A stretch of DNA of 64,000 nucleotides from an uncultured Alistipes sp. (lineage in GTDB: Bacteria > Bacteroidota > Bacteroidia > Bacteroidales > Rikenellaceae): assembly GCA_949288735.1 (NCBI GenBank), contig CASELE010000001.1, positions 1 through 64,000 of the forward strand, in the 5' to 3' direction. A program made the position numbers and the translations under genes. The notes below the pieces were generated by a model, which saw only the letters and a list, made by a program, of their open reading frames with translations, had not been told where the DNA came from and did no database searches. Positions 1 through 64,000 of the stretch are shown piece after piece. Each line of letters begins with the position of its first letter. Within the stretch, counting starts at the first letter, position 1.

Positions 1-46
1 CGCTCCGACGAGCGCGGCGACCGGAAGGAATTGTCTCCGTTCTGCC

Positions 47-1828
47 CTACATGCGCTCTGGTACATCGATACCCAGCAGGGCCATGGCCCTGCTGATGAT
101 GCGGGCCACCTGTGCTGCCAGCTGCAGGCGCATGCGGCGTACTTCGGCATCGGATTCGCGGAGTATCTGATGGTCGTGATAGTAGCCGTTGAACTGCTTG
201 GACAGGTCGTAGGCGTAGGCCGCCACGAGCGAGGGGGCGAAGTTCTCGCCTGCAGCCGCGACCGTTGCGGGATACTCCGAGAGGAGCTTGACGAGTTCGA
301 TCTCTTCGGGGCAGTAGGACGCCGTCGCGGGCCCGTCGATGGCGATGCCCGCCTCGGAGGCCTTGCGCAGCATGGAGCGGATACGTGCGTGCGTATACTG
401 GATAAAGGGACCCGTATTGCCGTTGAAGTCAATCGATTCACGCGGGTCGAAGAGCATGGTCTTCTTGGGGTCTACCTTGAGGATGAAGTATTTGAGAGCA
501 CCGAGTCCTACCATGCGCGACACGGCATCCGCCTCGTCGGCCGTGCATCCGTCGAGCTTGCCCAGTTCGTCGGACATCTCGCGGGCGGTGCGCACCATGT
601 CGGCTATCAGGTCGTCGGCATCGACCACGGTTCCCTCGCGCGACTTCATCTTGCCTTCGGGCAGTTCGACCATGCCGTACGAGAGGTGGAAGATATGGTC
701 GCTCCAGTCGTAGCCCAGTTTCTTGAGGATGAGCTTGAGCACCTGGAAGTGGTAGTTCTGTTCGTTGCCCACGACGTAGATCATCTCGTCGAGCCGGTTA
801 TCCTCGAAGCGGCGGAAGGCGGTGCCCAGATCCTGCGTCATGTAGACCGAGGTGCCGTCGCCGCGCAGCAGCAGCTTCTCGTCGAGCCCGTCGGCCGTGA
901 GATCGATCCATACCGAATTGTCGGGCCGGCGGTAGAATACCCCCTTCTGCAGTCCCTCCTCGACGATGTTCTTGCCGAGCAGATAGGTCTGCGATTCGTA
1001 GTATACCTTGTCGAAGTCGACGCCGAGCGCCTTGTACGTAACGTTGAAACCTTCGTAGACCCATCCGTTCATGGTCTCCCACAGTGCGTAGACCTCCGGA
1101 TCGCGGGCTTCCCAGCGGCGCAGCATCTCCTGGGCTTCGCGCATGATGGGGGCCTCCTTCTTGGCCTCCTCCTCGCTGCGGCCCGACGCCACGAGCTCCT
1201 TCACCTGTTCCTTGTAGTGTTTGTCGAATTCGACGTAGTACTTGCCGACCAGATGATCGCCTTTCATGCCCGACGAGGCGGGTGTCTCTCCGCCACCGTA
1301 GAGCTTCCATGCCAGCATCGACTTGCAGATGTGTATGCCCCGGTCATTGACCAGGTTGGCCTTGATGACCGTATGGCCGTTGGCCTCCAGGATCCGTGCC
1401 ACCGAGTAGCCCAGCAGGTTGTTGCGCACGTGTCCCAGGTGGAGCGGCTTGTTCGTGTTGGGCGACGAATATTCGATCATCACCGTGCGGCCCGTGGAGG
1501 CGGCGCGGCCGAATGCCTCGTCGGCTGCGATCTCGGCGAATCGGGCCTGCCAGAAGGAGCCGTCGAGCGAGAGGTTCAGGAAGCCCTTGATGACGTTGTA
1601 GGAGCGTATCTCGGGCGTGTGGGCCACGACGTGCTCGCCGATCTCCGCGGCGGTTGCTTCGGGCGATTTGCGGCTTCGGCGCAGTAACGGGAAGACCACG
1701 AGCGTATAGTCTCCGTCGAATTCCCTGCGGGTCTTCTGAATCTGCAACTGCCCTGCGTCGAGTTTTCCGTAGAGCTCCTCCACGGAGCGGAGCACGGCGT
1801 CCGCCACGAAGTTTTCTGTCCTTGTCAT
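47..1828 (-). CDS. argS: Arginyl-tRNA synthetase
   Basis: Class I aminoacyl-tRNA synthetase that charges tRNA-Arg with arginine in the cytosol. The 593-residue length is normal for the family. The N-terminal Add-1 domain covers about residues 1-90. The HIGH signature appears as HLGH at residues 130-133 within NTNKPLHLGHVRN. The KMSKS-like loop is present as GKMKSREG at roughly residue 400. The C-terminal anticodon-binding DALR domain ends in LGIDVPERM. Transcription runs leftward from a Bacteroidetes-type promoter just upstream of the start, divergent from the CNNM gene. The gene is complete, and only 46 bases separate its stop from the window edge, so any downstream partner is out of view. 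Confidence 0.97.
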   Translation of the reverse strand: MTRTENFVADAVLRSVEELYGKLDAGQLQIQKTRREFDGDYTLVVFPLLRRSRKSPEATAAEIGEHVVAHTPEIRSYNVIKGFLNLSLDGSFWQARFAEIAADEAFGRAASTGRTVMIEYSSPNTNKPLHLGHVRNNLLGYSVARILEANGHTVIKANLVNDRGIHICKSMLAWKLYGGGETPASSGMKGDHLVGKYYVEFDKHYKEQVKELVASGRSEEEAKKEAPIMREAQEMLRRWEARDPEVYALWETMNGWVYEGFNVTYKALGVDFDKVYYESQTYLLGKNIVEEGLQKGVFYRRPDNSVWIDLTADGLDEKLLLRGDGTSVYMTQDLGTAFRRFEDNRLDEMIYVVGNEQNYHFQVLKLILKKLGYDWSDHIFHLSYGMVELPEGKMKSREGTVVDADDLIADMVRTAREMSDELGKLDGCTADEADAVSRMVGLGALKYFILKVDPKKTMLFDPRESIDFNGNTGPFIQYTHARIRSMLRKASEAGIAIDGPATASYCPEEIELVKLLSEYPATVAAAGENFAPSLVAAYAYDLSKQFNGYYHDHQILRESDAEVRRMRLQLAAQVARIISRAMALLGIDVPERM

Positions 1829-1850
1829 CGTTTCATCGAAAAATTTGCCG

Positions 1851-1880
1851 CAAATTTAGCGTTTTTCGGGCAAAAACCAA
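1851..1880 (-). promoter_or_regulatory. Promoter of argS
   Basis: On the minus strand a perfect TAnnTTTG -7 element (TAAATTTG, 1851-1858) follows a TTGG -33-like box (1877-1880) with an 18-base spacer. It lies 22 bases upstream of the argS start. Confidence 0.6.
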
Positions 1881-1945
1881 TCTTCCGATGCGGTTCCGCC
1901 GTGAAAGAAACCCGTGGCGGTGCTATGATATTTCCGAACAATATG

Positions 1946-1953
1946 TATCTTTG
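1946..1953 (+). promoter_or_regulatory. -7 element upstream of the CNNM/CBS gene
   Basis: TATCTTTG matches the Bacteroidetes -7 consensus TAnnTTTG and sits 23 bases before the ATG. No convincing -33 TTTG box is visible. Confidence 0.5.
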
Positions 1954-1976
1954 TCCCGCTCTACGAACCGATACTT

Positions 1977-3263
1977 ATGGAAATCCTCGTCATACTGCTG
2001 CTTATTCTGCTCAACGGTCTCTTCGCCATGTCGGAGGTGGCGCTCATCTCCGCCCGCAAGTCGAGCCTGAACACGGAGGCGAAACAGGGCAGCAAACGGG
2101 CGCAAAGCGCGCTCCGGCTGGCCGAAGACCCCGACAAGTTCCTCTCGACGGTGCAGATCGGCATTACGCTCATCGGTATTCTTACGGGTATCTATTCGGG
2201 CGACGCGCTCGCCGACCGTTTCGGCGAAGTGCTCGCCTCCACGGGGCTTCCGCTGGCTACGGCCACGACGCTGGCCCAGGCGGTCATCGTTGTCATCGTC
2301 ACCTATGTGACCATAGTCTTCGGCGAGCTGGTGCCCAAGCGTATCGGCATGAATGCCGCAGAGGGTGTGGCCAAGGCCGTTGCGCGGCCCATGCATCTGC
2401 TTTCGGTGGTGGCTTCGCCCTTTGTATGGCTTCTGTCGCGGAGCATCGAGGGTGTCACCCGTCTCATGGGACTTAAGGAGGCCGAGAGCAAGGTGACCGA
2501 GGCGGAAATCAAGTCGATCATCCAGGAGGGGGCCGAGGACGGCGAGGTGCAGGAGGTTGAGCAGCAGATCGTGGGCCGTGTCTTCTCGCTCGGCGACCGC
2601 AAGGTGGAGTCGATCATGACCCACCGAAGCGAGACGGTCTGGATCGACCTTTCGATGACGGCCGACAGCATCCGCAAGCTGGTCGAGGAGAGTCCCCACA
2701 ACCGTTATCCGGTAGCCAGCGGGAGCCTCGATCGTGTGGAGGGCGTGGTCTATCTGAAGGACCTCTTCGCCCACATCGGAGACGCCGACTTCTCGGTGGC
2801 CAAAATCATGCAGCCGGCCAAGTACTTCCACGAGGAGACCGAGGTATACAACGCCCTCGAACAGCTCCGCAACGAGCATCTCGGCTACGGAATCGTCTGT
2901 GACGAGTTCGGTGTCACGCAGGGCATCGTCACGCTGCGCGACGTGCTCGAGGCGCTTATCGGCACCATGCCCGAGGAGCGTGAGGAGCCCGATATCGTGC
3001 CGCGCAGCGACGGCAGCGCGCTGGTCGACGGACAGTGTCCCTTCTACGACTTCCTCTGTTATTTCGGAGTCGAGGATGTCTTTCCGCACAGCGAATACAA
3101 TACCATCAGCGGACTGATTCTCGATGAACTGGAGCATATTCCGCAGACGGGCGAGCAGCTCGTATGGAACACGTTCCATTTCGAGATCGTGGATATGGAC
3201 GGCGCCCGTATCGACAAGATTCTCGTGAGCAGGACCGGGGAGGAAGAGGAGAAGAAGGCATGA
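1977..3263 (+). CDS. CNNM/HlyC-CorC family membrane protein with CBS pair
   Basis: Integral membrane protein of the family annotated as hemolysin, TlyC or CorC; members are linked to divalent cation (Mg/Co) efflux or sensing rather than proven hemolysis. The 428 residues show a DUF21/CNNM domain with several hydrophobic segments in about residues 1-180 (first helix MEILVILLLILLNGLFAMSE). A cytoplasmic CBS pair follows at about 200-325 (GDRKVESIMTHRSETVW, then RNEHLGYGIVCDEFG), and a CorC_HlyC domain at about 340-420. The ATG lies 23 bases after a -7 element. The stop overlaps the dihydrouridine synthase start in an ATGA arrangement, implying translational coupling. The transported ion cannot be read from sequence. 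Confidence 0.9.
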   Translation: MEILVILLLILLNGLFAMSEVALISARKSSLNTEAKQGSKRAQSALRLAEDPDKFLSTVQIGITLIGILTGIYSGDALADRFGEVLASTGLPLATATTLAQAVIVVIVTYVTIVFGELVPKRIGMNAAEGVAKAVARPMHLLSVVASPFVWLLSRSIEGVTRLMGLKEAESKVTEAEIKSIIQEGAEDGEVQEVEQQIVGRVFSLGDRKVESIMTHRSETVWIDLSMTADSIRKLVEESPHNRYPVASGSLDRVEGVVYLKDLFAHIGDADFSVAKIMQPAKYFHEETEVYNALEQLRNEHLGYGIVCDEFGVTQGIVTLRDVLEALIGTMPEEREEPDIVPRSDGSALVDGQCPFYDFLCYFGVEDVFPHSEYNTISGLILDELEHIPQTGEQLVWNTFHFEIVDMDGARIDKILVSRTGEEEEKKA

Positions 3264-4282
3264 GGATAGCCGGTATCGAGTTGGGCGAGCGCCCGCTCTT
3301 CCTCGCTCCGATGGAGGATGTGACGGATCCTTCGTTCCGTTACATGTGCAAGCGTTTCGGGGCCGATATGGTCTATACCGAGTTCATCTCGGCCGACGGT
3401 CTGATACGCGATGCGGCCAAGTCGCTTGCCAAGCTGCGTATCGACGACACGGAGCGTCCCGTGGGTATCCAGATTTATGGAAACCGCATCGAGCCGATGG
3501 TCGAAGCGGCCCGTATGGCGGAGGCGGCGGGTCCGGATCTGATCGACATCAACTTCGGCTGTCCGGTGAAGAAGATTGCCGGCCGGGGGGCCGGTTCGGG
3601 CATGATGCGCGACGTACCGCTCATGGTCGAGATGACGCGCCGCATCGTGGAGGCCGTGCGGCTGCCCGTGACGGTGAAGACCCGCCTGGGATGGGACGAG
3701 GAGTCGAAGAACATCGTGGAGGTGGCGCTTAGACTGCAGGATACGGGTATTGCCGCCCTGACGATTCACGGAAGGACGCGTGCGCAGATGTACCGAGGCG
3801 AGGCGGACTGGAGACTCATCGGCGAGGTGAAGCGCCATCCGCAGATCAGGATTCCGATTATCGGCAACGGAGATGTCGATTCGGGTCCGCGCGCCCGCGA
3901 GATGTTCGACCGCTACGGCGTGGACGGCGTGATGATAGGTCGGGCAACCTATGGCCGTCCGTGGATTTTCCGCGAGATCAGACACTACCTTGCCACGGGT
4001 GAGGAGCTGCCTCAGCCCTCCGTACGCGAACGGGTGGCCATCGCTCGCGAGCATCTGGCCAAATCGATCGAGATAAAGGGCGGGTATGTCGGTGTAATCG
4101 AGATGCGCCGCCATCTCTCGAACTATTTCAAGGGACTGCCCGACTTCAAGGGCACGCGGTTGAAGCTCGTTACTCTTACGGATATTCCAGAACTTTTTGC
4201 CACGCTCGATTCGATTGCCGATCGCTGGGGCGACTTCGACGCTTCGCATACGGTCCCCGCGCCGTTGTCGCACGACCTCTGA
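3260..4282 (+). CDS. dusB: tRNA-dihydrouridine synthase (NifR3/DusB type)
   Basis: FMN enzyme that reduces uridine to dihydrouridine in the tRNA D-loop using NADPH. The 340-residue protein opens with the Dus signature LFLAPMEDVTDPSFR. The catalytic Cys is C101 in INFGCPVKKIAGRGAG, with flavin phosphate-binding segments IIGNGDV and GVMIGRATYGRPW in the TIM barrel. An in-frame upstream start exists, but the ATG chosen overlaps the preceding stop (ATGA) and puts the family N-terminus in register. It is second in an operon with the CNNM gene, a pairing that looks like shared transcription rather than shared pathway. Assignment to DusB rather than another Dus subfamily rests on the NifR3-like motifs. 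Confidence 0.92.
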   Translation: MRIAGIELGERPLFLAPMEDVTDPSFRYMCKRFGADMVYTEFISADGLIRDAAKSLAKLRIDDTERPVGIQIYGNRIEPMVEAARMAEAAGPDLIDINFGCPVKKIAGRGAGSGMMRDVPLMVEMTRRIVEAVRLPVTVKTRLGWDEESKNIVEVALRLQDTGIAALTIHGRTRAQMYRGEADWRLIGEVKRHPQIRIPIIGNGDVDSGPRAREMFDRYGVDGVMIGRATYGRPWIFREIRHYLATGEELPQPSVRERVAIAREHLAKSIEIKGGYVGVIEMRRHLSNYFKGLPDFKGTRLKLVTLTDIPELFATLDSIADRWGDFDASHTVPAPLSHDL

Positions 4283-4336
4283 GCCCCTACCCTTCCGGTA
4301 CGTTTCCGCCGGTCGGCGCTGGGTCATGCGGAGTTG

Positions 4337-4371
4337 CCGGCCGGGCATCGGGAATTTCCCCGTCCGGTTTT
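4337..4371 (+). terminator. Possible terminator after dusB
   Basis: CCGG-C-CGGG (4337-4345) can pair with CCCG-T-CCGG (4359-4367), followed by TTTT. The T run overlaps the -33 box of the rho promoter, so terminator and promoter would share bases. The stem is short and has one mismatch. Confidence 0.4.
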
Positions 4372-4398
4372 GCTTTTTGAAATAAAGCGCTATCTTTG
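4369..4398 (+). promoter_or_regulatory. Promoter of rho
   Basis: TTTG (4369-4372), an 18-base spacer and TATCTTTG (4391-4398) fit the Bacteroidetes housekeeping promoter. This leaves a leader of roughly 55-60 bases before the rho ATG and puts an upstream in-frame start too close to the promoter. Confidence 0.65.
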
Positions 4399-4463
4399 CG
4401 TTCGGAAATTCCGGGTTGTCGGACGACCGTCCGACAAGACAATCTTTTAGGATATACTTTTTT

Positions 4464-6065
4464 ATGCAGGATTTGAAGGCGCTCGAGGGCAAGACCCTCG
4501 TCGAATTGCGCGAAATAGGCCGGTCCGTCGGGCTTACCAACGTGATGGTCAAGAAACGCGAACTGATAGAACGGATTGTCGCCGCCTCGACCGGCGACGG
4601 CGCGGCGGCGCTTCCCGAACCGGCGGCTGTGCCGCAGCCGGCCCGGCGCGGACGCCGTCCCCGTATCGCCGTGACGGAGACGACGGCCGAAGCTCCGGTG
4701 TCCGGACCGGTCGGAACGGCTTCCGAGACGCTTCCCGAAGCTGCCTCCGATGCCGTCGGAGCCGAAGGTCCGCATCCCGCCGGACCCGAAGAGCGGCCGT
4801 CCGAGCCCAAGCGTCGCGGACGCAAACCCAAAGTGCGGCCCGAGGAGACGGCGGCTGCCGCGCATCCCGAGAGCGGACACGAAGCGGAACCCGCACATCC
4901 CCAGAACCGTCCGTCGCTCGATGACGAGGTGATTACCAAGGATGACTTTGCCGGCGAAATCGAGGGCGAGGGGGTGCTGGAGATCATGCCCGACGGTTAC
5001 GGGTTCCTCCGCTCGGCCGATTACAACTACCTCAATTCGCCTGACGACATCTATGTTTCGCCGTCGCAGATCAAGCTCTTCGGTCTGAAGGCGGGCGATA
5101 CGGTGCTGGGCACCATCCGTCCGCCGCGCGAAGGAGAGAAGTACTTCCCGCTCGTGCGTGTAACCGAGATCAACGGTCTGAAGCCCGAGTACATACGCGA
5201 CCGCGTGCAGTTCGAGTACATGACGCCGCTGTTCCCGAGCGAGAAATTCTGTCTGACGGGCAAGGGCCACAACAATCTCTCGACACGTATCGTCGATCTC
5301 TTCTCCCCCATCGGCAAGGGTCAGCGCGGTCTGATCGTGGCGCAGCCCAAGACGGGCAAGACGATGCTCATGACGTCGATTATCAACGCCATCGCCGACA
5401 ACCATCCCGAGGTCTACATCATCGTGCTGCTGATCGACGAGCGTCCCGAGGAGGTGACCGAAATGGCTCGCAACACGAAGGCCGAGGTGGTGGCGTCGAC
5501 CTTCGACGAGCAGGCGTCGCGCCATGTGAAGGTGGCCGAGATGGTGCTTGAAAAGGCGAAGCGTATGGTCGAGTGCGGCCACGACGTGGTGATCTTCCTC
5601 GATTCCATCACGCGTCTCGCCCGTGCCTACAACTCTGTACAGCCCGCTTCGGGCAAGGTCCTTTCGGGCGGTGTCGATGCCAATGCGCTTCACAAGCCCA
5701 AGCGTTTCTTCGGTGCGGCCCGCAATACGGAGGAGAAGGGTTCGCTGACGATTATCGCCACTGCTCTGATCGATACCGGTTCGAAGATGGACGAGGTGAT
5801 TTTCGAGGAGTTCAAGGGTACGGGCAACATGGAACTGCAGCTCGACCGCAGACTGGCCAACAAGCGGGTCTATCCGGCTGTCGACGTCATCGCATCGGGT
5901 ACGCGGCGCGAGGATCTGCTGTTGCCGCGCGAGGTGATGAACCGCACGTGGGTGCTGCGCAAGTACCTGTCGGACATGACACCCGTGGAAGCCATGGAGT
6001 TTCTGCAGAAGCAGATGAATCTGACCGATACCAACGAGGAGTTCCTCGCCACGATGAACCACTGA
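4464..6065 (+). CDS. rho: Transcription termination factor Rho
   Basis: Hexameric RNA helicase that ends transcription at factor-dependent sites. The start [10 protein letters not shown] fits the Rho N-terminal helical domain (about 1-43). Residues about 44-155 form a low-complexity Pro/Ala/Glu-rich insert with two basic AT-hook-like patches, RRGRRPR at 61-67 and KRRGRKPK at 116-123. An S1/cold-shock RNA-binding domain follows (about 168-235, [13 protein letters not shown]), then the RecA-like ATPase with Walker A AQPKTGKT (293-300) and Walker [17 protein letters not shown]. At 533 residues it is longer than E. coli Rho (419) because of the insert. The stop overlaps the next ATG by one base (TGATG). 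Confidence 0.97.
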
Positions 6066-6853
6066 TGCGGATGAGACGGATATTCGCCCTGGCCTGTGCG
6101 TTGCTCGTGACCGTGCAGGGGCTGATGGCCTGGGGACAGAAGGGACACGATGTTGTGGCACGGATTGCCGAACGCCACCTGTCGCCCGCCGTGGCGGCAC
6201 GGGTCGCTGCCGTACTTGACGGTAAGTCGCCGGTCTACTGGGCCAACTGGATGGATCAGGCCAGCCATACGCCCGAGTATGCGGGGACACTGACGTGGCA
6301 CTATGTCAACATCCCCGAGGGGGGCGGGACGGCCGATGCAGTACGTCCTCCCGAGGGCGATCTGCTGACGGCCGTCGGCAGAATCGTGGCCGGATTGAAA
6401 GGCGGACGCCTGTCGCCGGACGAGGAGGCCGTCGCACTTCGCATGCTCGTCCATCTGCTCGGCGACATGCACTGTCCGATGCACACCGGAAGACCCGGCG
6501 ATCGAGGCGGCAACGATATTGCGGTCTCCTTCTTCGGCGAACCCACCAATCTTCATGCTGTGTGGGATACGGAGCTTGTCGAGGCGGCGCACCGCTGGAG
6601 CTACACGGAGTGGGCCGAGCAGATCGACCGCGTGACGCCCGCCGAACAGCGCGGCATGGCGGCCGGCACGCCGGAGCAATGGGTGGAGGAGTGCCATCGG
6701 CTGTGCGAGGAGATCTACCGCACGACACCCGCCGGGGATGATCTTTCGTACGACTATGTGGCTGCAGCGGCGCCCCTCATCGAACGGCAGTTGCTGCGCG
6801 GCGGGGTGCGGCTGGCACGCCTGCTCGACGAGATCTACGGCCGGGAGCGGTGA
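6065..6853 (+). CDS. Secreted S1/P1-type zinc nuclease
   Basis: Predicted periplasmic or extracellular phosphodiesterase for single-stranded nucleic acids and 3'-nucleotides. The 262-residue precursor has a signal peptide (about 1-22). The mature protein would begin with the family's conserved Trp (W23) and His (H28) in AWGQKGHDVVARIAERHL. Other expected trinuclear-zinc ligands are visible in LTWHYVNIP, HLLGDMHCPMHTGR and NLHAVWDTEL. The ATG overlaps the rho stop, so expression may be coupled to rho, an unexpected pairing. A second ATG two codons later is also possible. About 170 bases separate its stop from the next strong terminator. Substrate preference is inferred from the family. Confidence 0.9.
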   Translation: MRMRRIFALACALLVTVQGLMAWGQKGHDVVARIAERHLSPAVAARVAAVLDGKSPVYWANWMDQASHTPEYAGTLTWHYVNIPEGGGTADAVRPPEGDLLTAVGRIVAGLKGGRLSPDEEAVALRMLVHLLGDMHCPMHTGRPGDRGGNDIAVSFFGEPTNLHAVWDTELVEAAHRWSYTEWAEQIDRVTPAEQRGMAAGTPEQWVEECHRLCEEIYRTTPAGDDLSYDYVAAAAPLIERQLLRGGVRLARLLDEIYGRER

Positions 6854-6941
6854 GAAGGACCTGAGACCTTTGCCGGTACCTGATTGTAGGGATATGCCAA
6901 CCATCGAAATACACACTACAGGCGATTGTACGGTTCGGCCG

Positions 6942-7051
6942 AATCCACGACCTTTGCATCGTAGACAATGATTCAGAAATAGCCGTTTCGCATTGTTTGT
7001 ATTGTTAATGTTTGTGTGTGAGAAAGCCCTCTCTTCGGAGAGGGCTTTTTT
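6942..7051 (+). other. Possible small RNA or long 3' UTR
   Basis: A non-coding stretch starts near a GACCTTTG sequence (one mismatch to TAnnTTTG, about 6949-6956) and ends at a strong terminator. If that element is used, the product would be an RNA of about 90 nt. It could equally be the 3' UTR of the nuclease gene. I see no convincing reading frame or known RNA family here. Confidence 0.25.
7023..7051 (+). terminator. Strong intrinsic terminator
   Basis: AAGCCCTCTC (7024-7033), a TTCG tetraloop, and GAGAGGGCTT (7038-7047) form a perfect 10-bp stem followed by a T run. It closes the rho/nuclease unit or an RNA transcribed from just upstream. Confidence 0.85.
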
Positions 7052-7114
7052 GTACGTGCTCCGTCGGACCCGGCCCCGTCGCCCGCGCGTCGGCAGCATG
7101 CGCATGCCTCATTC

Positions 7115-7154
7115 CGTTTCGGGCCGGAACGAGGAGGTCTCTTTGCCCGAAACG
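7115..7154. repeat. 10-bp inverted repeat upstream of the porin/imelysin operon
   Basis: CGTTTCGGGC (7115-7124) and GCCCGAAACG (7145-7154) are perfect inverted copies separated by 20 bases. They lie between the terminator and the operon promoter, so they could be a regulator site rather than an RNA terminator; no T run follows. Confidence 0.5.
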
Positions 7155-7182
7155 TGAAAACCGCCGGTTCACGGTATCCCCA

Positions 7183-7225
7183 TTTTTACTGATCCGGAGC
7201 ATGGCCGAGGGGCTTTTTTACTGAT
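7183..7225 (+). repeat. 11-bp direct repeat upstream of the porin/imelysin promoter
   Basis: TTTTTACTGAT occurs at 7183-7193 and again at 7215-7225. The 32-base offset is close to three helical turns. The second copy ends nine bases before the -33 region, a typical position for an activator or repressor pair. The regulator is unknown. Confidence 0.5.
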
Positions 7226-7233
7226 TATTCGGG

Positions 7234-7265
7234 ATTGACCGGACCTTTGACGTACTCTACTTTTG
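7234..7265 (+). promoter_or_regulatory. Promoter of the porin/imelysin operon
   Basis: ATTGACC (from 7234) and TACTTTTG (7258-7265, a match to TAnnTTTG) are spaced like a Bacteroidetes promoter. They lie 27 bases before the porin ATG. Confidence 0.55.
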
Positions 7266-7291
7266 CAGTGTAAATCAAAGGAAAAGCATCC

Positions 7292-8686
7292 ATGAAATTA
7301 CAACTCTTACTACTCTCTGCCCTGGCCGTTCCGTTCGTCGTCGCGGCCCAGGAGCAATTGTCGCCCGGAGAGCTCGAATCGTTGAAGGCTGAAATCAAGG
7401 AGGAGCTGCGGAGTGAACTGCGTTCCGAAATGGAGGAGCAGATACGCGACGGGGTTTCGGCCGAGAACCGCAGAAGAGCCGACCGGCCGTCACGCCTGAC
7501 AATAGGCGGATACGGCGAAGCGGTCATGTCGCGCAACTTCTACAGCGACAACTATCTGCGCTATCTCTATCCCGAGAATTACAAGGACGACCGGAGCCAC
7601 GGCCGGTTCGATCTGCCGCATGTGGTAATCTATCTGGGCTACGACTTCGGTCGCGGCTGGTCGATGGGGACCGAAATAGAGTTCGAGCACGGCGGCACGG
7701 AGAGTGCCTACGAAATAGAGTTCGAGGAGGGAGGCGAGTACGAATCGGAGGTCGAACGTGGCGGCGAAGTGGCACTCGAGCAGTTCTGGATTCAGAAGAG
7801 TTTCATGCCCCAGCTCAATCTGCGTCTGGGCCACATGGTCGTTCCCGTTGGGGCGACCAATGCGCACCATGCGCCCACCGAGTTTTTCGGAACATATCGT
7901 CCCGAGGGGGAGAATACGGTGCTTCCCTGTACGTGGCACGAGACCGGTATCGCTCTGTGGGGCGAGACGGGCGACTGGCGCTACGAGGTGATGTTTCTGC
8001 CGGGTCTGGATTCCGACCGTTTCGGCGACAACGTGTGGATTGCCGGCGGAGCGGGCAGCCCCTACGAGTTCAAGATAGGCAACGCCTATGCGGGTGCCTT
8101 CCGCGTGGACAACCGTTCCGTCGCCGGCCTGCGCCTGAGTCTGAGCGGTTATGCGGGCAACAGTTTCAGCAATACGCTGAGCCGGGTGCGTACCGATGCC
8201 TACGAGAAGGTGAGCGGCACGGTGCTGCTCGGTTCGTTCGACTTCTGCTACGACGATCATGACTGGATTGTCCGCGGAAACTTCGACTACGGACATTTGA
8301 GCGATGCGGGCGAAATTTCGCGTTTCAACCGACGTCTGCCCAATGCCTCGACCTCGCCTCAGCAGTATGTGGGTTCGGATGCCGTCGCCACGGGTCTCGA
8401 GGCCGGATACGACATCTTCTCCCGGATCGATGCCCTGCATAAGCGGAACCAGCGTTTCTATGTTTTCGGCCGTTACGAATTCTACGATTCGATGTTCAAG
8501 ACCGATGCCTCGGTCGTTCCACAGGAGTGGTGCGGCCGGCAGCGTGTGGCCGTGGGTGTGAACTACTACCCCATCCGCAACGTAGTGATAAAGGCCGAGT
8601 ATGCCGTCGGACTGCTCAGGGCGCCGTTCAATAACGAACCCTCCTTCTCGCTCGGTGTCGCCTATTCGGGCATTTTCCGCAGATAA
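7292..8686 (+). CDS. Outer-membrane porin-like beta-barrel protein
   Basis: Predicted outer-membrane channel of 464 residues. An N-terminal signal peptide (about 1-19, ending VVAAQE) is followed by a charged helical stretch at about 24-60 (ELESLKAEIKEELRSEL), as in trimeric OprO/OprP-like porins with a coiled-coil neck. The rest alternates aromatic, Gly-rich segments typical of beta strands, for example TIGGYGEAVMSRNFY and YAVGLLRAPFNNEPSF. It is first in a likely operon with an imelysin, a di-haem lipoprotein and possibly ccsBA, so a role in passage of iron or haem is inferred from context. No motif proves the substrate. The gap to the imelysin ATG is 36 bases. Confidence 0.75.
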   Translation: MKLQLLLLSALAVPFVVAAQEQLSPGELESLKAEIKEELRSELRSEMEEQIRDGVSAENRRRADRPSRLTIGGYGEAVMSRNFYSDNYLRYLYPENYKDDRSHGRFDLPHVVIYLGYDFGRGWSMGTEIEFEHGGTESAYEIEFEEGGEYESEVERGGEVALEQFWIQKSFMPQLNLRLGHMVVPVGATNAHHAPTEFFGTYRPEGENTVLPCTWHETGIALWGETGDWRYEVMFLPGLDSDRFGDNVWIAGGAGSPYEFKIGNAYAGAFRVDNRSVAGLRLSLSGYAGNSFSNTLSRVRTDAYEKVSGTVLLGSFDFCYDDHDWIVRGNFDYGHLSDAGEISRFNRRLPNASTSPQQYVGSDAVATGLEAGYDIFSRIDALHKRNQRFYVFGRYEFYDSMFKTDASVVPQEWCGRQRVAVGVNYYPIRNVVIKAEYAVGLLRAPFNNEPSFSLGVAYSGIFRR

Positions 8687-8722
8687 GGACGAATGATTAC
8701 CATTAACCAAATAAACAGACGT

Positions 8723-9886
8723 ATGAAAGAGAATCTACTCAGAAAAAGCCTTTTTGCCTTTGCCGCCTGCGCGCTGGCGGCCGGTACCGTTGCCTGTGAC
8801 GACGGTGGCAATGAATCCCGTCCCGACGATCCGGCGGGACAAAGCGAGTCGGAGCGCCTGCTCTCGGCCGGAGTGACGGCCTTCGTGGACCGGACGGTGA
8901 TTCCCACCTACAAGTCGCTGGCCGACGCCTCCATCGAACTGCTCGCCACCTGCGAGACGATGCTCGACCGCTTCAATGCGGGACAGCTGACCACGGCCGA
9001 TGTAGAGGCGGCGGACGAGGCGTGGATCGAGGCCCGTCTCTACTGGGAACTGAGCGAGGCGTTCCTCTATGGTGCGGCGGGTGACTACAATATCGACCCG
9101 CATATCGACTCGTGGCCGCTCGACCGGACGGCGCTCCAGGGTATCCTGGACAATGAGAACATGATGGCCGCCATCGAAGCCGATCCCGACTATGCCGGAG
9201 CCAACTTCGGTTACGGACTGCTCGGTTTCCATGCTCTGGAGTACATGATCTTCGAGGAGGGCGGTCCCCGTGCACTGGACAAGTACACGCACGCACAGCT
9301 CGTCTTCCTCGTGTCGGTCGCCACGGACCTGCGCGACCAGTGCATCCGGCTGGAAGCCGCGTGGGCCGGTATGGAGAACGTGACGGACGAAAAGCAGCAG
9401 ATCCTGACCGACGCCGAGCTGGAGCCCTCCTTCGATTACGGCGAGAGCATGCGTCAGGCCGGTACGGGCGGCAGCCTCTATGTAAGCTACGCCGCTGCGG
9501 CCGAGGAGATTATCCAGGGATGCATCGATATCGCCACCGAAGTGGGAGGACAGAAAATCGGCCGGCCCGCCAAGGAGGGCGAGGAGAGCTACGTCGAGTC
9601 TCCCTACAGCCGCAATTCGCAGACCGACTTTGCGGACAATATCCGCAGCATCCGCAATGCCTATCAGGGCCAGGACGGCATAGCCTCGATCAGCGATTAT
9701 GTGAAGAGCGTCGATGCCGGACTCGACACCGAGGTACGGGCGACGATCGAGGAGGCCATCCGTCTGATCGAGGCGGCTCCCGGTCCCTTTGTACTCCGCT
9801 ACGAGGATGCCGCATGGGACGAGGCGGCCGACTATTGCAACGACGTGCTCGTCACGACACTCGAGCGGGTGCAGGAGACCCTCTGA
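8723..9886 (+). CDS. Imelysin (M75-family) lipoprotein
   Basis: Predicted envelope lipoprotein of 387 residues related to imelysins and the M75 domain of EfeO, which take part in iron or haem acquisition; peptidase activity is doubtful for the family. A hydrophobic leader ends at C25 (AAGTVACDDGG). The acidic residues after it resemble a surface-export signal in Bacteroidetes. The diagnostic GxHxxE motif is GFHALE at 168-173. The chosen ATG gives a compact signal peptide, whereas the in-frame start ten codons earlier would lengthen the N-terminus. It lies between the porin and the di-haem protein, a context matching imelysin/DUF1111 pairs in other bacteria. Which metal or haem form it binds cannot be read here. 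Confidence 0.88.
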   Translation: MKENLLRKSLFAFAACALAAGTVACDDGGNESRPDDPAGQSESERLLSAGVTAFVDRTVIPTYKSLADASIELLATCETMLDRFNAGQLTTADVEAADEAWIEARLYWELSEAFLYGAAGDYNIDPHIDSWPLDRTALQGILDNENMMAAIEADPDYAGANFGYGLLGFHALEYMIFEEGGPRALDKYTHAQLVFLVSVATDLRDQCIRLEAAWAGMENVTDEKQQILTDAELEPSFDYGESMRQAGTGGSLYVSYAAAAEEIIQGCIDIATEVGGQKIGRPAKEGEESYVESPYSRNSQTDFADNIRSIRNAYQGQDGIASISDYVKSVDAGLDTEVRATIEEAIRLIEAAPGPFVLRYEDAAWDEAADYCNDVLVTTLERVQETL

Positions 9887-9925
9887 TTATTTGCGGAACA
9901 CACGAACCTGACAGAATGGATTCCC

Positions 9926-11524
9926 ATGAAAAAGACAACAGCTATCATTTTCGGTCTGTCGGCGCTTCTCTGGAGCGCCGCATGCACCGATGATCCGGAG
10001 GGGCCGACCGGCGACGATTCGGTTTCCGGCACGGAACCTGTGCTCGCGGAGGAGTACTATGCGGGCGGTGAGCTGGGTACGGCGTTCAATACCACGTCGG
10101 TGGCCTATGAACAGCCTACGCCCGTGGTCGATGCCGACGCGATGATGACCGAGCGCTTTCTCGACGGCGAAGCGCTCTTCGAACATCCGTATCATACGGG
10201 AACGACCGGTGTCCGTCGCGGGCTCGGGCCGCTCTACATCCGCACCTCGTGCCTGCACTGCCATCCGGGCTACGGCCACGGACAGCGCATCTCCGGTACG
10301 TTCGACACCAACCAGGTGGGCAACGGCTATCTGCTGGTGATCAGTGACGAGGACGACAACTATCTGACGTCGCTCACCGGCATGCCCCAGACGCAGGCCG
10401 TGGAGCCCTTCAAGGCTCCGATCGATGAAAGTCGGATCCGCATCGACTGGCCCGAATATACCGACGAATGGGGCAACCGTTTTCCCGACGGCGAGAGCTA
10501 CAGCCTCATTTATCCCGTGGTGACCATCCCCGAGGAGGCCTATTATGTCCCGTTGATCGGGGTAAAGGGCGAGGTGCCCTACGCGAACGTCCGCGTGCGG
10601 CTTGAGTCGACCATCGGCATCTACGGTACGGGACTGCTCGATGCCATCGACGACGACGATCTGAAAGCCGAGTATGCCCGGCAGGAGGAGGCGGGCGTGG
10701 AGCTGAATCCCGCCATCTTCCGGGGCGGCGACTGGGTGAAGACCTACAACAATACGGGACACCCGCTTCGGTTCACCTATGCGCTGAGCCGCGGCCCGTT
10801 GCAGGATGCCGCCGGAGCCAATGCCATGTGGAACATCACGAACGTGACCCGCTCGGACCGCCGTTATCACTACATGACGACGACCTATGCCGAAGTGGCG
10901 TCGAAGGATCCGGATGTGCAGGCAGACTTCTACCGTCTCTTTCCCGAGTGGAACCGTACGGGCGATGTCGAGCGGGACATCTACGACTATCTGATGAACC
11001 AGGAGCTGCCCGTCGAGATGAGTGACGACGACTACGTCGATTTCATGGTCTGGCACCGTGGCCTGGCCGTTCCTGCGGCCCGTAATCTGGACGATCCGGA
11101 GGTGCAGCGCGGCAAGGAGCTCTTCACCCAGATGGGATGCGTCTCATGCCACCGTCCCACGTGGACCACGGGTGACGACGTATGCACCGATCCGAACGGC
11201 TTCTTCACCGACGGTGACAACCGGCTGCCGCGCTATCCGCACCAGAAGATATGGCCCTACAGCGATCTGGTACAGCACCGGCTGCACATGGTCAACGACA
11301 TCCGTACGGGGTGGTGCCGCACGACACCGCTCTGGGGCCGCGGCCTGAGCCGCAAGTGTACGGGGGCCGACGACCGGCTGCATGACTGCCGGGCCCGTAC
11401 GGTTATAGAGGCGATCATGTGGCACGGCGCACCGGAGAGCGATGCCCGGTGGACGGTGGAGCGGTTCCGCGAACTGAGCAAGCAGGATCGAGACGCGGTG
11501 GTTAAGTTCATCGAGTCGATCTGA
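9926..11524 (+). CDS. Di-haem c-type lipoprotein (DUF1111/DHOR family)
   Basis: Predicted envelope di-haem protein of 532 residues in the family called di-haem oxidoreductase or putative peroxidase. The lipoprotein signal ends at C20 (LLWSAACTDDPEG), with acidic residues suggesting surface export. Two haem-attachment motifs are present: CLHCH at 109-113 and CVSCH at 405-409. The C-terminal segment EAIMWHGAPESDAR matches the conserved end of the family. Covalent haem attachment needs a cytochrome c synthase, and ccsBA lies next. A redox step in iron or haem uptake is inferred from the imelysin neighbour; no activity is proven. A hairpin follows the stop. Confidence 0.88.
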   Translation: MKKTTAIIFGLSALLWSAACTDDPEGPTGDDSVSGTEPVLAEEYYAGGELGTAFNTTSVAYEQPTPVVDADAMMTERFLDGEALFEHPYHTGTTGVRRGLGPLYIRTSCLHCHPGYGHGQRISGTFDTNQVGNGYLLVISDEDDNYLTSLTGMPQTQAVEPFKAPIDESRIRIDWPEYTDEWGNRFPDGESYSLIYPVVTIPEEAYYVPLIGVKGEVPYANVRVRLESTIGIYGTGLLDAIDDDDLKAEYARQEEAGVELNPAIFRGGDWVKTYNNTGHPLRFTYALSRGPLQDAAGANAMWNITNVTRSDRRYHYMTTTYAEVASKDPDVQADFYRLFPEWNRTGDVERDIYDYLMNQELPVEMSDDDYVDFMVWHRGLAVPAARNLDDPEVQRGKELFTQMGCVSCHRPTWTTGDDVCTDPNGFFTDGDNRLPRYPHQKIWPYSDLVQHRLHMVNDIRTGWCRTTPLWGRGLSRKCTGADDRLHDCRARTVIEAIMWHGAPESDARWTVERFRELSKQDRDAVVKFIESI

Positions 11525-11547
11525 CGCTCGCCTTGTCCGGACAGAGG

Positions 11548-11577
11548 CGGGAAGCGGACGTTTCCGTCCGCTTCCCG
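11548..11577 (+). terminator. Hairpin between the di-haem gene and ccsBA
   Basis: CGGGAAGCGGACG (11548-11560), loop TTTC, and CGTCCGCTTCCCG (11565-11577) form a perfect 13-bp stem. No clean T run follows, so it may be a weak terminator, an attenuator or an mRNA-stabilising structure within one operon. Confidence 0.55.
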
Positions 11578-11610
11578 TTGTCGTCCGGATGATGCGCGAA
11601 ATTGCGGAAT

Positions 11611-13812
11611 ATGGAAAAGATATTGAAATACTGTTCGTTCGGCACGCTCGCCCTTATTGTCGTCGTGCTTGCCGCAGCCACCGTATTGGAAAAATTCTAC
11701 GGAACGGCGTGGAGCTCGGCGCATCTCTACGGAACGGCGTGGTTCGCCCTGCTGTGGACCCTGGCGGCTGTCTCCGGAGCCGCATACATCGGACGGCGCG
11801 GACTTGCGAAGCAGCCGGCCGCCTTTCTGCTGCATCTGGCCCTGCTGGTCGTGGTCGCCGGTGCCGGTATTACGCGGGTGTCCGGTCTGCAGGGGACGGT
11901 GCATCTGCGCACGGATAAGGGTGCGGTCTTCGCGTTCACCGACCGCGACGGACGGGAACACCCCTTTCCGTTCGGAGTGGAACTGCTCGATTTCCGTGTC
12001 GAACGCTACCCGGGTACCGATGTGCCGATGGATTTCGAGAGCCGCATCCGCATTACGGAGGGAACGGAGCATCTCGAAGGCGTGGTTTCGATGAACCGCA
12101 TCTTCGTGCGGTCGGGTTACCGGCTCTACCAGTCGGGTTACGATCCCGACAGATGCGGGACGATACTTGCCGTGTCGCATGACCCGTGGGGCATAGGCGT
12201 GACGTATGCGGGTTACGCGCTGCTCGGTATCGCCATGATGCTCTTTGCCGTCGACCGGCGGAGCGGATTCCGTCGGTTGCTGCGTTCTCCGCTCCTGAAG
12301 CGTGCGTCCTTCGTCCTGCTGTTCGCGACTGCCGTCGGTTCGGCTTCGGCCGCTGACGGCGCCGTTCCGCCAGCCTTGCCGCGTGAGACGGCTCGGGAGC
12401 TGGGCGGACTCTATGTCTACTATAACGGCCGTATCTGTCCGTTGGAGACGCTTGCACATGAATTTACCGCCAAGCTTTGCGGACGGAGCCGTTACGGCGG
12501 ACTGACCGCCGAGCAGGTGCTCTCGGGATGGCTCTTCTACTACGATGACTGGAAACACGAGCCGATGATTCGGATCCGTAGCGCCGGGGTGCGCCGTCGT
12601 CTGGGTGCGGAGGGTCGCAGGGTCTGCCTCTCCGATTTCCATAATGTGGCGATGGAGAGCCTCCGTACCGGGAAGATGGACCGTGCGACGGCCGAAGCCG
12701 ATGAGAAGTTCCGCATCGTGGGCATGCTCTGTTCGGGCGGTATGCTGCGTATTTTCCCCTACACCGATCCGACGGACGGGTCGTTGCGCTGGGCTTCGCT
12801 CGTCGACGATCTGCCGCGTGAACTGCCGCACGAACAGCGGGTTTTCATCCGGAGCGCGATGAACTACGTGAACGAACTGGTTGTCCGCCGCGACTTCGAC
12901 CGCGTGGCGGAGGTGCTGCACGGGATACGAGCCTATCAGGAACGCGAGGCCGGGGAGGTGCTTCCCGCGCCGGTGCGCTTCCGTGCCGAGCGGCTCTATC
13001 ATGCCTCGGATTTTTCGAGGGCCGTGGCGATGGCGCTTGTCGCGGCGGGTTTTGCCGTCTGTGCGCTTCAGCTGCGCCGGACGGTCCGCCGTTCCGCCGT
13101 ACGGAGCCGTACGGCGCACCGTTTGTGCATGGGGGTCATCGTTCTCGGATTTGCTTTCCTGACGCTGAGACTCGCCTTGCGCGGATGTGCAAGCGGCCAC
13201 TGGCCCCTGTCGAACGGCTACGAGACGATGCAGTTCCTGGCCTGGTGCGTATTGTCGCTGACGCTCTGTTTCGGCCGCCGCTTCAGACCGTTGTGGTCTT
13301 TCGGAGCCCTTGCGGCGGGATTGGCGCTGCTGGTCTCGACGATGGGCGAATCGAATCCGCAGATTACCCCGTTGATTCCCGTGCTCGATTCGCCGCTGCT
13401 CAGCATCCATGTGGCGTTGGTGATGTTCGCCTACGCCCTGCTTCTGATGCTTCTTTTCAATGCCGCGACGGGACTCCTGCTGTGCCGGCTGCGGCCGGCC
13501 GAAGCGGTGCGGATGCAGCTTGTCGGCCGTCTGCTGCTCTACCCGGCCCTCTTCGCTCTGACGGCGGGTATCTTTGTCGGAGCGGTCTGGGCCAATATCT
13601 CGTGGGGGCGTTACTGGGGCTGGGATCCCAAGGAGGTGTGGGCGCTCGTCACGCTTCTCGTCTATGCGGCTCCGCTGCACGCCGGGTCGTTGCCGTGGTT
13701 CCGCCGCGCGGACCACTTCCATGCCTATTGCGTGGCCGCGTTTTTATCGGTCCTCGTCACCTATTTCGGAGTCAATCTCCTGCTCGGCGGGTTGCACAGC
13801 TATGCCGGGTGA
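11611..13812 (+). CDS. ccsBA: Fused cytochrome c synthase CcsBA (System II)
   Basis: Membrane protein that moves haem across the inner membrane and attaches it to CxxCH motifs of exported cytochromes. The 733 residues combine a ResB/CcsB-like half (first helices about 10-90, then an exported region to about 430) with a CcsA half rich in helices. The haem-handling Trp-rich segment WGRYWGWDPKEVW lies near residue 669. The ATG used starts MEKILKY; a TTG three codons earlier is also in frame. It sits directly after a di-haem protein gene, its probable client. No ResA/CcsX thioredoxin is adjacent. A terminator follows the stop. Confidence 0.9.
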   Translation: MEKILKYCSFGTLALIVVVLAAATVLEKFYGTAWSSAHLYGTAWFALLWTLAAVSGAAYIGRRGLAKQPAAFLLHLALLVVVAGAGITRVSGLQGTVHLRTDKGAVFAFTDRDGREHPFPFGVELLDFRVERYPGTDVPMDFESRIRITEGTEHLEGVVSMNRIFVRSGYRLYQSGYDPDRCGTILAVSHDPWGIGVTYAGYALLGIAMMLFAVDRRSGFRRLLRSPLLKRASFVLLFATAVGSASAADGAVPPALPRETARELGGLYVYYNGRICPLETLAHEFTAKLCGRSRYGGLTAEQVLSGWLFYYDDWKHEPMIRIRSAGVRRRLGAEGRRVCLSDFHNVAMESLRTGKMDRATAEADEKFRIVGMLCSGGMLRIFPYTDPTDGSLRWASLVDDLPRELPHEQRVFIRSAMNYVNELVVRRDFDRVAEVLHGIRAYQEREAGEVLPAPVRFRAERLYHASDFSRAVAMALVAAGFAVCALQLRRTVRRSAVRSRTAHRLCMGVIVLGFAFLTLRLALRGCASGHWPLSNGYETMQFLAWCVLSLTLCFGRRFRPLWSFGALAAGLALLVSTMGESNPQITPLIPVLDSPLLSIHVALVMFAYALLLMLLFNAATGLLLCRLRPAEAVRMQLVGRLLLYPALFALTAGIFVGAVWANISWGRYWGWDPKEVWALVTLLVYAAPLHAGSLPWFRRADHFHAYCVAAFLSVLVTYFGVNLLLGGLHSYAG

Positions 13813-13833
13813 TGGCCGTGCGGCGCTTTTGCC

Positions 13834-13862
13834 GGGAGGCCCTCCGGGACCTCCCTTTTTTG
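13834..13862 (+). terminator. Terminator after ccsBA
   Basis: GGGAGG (13834-13839) pairs with CCTCCC (13850-13855). An inner CCC/GGG pair extends the stem, and a run of T follows. Confidence 0.7.
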
Positions 13863-14038
13863 CCGTCGTGCCGGCCGGGTGTGTAAAAAATCCACGGGGT
13901 TGTAGCGGAAATCTACGGAAAAATCGTTTTCTTTGCGAAATTTCGGAGTGAAACGGTGCTGAAGACAAGCTGTTTGCCTGCCGAAGCATCCCGTGGCCCG
14001 AGCTTTGAAGTATCACCGAAGACCCAAATCGAGTGTAT

Positions 14039-15301
14039 ATGAAACTGGACCGAATGAAGACCCGCTGGAATAGACTCAAACCGGAGAAGAGCCTGGAACG
14101 GTTCGGACAGCTGGCGGCCCGATGTCCGCGCATCACCGTCCGCCTGAACCGGAGACAATGGTTCTTCGCCGCCCTGCTTGCCGCTGCCGCCGTCGTTGCG
14201 GCCTGCCTGCTGCTCCGCCCCCGTCCGGTGGAGATCGAACTGCCGGTGGTCGAGGTACAGCCCGTCATGACCGAGGACGTGAGCATCTACGGCGAATATG
14301 TGGGCCGTATCCGGGCCCAGCAGTTCGTCGAGATACGAGCCCGCGTGGAGGGCTACCTCGAACGGATGCTCTTTGCCGAAGGAACCTACGTGAAGAAGGG
14401 GCAGACTCTCTTCATTATCGACCCGAGGCTCTACCGTGCCCGCGCGAACAAGGCCAGCGCTCAGCTCAACAAGGCCCGCGCCTTGGAAATAAAGACCAAA
14501 CGGGACCTGGAGCGCATACGTCCGCTCTATGAACAGAACGCCGCGAGTCAGCTCGATCTGGACAATGCCGTCGCGGCCTACGAGAGCGCGGCGGCCGACG
14601 TGGCCGTCTGCGAGGCCGACCTCACGCAGGCCGAGATGATTCTGAGCTATACGAGTGTAGAATCACCCATATCGGGCTATATTTCCGAGCGTAATGCCGA
14701 TATCGGAACGCTCGTCGGTCCGGGCGGGCAGTCGCTTCTGGCAACGGTGGTCAAGAGCGATACCGTGCGCGTGGACTTTAGCATGACGGCGCTCGACTAT
14801 CTGCGCAGCCGTGCGCGCAACGTCAATCTGGGACATAAGGATTCCACGCGCAAATGGGATCCCTACATCACCGTGACGCTCGCCGACGATTCGCAGTACC
14901 CCTACCGCGGACTGGTGGATTTCGCCGATCCGCAGGTCGACCCCAAGACCGGTACCTTCTCCGTGCGTGCCGAGATGCCCAATCCCGACCATATACTGCT
15001 GCCCGGACAGTTCACGCGTGTGCGGCTGCTGCTCGACGTGCGCGAGAACGCCATCGTGGTGCCGGCCAAGGCGGTTGAAATCGAGAAGGGAGGCGCCTAT
15101 GTCTATGTGGTGCGGCCGGACAGCGTGGTGGAGCGCCGCTTCGTGGAGATGGGGCCCGAGACGGGCAACAACATCATCGTCGAGCGCGGTCTGGCCCGTT
15201 CGGAGTACATCGTTGTCGAGGGATACCACAAGCTCACGCACGGCATGCGGGTCGAGCCGCTCGTAGCCAGCAGCAACGAAGTGATAACGAAGGAGGAGTA
15301 G
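14039..15301 (+). CDS. RND efflux periplasmic adaptor (membrane fusion protein)
   Basis: Adaptor that bridges an inner-membrane RND pump and an outer-membrane channel. The 420 residues show an unusually long basic N-terminal segment (about 1-42), one hydrophobic helix (FFAALLAAAAVVAACLLL, about 43-60), then the HlyD-like lipoyl half-motif and barrel-sandwich region (VSIYGEYVGRIRAQQFVEIRA). A coiled-coil hairpin covers about 130-200 (ARANKASAQLNKARALE), followed by beta-barrel and membrane-proximal domains. A GTG two codons upstream is an alternative start. The stop lies 4 bases before the pump ATG. The substrate cannot be read from sequence. Confidence 0.92.
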   Translation: MKLDRMKTRWNRLKPEKSLERFGQLAARCPRITVRLNRRQWFFAALLAAAAVVAACLLLRPRPVEIELPVVEVQPVMTEDVSIYGEYVGRIRAQQFVEIRARVEGYLERMLFAEGTYVKKGQTLFIIDPRLYRARANKASAQLNKARALEIKTKRDLERIRPLYEQNAASQLDLDNAVAAYESAAADVAVCEADLTQAEMILSYTSVESPISGYISERNADIGTLVGPGGQSLLATVVKSDTVRVDFSMTALDYLRSRARNVNLGHKDSTRKWDPYITVTLADDSQYPYRGLVDFADPQVDPKTGTFSVRAEMPNPDHILLPGQFTRVRLLLDVRENAIVVPAKAVEIEKGGAYVYVVRPDSVVERRFVEMGPETGNNIIVERGLARSEYIVVEGYHKLTHGMRVEPLVASSNEVITKEE

Positions 15302-15305
15302 AGCC

Positions 15306-18300
15306 ATGAAAAGCGACTTCTTCATCGACCGGCCCGTCTTCTCGACGGTGCTCTCCGTCGTCATCGTCATCGTCGGGGCCATAGGTCTGGCGTTGCTTCC
15401 CGTCGACCAGTATCCGCAGATCGTCCCGCCCGTGGTGCGTATCACGGCCTCCTATCCGGGAGCCGACGCGCAGACCGTGTCGCAGGCCGTGGCCACCCCT
15501 ATCGAGCAGGAACTCAACGGGTCACCCGGCATGCTCTACATGCAGTCGTCGAGTTCCAATTCGGGCGGTTTCTCGGCGACGGTGACCTTCGACATCTCGA
15601 TTGATCCCGACCTGGCGGCCGTGGATATACAGAACCGCATCAAGCAGGCCGAAGCACGTCTGCCGGCCGAGGTGGTGCAGAACGGCATCTCCGTAGAGAA
15701 AGAGGCTTCGAACCGGCTGATGACCATCACGCTGCTCTCGTCGGATCCGAAGTTCGACGAGATTTACCTCTCGAACTACGCGACGCTCAACGTGCTCGAC
15801 ATGTTGCGCCGCGTTCCGGGCGTGGGCCGCGTCTCCAACATCGGCAGCCGTTACTACGCCATGCAGATCAGGGTCCAGCCCGACAAACTCGCCGACCTTG
15901 GCCTCACGGTGAAGGATCTGCAGACGGCGCTCCGCGACCAGAACCGCGAGTCTGCGGCAGGCGTGCTGGGACAGGCTCCCATGGAGGGACTCGACGTGAC
16001 CATCCCCATCACGGCCCAGGGCCGTCTTTCGTCGGCCAGCGAGTTCGGTGACATCGTGGTCCGGGCCAATCCCGACGGATCGATCATCCGCATGAAGGAC
16101 GTGGCCCGCATCACGCTCGAGGCCCAGTCCTACAATACGGAGAGCGGTATCAACGGAGGCAATGCCGCAGTGCTGAACATCAACATGCTGCCCGGTGCCA
16201 ACGCCATGGAGGTGGCCGAGTCGGTGAAGCGGACCATGGAGGAGATCAGCCTCAGCTTTCCCGAAGGAATCACCTATCAGATTCCGTTCGACATGACCAC
16301 CTACATCTCCGAGTCGATACACCATGTCTACCGGTCGCTCTTCGAGGCGCTGCTGCTCGTTATACTGGTGGTGTACCTTTCGCTGCAGAGCTGGCGAGCC
16401 ACGATTATCCCGCTCGTGGCGGTTCCCATCTCGCTGATCGGCACATTCGGCGTGATGCTCGTCTTCGGTTTCTCGCTCAACATGCTGACGTTGCTGGGTC
16501 TGATTCTGGCCATCGGTATCGTGGTGGACGACGCCATCGTGGTGGTCGAGAACGTGGACCGCATCATGAACGAGGAGCATCTCCCGCCCCGCGAGGCGAC
16601 GAAGAAGGCGATGAGCGGTCTGGGCGGCGCGCTGATCGCCATGTCGCTCGTGCTGTGTGCCGTCTTCGTACCGGTGAGCTTCCTGCCCGGTATCACGGGA
16701 CAGCTGTACAGACAGTTTACCATTACGATTGCCGTGTCGGTGATCATCTCCACGGTGGTTGCGCTGACGCTCAGCCCGGTGATGTGCGCCCTCTTTCTGC
16801 GGCCCGATGACGGCTCGAAGAAAAACCGTCTCTTCCGCCGTATCAACATCGCGCTGGCCAAGGGCAACAATCTGTACGGCCGGATGATCCGCGGAGCGCT
16901 CGGCCATTCGCGGCGCATCTTCGCCGCCTTCGGCGTCATTCTGGTCGGCATATGGCTGATGAACCGCCTCGTTCCGCAGAGCTTCATGCCGCAGGAGGAT
17001 CAGGGCTATTTCACCGTGGAGCTGGAACTGCCCGAAGGGGCCACCATCGAACGTACGCGCGAGGTGACCGACCGTGCCATGAAGTTCCTGATGCATGACC
17101 CCGATATCGAGTATGTGCTCAACGTGACGGGTTCGAGCCCCCGTCTGGGAACGAACCAGGCACGCAGTCAGCTGACGGTAATTCTCAAACCCTGGGAGGA
17201 GCGCGCATCGGAGGATATCAACGAAGTGATGCGTCGGGTGAAGCAGGAGCTGAGCCGCTATCCCGAGAGCAAGGTCTACCTTTCGACTCCGGCCGTCATT
17301 CCGGGTCTCGGCACCTCGGGCGGCTTTGAGATGGTGCTCGAGGCGCGCGGAGACATGGGCTATGCCGAACTGCAGCGGGCCGTGGATACGCTGATGTACT
17401 ATGCGGCGCAGCGGCCCGAACTGACGGGACTCGCCTCTTCGATGCAGGGCGAGATACCGCAGCTTTATTTCGATGTGGACCGTGACAAGGCGCAGCTGGT
17501 GGGAGTATCCATGTCGGACATCTTCTCCACGATGCAGGCCTTCACGGGGTCGATCTACGTCAACGACTTCAACATGTTCAACCGCATCTACCGTGTCTAT
17601 ATCCATACCGAAGCCCCCTATCGCGCCCATCGCGAGAATCTCAACCTCTTCTTCGTGCGCGGATCCGACGGGGCCATGATTCCGATCACGGCGCTCGGTA
17701 CGACACACTACACCACGGGCGCCGGGTCGATCAAGCGGTTCAACATGTTCACCTCGGCGACCATTACGGGCGAGGCCTCCCACGGTTACAGTTCGGGTCA
17801 GGCGATGGGTGTGCTCGAGGAGATCGTCCGCGACCATCTGCCCCGGACCGTGGGCGTGGAGTGGAGCGGTTTGTCGTACCAGGAGAAACACGAGAGCGGA
17901 CAGACCGGTCTGGTGCTGGCCCTCGCCTTCCTCTTCGTCTTCCTCTTCCTCGCTGCACAGTACGAGAGCTGGTCGGTCCCCGTAGCGGTGCTCCTCTCGC
18001 TGCCTGTTGCGGGACTCGGGGCCTATCTGGGCATCTGGGTATGCGGGCTGGAGAACAACATCTATTTCCAGATCGGACTGGTGATGCTTGTGGGTCTGGT
18101 AGCAAAGAATGCCATTCTTATCGTCGAGTTCGCCAAGGAGGAGCTCGAGAAGGGCCGCGATATGGTCACGGCGGCGCTGACGGCAGCGCGGCTGCGTTTC
18201 CGTCCCATCGTGATGACCTCGCTGGCCTTCATCCTGGGACTTCTGCCTCTGGTCTTCGCCTCGGGACCGAGCTCGGCGAGCCGTCAGGGCATCAGTACGG

Positions 18301-18416
18301 GCGTCTTCTTCGGCATGCTCGTGGCCATTACCGTAGGTATCGTCTTCGTGCCCTTCTTCTTTGTGTGGATTTACCGTCTCAAGGAGCGGATGCAACAAAT
18401 CAGACTGAAACGATGA
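15306..18416 (+). CDS. RND multidrug efflux pump permease (HAE1/AcrB-like)
   Basis: Proton-driven inner-membrane pump of 1036 residues, a normal length for hydrophobe/amphiphile RND pumps. It begins MKSDFFIDRPVFSTVLSVV with the first membrane helix. The proton-relay helix GIVVDDAIVVVENVDRIM carries the paired Asp residues, and a second helix bundle ends the protein (GLVAKNAILIVEFAKEEL). Two large periplasmic porter/docking loops lie between helices 1-2 and 7-8. Adaptor and outer-membrane factor flank it, so the operon can supply a whole tripartite pump. The stop overlaps the next ATG (ATGA). Substrates are likely lipophilic drugs or bile-type compounds, inferred only from the family. Confidence 0.96.
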   Translation: MKSDFFIDRPVFSTVLSVVIVIVGAIGLALLPVDQYPQIVPPVVRITASYPGADAQTVSQAVATPIEQELNGSPGMLYMQSSSSNSGGFSATVTFDISIDPDLAAVDIQNRIKQAEARLPAEVVQNGISVEKEASNRLMTITLLSSDPKFDEIYLSNYATLNVLDMLRRVPGVGRVSNIGSRYYAMQIRVQPDKLADLGLTVKDLQTALRDQNRESAAGVLGQAPMEGLDVTIPITAQGRLSSASEFGDIVVRANPDGSIIRMKDVARITLEAQSYNTESGINGGNAAVLNINMLPGANAMEVAESVKRTMEEISLSFPEGITYQIPFDMTTYISESIHHVYRSLFEALLLVILVVYLSLQSWRATIIPLVAVPISLIGTFGVMLVFGFSLNMLTLLGLILAIGIVVDDAIVVVENVDRIMNEEHLPPREATKKAMSGLGGALIAMSLVLCAVFVPVSFLPGITGQLYRQFTITIAVSVIISTVVALTLSPVMCALFLRPDDGSKKNRLFRRINIALAKGNNLYGRMIRGALGHSRRIFAAFGVILVGIWLMNRLVPQSFMPQEDQGYFTVELELPEGATIERTREVTDRAMKFLMHDPDIEYVLNVTGSSPRLGTNQARSQLTVILKPWEERASEDINEVMRRVKQELSRYPESKVYLSTPAVIPGLGTSGGFEMVLEARGDMGYAELQRAVDTLMYYAAQRPELTGLASSMQGEIPQLYFDVDRDKAQLVGVSMSDIFSTMQAFTGSIYVNDFNMFNRIYRVYIHTEAPYRAHRENLNLFFVRGSDGAMIPITALGTTHYTTGAGSIKRFNMFTSATITGEASHGYSSGQAMGVLEEIVRDHLPRTVGVEWSGLSYQEKHESGQTGLVLALAFLFVFLFLAAQYESWSVPVAVLLSLPVAGLGAYLGIWVCGLENNIYFQIGLVMLVGLVAKNAILIVEFAKEELEKGRDMVTAALTAARLRFRPIVMTSLAFILGLLPLVFASGPSSASRQGISTGVFFGMLVAITVGIVFVPFFFVWIYRLKERMQQIRLKR

Positions 18417-19849
18417 AACGACTCATATTCCTGCCGCTGCTTCTGCTCGGATTCTGTTCCTGTTCGGCCGTCCGCCACTGTGCGGAGCCCGAACTCGACC
18501 TGCCCGACCGGATTGCCGGCGAAGAGCGCGATTCGCTGACGATCGCCGACATGGAGTGGTGGCGCTTCTATGGCGATACGGTGCTCTGCACCATCATCGA
18601 CCGTACGCTCGCCAACAACAAGGACATGCTGGCCTCCGCCGCGCGCGTGGAGCGCATGAGACAGCTGTACCGGGCCGACAAGGCCGAACGACTGCCCGAA
18701 TTTTCGGCTGGCCTGGCCGGTGAGAACGAGACAAACGACTACTACGACGAGACGCCGCTGCGCGATCCGGAGCATGGTCTGAAGGCAACGCTCAGCTGGG
18801 AGGCCGATCTGTGGGGGCGTCTGCGGTGGGCCAAGCGTCGGGGCGGAGCAGACTACCTCGCTTCTGTCGAGGAGTGGCGTGCGATGCGCATGACGCTCGT
18901 GGCCGAGGCCGCGTCGGCCTACTACCGTCTGATGGCGCTCGACAACGAGCTGGCCATCGTACGGCGTACGCTCACCACGCGTCGCGAGGACGTGCGGCAG
19001 GCGCAGCTCCGTTTCGAAGGGGGGCTGACCTCCGAGACTGTCTATCAGCAGGCGAAGGTGGAATATGCGAATACGGCTTCGCTCATCCCCGAGCTCGAGC
19101 AGCGTATCGAGACCACGGAGAACGCCCTGTCGCTGCTTATGGGCGAATATCCCGACTGGAAGGTCGTGCGCCGGCGGATGAATGTCGAACAGTCGCCGGT
19201 CGATACCCTCTTGCTTTCGGTCGGCATTCCGTCGGAGCTGTTGCAGCGGCGTCCCGACGTGCGGGCGGCCGAGCAGAGGCTTCGATCGGCGATGGCTTCG
19301 GTAGGCGTGGCTTACGCCGACCGCTTCCCCCGCCTGACGTTCCAGTTAACGGGCGGATGGGAGAACAACGAGATTACGGGCTTCTTCCGGTCGCCCTTCT
19401 CCTACATATTGGGTGATCTGACGGCTCCGCTCTTCGGATTCGGTCGTCGGAAGGCCCGTTACAAGGCCGAACTCGCGGCCTACGACGAGGCCCGTTATGC
19501 CTACGAAAAGAAAGTGCTCGAGGTGATGAACGAAGCCAACGACGCCGTCGTGGCCTATCACAGCGTCTGCCGCACGGCTACGCTGATGGTCAATTTGCGG
19601 GATGCGGCACGCAAATATGTCGATCTGGCCAACCTGCAGTATCGGGGCGGCAGCATCAACTATATCGACGTGCTCGACGCGCAGCGCCGTTATTTCGATG
19701 CGCAGATCAGCCTGAGCAACGCCGTGCGCGACGAATACCTCGCTCTGGTCGAACTCTACAAGGCTTTGGGCGGTGGCTGGAGCCTGCCCGGCGATAAGGC
19801 CCCCGTGCCCGGAACGGAAGAGAGGGTGCACACGCCGCGTCGTCGCTGA
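18413..19849 (+). CDS. RND outer-membrane factor lipoprotein (OprM/NodT-like)
   Basis: TolC-type outer-membrane channel of 478 residues that completes the efflux pump. The signal peptide ends at a lipobox (LLLLGFCSCSAVRHC), so the mature protein is probably lipid-anchored as in OprM. Two repeated outer-membrane efflux domains are visible, with long helical segments such as VYQQAKVEYANTASLIPELE and the repeat GGSINYIDVLDAQRRYFDAQ. The conserved PSELLQRRPDVRAAEQRL lies between them. The ATG overlaps the pump stop by four bases, implying coupled translation. A strong hairpin ends the operon. Confidence 0.95.
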   Translation: MKRLIFLPLLLLGFCSCSAVRHCAEPELDLPDRIAGEERDSLTIADMEWWRFYGDTVLCTIIDRTLANNKDMLASAARVERMRQLYRADKAERLPEFSAGLAGENETNDYYDETPLRDPEHGLKATLSWEADLWGRLRWAKRRGGADYLASVEEWRAMRMTLVAEAASAYYRLMALDNELAIVRRTLTTRREDVRQAQLRFEGGLTSETVYQQAKVEYANTASLIPELEQRIETTENALSLLMGEYPDWKVVRRRMNVEQSPVDTLLLSVGIPSELLQRRPDVRAAEQRLRSAMASVGVAYADRFPRLTFQLTGGWENNEITGFFRSPFSYILGDLTAPLFGFGRRKARYKAELAAYDEARYAYEKKVLEVMNEANDAVVAYHSVCRTATLMVNLRDAARKYVDLANLQYRGGSINYIDVLDAQRRYFDAQISLSNAVRDEYLALVELYKALGGGWSLPGDKAPVPGTEERVHTPRRR

Positions 19850-19872
19850 CACGGTCCGTACGGGGTTTGATG

Positions 19873-19913
19873 TACGAGGCCGGATGCTCCGATCGGGAGC
19901 ATCCGGCCTCGTA
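19873..19913. terminator. Bidirectional terminator between the efflux operon and DUF5606
   Basis: TACGAGGCCGGATGCTCC (19873-19890) pairs perfectly with 19896-19913 around a 5-base loop. It separates convergent genes and can serve both strands. Confidence 0.8.
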
Positions 19914-19937
19914 TGTTTCCGGTGCGGGTAGTCCGGA

Positions 19938-20366
19938 CTATGCCTTCTCCTGCGTCTCTTCGGTCTCCCCTTCGCCTGGCAGCTCGAATTTCGTGAATCC
20001 GGCATCGATCAACAGATTGTACCATGCAAAGCACTTCTTCATGTCGGAGAGGTGGACGCGCTGACGGTCGTATTCGGGAAGAAACTCGGCGAAGGCGGTG
20101 CGGAGTTTTTCGCCCTCTTCGCGAGAGTCGATCGCCCGCTTGCCACCGGTGTGGTCGTACAGACGGGTGAAGACCTCGGCCAGCGGAATGTCGCCCTCTT
20201 CGGTGAACATGGATATTTCGGTCAGCGCACTGACTTTTGCATGGCCCGATACGTTCGTTCGCTTTCCGTCGGTGAGCGACTCCACGATGACGCCGCGCGT
20301 CGATTGCGCCACATAGCGGTAGAGTCCGGGCTGGCCCGAGATGGCCAGAATCTCTTTCAGTTCCAT
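19938..20366 (-). CDS. DUF5606-family protein
   Basis: Cytosolic protein of 142 residues from a family largely confined to Bacteroidetes and of unknown function. The conserved N-terminus MELKEILAISGQPGLYRYVA and the segment GVIVESLTDGKRTNVSG are recognisable. A predicted helical middle (DMKKCFAWYNLLIDAG) and an acidic tail (EGETEETQEKA) follow. It has no signal peptide or membrane helix. The 39-base gap to the mechanosensitive channel gene upstream and the lack of its own visible promoter suggest co-transcription. Confidence 0.85.
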   Translation of the reverse strand: MELKEILAISGQPGLYRYVAQSTRGVIVESLTDGKRTNVSGHAKVSALTEISMFTEEGDIPLAEVFTRLYDHTGGKRAIDSREEGEKLRTAFAEFLPEYDRQRVHLSDMKKCFAWYNLLIDAGFTKFELPGEGETEETQEKA

Positions 20367-20405
20367 CGTTGCGTGTATAGGTGATAGTGTGTTTGTGCGG
20401 TACGC

Positions 20406-21320
20406 TCATTCCCCGTGCCGGAGGTGTACGTCCATCTGCGGGAAGGGGAATCCGATGCCCTTTTCGGGCAGAGTCTTGTATATCTTTTCGTTGTATTCGA
20501 AGAATACATCCCAGTAGTCGGCATTCTTCACCCATGCGCGTGCCGACAGATTGACCGAACTGTCGCCCAGCGAGGCGACCCAGACGACCGGTTCGGGTGT
20601 GCGGACGATCCGCGGATCCTCCTTCATCAGGTCGAGAATGGCCGCCCGGGCCGTGTCGACGCTGTCGCCGTAGGAGATTCCGACGCTCCACTCCACGCGA
20701 CGCAGTTCGGCGGTCGAGTAGTTGTCGATGATGGCCGTGGCGATGGTATTGTTCGGAATGTAGATGGTCTGGTTGTCGGGGGTGAGGATGACCGTCGAGA
20801 AGAGCTTGATCTCCTTTACCGTGCCGGACTGGCCCTGTGCCTCGATGTAGTCCCCCACGCGATAGGGCTTCATGAGCAGGATCATCACGCCGCCGGCAAA
20901 GTTCTGCGCCGTGCCGCTCAGGGCCATACCGATGGCCAGCGTGGCCGAGGCAAAGAGGGCGACAATCGAGGTGACGTTGACGCCGAGCGTCTGGATGACG
21001 CACAGAATCAGTATGATGACCAGTACGACTCTTGTCGTGTGCCGCAGGAACGATCGCAGCGACGCGTCGACCCGGCGCCGCTCGGTCAGGGCATCCAGCA
21101 GTCGTATTGCCCGGCGGATAAGCCAGCGGCCTACGGCGTAGATGGCCAGCGCGATGAGAATCTTCACCACGATCCACACGGCGTCGTCGGCCAGACTCAT
21201 AAGCAGCTCCTTGAGATCGAGATGGACCACCTTGTCGATAGCCTCGGTCAGATTGGCCTTCTGTACGCTGTCGGGCAGTATCAGCGGTTGGGCTTCGGTC
21301 GCCTGCAGGAGATGAAACAT
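20406..21320 (-). CDS. MscS-family mechanosensitive ion channel
   Basis: Small-conductance mechanosensitive channel that relieves turgor during osmotic down-shift. The 304 residues contain three predicted membrane helices in about 35-150, including the Gly/Ala-rich pore helix ALFASATLAIGMALSGTAQN. The cytoplasmic beta and alpha/beta domains carry the signature MKPYRVGDYIEAQGQSGTV and end near residue 300. An N-terminal stretch of about 30 residues precedes the first helix. It is transcribed divergently from serB, with the two -7 elements only about 20 bases apart. Confidence 0.93.
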   Translation of the reverse strand: MFHLLQATEAQPLILPDSVQKANLTEAIDKVVHLDLKELLMSLADDAVWIVVKILIALAIYAVGRWLIRRAIRLLDALTERRRVDASLRSFLRHTTRVVLVIILILCVIQTLGVNVTSIVALFASATLAIGMALSGTAQNFAGGVMILLMKPYRVGDYIEAQGQSGTVKEIKLFSTVILTPDNQTIYIPNNTIATAIIDNYSTAELRRVEWSVGISYGDSVDTARAAILDLMKEDPRIVRTPEPVVWVASLGDSSVNLSARAWVKNADYWDVFFEYNEKIYKTLPEKGIGFPFPQMDVHLRHGE

Positions 21321-21346
21321 GGGTTACATTCTATTGATTCGAAGAG

Positions 21347-21354
21347 CAAAAATA
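21347..21354 (-). promoter_or_regulatory. -7 element of mscS
   Basis: Minus-strand TATTTTTG matches TAnnTTTG and lies 27 bases upstream of the mscS start. It is part of a divergent promoter region with serB. Confidence 0.5.
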
Positions 21355-21375
21355 GCAAAAAAAAGGGAATATCGC

Positions 21376-21383
21376 TATCTTTG
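21376..21383 (+). promoter_or_regulatory. -7 element of serB
   Basis: TATCTTTG, 27 bases before the serB ATG. No clear -33 box is seen in the A-rich sequence upstream. Confidence 0.55.
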
Positions 21384-21409
21384 CCTGTCAAAAGAAAACG
21401 ACGCGTACG

Positions 21410-22633
21410 ATGGAAAACGAAGTGGAGATTATCCAGGTCAATATATCGGGCGAAGACAAGCCCGGCATGACTACCTCGCTGACGGAGATTCTGGCCCGTT
21501 ACGATGCTACGATTCTCGATATCGGACAGGCCAACATCCACCAGTCGCTGACGCTGGGCATCCTCTTCCTCACGACGCCCGACCGTTCGGGGCACATCAT
21601 GAAAGAGCTGCTCTTCAAGGCATCGGAACTGGGCATCACCATCCGGTTTACCCCCATCTCCGAGCCTGACTACGACGAATGGGTCGACGGACAGGGCAAG
21701 AATCGCTACATCATCACGCTGCTCGGGCGTCAGGTGACGGCTCGCCACATAGCCGAGGTGACGCGCGTGGTGGCCGAACACCGGCTCAACATAGATGCCA
21801 TACGCCGTCTGACGGGCCGTGTGCCGCTGCACCGTCAGGAGGACCAGGCCGCCAAGTCGTGCATCGAACTTTCGGTGCGCGGTTCGCTCGCCGAATCGGA
21901 CAAGAGCGCGATGCAGGCCCGGTTCATGGATCTGTCGGACCTGGGCCTCGACGTCTCCTTCCAGAAGGACGACATCTTCCGCCGCAGCCGCCGTCTTATC
22001 TGTTTCGATATGGATTCGACGCTCATCGAGACCGAGGTGATCGACGAGCTGGCCGAACGCGCCGGCGTCGGGGAGCAGGTGCGCGAGATCACGGCACGCG
22101 CCATGCGCGGCGAGATCGACTTCCGCGAGAGCTTTGCCGAACGCGTGGCCCTGCTGCGCGGTCTCGACGTCTCGGTGATGGAGGAGATTGCCAATGCGCT
22201 GCCCATCACCGAGGGACTCGAGCGGATGATGACCGTGCTGCGGCGCGTGGGATACAAGACGGCCATCCTTTCGGGCGGATTCACCTATTTCGGCAACTAT
22301 CTGCGCCGCAAGTACGGATTCGACTACGTCTATGCCAACGAACTGGAGATAGAGGATGGCAGGCTCACGGGCCGCTTCACGGGCGAGGTGGTGGACGGAC
22401 GCCGCAAGGCAGAGCTGCTGCGGCTGCTCTGCCAGTTCGAGGGTATCAACCTCGCGCAGTCGGTCGCCGTGGGCGACGGGGCGAACGACCTGCCGATGCT
22501 CAGCATCGCCGGTCTCGGAATAGCCTTCCATGCCAAACCCAAGGTGAAGGCTACGGCGCGGCAGTCGATTTCGACCATCGGGCTCGACGGCATTCTCTAC
22601 TTCCTCGGTCTGAAGGATTCGCGTATCGAATGA
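21410..22633 (+). CDS. serB: Phosphoserine phosphatase with N-terminal ACT domains
   Basis: Last step of serine synthesis: O-phosphoserine to serine, Mg-dependent, cytosolic. The 407 residues start with two ACT-like regulatory domains (about 1-90, QVNISGEDKPGMTTSLTEIL, and about 95-180, IITLLGRQVTARHIAEVT). The HAD catalytic domain follows, with nucleophile Asp in CFDMDSTLIETEVIDELA, motif II Ser in TAILSGGFTYFG, and motif III/IV in VGDGANDLPML. ACT domains suggest amino-acid feedback. Its partner genes serC and serA are about 36 kb away in the same window. The stop overlaps the next ATG (ATGA). Confidence 0.96.
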   Translation: MENEVEIIQVNISGEDKPGMTTSLTEILARYDATILDIGQANIHQSLTLGILFLTTPDRSGHIMKELLFKASELGITIRFTPISEPDYDEWVDGQGKNRYIITLLGRQVTARHIAEVTRVVAEHRLNIDAIRRLTGRVPLHRQEDQAAKSCIELSVRGSLAESDKSAMQARFMDLSDLGLDVSFQKDDIFRRSRRLICFDMDSTLIETEVIDELAERAGVGEQVREITARAMRGEIDFRESFAERVALLRGLDVSVMEEIANALPITEGLERMMTVLRRVGYKTAILSGGFTYFGNYLRRKYGFDYVYANELEIEDGRLTGRFTGEVVDGRRKAELLRLLCQFEGINLAQSVAVGDGANDLPMLSIAGLGIAFHAKPKVKATARQSISTIGLDGILYFLGLKDSRIE

Positions 22634-23409
22634 TACTTCGCCGCTTCCGTTTCGTGCTGCGGGCCGTCTGGGTACTGCTTGTCGTCGGATGTTACGACAA
22701 TGCCGGAGAGCCGTCCGTCGGTCCTCCCTCCGTACCGCCCGCTACGACGACGCTCGCCGAATTGCGGCGTCTCTATGCGGGAAGCCCCTTTCGGGTCGAA
22801 GGCGATGTCGTGGTGCGCGGCCGCGTTACCTCGAGCGACGAGGCCGGCAACTTCTACCGTACCCTGATGCTCGAGGAGGAGGGCGCGGCGGTCGAACTGT
22901 TGGCAGGCATCGACGGGCTGCACAACATCTACCCTCCCGGCTGCGAGGTCACGCTGTCGCTCCGCGGCCTGGCGCTGGGCGAACGCTACGGCGTGCTTCA
23001 GGTCGGACGTCTCCCGGAAGCGGGAAGCAGCTATGAGACCGACTATATCGGTTCCCGGGCGGCGCTCGACAATCATCTTTTCCGGGGCGAATGCTCCGGA
23101 CCGCCCGCTCCCGCGGTGCTGACGCTTGGAGAACTCACGCCGTCGATGGCGGGCCGGCTCGTCCGCATCGACGGACTGCGTTATCTGCCAGACAGTCTCG
23201 AAGAGGGGACATGGTCCGGGTACCGGCGTTTTGTCGATGACGAGGGAGGGTCGATCCGCACCTATACGCGCTCCTATGCCTCGTTCGCCGACGAGCCGAT
23301 ACCGACGGGCGAGGTGCTGCTCGTAGGCATTTTGCAATATACCTCCCGTTCCGATACGACGGTGAACTATCTGCTCAAACTGCGCGATGCGGAAGATTGC
23401 TGGTATTGA
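22630..23409 (+). CDS. DUF5689-domain lipoprotein (first of a pair)
   Basis: Predicted envelope lipoprotein of 259 residues. The signal peptide ends at a lipobox (VLLVVGCYDNAG). The rest carries a DUF5689/OB-fold-like region: a VRGRVTSSDEAGNFYRTLML strand pattern, then GCEVTLSLRGLALGERYGVLQ. This domain is common in Bacteroidetes surface proteins and often sits beside endonuclease/exonuclease/phosphatase or adhesin modules, but none is fused here. The ATG overlaps the serB stop (ATGA), so translation is probably coupled to serB, although the functional link is unclear. It shares its architecture with the next gene. Function unknown. Confidence 0.75.
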   Translation: MILRRFRFVLRAVWVLLVVGCYDNAGEPSVGPPSVPPATTTLAELRRLYAGSPFRVEGDVVVRGRVTSSDEAGNFYRTLMLEEEGAAVELLAGIDGLHNIYPPGCEVTLSLRGLALGERYGVLQVGRLPEAGSSYETDYIGSRAALDNHLFRGECSGPPAPAVLTLGELTPSMAGRLVRIDGLRYLPDSLEEGTWSGYRRFVDDEGGSIRTYTRSYASFADEPIPTGEVLLVGILQYTSRSDTTVNYLLKLRDAEDCWY

Positions 23410-24283
23410 ACCGTACCCGGCCGGCGGTGCCTCTGTGTCAGCTGTCCGTCGTCGGACAGGCCTCGTGCGGTGTGCCGGTCTTGTCGGCTTGCTGCTCGTG
23501 TCGTCATGGCCGTTCGTCTCCTGCGATCGCGCCACCGAGCCCCGGTACGGCAGCGGACCCGGGGAACATGCCTCCATCGCCTACCTCAAGTCGCTCTGCA
23601 GCGATCGTACGGTCCGTATAGCGGAGGAGCTGACCGTCGAAGGCATCGTTACGGCCAACGATATTCGCGGGGAATTTCCGCGACGTCTCATGGTGGAAGA
23701 TGCCACGGCCGGCATCGGCATCGAGATGGATCATACGGATCTTTCGGACCTCTATCCGCTGGGGGCACGGGTCGTGGTGCACTGTTCGGGACTGGCGCTG
23801 GGCGAATATGGCGGCAAGGTGCAGCTGGGCGCTCCGCCTACGGGCGACTACGGCGTGGACCGTATCGCCCGTGCCGACATTCCGCGCCATGTACGCTGCA
23901 CCGAACTCAATGCGCGGGAGCGTCGTCCGCGGACAATGCTCATCGGCGAACTCCGCCCTGCCGACGCGGATACCTATGTGCGTTTCACCGGGGTGCATTT
24001 CCGCGAGGCGGGAGCTCCGTGGTGCGCCTCCGATTCGGTGAGCGGCGAGCCCGTCACGACGTTCCGCACGCTGGTCGATGCATCGGGTGCCGAATTGACG
24101 GTGCGGGTCCTGCCCTCCTGCCATTATGCGATGGAGCCCGTACCGCAGGGTACGGGCTCGGTAAACGGCATCGTCGATTATTTCGACGGGGCGATTTCGC
24201 TACGGATTGTCAACTACGAGATAGACCTCGAACTCAGTGCTGCAGTGCCTCCCACAGCATCTCCTTCAGCTGTCGGATATTGA
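23387..24283 (+). CDS. DUF5689-domain lipoprotein (second of a pair)
   Basis: Paralogue of the preceding gene, with the same ordered features: lipobox ([12 protein letters not shown]), then [20 protein letters not shown] and [21 protein letters not shown]. The ATG used gives 298 residues but an odd 25-residue polar leader before the signal peptide. A GTG at 23465 would start [12 protein letters not shown] and give a cleaner lipoprotein signal, so the true start may be there. It overlaps the first paralogue by 23 bases from the ATG, or not at all from the GTG. Its 3' end overlaps the 3' end of obgE by 50 bases on the opposite strand. Function unknown. Confidence 0.7.
24134..24159. other. Perfect hairpin inside the second DUF5689 gene
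   Basis: GAGCCCGTACC (24134-24144), loop GCAG, and GGTACGGGCTC (24149-24159) form an 11-bp perfect stem within coding sequence. On the minus strand it lies 75 bases past the obgE stop and could define the obgE 3' end, although no T run follows. Confidence 0.45.
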
Positions 24284-25226
24284 GGCCCGAAACCGAGGAT
24301 ATGAATACGGTGGGTACCCCCTCGGGCAACTGCCCGCGCATCTGTCCGATCAGTTCGTCGTCGAGCAGATCGCACTTCGTGACGGCCAGCAGCCGCTGTT
24401 TGTCCAGCAGTTCGGGGTTGTACTGCGTGAGCTCGCCCAGCAGGATGTCATAGTCGCGGCGCAGATCGTCGCTGTCGGCCGGAATCATGAAGAGCAACAC
24501 GGAGTTGCGTTCGATGTGACGCAGAAAACGGGTGCCCAGTCCGCGCCCTTCGTGCGCCCCTTCGATGATACCCGGAATGTCGGCCATGACGAACGACTTG
24601 TGGTCGTGTACCTCCACGATGCCCAGATTGGGCTCGAGCGTAGTGAAGGCGTAGTCGGCGATTTTGGGCTTGGCGGCCGATACGACCGAGAGCAACGTAC
24701 TCTTGCCCGCGTTGGGGAAACCGACCAGGCCGACGTCGGCGAGCACCTTCAACTCGAGGATAAAGGCCCCTTCGGCCCCCTCCTCGCCGGGTTGCGCATA
24801 GCGTGGCGTCTGGTTCGTGGCGCTGCGGAAGTGCCAGTTGCCCAGACCTCCCCTGCCCCCTTTCAGCAGTACGAGACGTTCGCCCTCTTCGGTCACCTCG
24901 CCTACGATTTCGCCCGTTTCGGCATTGCGGGCCACGGTACCCAGCGGTACGGGAATGACGATATCCTTCGCATCCTTTCCGGTGGAGCGGGCCCCCGAAC
25001 CGTTACCGCCGTCTTCGGCAAACTGGTGACGCTGGTACTTGAGGTGGATGAGCGTCCAGTATTGACGGTCGCCCTGCAGGATGATGCTTCCGCCCCGCCC
25101 GCCGTCACCGCCGTCGGGACCGCCGAAGGCGACGAACTTCTCGCGGCGGAAATGGGCCGAGCCGGCGCCTCCATGACCCGAACGGGCGAATATCTTGACG
25201 TAATCCACAAAGTTGGAACCTGCCAT
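24234..25226 (-). CDS. obgE: Obg-family GTPase
   Basis: Ribosome-assembly and stress-linked GTPase acting on the 50S subunit. The 330-residue protein has the Gly-rich Obg domain at about 1-158 ([20 protein letters not shown]), then a GTPase domain with P-loop [12 protein letters not shown], switch [16 protein letters not shown], and NKxD-like TKCD. The [13 protein letters not shown] start is preferred because an in-frame ATG 15 codons upstream lies on the promoter side of a perfect -7 element. Its 3' end overlaps the convergent DUF5689 gene. The variable C-terminal OCT domain is absent, as in many Bacteroidetes. Confidence 0.96.
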
Positions 25227-25245
25227 AGTCGTTGCTTTTGATGCG

Positions 25246-25253
25246 CAAAGATA
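25246..25253 (-). promoter_or_regulatory. -7 element of obgE
   Basis: Minus-strand TATCTTTG lies 19 bases before the obgE start, making the longer in-frame start unlikely. The 172 bases between obgE and the dnaA stop hold no other gene I can support. Confidence 0.55.
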
Positions 25254-25398
25254 CGAAAAAAACCGCGACACCCATGCGGTGCGGCGGCTTTCGGCCGGTA
25301 AGGGGCAGTGCTCTGGGCATCCGCGGAGGAGGGGCGCCCGCCGTTCCGGTTCCTCTTCGCCGGGTCTCCCCCGGAAGGGTGCGGGGCCGTCCGAAGCG

Positions 25399-26814
25399 CT
25401 ACAGCGCGAGGACCTGACGCTCGATCTCCTCGACCTGGTGCCGGAAGCTCTTGTCGGTTTCGATAAGGTTCGATACCGCCTTGCACGAGTGGAGTACCGT
25501 GGCGTGATTGCGTCCGCCGATGGCGGCTCCGATAGCCGTGAGAGGGGCCTTCGTATGCTGTTTGGCCAGATACATGGCGATCTGCCGCGCCTGAGCGATT
25601 TCGCGCGTGCGCTCCGCGGAGTTGAACCGTTCGAATTCGAGCCCGAGGTAGCTGCACACGACTTCGATGATGCGGTCGATGGTGATCTCGCTGCGGTCGA
25701 TCTGCACGTAGGCCTTCAGCACCTCCTTGGCGAGCGCGGGGGTGATGCGGCGTCCGAGGAACGAGGCGTTGGCCGCCAGCGAGGAGAGTGCCCCCTCGAT
25801 TTCGCGCACGTTGGCCGAGATGTTGTCGGCGAGATACTGCACCACCTCGTCGGTAAGCTCCGCCCCCAGTTTCTGCGATTTGGCGCGGATGATCTTCACC
25901 TTGGTCTCGTAGTCGGGCAGATCGAGCCGTGCGGAAAGCCCCCACTTGAAACGGGTGAGCAGCCGCTGTTCGATGTCCTTCAGCTCGACGGGCGGCTTGT
26001 CCGAGGTGAGGATGAGCTGCTTGCCTGTAAGCTGCAGGTGATTGAATATGTTGAAGAAGGCGTTCTGCGTACCCGTTTTGCCGGTCAGCTCCTGGATGTC
26101 GTCGATGATGAGTACGTCGATCATCTGGTAGAAGTGGATGAAATCGGGTATCTCGCCGTTCTTGTAGGCCGTCTGGAACTGGGCCTGGAACTTGTTCATC
26201 GAGACGTAGAGCACCTGCAGCTCCGGATGCCGCAGCCGCACCTCGTGGCCTACCGACTGGGCGATATGGGTCTTGCCGAGGCCGGAGTTGCCGTAGATGT
26301 AGAGCGGGTTGAAGGGGTTGTCACCCGGGGTCACCGCCACGGACATGGCCGCCGAACGGGCCAGCCGGTTGCACTCGCCCTCGATGAAGTTGGCGAAGGT
26401 GTAGTTCGGATTGAGTTGCGGATCGATGGAGATCCGTCGAAGTCCCGGGATGACGAAGGGGTTCTTCGGCAGGTTCGCCGTGTTGCTCTGGGCCGTGAAC
26501 GACGGCACCGCGGTCGGATGCGTGGTGGTCGTCTCGCCTGCGGCCGGAGTCTCGCTGCGCGGTACGGCATAGTGCAACTTCGTCTGGCTGCCGTAGTACT
26601 GCGAGATGATCGGGCGCAGGAACGGGATGTAGTTCTTCTCGATCTGGTAGACGTAGCTCGCGTTGGGAACACGCAGGCGCAGCGTCGTCCCGTCGAAGGC
26701 GATCGGAACGATGGGTCGGAACCAGCGGGCGAACTCCTCCTCGGAGGTCTCGGCCTTGATCCGATCCAGGCAATTTTGCCACATGTCGCTGTATGTCTGT
26801 GTGTTATTCAACAT
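25399..26814 (-). CDS. dnaA: Chromosomal replication initiator DnaA
   Basis: AAA+ protein that opens oriC and acts as a transcription regulator. The 471 residues show domain I (about 1-85, [21 protein letters not shown]), a short linker, and domain III with Walker [10 protein letters not shown] and Walker [11 protein letters not shown]. Domain IV carries the DnaA-box-recognition signature [15 protein letters not shown]. It is complete and single. dnaN is not adjacent and no clear oriC is visible, so dnaA is probably isolated from the usual replication genes, as is common in Bacteroidetes. A DnaA-box-like sequence lies upstream and may mediate autoregulation. Confidence 0.97.
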
Positions 26815-26845
26815 GGTAAGGGCGTGCTCTCGTTTTTCGCTGGGA

Positions 26846-26860
26846 CAAAGTTGGGGATAA
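26846..26860 (-). promoter_or_regulatory. Possible dnaA promoter overlapping a DnaA-box-like site
   Basis: Minus-strand CAACTTTG (26846-26853) is one mismatch from TAnnTTTG. TTATCCCCA (26852-26860) is one mismatch from the DnaA box TTATCCACA and overlaps it. This would suit autorepression, but both matches are imperfect. Confidence 0.3.
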
Positions 26861-26954
26861 AATCCCGAAATTATTCCCGGGTTCGGGTTGCAAATTCTGA
26901 ATTTTTATATATGGAAATAGACCGCTCTCGGACCCCCTATTTTTAACTCCTTGA

Positions 26955-26986
26955 TTGTGTGGATTCGATTTTTTTCGTTATATTTG
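26955..26986 (+). promoter_or_regulatory. Promoter of the phosphohexomutase gene
   Basis: TTGT (26955-26958) and TATATTTG (26979-26986) are spaced by 20 bases, 57 bases before the ATG. Confidence 0.6.
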
Positions 26987-27043
26987 CGTATAAATATTTT
27001 TGAAGGCTGAAGAGTCGTACTTATAAATCAAAACTATAAGACT

Positions 27044-28786
27044 ATGGAAAAGGAATTGGAACGCCGGGCGCTTGACAAGGCGCAGGCATGGCTCGACGGA
27101 CCCTACGACGAAGAGACCAAACGGGAGGTGAAGCGGCTCATGGAACACGACCGTACGGAACTCTTCGAGAGTTTCTATAAGGACCTCGAATTCGGCACGG
27201 GCGGTCTGCGCGGTATCATGGGCGTAGGCTCCAACCGGATGAACGTCTATACGGTGGGTATGGCTACGCAGGGCCTGGCCAACTACCTGCGCCGCTGTTT
27301 CGCCGGCGAGCCGATCCGCGTGGCCGTGGGACACGACAGCCGCAACAATTCGCGCATGTTCGCCGAGCGTGTGGCCGATATCTTCGCCTCGAACGGCTTC
27401 ACGGTCTATCTATTCGATGCACTGCGTCCCACGCCCGAGCTGAGCTTCGCCATCCGCGAGCTGAAGTGCCAGTCTGGTGTCGTCGTGACGGCATCGCACA
27501 ATCCGAAGGAGTACAATGGCTACAAGGCCTATTGGGCCGACGGCGCACAGGTAACCCCGCCCCACGACCGCAACATTATCGACGAAGTGGAGCGAATCAC
27601 CGATATCGGCATGATCCGCATGGGCGAACATGCGGAGAACATCCACATTCTCGGCGAGGAGTTCGACGAGCGATACCTTAATAAAATACACGAGCTCTCG
27701 TTGTCGCCCGAGTGCGTGCGCCGTCATCACGACCTGAAGATTGTCTACACGCCGCTGCACGGTGCCGGAGTGCGGCTGGTCCCTGCTTCGCTGCGCAAGT
27801 TCGGATTCACGAACGTCGTCGTCGTGCCCGAGCAGGCCGTCATCGACGGCAACTTTCCTACCGTCGAGTCGCCCAACCCCGAAGAGCGCAAGACCATGTC
27901 GATGGCCATCGAGCTCGGCCGCAGGGAGGGCGCCGATCTCGTGCTGGCGACCGATCCCGATTCGGACCGTATCGGCGTAGCGCTGCGTACCGGAACGGGT
28001 GAATACGTTCTCCTGAACGGCAACCAGACTCTCGTGCTGCTGCTGAGCTATCAGCTGACGCGCTGGGCCGAGCTGAAGCTTCTCGACGGCAAGCAGTTCG
28101 TGGTGAAGACCATCGTAACCTCGATGATGGCCAATGCCGTGGCCGACCACTTCGGCGTGCGTTGCTACGACTGTCTCACGGGATTCAAGTACATTGCCCG
28201 GATCATCCGCGACCTGGAGGGCCGGATGAAGTATATCGGCGGCGGCGAGGAGTCGTTCGGTTATCTGGCGGGCGACTATGTGCGTGACAAGGATGGCGTA
28301 TCGGCCTGCTCGCTGGTGGCCGAAGCGGCCGCCTGGGCGCGCGACACGATGGGGATGACCCTCTTCGAGTGGCTGCAGGATCTCTACGTGAAGTACGGAT
28401 TCTATCGCGAGGGGCTCGTCTCGGTGGTCCGCAAGGGCAAGGAGGGGGCCGACGAGATTCAGCGGATGATGGTCGATTTCCGGGCCAATCCGCCGAAGGA
28501 GATTCTCGGTTCGCCCGTGGTTCGGATCAACGACTTCAAGAAGCTCGAAACACTCGACGTGCGTACGGGCCGCTGTACCCCCATCGAACAGGATGCGAGC
28601 AACGTGCTCCAGTGGTTCGCCGAAGACGGCACGATCGTGTCGGTGCGTCCTTCGGGTACGGAACCCAAGATCAAGTTCTATTTCGGCGTGAAGGCCGCCC
28701 TGCCCTCCGTGGCTGACTACGACCGCGTGCTGGGCGAACTGGAGGCCAAACTCGAGGGCATTCGCCGCGAACTGAAACTGGAGTAG
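27044..28786 (+). CDS. Phosphoglucomutase/phosphomannomutase-type enzyme
   Basis: Interconverts hexose 1- and 6-phosphates, feeding sugar nucleotides for glycans. The 580-residue length and N-terminal helix region match the long bacterial alpha-phosphohexomutase class (PgcA-like). The catalytic phosphoserine loop is VVVTASHNPKEYNGYK, the metal-binding loop is LATDPDSDRIG, the sugar-binding loop is GGGEESFGYL, and the phosphate-binding loop near the end is VRPSGTEPKIKFY. It is monocistronic between its promoter and a strong terminator, and adjoins the glycan cluster. Glucose versus mannose preference is not decided by sequence. Confidence 0.93.
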   Translation: MEKELERRALDKAQAWLDGPYDEETKREVKRLMEHDRTELFESFYKDLEFGTGGLRGIMGVGSNRMNVYTVGMATQGLANYLRRCFAGEPIRVAVGHDSRNNSRMFAERVADIFASNGFTVYLFDALRPTPELSFAIRELKCQSGVVVTASHNPKEYNGYKAYWADGAQVTPPHDRNIIDEVERITDIGMIRMGEHAENIHILGEEFDERYLNKIHELSLSPECVRRHHDLKIVYTPLHGAGVRLVPASLRKFGFTNVVVVPEQAVIDGNFPTVESPNPEERKTMSMAIELGRREGADLVLATDPDSDRIGVALRTGTGEYVLLNGNQTLVLLLSYQLTRWAELKLLDGKQFVVKTIVTSMMANAVADHFGVRCYDCLTGFKYIARIIRDLEGRMKYIGGGEESFGYLAGDYVRDKDGVSACSLVAEAAAWARDTMGMTLFEWLQDLYVKYGFYREGLVSVVRKGKEGADEIQRMMVDFRANPPKEILGSPVVRINDFKKLETLDVRTGRCTPIEQDASNVLQWFAEDGTIVSVRPSGTEPKIKFYFGVKAALPSVADYDRVLGELEAKLEGIRRELKLE

Positions 28787-28810
28787 CGTGCTATCCATCC
28801 GCCGCTCCGA

Positions 28811-28846
28811 CAGGGGGTCGGTCCGTACGGACCGACCCCCTGTTTT
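28811..28846 (+). terminator. Terminator after the phosphohexomutase gene
   Basis: A perfect 32-base palindrome (28811-28842, arms starting CAGGGGGTCGGTCCGT) is followed by TTTT. Confidence 0.85.
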
Positions 28847-28934
28847 CGTGTGCCGGAGAGGCTGCGGCGCATCGTTGCGTTGTGGCGTATTCGGGCCGCG
28901 ACGTACGCAGTGCGCACATTTTGCGGCGGATAAC

Positions 28935-28965
28935 TTGGCCGGACAGATAGTTTTCCCTATATTTG
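28935..28965 (+). promoter_or_regulatory. Promoter of the glycan cluster
   Basis: TTGG (28935-28938) and TATATTTG (28958-28965) fit the Bacteroidetes promoter with a 19-base spacer. The first supported start codon is about 255 bases downstream. Confidence 0.55.
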
Positions 28966-29219
28966 CACTCATAACCTCTTTCCGCTCCGCAGCGGACAAG
29001 GGGGACTTCATGACCGGTTCGGGGCAGGCAATGCTTGTCCCGTGGCCGTAAACATGTTTGAAGGATGATACATATGTCGCCGAACAGGAATTCGCCGGGA
29101 GTCTTCGGCCGACCCGCAAGGTCGGTCGGACGGAAGGAGTGCTTTCCGGGGATGCATGGCGGCGGTTCCTCTGCGGAGTCTCCTTCGCCGCTTGTGCGAA
29201 AAAGCGATTCGACTCACTT
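28966..29219 (+). other. Long structured leader of the glycan cluster
   Basis: About 250 bases separate the promoter from the flippase start. TCCGCT/AGCGGA (28981-28996) and GGACAAG/CTTGTCC (28994-29000 with 29034-29040) share bases 28994-28996, so they exclude each other. A CCGACC/GGTCGG hairpin lies at 29109-29125. A 13-codon frame (29010-29051) is present but unsupported. It could be an attenuator or antiterminator leader, as seen at other Bacteroidetes surface-glycan loci, or simply an untranslated leader. Confidence 0.3.
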
Positions 29220-30758
29220 ATGGCAGCGATTTCACGCACGGCGAAAAGCTTGAAAAACAGCGCAGTGGCTCTTGCCCTGTATTTCGTCCAACTCGTGCTG
29301 CAGTTCTTCTCCAGAAAGGTCTTTCTGGACCGGCTGGGGGCCGAGGTGCTTGGACTGAATACTACGGCGACCAATCTGCTGCAATTCCTCAACCTGGCCG
29401 AACTAGGCATCGGTGCGGCGATCGCCTGCACGCTCTACAAGCCTCTGTTCGACGACGACCGGGAGAAAATCAACGAAATCGTCTCGCTGCAGGGATGGAT
29501 GTACCGGCGCATCGCGACGGTCGTCATCGCGGGCAGCGTGGTGCTGATGGCATTTTTCCCGTGGATCTTCGCCAAGATGGAGCTGCCGCTCTGGTACGCC
29601 TACGCCTCGTTCGGCGTGCTGCTCTTCAGCGCCCTGCTGGGTTATTTCGTCAACTACAAGCAGGTGCTCCTCTCGGCCGACCAAAAGGAGTACAAGATAC
29701 AGTACAGCTACAAGACGGTGATGCTCGTCAAGCTGGCGTGTCAGATCGCTGCCATCCATTACTTCGACGACGGCTATCTCTGGTGGCTGGTGCTCGAGGC
29801 GCTCTTTGCCGTCGGCGCCGCGGCGGCGCTGACCCGCGTCGTGCGACGGACCTATCCCTATCTGCGCACGGAGTTGTCGCGCGGCAGGGAGCTGCGGCGG
29901 AAATATCCCGATGTTACGGTGAAGATCAAGCAGCTCTTCTTCCACAAGATCGGCGGTTTCGCGCTTACGCAGACCAGTCCGGTCATCATCTACGCCTACG
30001 CATCGCTTACGCTCGTGGCTCTCTACGGCAACTACATGCTTATCATCATGGGAATCGTCGTATTGATGGGTGCGGTCTTCAACAGCATCAATGCCGGCGT
30101 GGGCAACCTGGTGGCCGAGGGTGACCGTTCGCGCATCCTTTCCGTCTTCGAAGAGCTCTTCTCGCTGCGTTTCCTCATAGCGACGGCCCTCTGCTTCGGA
30201 GTCTATACGTTGACACCGGCCTTCGTCACGCTCTGGGTCGGCTCCGAATACCTGCTCGACGACATGTCGCTGGCGCTGATGGTGGCTACCCTCTACATCA
30301 ACCTGACCCGTTCGACGGTCGATGCCTATATCAACGCCTACGGCCTTTTCCGCGACGTGTGGGCCCCGATCGTGGAGGCGGCGATCAACATCGGACTCTC
30401 CGTGCTGTTCGGCTATTTCTGGGGACTGCACGGCATTCTTGCCGGCGTCTTGGTCAGCCTGCTGCTCGTCATCCTCATGTGGAAGCCCTACTTCCTGTTC
30501 CGCTGCGGCCTGCACGAACGGGTCGGCCGCTATGTATGGATGTATGTCAAGCATCTGGCGGCGTTCGCCGGAGTCTGGGTCATGTCGAAGGCTGCGATCG
30601 GCCTGGTGCCTCTGGAACCGTCCGAATCGTTCGGGCGCTTTCTCCTGGCCGGAGCGGTCTACATGGCGATCTTCAGCCTCTGCATGACGGGCGCCCTTAC
30701 CATCGTGTCGAAGGGCTTTCGCGGAAGCTACAGGCGGTTCGCGCGGATGGTGAGATGA
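29220..30758 (+). CDS. Wzx-like polysaccharide flippase
   Basis: Inner-membrane transporter that flips lipid-linked oligosaccharide repeats, MOP/MATE superfamily. The 512 residues are almost entirely hydrophobic helices (about 12-14), with N-terminal VALALYFVQLVLQFFSRKVF and the family-typical FLNLAELGIGAAIACTLYKPL. The start MAAISRTAKSLKN is chosen because it begins the conserved region; an in-frame TTG 54 codons upstream adds polar sequence unlike the family. It is first in the glycan cluster. Which glycan it handles cannot be read. Confidence 0.88.
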   Translation: MAAISRTAKSLKNSAVALALYFVQLVLQFFSRKVFLDRLGAEVLGLNTTATNLLQFLNLAELGIGAAIACTLYKPLFDDDREKINEIVSLQGWMYRRIATVVIAGSVVLMAFFPWIFAKMELPLWYAYASFGVLLFSALLGYFVNYKQVLLSADQKEYKIQYSYKTVMLVKLACQIAAIHYFDDGYLWWLVLEALFAVGAAAALTRVVRRTYPYLRTELSRGRELRRKYPDVTVKIKQLFFHKIGGFALTQTSPVIIYAYASLTLVALYGNYMLIIMGIVVLMGAVFNSINAGVGNLVAEGDRSRILSVFEELFSLRFLIATALCFGVYTLTPAFVTLWVGSEYLLDDMSLALMVATLYINLTRSTVDAYINAYGLFRDVWAPIVEAAINIGLSVLFGYFWGLHGILAGVLVSLLLVILMWKPYFLFRCGLHERVGRYVWMYVKHLAAFAGVWVMSKAAIGLVPLEPSESFGRFLLAGAVYMAIFSLCMTGALTIVSKGFRGSYRRFARMVR

Positions 30759-30777
30759 AAAGTTCGGAAGATTGACG

Positions 30778-32004
30778 ATGAGAAAGTGCTATTACATAGA
30801 TACCTTTGCGGTAGGTCATACGCACGAGGTTTTCAATGCCTCCCTGCTGGAGATGCTGACCCGTATTTTTGCCGGGAAGGTCGTTTGCCGGGCTTCACGC
30901 AGCAGCTACGCGCATATCTCCCGGCTCATGGACCGCGATGCAGTCGAACGGGTGGAGTATCGTCCGCTTCGTCTCCCCGAAGGGAAGGGCCGATGGTCGA
31001 TGTTGGCCCGTTACGTGTCGGGGGTCTTTTCTACGCTCCGTATACTTGTCGGATTACCGAAAGAGTCTCTGGCGGTTATTCCCTATGACAATGCCTTGGC
31101 TTTGCGTCCGATCAATCGGTTGAACCGAATATTGCGGCGCCGTATTCTCATTTGCTGCCACGGAGAACTCGAGTGGCTGACAAACGATGCGGAACCTGCC
31201 GGTATATTGAATCGACGGCTGGCACGTTGCGTGCGTCGGTTCTTCAACGGCGGATCCCCATTGTCTGCGGGGCTGTATTTCGGTATACTGGGTGACCGTT
31301 TGAAGGATAATCTCTCGGAGCTGCTGCCATGTGACCGGATGGAGCGATTCGTAGCGTTCGATCATCCGTGTCCGGTCGCGGACGAAATGGCTTCCATGGC
31401 GGATACCTCGCGCGGCGATAAGCTTATAATCAGTACGGTAGGCGCTCTTAACAGGCAGAAGGGTGCTGAGGCATTGATTGAATTCGTCGAATCGCTGCCC
31501 GCGGAATGCAGAGACAAGGTGGAGGTACGGCTTACGGGTTCCGTAATCGGGATTCCGGAAGATCGGTTGAGGGATCTCGGGGTGCATGTGTCCGAAAACA
31601 GAGGCGTGAGAAGCCGGACGCAGCTGCTGGAGGAGCTCGCCGATGCGGATTGGCTGTTATTCCTCTATTCGAACGGGTATTACAAGGTGACGGCCAGTGG
31701 GGCCATCATGGATGCATTGGCTCTCGGAAAAAGAGTGCTGGCTCTCCGGAACGATTATTTCGAATATCTGTCCGATAAATTCGGAGTCTTCGGTGTGATG
31801 GAACCTACTCCTGCGCAGCTTTCGAAGAGGATTGCCGAAATCATGGAAGAGGGACAGCGCCCCGATCCCGATTTCGATGCGATACGGACGGCTCTTTCGC
31901 CCCGTAACGTAGCCGTGCGGCTGCGCGGAGAGCTGGAGCGGGTCGGTCTGGTGGAGCGGATTCCGATCCGGAGAGGGACGGCCGACGAGGCGGCGGTGAA
32001 ATAG
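30778..32004 (+). CDS. Divergent GT-B glycosyltransferase
   Basis: Probable sugar transferase of 408 residues in the glycan cluster. The C-terminal half looks like a GT4-type nucleotide-sugar domain: ISTVGALNRQKGAEALIEFV resembles the K-loop region, and the later SGAIMDALALGKRVLALRND takes the place of the usual E-x7-E segment. The N-terminal half (IDTFAVGHTHEVFNASLLEM) is not one I recognise. The coding DNA seems less GC-rich than its neighbours by eye, which may hint at transfer. The ATG used follows an in-frame TTG by two codons. Donor and acceptor are unknown. Confidence 0.65.
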   Translation: MRKCYYIDTFAVGHTHEVFNASLLEMLTRIFAGKVVCRASRSSYAHISRLMDRDAVERVEYRPLRLPEGKGRWSMLARYVSGVFSTLRILVGLPKESLAVIPYDNALALRPINRLNRILRRRILICCHGELEWLTNDAEPAGILNRRLARCVRRFFNGGSPLSAGLYFGILGDRLKDNLSELLPCDRMERFVAFDHPCPVADEMASMADTSRGDKLIISTVGALNRQKGAEALIEFVESLPAECRDKVEVRLTGSVIGIPEDRLRDLGVHVSENRGVRSRTQLLEELADADWLLFLYSNGYYKVTASGAIMDALALGKRVLALRNDYFEYLSDKFGVFGVMEPTPAQLSKRIAEIMEEGQRPDPDFDAIRTALSPRNVAVRLRGELERVGLVERIPIRRGTADEAAVK

Positions 32005-32023
32005 GACTAAAGTGAGTGCAGGC

Positions 32024-33046
32024 ATGTTGGGAGTCATCGCATTGTTCGTAATCAATATCTTCTTCTGTCTTTGGAATCCGCGTTACGTGAACCGGCAGGC
32101 GAAGGTGGTGTATTGGTTTTTGTGTGTCGTGGCGATTCTCATCGTCGGATTCCGCGGCGAAATCGACAACGACTATGCGACATACGAATACATGTTCAGT
32201 ACGAACTACCTGCTGATCGAGCCTACGTTCGTGGCGATCCGCTACATCGTGCGCGATCTGTTCGGTGGTAGTGTCGTCGGTCTGATGCTGGTCTATGCCG
32301 TCATCGGCGTGACGTTGAAATTCAAGGCAATAAGCAAATATTCCGATTTCATATTCCTCAGTCTGGCCGTATGGATCGGTAACCTGATGATTCTCCAGGA
32401 CATGACGCAGATCCGTGCGGCGGCGGCCTGCGGCCTGTTGCTGCTCGCCATCGGACCTCTCCGTGAACGGGACTGGAAACGCTACTTCTGGCTCGTCTTC
32501 CTGGCAGTGATGTTCCATGTTTCGGCCCTGCTCATGGTGCCGCTGTGGTTCCTGAAGGGCGAGCGCATCAACCGCGGCGTGTGGACGGCGATCATTCCGC
32601 TGGGGTATGCCCTGTCGCTGGCCGGCATCTATGCCACGTCGCTCATATCGTTCATCCCCATAGAGATGATCCAAAGCAAGTTCCTTGCTTACGATGTGGA
32701 GACGACGGATGACGGAGGGGCCAGTATATTCGGTATTTTCCAGATGACGCGCGTGGTGCTCTTCCTGCTCCTGCTGTGGAACGCTCCGCGGCTTGCGCAG
32801 CGGAACAGGTACGCGCCGCTGCTGCTGAAGATCATGGCCTGCGGTCTGGCGGCCCTGCCCCTGTTCCGCAACAATATAGTGGCCGGGCTCCGCATCACGG
32901 AGCTGTTGACCTGCGTCGATATACTGCTCTTCCCGATGCTGGTTTATCTCTTTCCGCGTTACGGCATCGGCAAGTGGATGGTCATCGGCTACAGCGCGGC
33001 GATTCTGTTCAACCGACTCTTCATGGAGGAGTTGCTGGCCAACTGA
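32024..33046 (+). CDS. EpsG/Wzy-like polysaccharide polymerase
   Basis: Predicted inner-membrane polymerase or EpsG-family protein of 340 residues with about nine hydrophobic helices. It begins MLGVIALFVINIFFCLWNPR, and the conserved RGEIDNDYATYEYMF segment after the second helix matches EpsG. Mid-protein QDMTQIRAAAACGLLLLAIG is another family-like stretch. Wzy-type enzymes join lipid-linked repeats after Wzx flipping, and the flippase is two genes upstream. A GTG four codons earlier is possible. Confidence 0.8.
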   Translation: MLGVIALFVINIFFCLWNPRYVNRQAKVVYWFLCVVAILIVGFRGEIDNDYATYEYMFSTNYLLIEPTFVAIRYIVRDLFGGSVVGLMLVYAVIGVTLKFKAISKYSDFIFLSLAVWIGNLMILQDMTQIRAAAACGLLLLAIGPLRERDWKRYFWLVFLAVMFHVSALLMVPLWFLKGERINRGVWTAIIPLGYALSLAGIYATSLISFIPIEMIQSKFLAYDVETTDDGGASIFGIFQMTRVVLFLLLLWNAPRLAQRNRYAPLLLKIMACGLAALPLFRNNIVAGLRITELLTCVDILLFPMLVYLFPRYGIGKWMVIGYSAAILFNRLFMEELLAN

Positions 33047-33067
33047 GGCGGCGTGAATAAAAATCCT

Positions 33068-33913
33068 ATGGATAATAATAAGATACGTATACTGTGCGTA
33101 GTCGTGCTGTACGGCATGCGGCTGAAGGAGTCGCCGTCGTACGGCGCCGTATGCGGACAGACCGCCCGCTGCGGAGCAGAGGTGGAGTTTTATATCCACG
33201 ACAACTCGCCCGATGCCGATGCCGAAGCCGCCGCGGATGCGGAGATCGTCTATCGGCACTGCCCCGGGAACTGCGGGTTGAGTGCCGCTTACAATGCGGC
33301 GGCCCGCTATGCGGAGCAGGAGGGGTTCGGGTGGCTGCTGCTGCTCGACCAGGATACGCAAATACCCGACGGTTTCCTGCATGCGTATGTCGACGCCATC
33401 GGCGAGAACCCGGAGGCGCTCCGTGTATTCGCGCCGCGCATGGCGCATCCGAACGGACGGCCTCTTTCGCCCATCCGGAAGTGGAGATGGAATCTGTGGC
33501 CGAAGGTGTCCGAAGGAGCGGTGCCGATGAAGCGCTATCTGTTGATCAACAGCTGCCTGTGTGTCGAGACGCGGGCCTTTCTGGAGTGCGGTGGATACGA
33601 CGAGCGGGTATGGCTCGATTTTTCCGACCTGCAGTTCGTGCAGCGGTTGCAGCGTGCCGGAACGCGACGGTTCGGACTGCTCCCCTGCCGGTGTGTCCAG
33701 AATTTTTCCGGCAACGAACCCGATGCGGCGAAACTGAAACGGAGGTATGAAATCTATATTGCCTGTGCCCGGAACTGCACGAATTACGGTTGGTCCGACG
33801 GGTTGTTCCGGCTCTACTGCGTGCTCTCCCATACGGCCGCACTGACGCTGAAGGTAAGGAGTTGCTTTTTTTTGCGTATCTTCGTGGCTCGTTATGTCCT
33901 GCATGGAAAATAA
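33068..33913 (+). CDS. GT2-family glycosyltransferase (rhamnosyltransferase-like)
   Basis: GT-A enzyme of 281 residues, predicted cytosolic or membrane-associated. The nucleotide-binding strand ILCVVVLYGMRL and a DXD-type motif (LLLLDQDTQIPDGFL) are visible, with EFYIHDNSPDADAE in the donor region. It resembles rhamnosyltransferases of O-antigen loci, but the sugar is not certain. The ATG is preferred over a GTG five codons upstream. Its last 11 bases are the first 11 of the next gene, and the same overlap sequence recurs at 35444. Confidence 0.85.
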   Translation: MDNNKIRILCVVVLYGMRLKESPSYGAVCGQTARCGAEVEFYIHDNSPDADAEAAADAEIVYRHCPGNCGLSAAYNAAARYAEQEGFGWLLLLDQDTQIPDGFLHAYVDAIGENPEALRVFAPRMAHPNGRPLSPIRKWRWNLWPKVSEGAVPMKRYLLINSCLCVETRAFLECGGYDERVWLDFSDLQFVQRLQRAGTRRFGLLPCRCVQNFSGNEPDAAKLKRRYEIYIACARNCTNYGWSDGLFRLYCVLSHTAALTLKVRSCFFLRIFVARYVLHGK

Positions 33914-34721
33914 ACGTGATTATATGAGAGAGGAGAACCGTATCCCCAAGGTCATCCACTACGTATGGCTGGGTGGGGGAAAGATGTCGCCCGACCTCGA
34001 GCGTTGCGTGCGTTCGTGGCGTGAAGTCATGCCCGACTACGAAATCAAGCGGTGGGACGAATCCGCGTTCGACACCGATTCGTTGCCCTGGGTGAAGGAG
34101 GCCATCGAGAAGAGGAAATGGTCGTTGGCGTCCGACTATATCAGACACTATGCGCTTTACACGGAGGGAGGAATCTACATGGATACGGATGTCGAGGTGC
34201 TCAAGCCTTTCGATGAATTCCTGCACTGGGATTTCTTTTCCTCGGTCGAATATCATCCGCGGACCTTCCGGGCCATCGGTCGCAAGCAGGTGGACGGGGA
34301 AGGCAGACTGCTGAAGGAGGGAGATGTCGTGGAAGGACTGGGCCTTTTGTCGGCTCTCTTCGGCGCCAGGAAGGGCCATCCGTTCGTCCGTGACTGCATG
34401 GAATATTACAAGAAGAGGCATTTCGTCCGTGAAGACGGTTCCATGGATCTCGATGTCATCAATCCGGGCATCATGGCCACGATTGCGGCGACCCGATACG
34501 GCTTCCGTTTCAAGGATACGGAGCAGCGGCTCGGCGAAGACGGCGGCATGATGATTTACGACTCTTCCGTCTTCGCCAGTTCGGGATGGTACGCGGACCG
34601 GAAGGTGAATTACGCCGTGCACTATGCCGACGGCAGCTGGCGCGACTATACCTGGAAACAGAAGATGGTGAAGAGGATAAAGAGATGGGTTCCTGCGTTC
34701 GTGCGCCGGAGAATCGGATAG
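33903..34721 (+). CDS. GT32-family glycosyltransferase
   Basis: Transferase of 272 residues of the OCH1/capsule-type DXD sugar-transferase family. The family opening RIPKVIHYVWLGGG and the catalytic DXD in LYTEGGIYMDTDVEVLKPF are clear. Candidate starts are 33894, 33903 and 33924. 33903 (MENKRDYM) is chosen because it reproduces the overlap arrangement at the GT4 start, while 33924 (MREENRIPK) would be more compact. The stop lies seven bases before the next ATG. The sugar is unknown; GT32 members often transfer mannose, galactose or GlcNAc. Confidence 0.85.
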   Translation: MENKRDYMREENRIPKVIHYVWLGGGKMSPDLERCVRSWREVMPDYEIKRWDESAFDTDSLPWVKEAIEKRKWSLASDYIRHYALYTEGGIYMDTDVEVLKPFDEFLHWDFFSSVEYHPRTFRAIGRKQVDGEGRLLKEGDVVEGLGLLSALFGARKGHPFVRDCMEYYKKRHFVREDGSMDLDVINPGIMATIAATRYGFRFKDTEQRLGEDGGMMIYDSSVFASSGWYADRKVNYAVHYADGSWRDYTWKQKMVKRIKRWVPAFVRRRIG

Positions 34722-34728
34722 ACCGCCC

Positions 34729-35454
34729 ATGATTTCCGTCTGTCTGGCCGCCTACAACGGCGAACGCTATATCGGCGAGCAACTCCGCTCCATCCTCGGC
34801 CAGCTGGGGCCGGAGGACGAGGTGGTGGTCTCGGACGACGGCTCGACCGACGGGACCGTCGCGGCGGTCGAGGCATTGCACGATTCCCGCATCCGGCTCG
34901 TGCATCACACGGAGCGAGCTTCGTATCCGCACACGTTCGATTATACGACGCATAATTTCGAGCATGCGTTGCGGCATGCGCGGGGCGAACTGATTTTTCT
35001 CTCCGATCAGGACGACGTGTGGCTGCCCGGCAAGGTGCCTCTCATGACCGGGGTGTTGCGCGACGCCCTGCTCGTGGTCTCGGACTGCCGTGTGACGGAT
35101 GCCGTGCTCCGTGTGACGCATCCCTCCTACTTCGTCTTCAACGGATCGCGGCCTGGACTATGGCGGAATCTGGCGCACAATTCGTTCCTGGGGTCCTGCA
35201 TGGCCTTCCGGCGCGAGTTGCTCGACAGGGCCCTGCCCTTTCCCCGCGACTCCGTGCCCCACGACATCTGGCTCGGTCTGCTCGCGACACGGCTGGGTGC
35301 CGTGCGCTTCGTGCCGGAGCCGCTCATGCTTTATCGCCGGCATGATCTCGCCGTGTCGTCGGCGGGAGCCCGGAGCCCCTTTTCGTTCGCGCAGAAACTC
35401 CGGCTTCGCATGACCGCAGTCAGGCATTTGTACGCAAGATTATATGGAAAATAA
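34729..35454 (+). CDS. GT2-family glycosyltransferase
   Basis: GT-A enzyme of 241 residues. The N-terminus MISVCLAAYNGERYIGEQL is the classic GT2 start, followed by VVVSDDGSTDGT for UDP/dTDP binding and LSDQDDVWLPGK as the DXD region. The C-terminal SAQKL-like basic segment QKLRLRMTAVRHLYARLYGK may sit at the membrane. It overlaps the GT4 gene by 11 bases in the same configuration as the earlier GT2/GT32 junction. The substrate is not determined. Confidence 0.88.
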   Translation: MISVCLAAYNGERYIGEQLRSILGQLGPEDEVVVSDDGSTDGTVAAVEALHDSRIRLVHHTERASYPHTFDYTTHNFEHALRHARGELIFLSDQDDVWLPGKVPLMTGVLRDALLVVSDCRVTDAVLRVTHPSYFVFNGSRPGLWRNLAHNSFLGSCMAFRRELLDRALPFPRDSVPHDIWLGLLATRLGAVRFVPEPLMLYRRHDLAVSSAGARSPFSFAQKLRLRMTAVRHLYARLYGK

Positions 35455-36568
35455 ACGCATACTGCACGTATCGAAGTACTACCCTCCCTATTTCGGTGGT
35501 ATCGAATACGTTTGTTATAAAATCGTTTCGTCGCAACCGCAGTACGAGCACGAGGTGATATGCTTCAATGACGGCGCCGAAACCACGACTGACACCTACG
35601 AAGGTGTGCGGGTCGTGCGGGTCGGTACCTTCGGACGTGTGGCGGGACAGCCTCTTTCGGGCTCCTACTATTTCTGTCTGCGTGACGAGATACGGCGTTT
35701 CGCCCCCGATATCGTCCATTTCCATGCGCCCAATCCGCTTGTCGGCTGCTATCTGTTGCCGCTGTTGCCGCGTCGGACAAGACTGATCGTGCACTACCAT
35801 GCGGAGATTCTCACCTCGTCTGTGCTGTATGGCGGCTACCGTTTTTTCGAACGCCGTCTGTTTCGGCGTGCCGACCGGATCATTGCGACGTCACCCAATG
35901 TGATGAACGAAGCGGAGCCGCTGCGGCACTTCCGGGATAAATGCACGGTTATCGAGAATACCGTTTCGACGGAGGAGCTCGATCTCCGGCCGTCGGATGC
36001 CGAAGCCGTCGAACGGATCCGTGCACGATACGGCCATCGGCGGATTGTTTTCGCTTTCGGGCGCCATGTGCCTTACAAGGGTCTGGACCGTCTGATCGAG
36101 GCCGATTCGTCGATTACGTCCGACTGCGAGATAGTCATAGGCGGCAAGGGTCCCGTTACCGAAGAGCTTCGGCGTCGGGTGCGGAGCGGGCGCGTACATT
36201 TTGTCGGACGGATTCCCGACGACGAATTGCGTTGCTATCTTCATGCGGCCGACGTGTTCGCCTTTCCTTCGCTGACGCGGGCCGAAGCATTCGGCATTGC
36301 GTTGGCGCAGGCGATGTACTGCGGTCTGCCGGCCGTGACGTTTACGATTCCGGCGTCAGGCGTGAATTATGTTTCGCCGGGAGGCGTGACGGGTCTCGAG
36401 GTACCCAACGGCGATACGAAGGCTTTTGCCGCGGCGCTGGACCGGCTTCTTTCGGACGATACGCTGCGCGAACGTATGGGACGTGCCGCACGGGAGCGTA
36501 TAGAGGAGCATTTTACCATAGGAGCCGTTGCCGGAAAGATAACCGGGCTCTACGATTCGTTGCTGTAA
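35444..36568 (+). CDS. GT4-family glycosyltransferase
   Basis: GT-B retaining transferase of 374 residues and last gene of the cluster. The N-terminal acceptor domain begins MENKRILHVSKYYPPYFGGI with the Gly-rich loop. The C-terminal donor domain has FGRHVPYKGLDRLIEA and the E-x7-E region RAEAFGIALAQAMYCGLP. It is complete. No clear terminator follows; the 160 bases to the MazG-like gene stop hold nothing I can support. The donor sugar is not readable. Confidence 0.9.
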   Translation: MENKRILHVSKYYPPYFGGIEYVCYKIVSSQPQYEHEVICFNDGAETTTDTYEGVRVVRVGTFGRVAGQPLSGSYYFCLRDEIRRFAPDIVHFHAPNPLVGCYLLPLLPRRTRLIVHYHAEILTSSVLYGGYRFFERRLFRRADRIIATSPNVMNEAEPLRHFRDKCTVIENTVSTEELDLRPSDAEAVERIRARYGHRRIVFAFGRHVPYKGLDRLIEADSSITSDCEIVIGGKGPVTEELRRRVRSGRVHFVGRIPDDELRCYLHAADVFAFPSLTRAEAFGIALAQAMYCGLPAVTFTIPASGVNYVSPGGVTGLEVPNGDTKAFAAALDRLLSDDTLRERMGRAARERIEEHFTIGAVAGKITGLYDSLL

Positions 36569-36728
36569 GGCCGGATAATTTTTGGCGGTGCGCCGGAGAG
36601 TACCCGATGATGCCGGAACCGGCGGGCCGACGGAAGACCCGGAACTCGAGCGCCTTGTGATGCGTTATGTGGGCGGATGGCTGCGGCGCTGTGCCGATGA
36701 CCGGACATGACGGGATGGGCCGTTCCGT

Positions 36729-37049
36729 TCACAGCTTCGGGTTGTTGCGGTGGCGCTCCCGGTCGCGGGTGGTTTTCTTGGCGAAGTTGGCCTCGATGGC
36801 GGCCGTGAGATCCACGCCCGTTTGGTTCGCAAGGCAGACCAGCACCCACAGCACGTCGGCCATCTCGTCGGCGAGGTTGTCCTTTTCACCCTCCTTGAAC
36901 GACTGGTCGCCGTAGCGGCGGGCCATGACGCGGGCCAGCTCTCCCACCTCCTCGGTGAGAACGGCCATGTTGGTCAGTTCGCTGAAATAGCGGACTCCGT
37001 ACTCGTGTATCCAGGCATCTATGCGTTTCTGTAGCTCCTCGATTTCCAT
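36729..37049 (-). CDS. MazG-like nucleotide pyrophosphohydrolase
   Basis: Small all-alpha NTP-PPase of 106 residues that would hydrolyse non-canonical or excess nucleoside triphosphates. The metal-binding pattern ExxE-x12-28-ExxD is present as LTEEVGELAR followed by NLADEMADVLWVL. The C-terminal tail is basic (KKTTRDRERHRNN). It is shorter than full MazG and matches the single-domain type. It ends the minus-strand run that starts at dapB, after a 115-base gap, so it may have its own promoter. Confidence 0.87.
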   Translation of the reverse strand: MEIEELQKRIDAWIHEYGVRYFSELTNMAVLTEEVGELARVMARRYGDQSFKEGEKDNLADEMADVLWVLVCLANQTGVDLTAAIEANFAKKTTRDRERHRNNPKL

Positions 37050-37164
37050 GTAGATGACTCTTGTCGGGCCACCGGTGTGGCCCCGTTAGACCTGTTCTGC
37101 GCTTCCTGCCGCCGTGCTTCCGGAGGTTCGGGTCCTCCTCCCGCTACGGCGTTCCGGGCCTCTC

Positions 37165-37812
37165 TTATTTCACGCGGATGAGATTCAACCCGTCGCGCAG
37201 CGGCAGGATGACGTTTTCGACGCGCGGGTCCCCGGCGACCATACGGTTGAATTCGAGCAGCGCCTGCGTGTGGCGGTCATTGTGTGTCACGGGCTGGACC
37301 ACCTTGCCCGACCAGAGGATATTGTCGGCCAACAGTACCGAACCGCTTTTCACGAGCGGCTCTCCTCCGTCGTCGCCCATGAGCATCCGGTAGTAGTCGG
37401 GGTATTCGCGTTTGTCGCCGTCGATGAATACGAGGTCGAACACGCCGCCCAAAGCGGGTGCTATGGTGAGTGCCGAACCGATGTGCAGGCGGATTTTGCT
37501 CCCGTGGGGGCTGCGGTCGAAGAACGACCGGATCAGCGGCTCCAGTTCGTCGTCCGGCTCGGTGGTGTGCAGCTCGCTTTCCGCGTCCAGTCCGGCCGCC
37601 ATGCAGAGGGCCGAATAGCCAGTGAAGGTGCCGATTTCGAGGATGCGCCGCGGGCGGAGCATCCGCACGAGCAGTTCGAGCAGTTTGCCCTGAATATGCC
37701 CCGAGAGCATGCGCGGCGCTATCATGCGCAGATGCGTCTCGCGGTCCAGTTCGTGCAGCAGCTCCTCCTCGGGTGCCGAAAAGTCGTGGATGTAGCGTTC
37801 GAGTGCGTCCAT
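37165..37812 (-). CDS. O-methyltransferase, class I SAM-dependent
   Basis: SAM-dependent methyltransferase of the caffeoyl-CoA/catechol O-methyltransferase-like family, 215 residues. The SAM-binding loop is ILEIGTFTGYSALCMA. The metal-binding acidic motif FIDGDKREYPDYY and the later LLADNILWSGKV match the family. The start MDALERYIHDF overlaps the DJ-1/PfpI stop by one codon position (ATGA). Small catechols or other diols are plausible substrates, inferred only from the family. Confidence 0.9.
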   Translation of the reverse strand: MDALERYIHDFSAPEEELLHELDRETHLRMIAPRMLSGHIQGKLLELLVRMLRPRRILEIGTFTGYSALCMAAGLDAESELHTTEPDDELEPLIRSFFDRSPHGSKIRLHIGSALTIAPALGGVFDLVFIDGDKREYPDYYRMLMGDDGGEPLVKSGSVLLADNILWSGKVVQPVTHNDRHTQALLEFNRMVAGDPRVENVILPLRDGLNLIRVK

Positions 37813-38408
37813 CAGTTCGGGTAGAATCCCTGTTTGTTGAACCGGTAGGAGGCTTCGATGGCCTCGGGCGTATCGGCACCCAGTGCGAGCAGATAGGCCC
37901 GCGTGAATTCGAGATGGCCCGTGCCGTTGGCCGTTACGATTCCGCCGTCGCTCACGGCCTGCCGCTCTTCGTAGAGCGTTTCGCCCGTGTAGCGTCCGCC
38001 GCCCCACTCCTTCATCAGTCGGACCGTGTTGCCCGTGTGGCGAACGGCGTTGAGGAACCCGTGCGCTGCCAGAAAGAGCGTCGCGTTGCAGATCGCTCCG
38101 ACGGGCAGATCCCGTTCGAGCGCCCGGGCGACCAGCGGTGCGACCTGTTCCGCTTCGGGGCTTCGCCAGCTCATGCCGCCCGTGAGAATCAGACCCGCAC
38201 AATCGTCGGGCAGCGCCGCGAGGTCGCAGTCGGGCACGACGGAGAGTCCGCCCAGCGAGCGGACGGTGCGTCCCTGCGGCGCGGCGTAGACAGTTTCGAA
38301 TCGGCCTTCGCAGCCGGGCATGACCCCTGCCCGCAGCGCCGGTGCGAGGAATGCGGCTTCCCAATCGGCGAAGGCGTCCAACAGGACGATCATTGCTTTT
38401 TTCTTCAT
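37812..38408 (-). CDS. DJ-1/PfpI-family protein
   Basis: Cytosolic protein of 198 residues with the class I glutamine amidotransferase-like fold. The nucleophile-elbow Cys is C107 in GAICNATLFLAAHG, and the N-terminal strand MIVLLDAFADWEAAFLAP carries the usual acidic residue (E17). Members are glyoxalases, chaperones or hydrolases, so the activity cannot be fixed. It lies six bases after the M16 peptidase stop and overlaps the O-methyltransferase start. Confidence 0.88.
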   Translation of the reverse strand: MKKKAMIVLLDAFADWEAAFLAPALRAGVMPGCEGRFETVYAAPQGRTVRSLGGLSVVPDCDLAALPDDCAGLILTGGMSWRSPEAEQVAPLVARALERDLPVGAICNATLFLAAHGFLNAVRHTGNTVRLMKEWGGGRYTGETLYEERQAVSDGGIVTANGTGHLEFTRAYLLALGADTPEAIEASYRFNKQGFYPN

Positions 38409-38413
38409 AGGGT

Positions 38414-39637
38414 TTATCGGTATATCAGTTTGGAATCGACACGGAAAACCTCTTCGGCCGCTTCGGCAAGCTGTACGGCCGTGATGGCTTCGATTTTGGC
38501 GTAGACCTGTTCCATGGTATCCACCTCCTCGTGCAGCAGGAAACTTTTACCCGTGCCGAGCATGTAGCCTTCGTTGCTCTCCATCGATATGGCCAGCTGG
38601 GCGATGAACTGTTTTTTTGCCATGGCCAGCCGCCGCGGGGTGAGCGTTTCGGTCCGCAGGCGCCGCATCTGCTCCCCGACCAGTTCGACGCACTGCTCCG
38701 TGTTGCCGTGGTCGCAGCTGAAATAGGTCGCCACGATCCCGCAGTCGGTATAGGGCGTGTATGAGGATTCGATGTTGTACGACAGGCCGTGCCGTTCGCG
38801 CAGCACCACGTTGAGCAGCGAGTTGGCGCTCGGTCCTCCGAGCAGGTTCACCAGCAGTGCCGTGGGCAGCCGCTGCGGGTCGTCGATGCCTCCGACGCGG
38901 CTGCCTATGATGCAGTGGGTCTGATGCGTGTGTTTCACGACCGTGCGTTCGAACGAACCCTTTGTTTCGGGTGTGTGGCGTGCATCGCGGCGCATTGCGG
39001 CGGGAAGGCCGCCGAAATGGCGGACGACGGTCTCCTCGACCCGTTTGGGGGTCAGATCGCCGATCGATGCGAAGACCATGCGGTCGGTGGCATAGGTGCG
39101 TCCCGTGAAGCGGCGGATGGCGTCCCCGTCGAACCGGGCGACGCTCCGCTTGCGTCCCAGGATGTTGTGTCCGAGTTCCGAATCCTCGAAGAGCATATCC
39201 TCGAAGGTGTCGTAGATGAGGTCGGCCGGCGAATCCTTGTAGGTGTTGATTTCGTCGGCTATCACCTCCTTTTCGCGTTCGAGCTCCCGTGCAGGATAGG
39301 TCGAGTGAAAGACAACGTCCGCGATCAGCTCTACGGCCTTGGCGAAGTCGCCGCGCAGCGTGGTGGCGTGGACGGTGGTGTCCTCCTTGGTGGTGAATGC
39401 GTTGAGCTCTCCGCCGAGGTTCTCGAGCCGGCAGTTCACCTGCCAGGCGCGCCGGCGCGCCGTCCCCTTGAAGAGGGCGTGTTCGGTGAAGTGCGCCAGT
39501 CCGTATTCGTCGGGCAGCTCGTCGCGTGATCCGGCGTTCACGATGAGGGCGCAATGTGCCACGCGGCTCTTCACGCAGCGATGTATGCCCCGTATGCCGT
39601 TCGGGAGCCGGTAGGTGTGGAATTCGGGAGCCTTCAT
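38414..39637 (-). CDS. M16-family zinc metallopeptidase
   Basis: Pitrilysin/processing-peptidase-type protease of 407 residues. The inverted zinc motif HxxEH is HFTEH at residues 49-53, with a distal Glu segment (ELEREKEVIADEINTYKD) supplying the third ligand. The C-terminal half is the non-catalytic M16 repeat with the R/Y region (RERHGLSYNIESSYTPY). No signal peptide is seen, so it is probably cytosolic. The start overlaps the uvrA stop by four bases, so a longer upstream reading frame is rejected. Confidence 0.93.
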   Translation of the reverse strand: MKAPEFHTYRLPNGIRGIHRCVKSRVAHCALIVNAGSRDELPDEYGLAHFTEHALFKGTARRRAWQVNCRLENLGGELNAFTTKEDTTVHATTLRGDFAKAVELIADVVFHSTYPARELEREKEVIADEINTYKDSPADLIYDTFEDMLFEDSELGHNILGRKRSVARFDGDAIRRFTGRTYATDRMVFASIGDLTPKRVEETVVRHFGGLPAAMRRDARHTPETKGSFERTVVKHTHQTHCIIGSRVGGIDDPQRLPTALLVNLLGGPSANSLLNVVLRERHGLSYNIESSYTPYTDCGIVATYFSCDHGNTEQCVELVGEQMRRLRTETLTPRRLAMAKKQFIAQLAISMESNEGYMLGTGKSFLLHEEVDTMEQVYAKIEAITAVQLAEAAEEVFRVDSKLIYR

Positions 39638-42429
39638 TCCGGGATTTTCGTTTTCAGATACCGTCCCGTATGGCTCTCCGGACAGCCGGCCAGTCCGCGC
39701 GGAGTTCCCTCGTAGACGATGCGGCCGCCCCCATCGCCCGCTTCGGGACCGAGATCCACCACCCAGTCGGCACAGCGGATCACGTCGGGGTTGTGCTCCA
39801 CGACCACTACCGTGTGGCCCCGTTCGATAAGGGCCGCAAAGGCATCGAGCAGCTTGTGGATGTCGTGAAAGTGGAGACCCGTGGTGGGTTCGTCGAAGAT
39901 GAAGAGCACGTTGCCTCCCGCCGGATTGTCTTTCGTGAGAAACGAGGCGAGCTTCACGCGCTGGCTTTCGCCGCCCGAGAGGGTCGACGACGACTGGCCG
40001 AGCCGTATGTAGCCCAGGCCTACCTCCTGCAGGGGCCGTAGCCGTTCGACGATACGGCGGCAGGCGGCCTCCTGCGGCTCTTCGGAGAAGAACTCCACGG
40101 CATCGTCCACCGTGAGCTCGAGTACGTCGGCTACGGAACGTCCGCGGTATTTCACATCCAGAATCTCCTGTTTGAACCGCTTTCCGCCGCACGATTCACA
40201 GACCATCTCCACGTCGGCCATGAACTGCATGCTCACCTTGATCACACCCTCTCCCTGACACTCTTCGCAGCGGCCGCCCGCCATGTTGAACGAGAAGTGC
40301 GAAGGGGTTAGCCCCGTATGTTTTGCCTGGGGCTGTTCGGCGTAGAGGCGGCGTATCTCGTCGTATGCCTTGATGTAGGTGACCGGATTCGAGCGCGATG
40401 ACTTGCCTATGGGGTTCTGGTCGACGAGCTCCACGGACCGGAGCTGCTGCACGTCGCCGTCGATGCGGTCGAAGTTGCCCGGCTTCTGCCCGGCATCGAG
40501 CAGCAGTCGCCGCAGGGCCGGATGGAGAATGCCCTTCACGAGCGAGGACTTGCCCGAACCGCTGACGCCCGTGATGCAGGTCATCACGCCGAGCGGGATG
40601 CGCACGTCGATGTTGCGCAGATTGTTCTCGCGTGCGCCGCGGATGACAATCGAATTGCTCCAGCCGCGTTCGACGGCAGGCGGTTCGATGCGTCGGCGCC
40701 CCGTGAGATAGTCGGCCGTGAGACTTGTCCGGCAGTCGGCCAGTTCGGCCGCCGGGCCGCTGAAGACCACCTCGCCGCCATGTTCGCCGGCTGCTGGGCC
40801 GATATCCACGACGTAGTCGGCGGCCCGGATCACCTCCTCCTCGTGTTCGACCACGATGACCGTATTGCCCAGATCGCGCAGCTGCTCGAGTACCCGTACG
40901 AGACGCTGCGTGTCGCGCGGATGGAGTCCGATGGAGGGCTCGTCAAGGATGTAGAGCGATCCGGTGAGGTTGCTTCCGAGCGACGTGGCGAGGTTGATGC
41001 GCTGGCTTTCGCCGCCCGAGAGGGTCGACGAGAGACGGTCGAGCGTGAGGTAACCCAGTCCTACGTCGGAGAGGTACTGCAGCCGGTTGCCGATCTCGGT
41101 GAGGATGCGGGCCGAGGCCTTCGTGTCGTGGTCGTCGAGGCGCAGCCCGCCGAAAAAGGCGATGAGCGAGTCGACATTCATCGTCACCAGGTCGGCAATG
41201 GTGCGTCCGCCCACGCGGACGTAGAGTGCTTCGCGCCGGAGCCGGGAGCCGCCGCATTCGGGACAGCGGGTCTTGCCCGTATAGCGGGCCTTCAGCACGC
41301 GGTACTGAATCTTGTGCCGCTGGCTGTCGATGTAGTCGAAGAAGGCGTCGAGCCCGTCGAACCATTCGTTGCCGCGCCACAGCAACTGCCGCTGTTCGGT
41401 GGTCAGTTCGTAATAGGGCGTGTGAATGGGGAACCCGAATCGGTCGGCATTGCGGACGAGCTGGTCCTTCCACTGCCCCATCGTCTCGCCGCGCCAGCAG
41501 GCGATGGCCCCCTCGTAGATTGTCTTGCTCTTGTCGGGGACGACGAGATCCTCGTCGATGCCTACGACCCGGCCGTAGCCTTCGCAGCGCGGGCAGGCTC
41601 CCAGCGGATTGTTGAAACTGAAGAGGTGCTCGGTGGGCGGCTCGAAGCGGATGCCGTCGGCCTCGAAGCGCGACGAGTAGCGGGCCCGTCCCTTTTCGGC
41701 CGCGACGATGCAGACGCCGTCGCCATAGGAGAAGGCGCGTGCCACCGAGTCGCGCAGGCGGGTCGCCGTATCGTCGTCGTCGGCAATGCGCAGGCGGTCG
41801 ACGACGACGGCGAGGTCGTCGGCGCGGGTCTCGGCTCCGATTTCGGGCAGGATCTCCTCGATAAAACGGGTGGTTCCGTCGGGAAGAAGCAGCCGCTGGA
41901 TGCCGTCGGACAGAAGCAGCGTCAGCTTTTCGATGAGGCCCTGGCCCGGTCCGAGCACGACGGGAGCGGCGATTGTCGCCCGTTCGCCGACCGACTCCTC
42001 GAGTGTGCGCGAGGCGACTTCGTCTACGTCGTAACAGCGCACCTCGCGGCCCGATACGGGCGAAAAGGTGTGTCCGACCCGGGCGAGGAGCAGTTTCAGG
42101 TAGTCGTATATCTCCGTCGAGGTGCCTACGGTCGAGCGCGGATTGCGCGTGTTGACCTTCTGTTCGATGGCGATGGCCGGCGCGATGCCCGTGATGAGGT
42201 CTACGTCGGGCTTGCCTATCTTGCCCAGAAACTGGCGCGCGTAGGCCGACAGCGATTCGACATAGCGTCGCTGGCCTTCGGCGAATATCGTATCGAAGGC
42301 GAGGGTCGACTTGCCCGAACCCGAGAGTCCGGTGATGACGGTGAGCGTCTCGTGCGGAATCCATACCTCGATATTCTTGAGGTTGTGGACCCGTGCCCCC
42401 TTGATATGTATGGCGTGTTCCTCTTCCAT
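39634..42429 (-). CDS. uvrA: Excinuclease ABC subunit A
   Basis: DNA-damage recognition ATPase of nucleotide excision repair, working with UvrB and UvrC (not in this window). The 931 residues carry two ABC modules. Walker A sequences are [12 protein letters not shown] and [13 protein letters not shown], and ABC signatures [11 protein letters not shown] and [11 protein letters not shown] appear in each. Cys-rich zinc modules are visible, including [14 protein letters not shown] and the CEECQGEG...CESCGGKRF pair. The start [17 protein letters not shown] is preferred over a longer Arg-rich extension. It is embedded in the dapB run and overlaps the next gene's start. Confidence 0.97.
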
Positions 42430-42434
42430 GGATC

Positions 42435-43046
42435 TTACTCCTCCTCTTCCACGACGGCCCCTTCGACCTTGCGCAACCTTTCGGACAGCCGTCCGGCCAT
42501 GGTGCTGCGGACCGAGAGTGTCGCGCTGCACCGGTTATCGAACTGCTGCGACCGGACGACGGGCCGCTCCTCCTTGATGATGCGCATCACGTCGTTCACC
42601 GCCTCGTAGGGAAAATCGATGCGGAAGGTGCGGTCTACCGTCCGTTCCACAATCCTGGCCGCCGCGATGGCGGCGGCGGTCGATTCGCGATAGGCGGCAA
42701 TCAGTCCCGGCACGCCCAGTTTCGTGCCGCCGAAGTAGCGTACCACGACGGCCAGACACTCCGTGAGTTCGCCGGCGAGCAGCTGACCCAGGATAGGGCG
42801 GCCCGCCGTCCCCGAAGGCTCGCCGTCGTCGTTGGCGCGCCAACGTTCGCCCCGGGGACCGAGCCGCCAGGCGAAGCAGCAGTGCGTGGCGTCGTAGTGG
42901 CGCTTGCGCAGTGCGTCGAGCCGCTCGCGGATCTCCGTCTCGTCGTGCACGGGATAGAGATAGGCGAGAAAGCGGCTGCTTCGCTCCCGCAGTGATGCTT
43001 CGGCAGGCGCCTCGATGGTGAGATAGCTGTCGTCGGGCCTTTCCAC
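42435..43046 (-). CDS. IMPACT/YigZ-family protein
   Basis: Cytosolic protein of 203 residues with the N-terminal UPF0029/Impact domain. Conserved features are [46 protein letters not shown] and [16 protein letters not shown]. The C-terminal DUF1949-like half is present. Bacterial members are uncharacterised, sometimes linked to translation regulation. It sits five bases before uvrA and six after lepB, so it is co-transcribed. Confidence 0.93.
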
Positions 43047-43052
43047 TCCTCG

Positions 43053-44405
43053 CTACCGTACTTTGCTGAAGATGCGGTCCCAGCGGATGTTTGCCGGGAA
43101 GCCGCGGTCGCGGTCGAGCGACAGCCATACGAACGAGGCCTTGCCTACGATATGGTCCTCCGGAACGAAGCCCCAGAAGCGCGAATCGGCCGAGTTGTGC
43201 CGGTTATCGCCCATCATCCAGTAGTAGTCCATAGCGAAGGTATAGCTGTCGGCCGGAGTGCCGTCGATGAGAATCCGGCCGTCACGCAGCTCCAGTTGAT
43301 GTCCCTCGTAGGTCTCGATGATGCGGCGGTAGAGCGGCAGCGTCTCTTCGGTCAGGGCGACGGTCGCACCGCGTGCGGGAATCCATACGGGACCGTAGTT
43401 GTCCTGGCTCCAGGCCGGCTGGCTGCGGTGCGGAAAGACTTCGGGGCCGGGTGCGGCGACGTAGCGGTGGATGGAGCGTACGTTACCGAGCTCCGCCACC
43501 TCGCGGGCCATGTCGGGCGTAAGCATCATGTAGTAGTCGCTTCCCTCGCGGCTGTATTCGCGCACGTCGAGCCGTTCGACGGCATACTGCGAGAAGGGCT
43601 CCGAGGTCTGTACCACGTAGAGATACTGCAACCCCGGAACCGGCTCCTGGGGCCGGCCGTTCACCCATACCGTGCCGTCGACGATGCGCAGCGTGTCGCC
43701 CGCGACGGCCACGCAGCGCTTGACGTAGTTCTCGCGCTTGTCCACCGGCCGCGAGATGATGGTGTAGTCGGCCGCAATCCGGCGGCGCCCCTCCTCCGCA
43801 CCGAAGAGGGCCTCGTATTCGCGCAACACGTCGTAGTAGGTGACGTTCTGGTTCTCGAGCAGTACGGTGTCGCCCGCGGGGAAGTTGAAGACCACCACGT
43901 CGTTGCGTTCGATGCGTCCCAGACCCTTCAGCCGGTGGTAGGGACGCCGGATTGCCTCGGAGTAGGATTTCTTCGTCTGCGAGAAGGGCATCGTGTGGTG
44001 TACGAAGGGGAACGAGAGCGGCGTGTTGGGCATCTGCGGTCCGTAGGCTACCTTGCTTACGTAGAGGTAGTCGCCGATGAGCAGCGAGCGCTCCATCGAC
44101 GAAGAGGGAATCACGTAGAGCTGGAAGAAGAAGATGTGGACCAGCGTGGCCACCACCGTGGCGAAAACGATGGCGTTCACCCATTCGTAGACGGTCTTGT
44201 AGCTCCGGCTGCGCCGGCACAGTTCGGCGTTGCGGTGCCATATCCAGCGGTAGAAGAGCCGCGAGATGTAGAAGTCGTAGATGAGCGGCAGACCCAGCAG
44301 CATCCAGAGATTGCCTGTCCAGACGACGAACCAGAGCGTATAGAGCAGGGCGGCGAGGGTGAAGCCTACCCATTTGTTGGCAAAGAAGGCCTTGAGTCGT
44401 TTCAT
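43053..44405 (-). CDS. lepB: Signal peptidase I
   Basis: Inner-membrane protease that removes signal peptides of secreted proteins. The 450 residues are long for the family, as usual in Bacteroidetes. Two membrane helices (about 13-50 and 77-98) precede the catalytic part. The Ser nucleophile is S103 in VIPSSSMERSLLIGDYLY and the general-base Lys is K229 in ENYVKRCVAVAGDTL. A C-terminal box GDNRHNSADSRFWG completes signature III. Insertions between boxes account for the extra length. It follows dapB by 41 bases. Confidence 0.95.
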   Translation of the reverse strand: MKRLKAFFANKWVGFTLAALLYTLWFVVWTGNLWMLLGLPLIYDFYISRLFYRWIWHRNAELCRRSRSYKTVYEWVNAIVFATVVATLVHIFFFQLYVIPSSSMERSLLIGDYLYVSKVAYGPQMPNTPLSFPFVHHTMPFSQTKKSYSEAIRRPYHRLKGLGRIERNDVVVFNFPAGDTVLLENQNVTYYDVLREYEALFGAEEGRRRIAADYTIISRPVDKRENYVKRCVAVAGDTLRIVDGTVWVNGRPQEPVPGLQYLYVVQTSEPFSQYAVERLDVREYSREGSDYYMMLTPDMAREVAELGNVRSIHRYVAAPGPEVFPHRSQPAWSQDNYGPVWIPARGATVALTEETLPLYRRIIETYEGHQLELRDGRILIDGTPADSYTFAMDYYWMMGDNRHNSADSRFWGFVPEDHIVGKASFVWLSLDRDRGFPANIRWDRIFSKVR

Positions 44406-44446
44406 GTCGATAGAGTCGATATTCGTTCGGATGGGTCGTGCACCGT

Positions 44447-45160
44447 TCAGCGCAGCAGGTCGTCCATGGTGTAGACACCCTGGCGGCCGCAGAGGAACTC
44501 GGCGGCGACGACGGCGCCCATGGCCAGCGTGCGGCGGTGCTTGATCGTATGTTTGAGCTGCAGTATGTCGTCCACAGATTCGTAGGTGACCGTATGGATG
44601 CCCGGTACCGTTCCCTCACGTACGGACCGGATGCCGACGAGGCCCTCCGGAGCCGGCGTTTCGTTCACCCATCCGTTCTTCTGTTCCATGCCGGAGATGA
44701 TGCCTTCGGCCAGTGTGATGGCCGTGCCGCTCGGGGCATCCTTTTTCTGGATATGGTGCACCTCCTCGATCGAGGCGTCGTAACCCCCCACGCGGCCGAG
44801 CATCGCCGCGAGCTGACGGTTGATGCGGAAGAGCATGTTGACGCCGAGACTGAAGTTCGAAGCGTAGAAGAGGGCGCCTCCCCGCTCGCGGCAGAGCTGC
44901 TCCAGCTCCGCGAGCCGCGAAGTCCATCCCGTCGTACCGCTCACGACCGGCAGGCCGCATTCGATGCAGGCGCGCAGATTATCGTAGGCCGCGTCGGGGG
45001 CGGTGAATTCGAGCGCCACGTCGGCGCCCCGCAGCCGGTCGGACCGAAGGTCGGCGCGATTCTCCGCATCGACGACGAGGTGTACCGTATGGCCCCTTTC
45101 AGCGAGAATCCCTTCGATTTCGTGTCCCATCTTGCCGTATCCGATGATGACAGCTTTCAT
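44447..45160 (-). CDS. dapB: 4-hydroxy-tetrahydrodipicolinate reductase
   Basis: NAD(P)H-dependent step of the diaminopimelate/lysine pathway, needed for peptidoglycan. The 237 residues have the Rossmann loop IIGYGKMGHEIEGIL, the substrate loop VSGTTGWTSR, and the catalytic region EVHHIQKKDAPSGTAI with the expected paired His and Lys. It heads the minus-strand run with lepB, a neighbour pair common in Bacteroidetes. A perfect -7 element lies 25 bases upstream. Confidence 0.96.
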   Translation of the reverse strand: MKAVIIGYGKMGHEIEGILAERGHTVHLVVDAENRADLRSDRLRGADVALEFTAPDAAYDNLRACIECGLPVVSGTTGWTSRLAELEQLCRERGGALFYASNFSLGVNMLFRINRQLAAMLGRVGGYDASIEEVHHIQKKDAPSGTAITLAEGIISGMEQKNGWVNETPAPEGLVGIRSVREGTVPGIHTVTYESVDDILQLKHTIKHRRTLAMGAVVAAEFLCGRQGVYTMDDLLR

Positions 45161-45185
45161 CCCTTTTCCCTTTTATGAATGCCCA

Positions 45186-45193
45186 CAAAGGTA
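45186..45193 (-). promoter_or_regulatory. -7 element of the dapB operon
   Basis: Minus-strand TACCTTTG matches TAnnTTTG and lies 25 bases upstream of dapB. It is divergent from the aspA promoter about 50 bases away. Confidence 0.55.
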
Positions 45194-45242
45194 AGCATTC
45201 GGTGGCGAAATTGAAAATGGAACGAATTTTCCGTCCCGAAAT

Positions 45243-45272
45243 TTTGGAACGGAGGAAAATTCGCTATCTTTG
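45243..45272 (+). promoter_or_regulatory. Promoter of aspA
   Basis: TTTG (45243-45246), an 18-base spacer and TATCTTTG (45265-45272). An in-frame start at 45175 lies upstream of it and is therefore not used from this promoter. Confidence 0.65.
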
Positions 45273-45339
45273 TATGATGTTTTCCCCGAACGGAAAGAAG
45301 AACAAATCACCGAAATCAAGAAATAACCGTTACTTCGAC

Positions 45340-46770
45340 ATGAAAGAACAGAGCGCAAAGACCCGTACCGAGAGCGACCTGCTCGGTAGCGTGGAGGTTC
45401 CCGACGACGTGCTGTACGGTGTACAGACGCTTCGCGGACTGGAAAATTTCCCCATCAGTACGTTCCGCCTCTGCCAGTATCCGCTCTTTGTGAACGGTCT
45501 GGCCATCGTCAAGCTGGGCGCGGCCATCGCCAACCACGAACTGGGCCTGCTCACCGACGAGCAGTACAAGGCCATTGCCCAGGCCTGCCGTGAGATTCTC
45601 GACGGCAAGCATCACGAGTACTTCCCCGTGGACATGATCCAGGGCGGTGCCGGCACCACGACCAACATGAATGCCAACGAGGTGATCGCCAACCGTGCGC
45701 TGGAGATCATGGGTCATCAGCGAGGCGAGTATCAGTACTGCTCGCCCAACGACCATGTGAACTGTTCGCAGTCCACGAACGACGCCTACCCGTCGGCCAT
45801 CCACATGGGTCTCTATGCCACGCATCTGCGTCTGATGGAGCACTATCGTGCCATGATCGATTCGTTCCGCCGCAAGGCCGGCGAGTTCGCCCACATCGTC
45901 AAGATGGGCCGTACGCAGCTCGAGGATGCCGTTCCCATGACACTGGGCCAGACCTTCAACGGCTTTGCCAGCATTCTGGAGGATGAGATCGCCAACCTGG
46001 ACCACGCCGCCCGCGAGTTCCTGACGATCAACATGGGTGCTACGGCCATCGGTACGGGCATCTGCGCCGTGCCGGGATATGCAGAGCGCTGCACGAAGGC
46101 CATCGCCGAGATTACGGGCTGGGATGTCCGTCTGGCCGCCGACCTGGTGGGTGTTACCTCCGATACGTCGTGCATGGTGGGCTATGCCGCTGCCCTGAAG
46201 CGTGTGGCCACCAAGATGAACAAGATCTGCAACGACCTGCGACTCCTGGCTTCGGGTCCCCGATGCGGTCTGGGTGAGATCAACCTGCCGGCGCGTCAGC
46301 CCGGTTCGTCGATCATGCCCGGCAAGGTGAACCCCGTGATTCCCGAGGTGATGAATCAGATCGCCTACAAGGTGATAGGCAACGAACTCTGTGTGACGAT
46401 GTGCAACGAGGCCGCACAGATGGAACTCAACGCCATGGAGCCGGTAATGGCCCAGTGCTGCTTCGAGTCGGCCGATCTGATGATGAACGGATTCGACACG
46501 CTGCGTATCCGCTGCATCGACGGCATCACGGCCAACGAGGAGCGTTGCCGCCGCTATGTGCATGACAGCATCGGTGTCGTGACGGCGCTCAACCCCATCA
46601 TCGGATACAAGAACTCGACGAAGATTGCCAAGGAGGCTCTCGAAACGGGCCGCGGCGTCTACGAACTGGTGCTCGAGCACGGCATCCTCACGAAGGAGGA
46701 GCTGGATGAAATTCTGAAGCCCGAGAATATGATTCGTCCCGTGAAGCTCAACATCAAGCCGCGCCGGTAG
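45340..46770 (+). CDS. aspA: Aspartate ammonia-lyase
   Basis: Cytosolic enzyme that converts aspartate to fumarate and ammonia, feeding fumarate respiration in anaerobes. The 476 residues match the family. The signature GSSIMPGKVNPVIPE contains the catalytic Ser loop, and early SDLLGSVEVPDDVLYGVQT is diagnostic for the aspartase/fumarase class. Substrate-binding SPNDHVNCSQSTNDAYPS fits aspartase. The start MKEQSAKTRTES is used because it follows the promoter; ATG 45273 would add a 22-residue leader. A terminator follows. Fumarase is the alternative, but the sequence favours aspartase. Confidence 0.93.
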   Translation: MKEQSAKTRTESDLLGSVEVPDDVLYGVQTLRGLENFPISTFRLCQYPLFVNGLAIVKLGAAIANHELGLLTDEQYKAIAQACREILDGKHHEYFPVDMIQGGAGTTTNMNANEVIANRALEIMGHQRGEYQYCSPNDHVNCSQSTNDAYPSAIHMGLYATHLRLMEHYRAMIDSFRRKAGEFAHIVKMGRTQLEDAVPMTLGQTFNGFASILEDEIANLDHAAREFLTINMGATAIGTGICAVPGYAERCTKAIAEITGWDVRLAADLVGVTSDTSCMVGYAAALKRVATKMNKICNDLRLLASGPRCGLGEINLPARQPGSSIMPGKVNPVIPEVMNQIAYKVIGNELCVTMCNEAAQMELNAMEPVMAQCCFESADLMMNGFDTLRIRCIDGITANEERCRRYVHDSIGVVTALNPIIGYKNSTKIAKEALETGRGVYELVLEHGILTKEELDEILKPENMIRPVKLNIKPRR

Positions 46771-46793
46771 TTTCGGTTCCGACGATACGACGG

Positions 46794-46831
46794 ACGGGAG
46801 GACCTTTGACATGAAAGTCCTCCCGTTTTTT
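46794..46831 (+). terminator. Terminator after aspA
   Basis: ACGGGAGGAC plus CTTT (46794-46807) pairs with AAAG plus TCCTCCCGT (46814-46826) with one bulged C, then a six-base T run. Confidence 0.8.
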
Positions 46832-46915
46832 GTCCCGGACAGAAGGCGGCCGTCACGTTCCGTACGTGTCTCGTGCTGTCGGGTACGGCGGCATGTGGCG
46901 GTCGGCTTTTTTTCG

Positions 46916-46923
46916 TACCTTTG
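46916..46923 (+). promoter_or_regulatory. -7 element of truA
   Basis: TACCTTTG matches TAnnTTTG and sits 40 bases before the truA ATG. Confidence 0.5.
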
Positions 46924-46963
46924 TCCGGACGAGGCGGCCGATGCCGCACAAACGAACGATGCG

Positions 46964-47743
46964 ATGCGTTATTTCCTGGAGCTGAGTTACGACGGGAGTG
47001 CCTATTGCGGCTGGCAGCGGCAGCCCGAACAGCCATCCGTGCAGCAGACGCTGGAGCGTGCCCTTTCGACCCTGCTGCGGCAGCCGATAGCCGTGACGGG
47101 CGCCGGACGTACCGATACGGGCGTACATGCGCTCTATTATGTGGCCCATTTCGATGTGCTTGAAGTTCAGTTCGATCCGGATCGTCTTCTTCGCAAGGCC
47201 AATGCGCTGCTTCCGGCCGACATCGCGCTCGGCTCGATAACGCCCGTGGCGGATGAAGCCCATGCCCGCTTCAGCGCTCGCGAACGTGAGTACCGATACT
47301 TCATCGAACCGCGCAAGAATCCGTTCACCCGTCATGCCGCATGGCAGTTTTCCGTACCGCTCGACATGGAACGTATGAACGAAGCTGCCGCCGTGCTGCT
47401 CGATACGGAGGAGTTCACCTCGTTCGCCAAACTCCATTCCAACAATAAAAACGACCGTTGTCGCGTTATGAAGGCGGAATGGGAGCTGTTGCCCGACGGG
47501 ATGTTGCGCTTCACGATCCGGGCCGACCGTTTTCTGCGCAATATGGTGCGTGCCGTCGTGGGAACCCTGGTCGATGTGGGTCGTGGCCGTTATACGCCGG
47601 CGCAGTTCGACGAAATCGTCCGGAGCCGCGATTTGTCGCGTTCGAGTGGCGGGGCCCCTGCTCAAGGCCTCTATCTGAGCGATGTGCGCTACCCTTCCGA
47701 ACTCTTCGTGCGGCGCATGCGCCTCGGCGGAGACGATGCATAA
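46964..47743 (+). CDS. truA: tRNA pseudouridine synthase A
   Basis: Makes pseudouridine at positions 38-40 of the tRNA anticodon stem. The 259 residues begin MRYFLELSYDGSAYCGWQRQ. The catalytic Asp is D51 in GAGRTDTGVHA. RNA-binding and C-terminal segments DRFLRNMVRAVVGTLVDVG and the closing ARAQGLYL-like ending (APAQGLYLSDVRYP) match the family. Longer in-frame upstream sequence precedes the promoter and is rejected. Confidence 0.96.
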   Translation: MRYFLELSYDGSAYCGWQRQPEQPSVQQTLERALSTLLRQPIAVTGAGRTDTGVHALYYVAHFDVLEVQFDPDRLLRKANALLPADIALGSITPVADEAHARFSAREREYRYFIEPRKNPFTRHAAWQFSVPLDMERMNEAAAVLLDTEEFTSFAKLHSNNKNDRCRVMKAEWELLPDGMLRFTIRADRFLRNMVRAVVGTLVDVGRGRYTPAQFDEIVRSRDLSRSSGGAPAQGLYLSDVRYPSELFVRRMRLGGDDA

Positions 47744-47808
47744 GGACTTCGTGCAAGGCTTCCTGTCCGGGCGGGAGCGTGCGGCGGAGCCGTGATAAAT
47801 CTATAGCC

Positions 47809-47997
47809 ATGCTGTGGGCGGAGATTGTCTATTGGATCGGTGTATTGTGCGCGACGGGTTGCGCCTATGATCTGGTCGTGCGGCGGCGCGATGCGACGCT
47901 GTGGCGGCGTTCGCTCCAGGCCTTTGTACTGCTCTTTCTCAGCTGGCCGGGCATTGCCGGCTATCTGATTTTCATACGTTGCCGAAAGACAAAATAG
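47809..47997 (+). CDS. Small membrane protein of unknown function
   Basis: A 62-residue protein starting MLWAEIVYWIGVLCATGCAY. Two hydrophobic segments are visible (about 5-20 and 38-54, LQAFVLLFLSWPGIAGYLIF), separated by a basic loop VVRRRDATLWRR and ended by RCRKTK, so both termini may face the cytosol or membrane surface. It lies 65 bases after truA and immediately before a perfect palindromic terminator, which supports a real 3' end. I do not recognise a family. Confidence 0.6.
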   Translation: MLWAEIVYWIGVLCATGCAYDLVVRRRDATLWRRSLQAFVLLFLSWPGIAGYLIFIRCRKTK

Positions 47998-48000
47998 GGA

Positions 48001-48042
48001 AATCGGGCGGGACGAGAGACCGGTCTCTCGTCCCGCCCGATT
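48001..48042. terminator. Bidirectional terminator
   Basis: A perfect 42-base palindrome with arms beginning AATCGGGCGGGACGAGAGACC (here split at 48021/48022) lies between convergent genes. A-rich and T-rich ends flank it. Confidence 0.8.
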
Positions 48043-48065
48043 TGGATCCGCTCGGTCCGGACGGG

Positions 48066-49442
48066 TCAGAGATGGATGGCGGCACCGAGAGCGGCCTCCG
48101 AGGCCTCCATCATCGCCTCGTTCATCGTCGGATGGGCATGAACCGTGCGGGCAATGCGGTGCGCCGTGGCACCCAGCGCTTTGGCGAGCGTCGGTTCGGC
48201 GATCATCTCGGTGACGTTGGCCCCTACCAGGTGAGCGCCCAGCAGCCGTTCGTCCGCATCGAAGAGCAGTTTCACGAAGCCGTCGCGGTCGCCAGCGGCC
48301 GTCGCCTTGCCCGAGGCGGTGAAGGGGAAGCGCCCCACCCTGTAGTCGATACCCTGTCGTTTCACCTCCTGCTCGGTCAGACCGACCGAGGCGACTTCGG
48401 GGGTGGTGAAGACGCACGAGGGGATGGTCGAATAGTCCACCGGTGCGGGATTCAGCCCGCAGATGGCCTCCACGCAGCAGATCGCCTCGGCCGATGCGAC
48501 GTGTGCCAGAGCCGGTCCGCCCACGATGTCGCCAATGGCGTAGACACCCGGCACGCCGGTGCGGTAGTATTCGTCCACCACCACCTTGTCGCGCTCGACG
48601 CGGATGCCCAACTCCTCGAGACCGATTCCCTCGATGTTCGACTTGATGCCGACGGCCGAGAGAACGACGTCGGCCGTGAGGCATTCGCTGCCCTTCCTGC
48701 CTTCGATCTCCACCTCGCACCTTCCGTCACCGTTCACGCGCACGGCCTTTACGGTGGTCGAGGTAAGCACCGTAGCGCGCATCTTGCGGAAGGCGCGTTC
48801 CATGGCCTTCGATACCTCCTCGTCCTCGAGCGGCATCAGCTGCGGCATGTACTCCACGAGGGTCACCTTCGTGCCGAGCGTGGCGTAGAGCGATGCGAAC
48901 TCGCTTCCGATGGCTCCCGAGCCGACGACGATCATCGTCTCGGGCAGCCGGTCGAGCGTCAGCGCTTCGCGCGAGGAGATCACGTGCCGTCCGTCGATGG
49001 GCATGAAGGGCATCTCGCGCGGACGCGCTCCCGTGGCGAGGATGATATGGTCGGCTTCGTAGAGCTCTCCGCCGACCTCCACGCGCCCTTCGCCGCGCAA
49101 TACGCCTGTTCCCTGTATGAGGTCTATGTTGTTTTTCTTCAGCAGGAAGGCTACGCCCTTGGACATCGTGTCGGCCACACCGCGCGAGCGGGCTACGATT
49201 TTCGCGAGATCGGGACGCACCTCGCCTTCGAGGTCGAGTCCGTAGTGGGCCGCATTCCGGCAGTAGGAGTATACCTGTGCGCTCTTGAGCAGTGCCTTGG
49301 TCGGGATGCAACCCCAGTTGAGACATACGCCTCCCGCTTCGGCCCGCTCGACGATGGCGGTCTTCCGGCCCAACTGAGAGGCGCGGATGGCGGCTACGTA
49401 TCCGCCCGGACCGCTTCCGATGACAATGATGTCGTATTTCAT
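48066..49442 (-). CDS. lpdA: Dihydrolipoyl dehydrogenase
   Basis: FAD disulfide oxidoreductase (E3) that reoxidises dihydrolipoamide in 2-oxoacid dehydrogenases or the glycine cleavage system. The 458 residues show the FAD motif VIGSGPGGYVAAIRA, the redox pair C40/C45 in GGVCLNWGCIPTK, the NAD motif VVGSGAIGSEFA and the catalytic His-Glu near the end in HAHPTMNEAMMEAS. No E1/E2 or gcv genes adjoin it; instead it follows a secreted dipeptidase by 25 bases. Its partner complex is therefore elsewhere. Confidence 0.96.
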   Translation of the reverse strand: MKYDIIVIGSGPGGYVAAIRASQLGRKTAIVERAEAGGVCLNWGCIPTKALLKSAQVYSYCRNAAHYGLDLEGEVRPDLAKIVARSRGVADTMSKGVAFLLKKNNIDLIQGTGVLRGEGRVEVGGELYEADHIILATGARPREMPFMPIDGRHVISSREALTLDRLPETMIVVGSGAIGSEFASLYATLGTKVTLVEYMPQLMPLEDEEVSKAMERAFRKMRATVLTSTTVKAVRVNGDGRCEVEIEGRKGSECLTADVVLSAVGIKSNIEGIGLEELGIRVERDKVVVDEYYRTGVPGVYAIGDIVGGPALAHVASAEAICCVEAICGLNPAPVDYSTIPSCVFTTPEVASVGLTEQEVKRQGIDYRVGRFPFTASGKATAAGDRDGFVKLLFDADERLLGAHLVGANVTEMIAEPTLAKALGATAHRIARTVHAHPTMNEAMMEASEAALGAAIHL

Positions 49443-49467
49443 GGCTATGGTATTGGTTGGTCGATGA

Positions 49468-51126
49468 TTATTCGAGTACGCGCAGCACGTCGCCGTGATC
49501 GGCCGCTACGGCCCTCTTCCACTTTTCGTTGTAGCCGGGCTGCTCGATTCGGTCGGGAATGGGACCGTAGCCGTTGTCGACGAATCGTCCCTCCGATTCG
49601 CTCTTCACGTTCCCGTCCATGAATTTCACGAGCAGATACCTGTCGAGCTCGGACCAGCGGTCGAAGAGTTCTCCGGCCCGCTCGACCGAGCGTCGCGTAA
49701 GGTATTTCGCCCGTTTGCGGGGCTTCATTCCGAGTGCTTCGGCATCGGTGCGGTGGAGGGCGTCGAGCTGGGCCTCTTCCCATTCGTCGGCCGCGGCCCG
49801 CACGACGGGCTCCACGCGGTCGTAGATCAGATAGGCGAACTGGGCCACGCGGTTGAAGAGCCAGAAGGCCGAGGTGGACGAGTATTCGAGCATCGAACCG
49901 TTCGTTTCGTCGAAACATTCGGGAACCTCGGTCGCCGAACAGTAGAGCGGCGTGAGGCACGAGGTGGCGGCGTCGTCCACGCCGAACCAGAGGATGCCCA
50001 TGTCGTCGGGCAGCTGGGGGCGGGCCTGGGCCACGAACCAGAAGCCTGTCTGCTGCGTTGCGGTGGCCCGTTCGTTGGTATACTCCGTGCCGTCGACCGT
50101 GAAGGTCATCGGGCGCCAGCGGTACGGCGAGCCGTGTCCGCCTGCGCCGAGATCCCGGCGCATGTCCATGGGGGTTCCCTCGAAGTGGTCGCGCATACAG
50201 TCGAAGAGTTGTTTCGTCTCCACCTTCGTGCGGGGCTTCACCCAGAGCGGAAGCCGGTTCTCGGGATTGAGTCCCATCGCATAATCGGTGTAGCGGTCCA
50301 TGTCGTCGGCCACCGTGCGGAAGAATGCCCATACGCGGGCGTCGCAGCCGCGCATGCCTCCGAACGAGAGCGGTGCATAGGCGTCGCAGAAGCTGAAATC
50401 CTCGTCCGCACCCTCGAAGTAACCCATCTGCCGGGCAAACGAAATCACGTCGGGCGAGTAGAGGCAGTTCTCCGGATCGTCGAGCGGAAAGGTCGTGATG
50501 CGGGCCTGGTTGGCATGGCCCGAGACGTATCCGTCCGGAATCCGGCGGGCTACCCATACGATGCCGCGACGGGCATTGCGCCCCGTACCGTCGTCTTCGT
50601 AGCCTTTACCGATGAGCTCCATGATCCACGCCTCGTTGCGGTCGGCGATCGAGAATGATTCGCCGCTCGAGGCGTAGCCGTAGGTGTCGGCCAGCTCGGC
50701 GATGGTGCGGATGGCTTCACGGGCCGTGCGGGCACGCTGGAGCGTGACGTAGATGAGCGAGCCGTAGTCGATGCCGCCCGTCGGGTCGACAAGCTCTTCG
50801 CGCCCGCCGTAGGTCGATTCGGCGATGATGAGCGAATGTTCGTTCATGTTGCCCAGCGTGCCGTACGTGACGGGAACCTGCGGTATGGCGCCGAGCGGCC
50901 TTCCCGTATCCCATTCGCGCAGGGCGAGCATGGCCCCCTCCTTCCAGCGTCCGGCCGGGGTATGGTAGAGTGCGCCGTAGAGCGCGTGCGAATCGGCGGC
51001 GTAGGTGACCAGGACCGAGCCGTCGGCCGAGGCGCCGCGCGTGACGATGAAACTGGTGCAGGCATCGGCCGCCGGTGCGGCGAGCAGCCCGCTGAGGAGC
51101 AGCAGCGTGCGGTGGAGTATTTTCAT
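49468..51126 (-). CDS. Secreted C69-family dipeptidase
   Basis: Ntn-hydrolase-fold dipeptidase of 552 residues, likely periplasmic or outer-surface. A signal peptide ends ...LLAAPAADA, and cleavage there exposes C23 (CTSFIVTRGAS), which would be the N-terminal nucleophile, so export and activation would be one event. Conserved blocks are NMNEHSLIIAESTYGG, ADRNEAWIMELIG and RDHFEGTPMDM-like segments. It heads a two-gene unit with lpdA and has a -7 element upstream. In gut Bacteroidales it probably serves peptide use; that role is inferred. Confidence 0.92.
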   Translation of the reverse strand: MKILHRTLLLLSGLLAAPAADACTSFIVTRGASADGSVLVTYAADSHALYGALYHTPAGRWKEGAMLALREWDTGRPLGAIPQVPVTYGTLGNMNEHSLIIAESTYGGREELVDPTGGIDYGSLIYVTLQRARTAREAIRTIAELADTYGYASSGESFSIADRNEAWIMELIGKGYEDDGTGRNARRGIVWVARRIPDGYVSGHANQARITTFPLDDPENCLYSPDVISFARQMGYFEGADEDFSFCDAYAPLSFGGMRGCDARVWAFFRTVADDMDRYTDYAMGLNPENRLPLWVKPRTKVETKQLFDCMRDHFEGTPMDMRRDLGAGGHGSPYRWRPMTFTVDGTEYTNERATATQQTGFWFVAQARPQLPDDMGILWFGVDDAATSCLTPLYCSATEVPECFDETNGSMLEYSSTSAFWLFNRVAQFAYLIYDRVEPVVRAAADEWEEAQLDALHRTDAEALGMKPRKRAKYLTRRSVERAGELFDRWSELDRYLLVKFMDGNVKSESEGRFVDNGYGPIPDRIEQPGYNEKWKRAVAADHGDVLRVLE

Positions 51127-51141
51127 ATCGGAACAGGATTC

Positions 51142-51157
51142 AATCTTTGCAAAGATA
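51142..51157. promoter_or_regulatory. Face-to-face -7 elements of the C69 gene and yggS
   Basis: The minus strand reads TATCTTTG (51150-51157, perfect consensus) toward the dipeptidase. The plus strand reads AATCTTTG (51142-51149, one mismatch) toward yggS. Together they form the palindrome ATCTTTGCAAAGAT at 51143-51156. Confidence 0.5.
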
Positions 51158-51201
51158 ATAAAATTGCCTAATTTTACACTCCGAAAAGAATCCGAAAAAG
51201 T

Positions 51202-51870
51202 ATGTCCGTAATCCGTTCGTTGTCCGAGGTGCGCGGCACCCTGCCCGAAGGGGTGACGCTCGTGGCTGTATCGAAGACCCATCCGGTCGAACTGATCCGC
51301 GAAGCCTACGATGCGGGTCAGCGTATCTTCGGCGAGAGCCGTCCGCAGGAGTTGAAGGCCAAGTACGAGGCGTTGCCCCGGGATATAGAGTGGCACATGA
51401 TCGGCCACCTGCAGACTAACAAGGTGAAGTATATCGCTCCGTTCGTGGCGATGATCGAGTCGGTGGACAGCCTCCGTCTGGCCGAAGCGATTCAGAAGGA
51501 GGCGGCCAAATGCGGCCGCCGTATCGACGTGCTGCTCGAGATACACGTGGCCGCCGAGCAGACCAAGTCGGGCTGGGACTTCGACGAGCTGCTCGAGTGC
51601 GTCCGCTCCGGGGCTTTCCGTCAGCTGCCCGACGTGGTGGTGCGCGGCGTGATGGGCATTGCGACCAATACGGAGGACGAGGCGCGCGTGCGGGCCGATT
51701 TCGAGCGGCTGCGCGGCTGCTTCGGGCAGCTGCGTCCCCTTTTCGACGAGCGGTTCGACGTGCTGTCGATGGGTATGTCTCACGACTACCGGCTCGCCGT
51801 GGCGTGCGGTTCGACGATGGTGCGGGTCGGCTCGCTCATCTTCGGCGCACGCGACTATGCGGACCGATGA
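51202..51870 (+). CDS. yggS: YggS/PLPBP-family pyridoxal phosphate-binding protein
   Basis: Cytosolic PLP-homeostasis protein of 222 residues with the alanine-racemase-like TIM barrel but no known catalysis. The PLP Lys is K25 in VAVSKTHPVEL. RIFGESRPQELKAKY, EWHMIGHLQTNKVKYIAPF and the phosphate-binding end SMGMSHDYRLAVACGSTMVR are all conserved. A convergent terminator follows. Confidence 0.95.
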   Translation: MSVIRSLSEVRGTLPEGVTLVAVSKTHPVELIREAYDAGQRIFGESRPQELKAKYEALPRDIEWHMIGHLQTNKVKYIAPFVAMIESVDSLRLAEAIQKEAAKCGRRIDVLLEIHVAAEQTKSGWDFDELLECVRSGAFRQLPDVVVRGVMGIATNTEDEARVRADFERLRGCFGQLRPLFDERFDVLSMGMSHDYRLAVACGSTMVRVGSLIFGARDYADR

Positions 51871-51904
51871 CGCCCTGTCGTCCCGGTGCTCCATCAGAAC
51901 GAAA

Positions 51905-51936
51905 ACGAAGGGAGGGACAAAAATCCCTCCCTTCGT
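51905..51936. terminator. Bidirectional terminator between yggS and the M23 gene
   Basis: ACGAAGGGAGGGA (51905-51917) pairs with TCCCTCCCTTCGT (51924-51936) around a CAAAAA loop between convergent genes. Confidence 0.8.
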
Positions 51937-51973
51937 CGTCTCTCCTTTCCGCGACTCCCGCGGACAGTCGGAG

Positions 51974-53041
51974 CTATCGCACGCGGAGCGTACGGCCCGG
52001 GCGGAGAATCGTGGTCGATTTGATGCCGTTCAGGGCACAGATGCTGCGGACGGTCGTGTGGTATTTCACGGCGAGATGGCTCAGCGTGTCGCCCGGGCGG
52101 ATCCTGTGATAGCGGCGCGCGGCCAGCTCGGCCGCCTCGCGACGGTCCTCCTCCTCGTTGATGAATTCGTCTTCGAAATTCTGTCCCGCCTTCGAATAGA
52201 TGTTCAGGAACGACTTCTTCAACAGGAAGGTCTCGCGGCAGAGCAGTCCGCGCTCGAAATCGATGAGCCGTTCGGGGTCGAACGCCTGGCCGTAGTATCG
52301 GGTCTCGAAGTGCAGATGCGGACCTGTGCTGCGGCCCGTCGAACCGCCCAGACCGATGACATCGCCCGCCTCGACCCACTGGTTCGCTTCGACGAGCCTC
52401 TCGGACAGGTGCCCGTAGTAGGTCTCCAGACCGTTGTCATGGCGTATGACAATCAGGTTGCCGTACCCGCCGCCGTTGTATTGCGAGATGCGCACGCGGC
52501 CGCTGAAGGTCGCGTAGATCGAGTCGCCCGTGCGGAGCGGAAGGTCGATGCCCTGGTGGGGGCGTCCGCGGCGCAATCCGAAACGTCCGCGCGGATTGGG
52601 TGTACCGGTGTAGGGACAGTGGTAGCCCTGGGTCGAGTCGACGAGTTCGATGACTACCGAGAAGGGCATCTGCGCCAGGTCCGCCTGCTGGTAGGGGAAG
52701 AGCGTCGTGTTGCTCCAGCAGCGTTCGTAGAGCGTGCTGTCGCGTGCGACCTCGCGGTTGCGGATGTATTTCCACTTGTTGTTGCCGAAGAGGACCACGC
52801 GGACTGCATCGTTCTCCGTGTCGAGCGTGTCGATGACGGTCAGTCCGGCCGTGTCGAAGGTCGATTCGATGTACTTGCGTTTCAGCCGTTCGTTCAGTGC
52901 GGCGATGGAGTCGGCCCGCAAAGTGGCGGCCGGGGTCGGAACCGAGGTCGTGTCACGGATGTCGTGCGGGACATCGCCCCGGACCGTCGACGGCAGCGTG
53001 ACCGAAAGGAACAGGCATATTTTCAGTATGTTTCTTCTCAT
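51974..53041 (-). CDS. Secreted M23 metallopeptidase with LysM domain
   Basis: Predicted cell-wall endopeptidase or its regulator, 355 residues. A signal peptide covers about 1-22 (ILKICLFLSVTLPSTVRG). The LytM domain is at about 155-255 with zinc ligands H162 and D166 (GRPHQGIDLPL) and H211, H242, H244 (GPHLHFE), so it looks catalytically intact. A LysM domain ends the protein (about 312-355, HRIRPGDTLSHLAVKYHTT) and should bind peptidoglycan. It is last in the yicC operon, with its start overlapping the DUF3109 stop by four bases. Confidence 0.94.
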   Translation of the reverse strand: MRRNILKICLFLSVTLPSTVRGDVPHDIRDTTSVPTPAATLRADSIAALNERLKRKYIESTFDTAGLTVIDTLDTENDAVRVVLFGNNKWKYIRNREVARDSTLYERCWSNTTLFPYQQADLAQMPFSVVIELVDSTQGYHCPYTGTPNPRGRFGLRRGRPHQGIDLPLRTGDSIYATFSGRVRISQYNGGGYGNLIVIRHDNGLETYYGHLSERLVEANQWVEAGDVIGLGGSTGRSTGPHLHFETRYYGQAFDPERLIDFERGLLCRETFLLKKSFLNIYSKAGQNFEDEFINEEEDRREAAELAARRYHRIRPGDTLSHLAVKYHTTVRSICALNGIKSTTILRPGRTLRVR

Positions 53042-53610
53042 GACTCTTTCAGATGTTGTTCGGCCGCTTCGAGCGCATGGTAGAACTCCTCTCCGAAGCG
53101 GCGGACAATCGCCTCGCGGAGCGAGCGGTAGACGGGGATTCCCAATCGGCGGCCGCAGGCTCGGGCCGGTGCGCATACCTCCCAGCGGTGGTAGTTCAGC
53201 CCGATGCTGCCGTTCGAGAACCGGATGAGCCGGATGGGATAGAGATGGCATGAGACGGGCTTGCGGAACGGCGTACGGCCGTCGCGCCACGCCTTTTCGA
53301 TAGCGCAGAAGGTGATACCACCCTCGGAGCATGCGTAGGCGCATTCCGCTCCGCCGATCAGCGGCGTGGTGAGGTCGCCCTCCTCGTCGAGCACGGCGAA
53401 CCCCTGCTCTTCGACCGCGGCGATCCCTTCGGGAGTCATGTAGGAGCGGTAGTTCGGATACTCAGTCTCCAGTTCGCCGAGCTCCTCCGCCTCGAGTGGG
53501 GCGCCCGAATTGCCCTCGACGCAGCAGATGCCGCGGCATGTCTCGAGATCGCAGGCGAAACACTCGCGCAGCAGGTCGGCCGATACGATCTTGTCGTCGA
53601 TTTCGATCAT
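53038..53610 (-). CDS. DUF3109-family Cys-rich protein
   Basis: Cytosolic protein of 190 residues from a Bacteroidetes family with a YkgJ-like cysteine cluster. Cys residues at 17, 20, 25, 29 and 30 (ECFACDLETCRGICC) and further ones near ECAYACSEGGITFCAIE, CHLYP and VCAPARACGR suggest a metal or Fe-S site; none has been shown. No signal peptide. It overlaps the ddl stop and the M23 start, so it is translated with cell-wall genes. Confidence 0.88.
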   Translation of the reverse strand: MIEIDDKIVSADLLRECFACDLETCRGICCVEGNSGAPLEAEELGELETEYPNYRSYMTPEGIAAVEEQGFAVLDEEGDLTTPLIGGAECAYACSEGGITFCAIEKAWRDGRTPFRKPVSCHLYPIRLIRFSNGSIGLNYHRWEVCAPARACGRRLGIPVYRSLREAIVRRFGEEFYHALEAAEQHLKES

Positions 53611-54593
53611 TTGCGGCAGGTGTCGGCAATGATGAGGTCATAGAGCTCGCCGAGCGACATCCCCATGCAGCGGGCCTGCTTGGGGACGATGCTTCCGGCG
53701 CTCATGCCCGGGATGGAGTTGATTTCGATCATGCAGGGACTTCCCGTCGGCGGGACGATGAAATCCACGCGCACTACCCCCGAGCAGCGGCAGGCGCGGT
53801 AGGCCTCGCGCGTCATGCGGTTCAGCTCGGCCTGTACCTCGGGGGTTATGTCTGCCGGAGTGAGCTCCTCCGAAGCCCCGGCGGTATATTTCGCCTCGTA
53901 GTCGAAAAACTCCTTTCCGGGGACTATCTCCGTAATCGGAAACAGGTATTCGCGGCCGCTGGCGACCAGCATGCCGCAGGCCATTTCGCGGCCGGGGATG
54001 AACTCTTCGATCAGCACTCCGTCGCTCTCGGCAAAGGCCCGTTCGACGGCAGGAAGCAATTCGTCGGGGCTTTTCACCTTCGTTACGCCGAACGACGACC
54101 CGCTGGCATTGGGCTTGACGAAGAGCGGCAGCCCCAGCTCGCGGATGACGGCTTCGGTATCGATGCGGTCGCCCCGCTGTACGAAGAGGTCGCGGGCGAG
54201 CCGTATGCCCCGCCCCGCTACCGTGCGCTTGGTGGTAACCTTGTCGAAGGTGAGCACCGACGAGGTCATCGAACACGACGAATAGGGCACGCCCATCATG
54301 TCGAGATAGCCCTGCAGCCGCCCGTTTTCACCCGGTGTGCCGTGGATGATGATGAGGGCGTAGTCGAAGCATCTCTTCCGTCCCTCTATCGTGATGGAGA
54401 AGTCGTTCTTATCCACCTGCCACACGCGCCCGTCGGGCGAGGTGTGATGCCAGTCGCGACCGTGCAGATCCACGATCGTAACGTCGTATTTTTCAGTGTC
54501 GAGCGCCGCGGCAATCTGCCCGGCGCTCTGGATGGCTATCTCCCGTTCGGACGAATCGCCGCCCGTGAGGAGAGCTATGTTCAGACGTTTCAT
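53607..54593 (-). CDS. ddl: D-alanine-D-alanine ligase
   Basis: ATP-grasp ligase that makes D-Ala-D-Ala for peptidoglycan. The 328 residues have the N-terminal GGDSSEREIAIQSAG loop, the central LPLFVKPNASGSSFGVTKV ATP-binding segment, and the C-terminal metal-binding end MIEINSIPGMSAGSIVPKQA. It is one base from the nadD stop and overlaps the DUF3109 start by four bases. Length is normal. Confidence 0.96.
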   Translation of the reverse strand: MKRLNIALLTGGDSSEREIAIQSAGQIAAALDTEKYDVTIVDLHGRDWHHTSPDGRVWQVDKNDFSITIEGRKRCFDYALIIIHGTPGENGRLQGYLDMMGVPYSSCSMTSSVLTFDKVTTKRTVAGRGIRLARDLFVQRGDRIDTEAVIRELGLPLFVKPNASGSSFGVTKVKSPDELLPAVERAFAESDGVLIEEFIPGREMACGMLVASGREYLFPITEIVPGKEFFDYEAKYTAGASEELTPADITPEVQAELNRMTREAYRACRCSGVVRVDFIVPPTGSPCMIEINSIPGMSAGSIVPKQARCMGMSLGELYDLIIADTCRK

Positions 54594-54594
54594 A

Positions 54595-55407
54595 TCAGGG
54601 GTTGTAGTAGTCCTTGTACCGAAAGGCGAGAATCTCGCTTACCATGTCGGCCAGTTCGCGCGCCTCGCCGCACGAGCCGTCGAGACGCAGGGCGGCGTTG
54701 AAGTCGTTGAGAGCGCGTCCCCAGTCGGCCCGTTTGTAGTGGAGCTTGCCACGTTCGACGTAAACGGCGGCCGTCGCCTCGCCCTGTCCGACGAGCGTGT
54801 CGAGCTGTTCGAGCCGCGCGTCGGGATTCCACAGCCCCTTCCGGCGGATGTAGGCCTCCACCTCGGGGCCTACCATCGGCGCGAGCGCCTCGCCCCGTTC
54901 GGCCGCTTTGCGTACGGCGGTCGAGGAGAGGTCGCGGAGCGGTGCATCCGCCAGCAGGACGACCTTGTCGGCGAAGCGTCCGACGGTGTGGCCGCTGCGC
55001 GGATATACATATATGGTATAATGCTTCAGAATCTCTTCGTATTCCATCCACCGGTCGAGCTGTTCCACCAGGTCGGCTCCCATCAGCAGGGAGAACCGCA
55101 TGTCGGTGCCGTGCAGCTCCTCGAGATAACGGAGCGTCCGGATCGTATAGGAGGGCCGTTCGAGCAGGAACTCTACGGCCGAGGCTCGGATGCGGTCGGG
55201 ATAACGCGAGGCGGCGCAGGCCAGCTCGACCATCTCGAAGCGGTCGAGATCGGGAGCCAGCTCTTCGGATGGCTTCAGCGGATTCTGCGGCGATACGATC
55301 AGAGCGACCTCGTCGCACAGCCCCTTCTCTACCGCATGCTCCGCCAAGGCGATGTGCCCCTTGTGCACGGGATTGAAGGAACCGAAATAGAGCAGTATGT
55401 TTTTCAT
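54595..55407 (-). CDS. nadD: Nicotinate-nucleotide adenylyltransferase with C-terminal TPR-like tail
   Basis: NAD biosynthesis: NaMN plus ATP gives deamido-NAD. Residues about 1-190 are a standard nucleotidyltransferase with FGSFNPVHKGH (H15, H18) and the closing LSSTAVRKAAERGE, SxTxxR-like. NadD is usually about 190-215 residues, but this one has 270. The extra about 65 residues, QGEATAAVYVERGKLHYKR and then DWGRALNDFNAALRLDGSC, look like a TPR unit. The end AFRYKDYYNP resembles stand-alone Bacteroidetes TPR proteins, so this reads as a fusion. It overlaps the gmk stop by four bases. Confidence 0.93.
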   Translation of the reverse strand: MKNILLYFGSFNPVHKGHIALAEHAVEKGLCDEVALIVSPQNPLKPSEELAPDLDRFEMVELACAASRYPDRIRASAVEFLLERPSYTIRTLRYLEELHGTDMRFSLLMGADLVEQLDRWMEYEEILKHYTIYVYPRSGHTVGRFADKVVLLADAPLRDLSSTAVRKAAERGEALAPMVGPEVEAYIRRKGLWNPDARLEQLDTLVGQGEATAAVYVERGKLHYKRADWGRALNDFNAALRLDGSCGEARELADMVSEILAFRYKDYYNP

Positions 55408-55976
55408 TGCGGGTTTTGCCGGATAAAGGAGTCGATGATTCGGATCGTTTCCGCCACGGCCGTCTCCAGGTCGTCGTTTACGACGACCCGGTCGAATTCG
55501 GCGGCACGGGCTATTTCGGTTTCGGCCTTCGCCAGCCGGCGGACGATTGCCTCGGGCGAGTCGGTGCCGCGCGTCTCCAGACGCCGGCGCAACTCTTCGA
55601 GAGACGGGGGCATGATGAATATGCAGAGGGCGTCGTCGCCGAAAATGCGCTTGAGGTTCAGGCCTCCGACCACATCCACATCGAAGATTATGATGTTGCC
55701 CTTCTGCCAGATACGTTCCACTTCGCTGCGCAGCGTACCGTAGCGGCAACCCGGATAGACCTCTTCCCATTCGATGAAATCGCCCCGGTCGGCACGACGG
55801 GCGAATTCGTCGGCCGAGAGGAAATAGTAGTCCGTGCCGTCTTGTTCGGTGCCGCGCGGAGCACGGCTTGTGGCCGAGACGGAGAACTCGAATTGCGGAT
55901 AACGGGCGAGCAGCCGGCGGACGACCGTCGTCTTGCCCGAACCGCTCGGGGCGGAAAAGATGATGACCTGTCCCAC
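55404..55976 (-). CDS. gmk: Guanylate kinase
   Basis: Phosphorylates GMP to GDP. The 190 residues contain the P-loop SAPSGSGKTTVV, GMP-binding SATSRAPRGTEQDGTDYYFL and the lid region with RRRLETRGTDSPE. It is separated from yicC by two bases and overlaps nadD by four, so it is clearly within the operon. Length is typical. Confidence 0.96.
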   Translation of the reverse strand: MGQVIIFSAPSGSGKTTVVRRLLARYPQFEFSVSATSRAPRGTEQDGTDYYFLSADEFARRADRGDFIEWEEVYPGCRYGTLRSEVERIWQKGNIIIFDVDVVGGLNLKRIFGDDALCIFIMPPSLEELRRRLETRGTDSPEAIVRRLAKAETEIARAAEFDRVVVNDDLETAVAETIRIIDSFIRQNPQ

Positions 55977-55978
55977 GG

Positions 55979-56863
55979 TCAGAGAATGTTGAGTACCTGT
56001 TCCTTGATCTTCTCCAGCTCGTCCTTCATGCGTACCACGAGAATCTGCATCTGCGAATCGTTCGCCTTCGAACCGAGCGTATTGATTTCGCGGCCCATCT
56101 CCTGGGCGATGAAGCCCAGCTTGCGCCCCACCCCCTCTTCGCCGGCGGCCACTTCGCGGAAATAGCGGCAGTGGTTCGTGAGCCGGACCTTCTCCTCGGT
56201 GATGTCGAGCTTCTCGAGATAGAAGATCATCTCCTGTTCCAGACGGTTCATGTCTGCCTCGACCGGGAGCTTGGAGAGCTGGTCGAGAATACGTGCGCGG
56301 ATGGTCTCGGTGCGGGCCTTTTCATAGGGCTCCACCTCATTTTTGAGCTGTTCGATAAGATCCACGCGCTTCAGCAGGTCGGCAATCAGAGTCGCCCCCT
56401 CCTGCTGACGGAAACGGTCGAGCTGGTCGAGCGCCTCGGCTGCCGCCTCGGTCAGGGCGGCGAACTCCTCGTCCGAGGCCCCCTCTTCGCCGGCGGCCAC
56501 GACCTCGGGCTGTCGCAGTACCGACTGCACGATTGCCCCGCGTACCGATTCGGAGTCGGCGAGTCCGGGAATGGCGGCGCAGGCCTCGGCGTACTGGGCA
56601 TAGCAGGCGGCAAATGCCTCCTTATTTATATAGGTTCGGTTCTCGGAGCCCGTCTGTTCGACCGTTACGGAGAGCTCCGCCTTGCCGCGGCCGAGCCGGC
56701 GGGAGACAAGATTGCGCAGATCGTATTCGGCGCGCCGATAGGCGGCAGGAATACGGACGGAGAGGTCGAGCTGCTTGGAGTTGAGCGAACGGATCTCGAC
56801 CGTGAACTTTCTATTGCGGACAGAGGCTTCGCCCTTGCCGAAGCCCGTCATGGATTTGATCAT
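55979..56863 (-). CDS. yicC: YicC-family endoribonuclease
   Basis: Member of the YicC/YloC family; E. coli YicC is an endoribonuclease linked to small-RNA turnover. The 294 residues begin with the invariant MIKSMTGFGKGEAS and include SLNSKQLDLSVRIP and the C-terminal DUF1732 block GRKLGFIAQEMGREINTLGS. A longer N-terminus (nine more codons) is possible but lacks the canonical start and falls near the promoter. It heads the yicC-gmk-nadD-ddl operon. Confidence 0.94.
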   Translation of the reverse strand: MIKSMTGFGKGEASVRNRKFTVEIRSLNSKQLDLSVRIPAAYRRAEYDLRNLVSRRLGRGKAELSVTVEQTGSENRTYINKEAFAACYAQYAEACAAIPGLADSESVRGAIVQSVLRQPEVVAAGEEGASDEEFAALTEAAAEALDQLDRFRQQEGATLIADLLKRVDLIEQLKNEVEPYEKARTETIRARILDQLSKLPVEADMNRLEQEMIFYLEKLDITEEKVRLTNHCRYFREVAAGEEGVGRKLGFIAQEMGREINTLGSKANDSQMQILVVRMKDELEKIKEQVLNIL

Positions 56864-56887
56864 CGTCGGGTGGTGATTAGGTTCCGG

Positions 56888-56895
56888 CAAAAATA
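56888..56895 (-). promoter_or_regulatory. -7 element of the yicC operon
   Basis: Minus-strand TATTTTTG matches TAnnTTTG and lies 24 bases upstream of the preferred yicC start. The longer yicC start would overlap the expected transcription start. Confidence 0.5.
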
Positions 56896-57017
56896 ATCAT
56901 TTTAATCCGGACGTCGAAAAAATGCCCCGACTAAATTGCGGACGCCGCCCTTCCCCACTTTTTTTCTGGGCGCCGGTCCCGCGCTTGCGCATGTGGACGA
57001 AAAAAAACACCGGTTCG

Positions 57018-57048
57018 TTGGTATATTGCGGATAAATATGTATATTTG
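57018..57048 (+). promoter_or_regulatory. Promoter of the serC operon
   Basis: TTGG (57018-57021) and TATATTTG (57041-57048), 19-base spacer, 55 bases before serC. Confidence 0.6.
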
Positions 57049-57103
57049 TATTGTTGAAACTAACAGTTCGCAACCGAAACTCCAAAACTAATAAAAAACT
57101 GTT

Positions 57104-58186
57104 ATGAAAAAACACAATTTCAATGCGGGACCCTGCGTCCTGCCTCAGGAGGCCATCGAGTCGGCTATTGCAGCCATCCGCGATTTTGACAATACGGGTA
57201 TCGGCCTGCTGGAGATTTCGCACCGTACGCCGGGCTGGGAGCGTATCATGGCTGAGACCGAGCAGCTGTGGCGCGACCTGCTGAACATTCCCGACAACTA
57301 CGCGGTCATCTTCCTCGGCGGCGGCGCATCGACCCAGTTCTTCGAGGTGCCGGCCAACCTGCTCAAGAAGAAGGCCGCATATCTCCAGACGGGCGTATGG
57401 GCCAAGAAGGCCATCAAGGAGGCCAAGTTCTACGGCGAGGTAGAGGTGGTGGCTTCGTCGGAAGACAAGAACTACACCTACATTCCGAAGAACTACACGA
57501 TTCCGACCGATGCGGACTACTTCCACATCACGACCAACAACACCATCTACGGTACGGAGATTCACGAGGATATCGATTCGCCTGTAACGCTCGTCGCCGA
57601 CATGTCGTCGGATATCATGAGCCGTCCGGTGGACGTGAAGAAGTACGGCATGATCTACGGCGGCGCCCAGAAAAACGTGGGTCCTGCCGGCGTAACGTTC
57701 GTCATCATCCGCAAGGATCTGATGGGCAGCTCGGAGCGTCCGCTGCAGACGATGGTCAACTACGCTACGCACTACCCCGACGAGGCCCGCAACCACTCGA
57801 TGTTCAATACGCCTCCCGTACTCCCCATCTTCGTGATGCACGAGACCCTGAAGTGGGTGAAGTCGGTCGGTGGCGTCGAGGAGATGTACAAGCGCAACAA
57901 GAAGAAGGCCGAGACGCTCTACAACGAGATCGACCGCAACTCGATGTTCGTAGGCACCGCCGTCAAGGAGGACCGTTCGATCATGAACGTCTGCTTCGTG
58001 ATGGCTCCGGGCCACGAGGCGCTCGAGAGCGAGTTCATGAACTTCGCCAAGGAGAGGGGCATGGTCGGCATCAAGGGTCACCGTTCGGTGGGCGGCTTCC
58101 GCGCTTCGATCTACAATGCCTGCCCGCAGGAGAGCGTAGACGCTCTCGTGGCCTGCATGCAGGAGTTCGAAAAGATGCATAAATAA
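57104..58186 (+). CDS. serC: Phosphoserine aminotransferase
   Basis: PLP enzyme converting 3-phosphohydroxypyruvate to O-phosphoserine; it also acts in vitamin B6 synthesis in some bacteria. The 360 residues open [17 protein letters not shown]. The PLP Lys is K190 in [13 protein letters not shown], and [15 protein letters not shown] and [16 protein letters not shown] bind cofactor and phosphate. It is followed by serA at 99 bases, so two steps of serine synthesis are co-transcribed, while serB lies far away. Confidence 0.97.
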
Positions 58187-58285
58187 TTAAACGATCCGGA
58201 TCCGATGGCGCACTTTTTCACCTATACACCGCGGAAACGTGCGGCATCGGATCTTGATTTTTACACCTTAATGGAACAGATACCC

Positions 58286-59209
58286 ATGAAAGTACTGATT
58301 GCAACCGAAAAGCCCTTCGCCAAGAAGGCGGTGGACGGAATCAAGGAGATCATCGCATCGGCCGGATATGAAGTGGCTCTGCTGGAGAAGTACACCGACA
58401 AGGCGCAGCTGCTCGAGGCCGTGGCCGACGCCGACGCGCTCATCATCCGCAGCGACAAGGTGACGGCCGAGGTAATCGACGCGGCCAAGAACCTCAAGAT
58501 CGTGGTTCGTGCCGGTGCCGGCTACGACAACGTGGACCTTGCGGCCGCGACGGCGCGCAAGATCGTGGTGATGAACACCCCGGGTCAGAATTCGAACGCC
58601 GTGGCCGAGCTGGCGCTCTGCATGATGATCTACATGTCGCGCAACCAGCTCACGCCGGGTACCGGTACGGAGCTGAAGGGCAAGACGCTGGGCATCCACG
58701 CCTACGGCAATGTGGGCAAGCTCGTGGGCCGCAAGGGCAAGGCTCTCGGCATGGAGGTAATCGCCTTCGACCCCTTCATCACCGATGCCAAGGTATTCGA
58801 GGCCGACGGCGTACGCAAGGTGGACTCGATCGAGGAGCTCTACGCTCAGTCAGACTTCCTCTCGCTGCATATCCCCGCAACGGAGCAGACCAAGAAGTCG
58901 ATCGGTGAGAAGCTGATGAAGTCGATGCCCAAGGGCGCCACGCTCGTGAACACCGCCCGCAAGGAGGTGATCGACGAGGCCGGCATCATCGCCGCCATGA
59001 CCGAGCGCGAGGATCTGAAGTACATCACCGACATCGCTCCCGAGGCTGCCGCCGAGATGGCCGAGAAGTTCGGCAAGCGTTTCTTCGCTACGCCCAAGAA
59101 GATGGGAGCCGAGACCGCCGAGGCCAACATTAATGCCGGACTGGCTGCCGCAAACCAGATTGTCGATTTCTTCAAGAACGGCAATACGCGCTTCCAGGTG
59201 AACAAGTAG
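58286..59209 (+). CDS. serA: Short (type III-like) D-3-phosphoglycerate dehydrogenase
   Basis: First step of serine synthesis: oxidises 3-phosphoglycerate with NAD. Only 307 residues, with no ACT or ASB regulatory domain. The NAD loop is GIHAYGNVGKLVGRKG and the substrate Arg is R225 in VNTARKEVIDEAG, with a Glu at E253. At the position of the usual catalytic His (TPHxG) it has TPKKMGAE, with Lys 271/272. A His-to-Lys change is known in the short type III enzyme of Entamoeba histolytica, so activity is likely. The ATG used begins MKVLIATEK; an in-frame start 27 codons upstream adds sequence not seen in the family. Confidence 0.93.
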   Translation: MKVLIATEKPFAKKAVDGIKEIIASAGYEVALLEKYTDKAQLLEAVADADALIIRSDKVTAEVIDAAKNLKIVVRAGAGYDNVDLAAATARKIVVMNTPGQNSNAVAELALCMMIYMSRNQLTPGTGTELKGKTLGIHAYGNVGKLVGRKGKALGMEVIAFDPFITDAKVFEADGVRKVDSIEELYAQSDFLSLHIPATEQTKKSIGEKLMKSMPKGATLVNTARKEVIDEAGIIAAMTEREDLKYITDIAPEAAAEMAEKFGKRFFATPKKMGAETAEANINAGLAAANQIVDFFKNGNTRFQVNK

Positions 59210-59231
59210 AAAACAGAAACCGATAGAAACC

Positions 59232-60476
59232 ATGGTAAGAATCAAACCGTTCCGCGGTATCCGTCCTCCGAAGGAGTATGCCGCCGAGGTGGCTTCGCGT
59301 CCCTACGACGTGCTGAACTCCGTCGAGGCGAAGGCCGAGGCCACGGAGCGTTCGCTCTTGCACATCATCAAGCCGGAGATCGACTTCGACCCCATTGCCG
59401 ACGAGCATGCCCCCGAGGTATACGTCAAGGCGATGGAGAACTTCAAGAAGTGGCGCGCCAACGGCTGGCTCAAGCAGGATCCCGAGGAGTACTACTACAT
59501 CTACGCGCAGACGATGAACGGCCGTACGCAGTACGGTCTGGCCATGTGCTGCCACTTCGAGGACTATCTTTCGGGCGCCATCAAGAAGCACGAACTGACC
59601 CGTCCGGACAAGGAGGAAGACCGCATGATCCACGTGCGTAATCAGAAGGCCAACATCGAGCCGGTATTCTTCGCCTATCCCGACAATGCCGAGATCGACC
59701 GGATCGTGGCCGACTGGGTGAAGAACCACCCCGCCGAGTACGACTTCACGGCCGAGGACGGCTTCGGGCACCACTTCTGGGTGATCGACGACAAGAAGAC
59801 GAACGACCGCATCACGGAGATCTTCGCCGGCATCCCGGCACTTTATGTCGCAGACGGCCATCACCGTACGGCTGCTGCCGCGCGCGTCGGCGAGGAGTGC
59901 ATGAAGAAGAATCCGAACCATACGGGCAACGAGGAGTACTGCTACTTCCTGGCTGTGACCTTCCCTGCCAACCAGCTCCGTATCATCGACTACAACCGTG
60001 TGGTAAAGGATCTGAACGGCCTGACTCCCGCACAGCTGGTCGAGAAGCTGAAGGAGAATTTCGACGTGGAGCCCAAGGGCAAGGAGACCTACCATCCGTC
60101 GGGTCTGCACAACTTCTCGATGTATCTCGACGGCGAGTGGTACAGCCTTACGGCCAAGAAGGGCACCTATGATGACAGCGACCCGATCGGCGTGCTCGAC
60201 GTAACGGTGCTCTCGAATCTCGTGCTCGACAAGATTCTCGACATCAAGGATCTGCGCACTTCGAAGCGAATCGACTTCGTGGGCGGTATCCGCGGTCTGG
60301 AAGAGCTCAAGCGTCGTGTGGACAGCGGCGAGATGAAGGTGGCCTTCGCGCTCTACCCCGTCTCGATGCAGCAGCTCATCAACATCGCCGATACGGGCAA
60401 CATCATGCCTCCGAAGACGACCTGGTTCGAGCCCAAACTCCGTTCGGGTGTCGTGATCCACTCGTTCGAGGAGTAG
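59232..60476 (+). CDS. DUF1015-family protein
   Basis: Cytosolic protein of 414 residues in the DUF1015 (HTH-like domain-containing) family, function unproven. Recognisable stretches are VRIKPFRGIRPPKEYAAEVA at the start, PALYVADGHHRTAAAARVG mid-protein and a C-terminal VDSGEMKVAFALYPVSMQQL. The segment DGHHRT and the serC-serA linkage suggest a role in serine or related metabolism. A kinase-like link is known for archaeal relatives annotated as SerK, but identity here is only inferred. A hairpin follows. Confidence 0.85.
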   Translation: MVRIKPFRGIRPPKEYAAEVASRPYDVLNSVEAKAEATERSLLHIIKPEIDFDPIADEHAPEVYVKAMENFKKWRANGWLKQDPEEYYYIYAQTMNGRTQYGLAMCCHFEDYLSGAIKKHELTRPDKEEDRMIHVRNQKANIEPVFFAYPDNAEIDRIVADWVKNHPAEYDFTAEDGFGHHFWVIDDKKTNDRITEIFAGIPALYVADGHHRTAAAARVGEECMKKNPNHTGNEEYCYFLAVTFPANQLRIIDYNRVVKDLNGLTPAQLVEKLKENFDVEPKGKETYHPSGLHNFSMYLDGEWYSLTAKKGTYDDSDPIGVLDVTVLSNLVLDKILDIKDLRTSKRIDFVGGIRGLEELKRRVDSGEMKVAFALYPVSMQQLINIADTGNIMPPKTTWFEPKLRSGVVIHSFEE

Positions 60477-60482
60477 CTCCGG

Positions 60483-60525
60483 CAGAAGACCCGGGTCGGG
60501 CTCGTTCCGACCCGCGGCCTTCTTT
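60483..60525 (+). terminator. Terminator after the serC operon
   Basis: An imperfect stem centred on GGGTCGG (60493-60499) and CCGACCC (60506-60512) extends outward through AGAAG/CTTCT, followed by TTTC. Confidence 0.6.
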
Positions 60526-60596
60526 CATCGGGCGACCTTCCGGAACGGCGTGTGTTTTTTTGCAACCGAATGGAGGGTGATACGACCGATTTTACG

Positions 60597-60604
60597 TATA
60601 TTTG
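60597..60604 (+). promoter_or_regulatory. -7 element of the 2-oxoacid oxidoreductase operon
   Basis: TATATTTG, 26 bases before the ferredoxin ATG. No -33 box is evident at the expected distance. Confidence 0.55.
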
Positions 60605-60630
60605 TATGCAACTTACAACACAAACGGCAT

Positions 60631-60858
60631 ATGGCAAAGATTAAAGGAACAATCATTGTCGATAAGGAGCGTTGCAAGGGATGCGGGGTCTGTGTGGCTT
60701 CGTGTCCGTGCGACGTGCTCGCCTTGTCGGTGGAGGTAAACAGCAAAGGGTACACTCCCGCTCAGATGGCTAATCCCGACGCCTGCACGGGCTGTGCATC
60801 GTGCGCAGTTATTTGTCCCGACAGCTGCATCACGGTTTATCGTCAAAAATTTGAATAA
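60631..60858 (+). CDS. 2[4Fe-4S] ferredoxin subunit of 2-oxoacid oxidoreductase
   Basis: Electron-transfer delta-type subunit of 75 residues. Two complete cluster motifs are visible: CKGCGVCVASCPCDVL and CTGCASCAVICPDSC. The short N-terminal strand MAKIKGTIIVDKE precedes them. It is first in a four-gene operon and would pass electrons from the thiamine centre to a soluble ferredoxin. The stop lies three bases before the alpha gene. Confidence 0.94.
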   Translation: MAKIKGTIIVDKERCKGCGVCVASCPCDVLALSVEVNSKGYTPAQMANPDACTGCASCAVICPDSCITVYRQKFE

Positions 60859-60861
60859 GCT

Positions 60862-61956
60862 ATGGCAGAAAAAGAGGTAAAACTTATGAAGGGCAACGAA
60901 GTGATCGCCCATGCGGCGATTCGCTACGGTTGCGACGGATATTTCGGCTACCCCATCACGCCGCAGTCCGAGGTGATGGAGACGCTCATGGAGCTCAAGC
61001 CCTGGGAGACGACGGGCATGGTGGTGCTGCAGGCCGAATCCGAGATTTCGTCCATCAACATGGTCTACGGCGGTGCGTCGACCGGCAAGCGGGTGATGAC
61101 CTCGTCGTCGAGCCCCGGTATCAGCCTGATGGCCGAGGGCCTGAGCTATATGGCCGGTGCCGAGCTCCCCTGTCTGGTGGTGAACTGCCAGCGCGGCGGC
61201 CCGGGTTTGGGTACGATTCAGCCTTCGCAGGGCGACTACTTCCAGGCCTGCAAGGGCGGCGGTCACGGTGACTATCATCTGATCGTACTGGCGCCCAATT
61301 CGGTGCAGGAGATGAACGACTTCGTGGAACTGGGCTTCGAGCTCGCCTTCAAGTACCGCAACCCGGCTATGATTCTGGCTGACGGTGCCATCGGTCAGAT
61401 GATGGAGAAGGTGGTGCTCTCGCCGCAGCGTCCGCGTCGCTCGAACGAGGAGATCGCCGCCGAGTGCAAGTCGTGGGCTGCCTACGGCAAGCCGGCCGAC
61501 CGCGAGCGCAACGTCGTAACGTCGCTCGAGCTGAAGTCGGAGGTGATGGAGCAGATCAACCTGCGTCTCCAGGCCAAGTACAAGGCTCTTGAGGAGAACG
61601 AGGTACGCTACGAAGCCATAGACTGCGACGATGCTGACTACGTAATCGTAGCCTTCGGTTCGTCGGCCCGTATCTGCTCCGCTACGGTAGAGATGGCACG
61701 TGCCGAGGGTCTGAAGGTCGGTCTGCTCCGCCCCATCACCCTCTATCCCTTCCCCACGAAGGAGATCGCGGCTCTGGCCCAGCGCGGCGTCAAGGGCTTC
61801 CTGTCGGCCGAGCTGAATGCCGGTCAGATGGTCGAGGACGTACGTCTGGCCGTGAACGGCAAGGCTCCCGTGGAGCACTACGGCCGTCAGGGCGGTATGC
61901 TCTTCGCTCCGGACGAGGTACTGAAGGCACTGAAAGAAAAACTGATTAACAAGTAA
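60862..61956 (+). CDS. vorB: 2-oxoacid:ferredoxin oxidoreductase alpha subunit (VorB-like)
   Basis: Pyrimidine-binding/core subunit of 364 residues. It begins KEVKLMKGNEVIAHAAIRYG and has DGYFGYPITPQSEVMETLME, which matches VorB/PorA-type alpha subunits. The central GGPGLGTIQPSQGDYFQA and C-terminal ELNAGQMVEDVRLAVNG are conserved. In Bacteroidales the complex is usually called 3-methyl-2-oxobutanoate (branched-chain) oxidoreductase, but a broader 2-oxoacid range is possible. All four subunits are adjacent. Confidence 0.93.
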   Translation: MAEKEVKLMKGNEVIAHAAIRYGCDGYFGYPITPQSEVMETLMELKPWETTGMVVLQAESEISSINMVYGGASTGKRVMTSSSSPGISLMAEGLSYMAGAELPCLVVNCQRGGPGLGTIQPSQGDYFQACKGGGHGDYHLIVLAPNSVQEMNDFVELGFELAFKYRNPAMILADGAIGQMMEKVVLSPQRPRRSNEEIAAECKSWAAYGKPADRERNVVTSLELKSEVMEQINLRLQAKYKALEENEVRYEAIDCDDADYVIVAFGSSARICSATVEMARAEGLKVGLLRPITLYPFPTKEIAALAQRGVKGFLSAELNAGQMVEDVRLAVNGKAPVEHYGRQGGMLFAPDEVLKALKEKLINK

Positions 61957-61962
61957 TGGACT

Positions 61963-62724
61963 ATGGCAGAGGTTGAAATCAAAAACGAGAATCTGGTTTA
62001 CGCGAAGCCGAAGCTCATACTCGACAACGTCATGCACTACTGCCCCGGCTGTAGTCACGGTACGGTGCACAAGCTGGTGGCCGAAGTGATCGACGAGATG
62101 GGGCTGGCCGACAAGACCGTAGGCATTTCGCCCGTAGGCTGCTCGGTATTCGCATACAACTATATCGATATCGACTGGATCGAGGCGGCGCACGGCCGTG
62201 CGCTGGCAGTGGCTACGGCGGTGAAGCGTCTTCACCCCGAGAATATGGTCTTCACTTACCAGGGTGACGGTGACCTGTCGGCCATCGGTACGGCCGAGTC
62301 GATTCATGCGGCGGCCCGTGGCGAGAACGTGGTGGCGATCTACATCAACAACGCCATCTACGGTATGACTGGCGGTCAGATGGCCCCTACCACCCTGCTG
62401 GGCATGAAGACGGCAACGACGCCCTATGGTCGTGATCCCCGTCTGAACGGTTATCCCTACAAGATTGCCGAGATGATGGCCCACCTCGACGGTGCGACCT
62501 ATATCACGCGTCAGAGCGTGCATACGCCCGCCAACGTTCGCAAGGCGAAGAGCGCAATCCGCAAGGCCTTCCAGAACGCGATGGACGGCAAGGGCTTCTC
62601 GCTGGTTGAGATCGTATCGACCTGCAACAGCGGTTGGAAACTCTCGCCCGTCGCTTCGAACAAGTGGCTCGCCGAGAACATGCTGCCCTTCTATCCGCTG
62701 GGCGATATTAAGGATGTAAAATAA
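61963..62724 (+). CDS. 2-oxoacid:ferredoxin oxidoreductase beta (thiamine-binding) subunit
   Basis: Thiamine-diphosphate subunit of 253 residues. The N-terminal MHYCPGCSHGTVHKLVAEV and the ThDP-Mg motif FTYQGDGDLSAIGTAESIHA through NNAIYGMTGGQ are clear. It catalyses decarboxylation of the 2-oxoacid with CoA and passes electrons to the Fe-S subunit. The start is six bases after the alpha stop. Confidence 0.94.
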   Translation: MAEVEIKNENLVYAKPKLILDNVMHYCPGCSHGTVHKLVAEVIDEMGLADKTVGISPVGCSVFAYNYIDIDWIEAAHGRALAVATAVKRLHPENMVFTYQGDGDLSAIGTAESIHAAARGENVVAIYINNAIYGMTGGQMAPTTLLGMKTATTPYGRDPRLNGYPYKIAEMMAHLDGATYITRQSVHTPANVRKAKSAIRKAFQNAMDGKGFSLVEIVSTCNSGWKLSPVASNKWLAENMLPFYPLGDIKDVK

Positions 62725-62739
62725 GGAGGACGGACAGAT

Positions 62740-63285
62740 ATGAAAGAGACTTTGATTATCGCAGGATTCGGAGGACAGGGTGTCCTTTCGATGGGTAAGA
62801 TCCTCGCCTATTCGGGCGTGATGCAGGATTACGAGGTTACTTGGATGCCCTCCTACGGTCCCGAGATGCGTGGCGGTACGGCCAACGTGACGGTCATTCT
62901 CTCCGACAAGAGAATCTCGTCGCCCATCGCCCACGAATTCGACACGGCCATCATCCTGAACCAGCAGTCGATGGAGAAGTTCGAGCCGATGGTGAAGCCC
63001 GGTGGCGTGCTGATCTACGATACGAATGGCATTACGCACCATCCGACCCGTACGGACATTTCTATCTACACGATCGACGCGACGGCGGAGTGCGCCCGCA
63101 TGGGTCAGGCCAAGCTCTTCAACACGATGATCCTGGGCGGATACCTGAAGGTGCGTCCCGTAGTCGAGATGGAGAACGTGATGGTCGGTCTGAAGAAGTC
63201 GCTGCCGGAGCGTGCCTGGAAGATGCTTCCCCAGAACGAGGAGGCCATCAAGCACGGTGGCGAGATCATCAAGAAGATCCGCTAA
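62740..63285 (+). CDS. 2-oxoacid:ferredoxin oxidoreductase gamma subunit
   Basis: Gamma-type subunit of 181 residues, last in the operon. It begins MKETLIIAGFGGQGVLSMGK, then SYGPEMRGGTANVTVILSD, both family hallmarks, and probably contributes to CoA binding. The start is 15 bases after the beta stop. A long perfect terminator follows after about 60 bases. Confidence 0.94.
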   Translation: MKETLIIAGFGGQGVLSMGKILAYSGVMQDYEVTWMPSYGPEMRGGTANVTVILSDKRISSPIAHEFDTAIILNQQSMEKFEPMVKPGGVLIYDTNGITHHPTRTDISIYTIDATAECARMGQAKLFNTMILGGYLKVRPVVEMENVMVGLKKSLPERAWKMLPQNEEAIKHGGEIIKKIR

Positions 63286-63345
63286 TTACGTTCCGATTCC
63301 GTAAATGTATTGAATTCCCTTCCGGAACATATTACGGAGAATCGC

Positions 63346-63396
63346 TTAAAAGAGGAGAGGAGGTCGCCGTATAGGCGATCTCCTCTCCTCTTTTAA
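63346..63396. terminator. Bidirectional terminator between the oxidoreductase operon and fmt
   Basis: Two 23-base arms (63346-63368 and 63374-63396) pair with one G-T position around a 5-base loop. They begin with TTAAAA and end TTTTAA, giving a T run on both strands between convergent genes. Confidence 0.9.
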
Positions 63397-63524
63397 TGGG
63401 TTCCGGATATTAAGGGGACAGGACCTACCCTCTTTCGTGCTCCGGGATTATATTTATTCCCGGTTGCGCATCCCTTCCGGGGGACGGGTCTCATGATCCG
63501 CCGTTTCCGCCGGAACGGGACCTT

Positions 63525-64000
63525 TCATTCTTTGCGCATCGCGGTTTCTGCCGTCATTGACCAATCGCAGATATCACGCAAGCCGAGCAGCAGCTCGTGT
63601 ACGGGCATTCGCCGTTTGCCGGCAAGTTGCAGTTCGCCGATGCGGACATGACCGTCGGCGCAGACGACGCGCAGTTCGGTGCGGCCGTCGCTTTCGATCG
63701 TGCCGCAGGCTGCCGTACGCGGGGCGTCTGGTTCGAAGCGGGCCGAGAAGATCTTGGCCGACCCCTGTTCCGACCCCAGCCGGTACATCGGACTCCAGGC
63801 CGCCGGATATGGTGCCAGTCCGCGGATGAAGTCGACGATACGCTGTCCGGGCAGCCTCCAGTCGATGCGGCAGTCGTCACGGAATATTTTCGGTGCAGGG
63901 CGCAGTCCCCGCTCGTCGGCATCCTCCTGTACGATCGGGACGACGGTGCCGTCGGCGAGCCGGTCGACCGTCTCGGTTACCAGCCCTGCTCCGTCGGCCA
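63525..64000 (-). CDS. fmt: Methionyl-tRNA formyltransferase, 3' part (cut by window edge)
   Basis: Formylates initiator Met-tRNA using 10-formyl-THF. About 158 C-terminal residues are present and the reading frame runs open to the window edge. The visible part covers the end of the transferase domain (LRPAPKIFRDDCRIDW), the conserved FIRGLAPYPAAWSPMYRLG and the C-terminal beta-barrel tRNA-binding domain (GELQLAGKRRMPVHELLLG). An internal Met exists (63788) but is not the start. The 5' end and promoter are outside the window. Confidence 0.93.
   Translation of the reverse strand, partial: ADGAGLVTETVDRLADGTVVPIVQEDADERGLRPAPKIFRDDCRIDWRLPGQRIVDFIRGLAPYPAAWSPMYRLGSEQGSAKIFSARFEPDAPRTAACGTIESDGRTELRVVCADGHVRIGELQLAGKRRMPVHELLLGLRDICDWSMTAETAMRKE

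Follow-up and report, generated by a model that had tools for sequence, protein, structure and literature searches.

A conserved porin-imelysin-DUF1111 gene arrangement in gut Bacteroidales with its own candidate cytochrome c synthase and a possible link to iron

Gene content and conservation of the locus

What could bring an outer-membrane porin, an imelysin, a di-haem protein and a cytochrome c synthase together on one strand? The function of imelysins and DUF1111 proteins is described as an open question in the 2011 structural paper and the 2022 EfeM paper (PMC3143127, PMC9174327), the former of which links imelysin and a DUF1111/EfeB-type peroxidase as a pair to iron. In the window, i.e., the whole stretch of 64,000 nucleotides analysed here, open reading frames and Pfam profiles confirmed the order porin, imelysin, DHOR and ccsBA on the + strand, with intergenic distances of 36, 39 and 86 bases; the GFHALE imelysin, the two CxxCH motifs of the DUF1111 protein and the fused synthase named in the preliminary description are all present. 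The features are as follows.

7234..7265, + strand: promoter candidate of the Bacteroidota type (ATTG, 20 bases, TACTTTTG)
7292..8686, + strand: outer-membrane porin, predicted from a structure model to be a 16-strand OprP-like barrel with an N-terminal helix
7673..7780, + strand: porin residues 128-163, forming the glutamate ladder, with ten Glu unchanged across 70 sequences
8723..9886 (ATG start), + strand: imelysin (M75), predicted lipoprotein (PF09375, 7.4e-47; solved relatives 3n8u and 4ecg)
9224..9241, + strand: GxHxxE motif of the imelysin, GFHALE, from the sequence
9926..11524, + strand: DHOR/DUF1111 di-haem protein, predicted lipoprotein (PF06537, 1e-36; two CxxCH; weak CCP/MauG-like fold match)
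10250..10264, + strand: first haem c motif, CLHCH, DHOR residue 109, from the sequence
11138..11152, + strand: second haem c motif, CVSCH, DHOR residue 405, from the sequence
11546..11579, + strand: core of a strong hairpin in the DHOR-ccsBA gap, 15-pair stem and 4-base loop, from folding
11611..13812 (ATG start), + strand: fused CcsBA, system II cytochrome c synthase (PF05140, 6.9e-16, ResB; PF01578, 4.5e-30, CcsA)

All four genes keep this order in 62 of 80 related loci, and in an independent draw the porin and imelysin genes stand ahead of DHOR in 34 of 38 loci, with ccsBA out of order in 12 of the 38. Because the order recurs in this way, the four-gene arrangement is beyond chance, and the genes stay neighbours across many gut Bacteroidales; the lack of a conserved order, which had been named as grounds for giving up the module, is not what these loci show. 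In one genome (G221), the porin gene lies about 50 kb away from DHOR. A natural porin-imelysin fusion (protein P0014), with the porin end joined to the middle of the imelysin, looks like an assembly error and was set aside.

The promoter candidate ahead of the porin gene departs by one mismatch from the Bacteroidota consensus; the exact pattern had no match within the module, and no -7 motif of the same consensus was found in the DHOR-ccsBA gap. Scans for sigma-70 promoters and terminators gave hits at chance level only. Folding of positions 11525-11610, which include the hairpin, gave -54.6 kcal/mol (z -6.79).

The porin, the imelysin and the di-haem protein

In an alignment of 70 porin sequences, 36 columns are invariant, 12 of them Glu, and 10 of these 12 fall in the ladder. 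Residues 124-166 hold 14 acidic residues and 1 basic residue, compared with 53 acidic and 38 basic residues over positions 63-464; the loop at 131-160, within the ladder, is modelled at pLDDT 53-58. The phosphate porins OprP and OprO carry an arginine ladder, whereas the conserved run here, compared by sequence, is glutamate; neither an arginine ladder nor a basic anion pore was found on a barrel that its model nonetheless places in the 16-strand OprP-like fold. A porin with such a glutamate ladder would form a channel whose charge is the reverse of that of OprP. The window porin had no match to Pfam PF07396 (Porin_O_P) at E 1, a level at which that profile picks up 16 of the 70 porin relatives (lowest E, 4e-7), and a sequence search returned no useful solved relatives. 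Full-length ladder porins were detected in 38 of 41 genomes with DHOR and in none of the 254 without it (Fisher 9e-45, uncorrected for relatedness). In two genomes, G022 and G138, weak matches to the porin extend over the columns of the ladder. Our search of the open-access literature turned up no account of this porin.

The imelysin scores 160.7 bits against PF09375 (cut-off, 23.5), has a signal sequence that by eye is of the lipoprotein type (LAAGTVAC) and, as mapped by spacing and alignment, carries 13 of the 13 site residues published for the B. ovatus protein. A peptidase role was discarded, as PMC3143127 argues against it. The same source describes imelysin regulation as iron dependent, EfeM is reported to prefer copper, iron and zinc (PMC9174327), and published tests of iron regulation or binding on imelysin relatives conflict.

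DHOR scores 126.9 bits against PF06537 (cut-off, 22), and its signal sequence also looks to be of the lipoprotein type (LLWSAAC), again by eye; NCBIfam returned no match for it, the imelysin or the porin. Of 48 structural matches to the DHOR model, 40 belong to the di-haem peroxidase/MauG group, a weak resemblance from which a CCP/MauG-like fold is predicted. A Foldseek search with the model gave no useful lead, and the only solved relatives found by sequence were cytochrome c555-type motif matches. DHOR thus recalls MauG and MbnH/MbnP in its weak di-haem fold resemblance and in the adjoining gene for a partner protein, but differs from them in that no link of its sequence to MauG or MbnH was found.

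Like PA4370-4373 of P. aeruginosa and other imelysin-DUF1111 operons, the locus sets an M75 protein beside a DUF1111-type di-haem protein in an iron-linked context (Xu et al. 2011, PMC3143127). Unlike the P. aeruginosa operon, for which that paper gives two imelysin-like genes, it has one imelysin, and unlike the known operons it has the ladder porin, always in full-length cases, and mostly a CcsBA of its own. The partnership of an M75 domain with a haem peroxidase is shared with EfeUOB/M; however, no EfeU permease gene was noticed when the genes of the module were inspected by eye, and the EfeB structure has a single haem (PMC9174327), whereas the haem protein here is a DUF1111 protein with two haem c motifs. 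The module offers a pared-down arrangement with new partners, in which the imelysin, the di-haem enzyme, the porin and the synthase each occur once.

CcsBA and its client

CcsBA aligns along its length with the solved CcsA 25vk and, beside its ResB and CcsA domains, carries the WWD motif (WGRYWGWD) and four conserved His of system II, whose roles were assigned from the alignment and from PMC10663686. NCBIfam matched it to CcsB below the cut-off of that model. The listed frame of the gene starts earlier, at TTG 11602.

A census of the genome found 44 possible CxxCH codings, of which 2 are in DHOR, 3 are in cytosolic-looking metal proteins and 39 lie in a frame other than the best coding frame; no exported CxxCH protein besides DHOR was found. 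The genome has one CcsA, and NrfA was not found in it. CcsBA appears to serve DHOR alone as a private synthase, in keeping with the dedicated haem-attachment enzyme proposed earlier, which the DHOR-ccsBA gap lacking a -7 motif also favours. Since ccsBA apparently has a single client here, deleting it would remove the di-haem enzyme cleanly. We found no description of a private synthase of this kind in the open-access literature.

Inspection of the open reading frames beside the module showed no gene resembling ResA/CcsX, from which the preliminary description had suggested that such parts come from elsewhere or that the system works differently. A different mechanism is not required, because candidate reductants are encoded in trans: one DsbD-type protein (a DsbD_TM match) and five matches to the AhpC-TSA fold lie elsewhere in the genome.

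A possible iron route and its rivals

We give about even chances to the reading that the module imports or processes iron, with the porin, the imelysin and DHOR acting together and CcsBA maturing DHOR only. The ladder porin would probably let iron through, most likely in the ferrous state; the imelysin lipoprotein would bind what is admitted; and the target of DHOR would be either this iron or the imelysin itself, probably in a reaction driven by H2O2 that oxidises Fe2+ or a side chain of the imelysin. Iron might then pass to FeoB, which is present elsewhere in the genome. CcsBA would attach haem to DHOR, its predicted sole client, drawing on DsbD/TlpA-type proteins in trans as reductants and on scavenged haem as cofactor source. 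A search for HmuY was uninformative, with no match in any control genome. For iron as cargo, we lean on the published relatives and the acidic porin; the earlier suggestion that the module reads iron found no support. A bolder form, which we hold only tentatively, is a TonB-independent iron gate in the outer membrane of Bacteroidales, where the glutamate ladder admits Fe2+, the imelysin and the di-haem enzyme, maybe surface displayed, load or oxidise it, and a cell unable to make haem keeps CcsBA on scavenged haem for DHOR alone. The ladder porin would then possibly be an iron route without TonB in common gut bacteria.

Peroxide defence would use much the same parts, DHOR being a CCP-like H2O2 scavenger in an anaerobe and the imelysin holding loose iron against Fenton chemistry, with iron nutrition secondary. 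The top 40 structural matches of the DHOR model, mostly di-haem peroxidases, suit this reading, as does the H2O2 induction described for a Leptospira imelysin operon with a cytochrome-c-domain protein; the same imelysins, however, also answer iron limitation in that source (PMC7567364). The pairing of ladder porin with DHOR (38/41 versus 0/254) is left unexplained, and we judge peroxide defence unlikely. MbnH modifies MbnP, and copper could replace iron if DHOR modified the imelysin likewise to give a copper site and the porin admitted copper; with DHOR unconnected by sequence to MauG/MbnH, and with imelysin regulation published as iron dependent in PMC3143127, this is improbable. The co-encoding of a porin with a c-type cytochrome lipoprotein also recalls a porin-cytochrome conduit, in which electrons cross the outer membrane via DHOR and the porin, and a long version of the module has an extra mono-haem lipoprotein and a second porin. 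A multihaem chain inside a wide barrel was not found, though, as DHOR carries just two haem motifs and the porin model shows a 16-strand OprP-like barrel; the acidic ladder would have no role, and we regard a conduit as extremely improbable.

The remaining rival concerns CcsBA, which might be a general synthase that matures other cytochromes and has DHOR as a neighbour by chance. The hairpin and 86-base gap, the 12 of 38 draw loci with ccsBA displaced and the occurrence of CcsA in 199 of 254 DHOR-negative genomes would fit, but in this genome DHOR was the only exported protein found with CxxCH, both DHOR and CcsA are missing from G113 and G213, the family mates sampled, and the NrfA-side CcsA stand apart as a single group in the tree (support, 100/100). 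We consider a general synthase very improbable, and a positional accident was rejected given that CcsA occurs in 41 of 41 DHOR genomes and that the NrfA-side group is separate. The private-synthase reading has a parallel in Wolinella, where several CcsA-type enzymes (NrfI, CcsA1 and CcsA2) are each tied to particular cytochromes; NrfI and CcsA1 are described as pairing with the unusual motifs CxxCK and CX15CH, whereas the DHOR motifs are ordinary CxxCH (PMC12285233). At least two CcsA were counted in 5 of 6 genomes with DHOR and NrfA versus 4 of 35 with DHOR alone, and the former, holding two synthase lineages, offer a setting in which to study client choice by the synthase.

Gene order and borders of the module

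The four genes that a preliminary description had placed in order on one strand were borne out, on the + strand, at 7292-13812 of the window.

Genes of the module
7292-8686, + strand, porin
8723-9886, + strand, imelysin
9926-11524, + strand, DHOR (DUF1111 di-haem lipoprotein)
11611-13812, + strand, fused CcsBA

With starts corrected, the gaps from porin to imelysin to DHOR to CcsBA are 36, 39 and 86 bases. A candidate promoter, ATTG-20-TACTTTTG, lies 5' of the porin at 7234-7265, with one mismatch to the Bacteroidota-type consensus. When the + strand was scanned across 6801-14100, TAnnTTTG was absent from all three module gaps, and its single other match (13569) fell within ccsBA. The DHOR-ccsBA gap (11525-11610) contains a very stable hairpin (z -6.79), which may reduce the expression of ccsBA below that of the genes before it. 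Among 60 related loci, stems of at least 9 were found in 17 of 38 DHOR-ccsBA gaps of 20-400 bases, whereas the counts for the module's two other gaps were 2 of 49 and 4 of 38; DHOR-ccsBA gaps are also longer, and restriction to at least 50 bases gave 16/30 versus 2/18 and 4/17. A recurring inverted repeat, TGTAGAGACG/CGTCTCTACA, was seen in several of the relatives' DHOR-ccsBA gaps.

Lipoboxes were assigned by a simple rule to 64 of 75 imelysins and 68 of 80 DHORs, some of them visibly wrongly. At least two acidic residues followed the lipidated cysteine at +2 to +6 in 39/64 imelysins and 37/68 DHORs, the two families counted; the window proteins read C-DDGGN (imelysin) and C-TDDPE (DHOR). Because this acidic run resembles SDDDD, proposed as a surface-export signal of B. 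fragilis (PMC5080379), surface display of imelysin and DHOR is possible.

Conservation in related loci and in an independent draw

Titled genome records were scanned with a DHOR alignment, confirming at least 587 relatives, and the best 80 of these were kept, a set picked by DHOR similarity and thus biased to close relatives. A profile search found porin, imelysin, DHOR and CcsBA in order on one strand at 60 of the 80 loci, and two more (L124 and L190), missed through an open frame over-extended upstream, are also intact; the conserved order on which the preliminary description depended therefore holds in 62/80. Among the other 18, ten are truncated on one side by a contig end (in one, L125, CcsBA is also absent from the 5 kb downstream), four carry CcsBA on the opposite strand at most about 5 kb away, and one has it 5 kb downstream; at L118, L163 and L178 no CcsBA was detected in the available 4.5, 1.6 and 10 kb, respectively. 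A tandem DHOR pair lies between imelysin and CcsBA at L149, L151 (Porphyromonas uenonis) and L087. A porin-imelysin chimeric protein on a metagenome contig (P0014) was set aside as a probable assembly error.

Of 295 Bacteroidales genomes drawn independently, 41 gave a PF06537 match, 40 of them above cut-off, and loci were fetched for 38 of the 40 other DHOR genomes (G190 and G239 were left out). Porin and imelysin lie upstream of DHOR in 34 of the 38. The exceptions are L080, a stretch that begins inside the porin and has no imelysin before DHOR; L109, on a contig too short to contain the porin; L073 (G221), with both genes absent within 7 kb and the porin about 50 kb from DHOR; and L110 (G106), whose PF06537 match is under the family cut-off. 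CcsBA follows DHOR immediately in 21/38 loci, and in another five it lies farther along, no more than 7 kb downstream; it was not in order within the stretch in 12, and tblastn of ten of these 12 detected none. In a long version (L073-L081 and L104; families assigned on L076), DHOR is followed by a second porin (PF07396), a mono-haem lipoprotein with one CxxCH (PF07635) and a RidA-like protein (PF01042); CcsBA, if there is one, comes after these three. The imelysin-DUF1111 pairing and its iron link are already known; new is the glutamate-ladder porin that accompanies the pair. We infer the iron cargo of the module and its chemistry.

The window module is bordered upstream by an S1/P1 nuclease gene, an adjoining position found in none of the 38 draw loci, and downstream by an RND efflux adaptor gene, near the module in 4/38 (L088, L097, L100 and L101). 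On the module's strand at 14033-19849, the adaptor is followed by pump and outer-membrane factor genes, these two judged from ORF appearance.

The synthase and its clients

The proposal of a dedicated haem-attachment enzyme was examined in the organism's own assembly (1.66 Mb, 44 contigs, 99.57% complete), which encodes one CcsA and in which NrfA was not found. A census covering CxxCH alone among haem c motifs gave 44 possible codings, compared to 82 for a reversed control pattern. DHOR accounts for two; the surroundings of the remaining 42 were read, and their frames ranked by a simple codon-usage score for which nine genes of the window served as the training set. Three fall in the top-scoring frame and belong to a rubrerythrin, an iron-hydrogenase-like protein and a Fur-family protein, in which a hydrophobicity rule detected no export signal. 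The other 39 are in frames outscored by another; a hydrophobic stretch follows a possible start in three (L009, L019 and L022), and in L009 the stop falls within the motif. For six doubtful frames, L009 not among them, a Pfam search at E 0.1 gave nothing.

Across the 295 genomes, with kinship ignored in all three Fisher tests, CcsA was present in 41/41 DHOR genomes versus 199/254 DHOR-negative ones (1.5e-4), a strong NrfA match in 6/41 versus 116/254 (1.3e-4), and at least two CcsA in 5/6 DHOR+NrfA genomes versus 4/35 with DHOR alone (9e-4). A split ResB/CcsA pair adjoins NrfA in 8 of 15 fetched loci, including four of the six DHOR+NrfA genomes; none was found beside NrfA in the other two, G020 and G105. 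Both synthase-client pairs are visible in G182, G211 and G258, and G211 has them on one stretch (L195, 55-8287), where DHOR with fused CcsBA is convergent to NrfHA with split ResB/CcsA: two synthases for two clients. Of 62 CcsA domains placed in a tree whose bootstrap is not fully settled, the seven from the NrfA side cluster together (100/100), separate from the remaining 55, among which are the four opposite-strand CcsBA near DHOR. The DHOR/CcsA/NrfA pattern, the sole CcsA and the census favor dedication, but 87 of 138 genomes that lack both DHOR and NrfA keep CcsA, which counts against exclusivity across Bacteroidales. What is new here is evidence for one synthase lineage kept largely for one cytochrome. 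A study of Wolinella describes client-specific CcsA-type enzymes, two linked to unusual motifs, whereas the window DHOR motifs are ordinary (PMC12285233). The draw's two members of the organism's own family, G113 and G213, have none of DHOR, CcsA, NrfA or the ladder porin.

Haem supply and reductants

Ferrochelatase (PF00762) was not found in the organism's own assembly by a search positive in 8/14 control genomes, and the genome encodes cytochrome bd subunit I, FeoB and a DsbD-type protein. Since ferrochelatase was not found and cytochrome bd subunit I is present, the cell probably uses haem that it scavenges, and haem auxotrophy is probable. Because of the DsbD-type protein, candidate reductants for CcsBA are encoded elsewhere in the genome; acting in trans, they would answer the earlier puzzle of the missing nearby ResA/CcsX.
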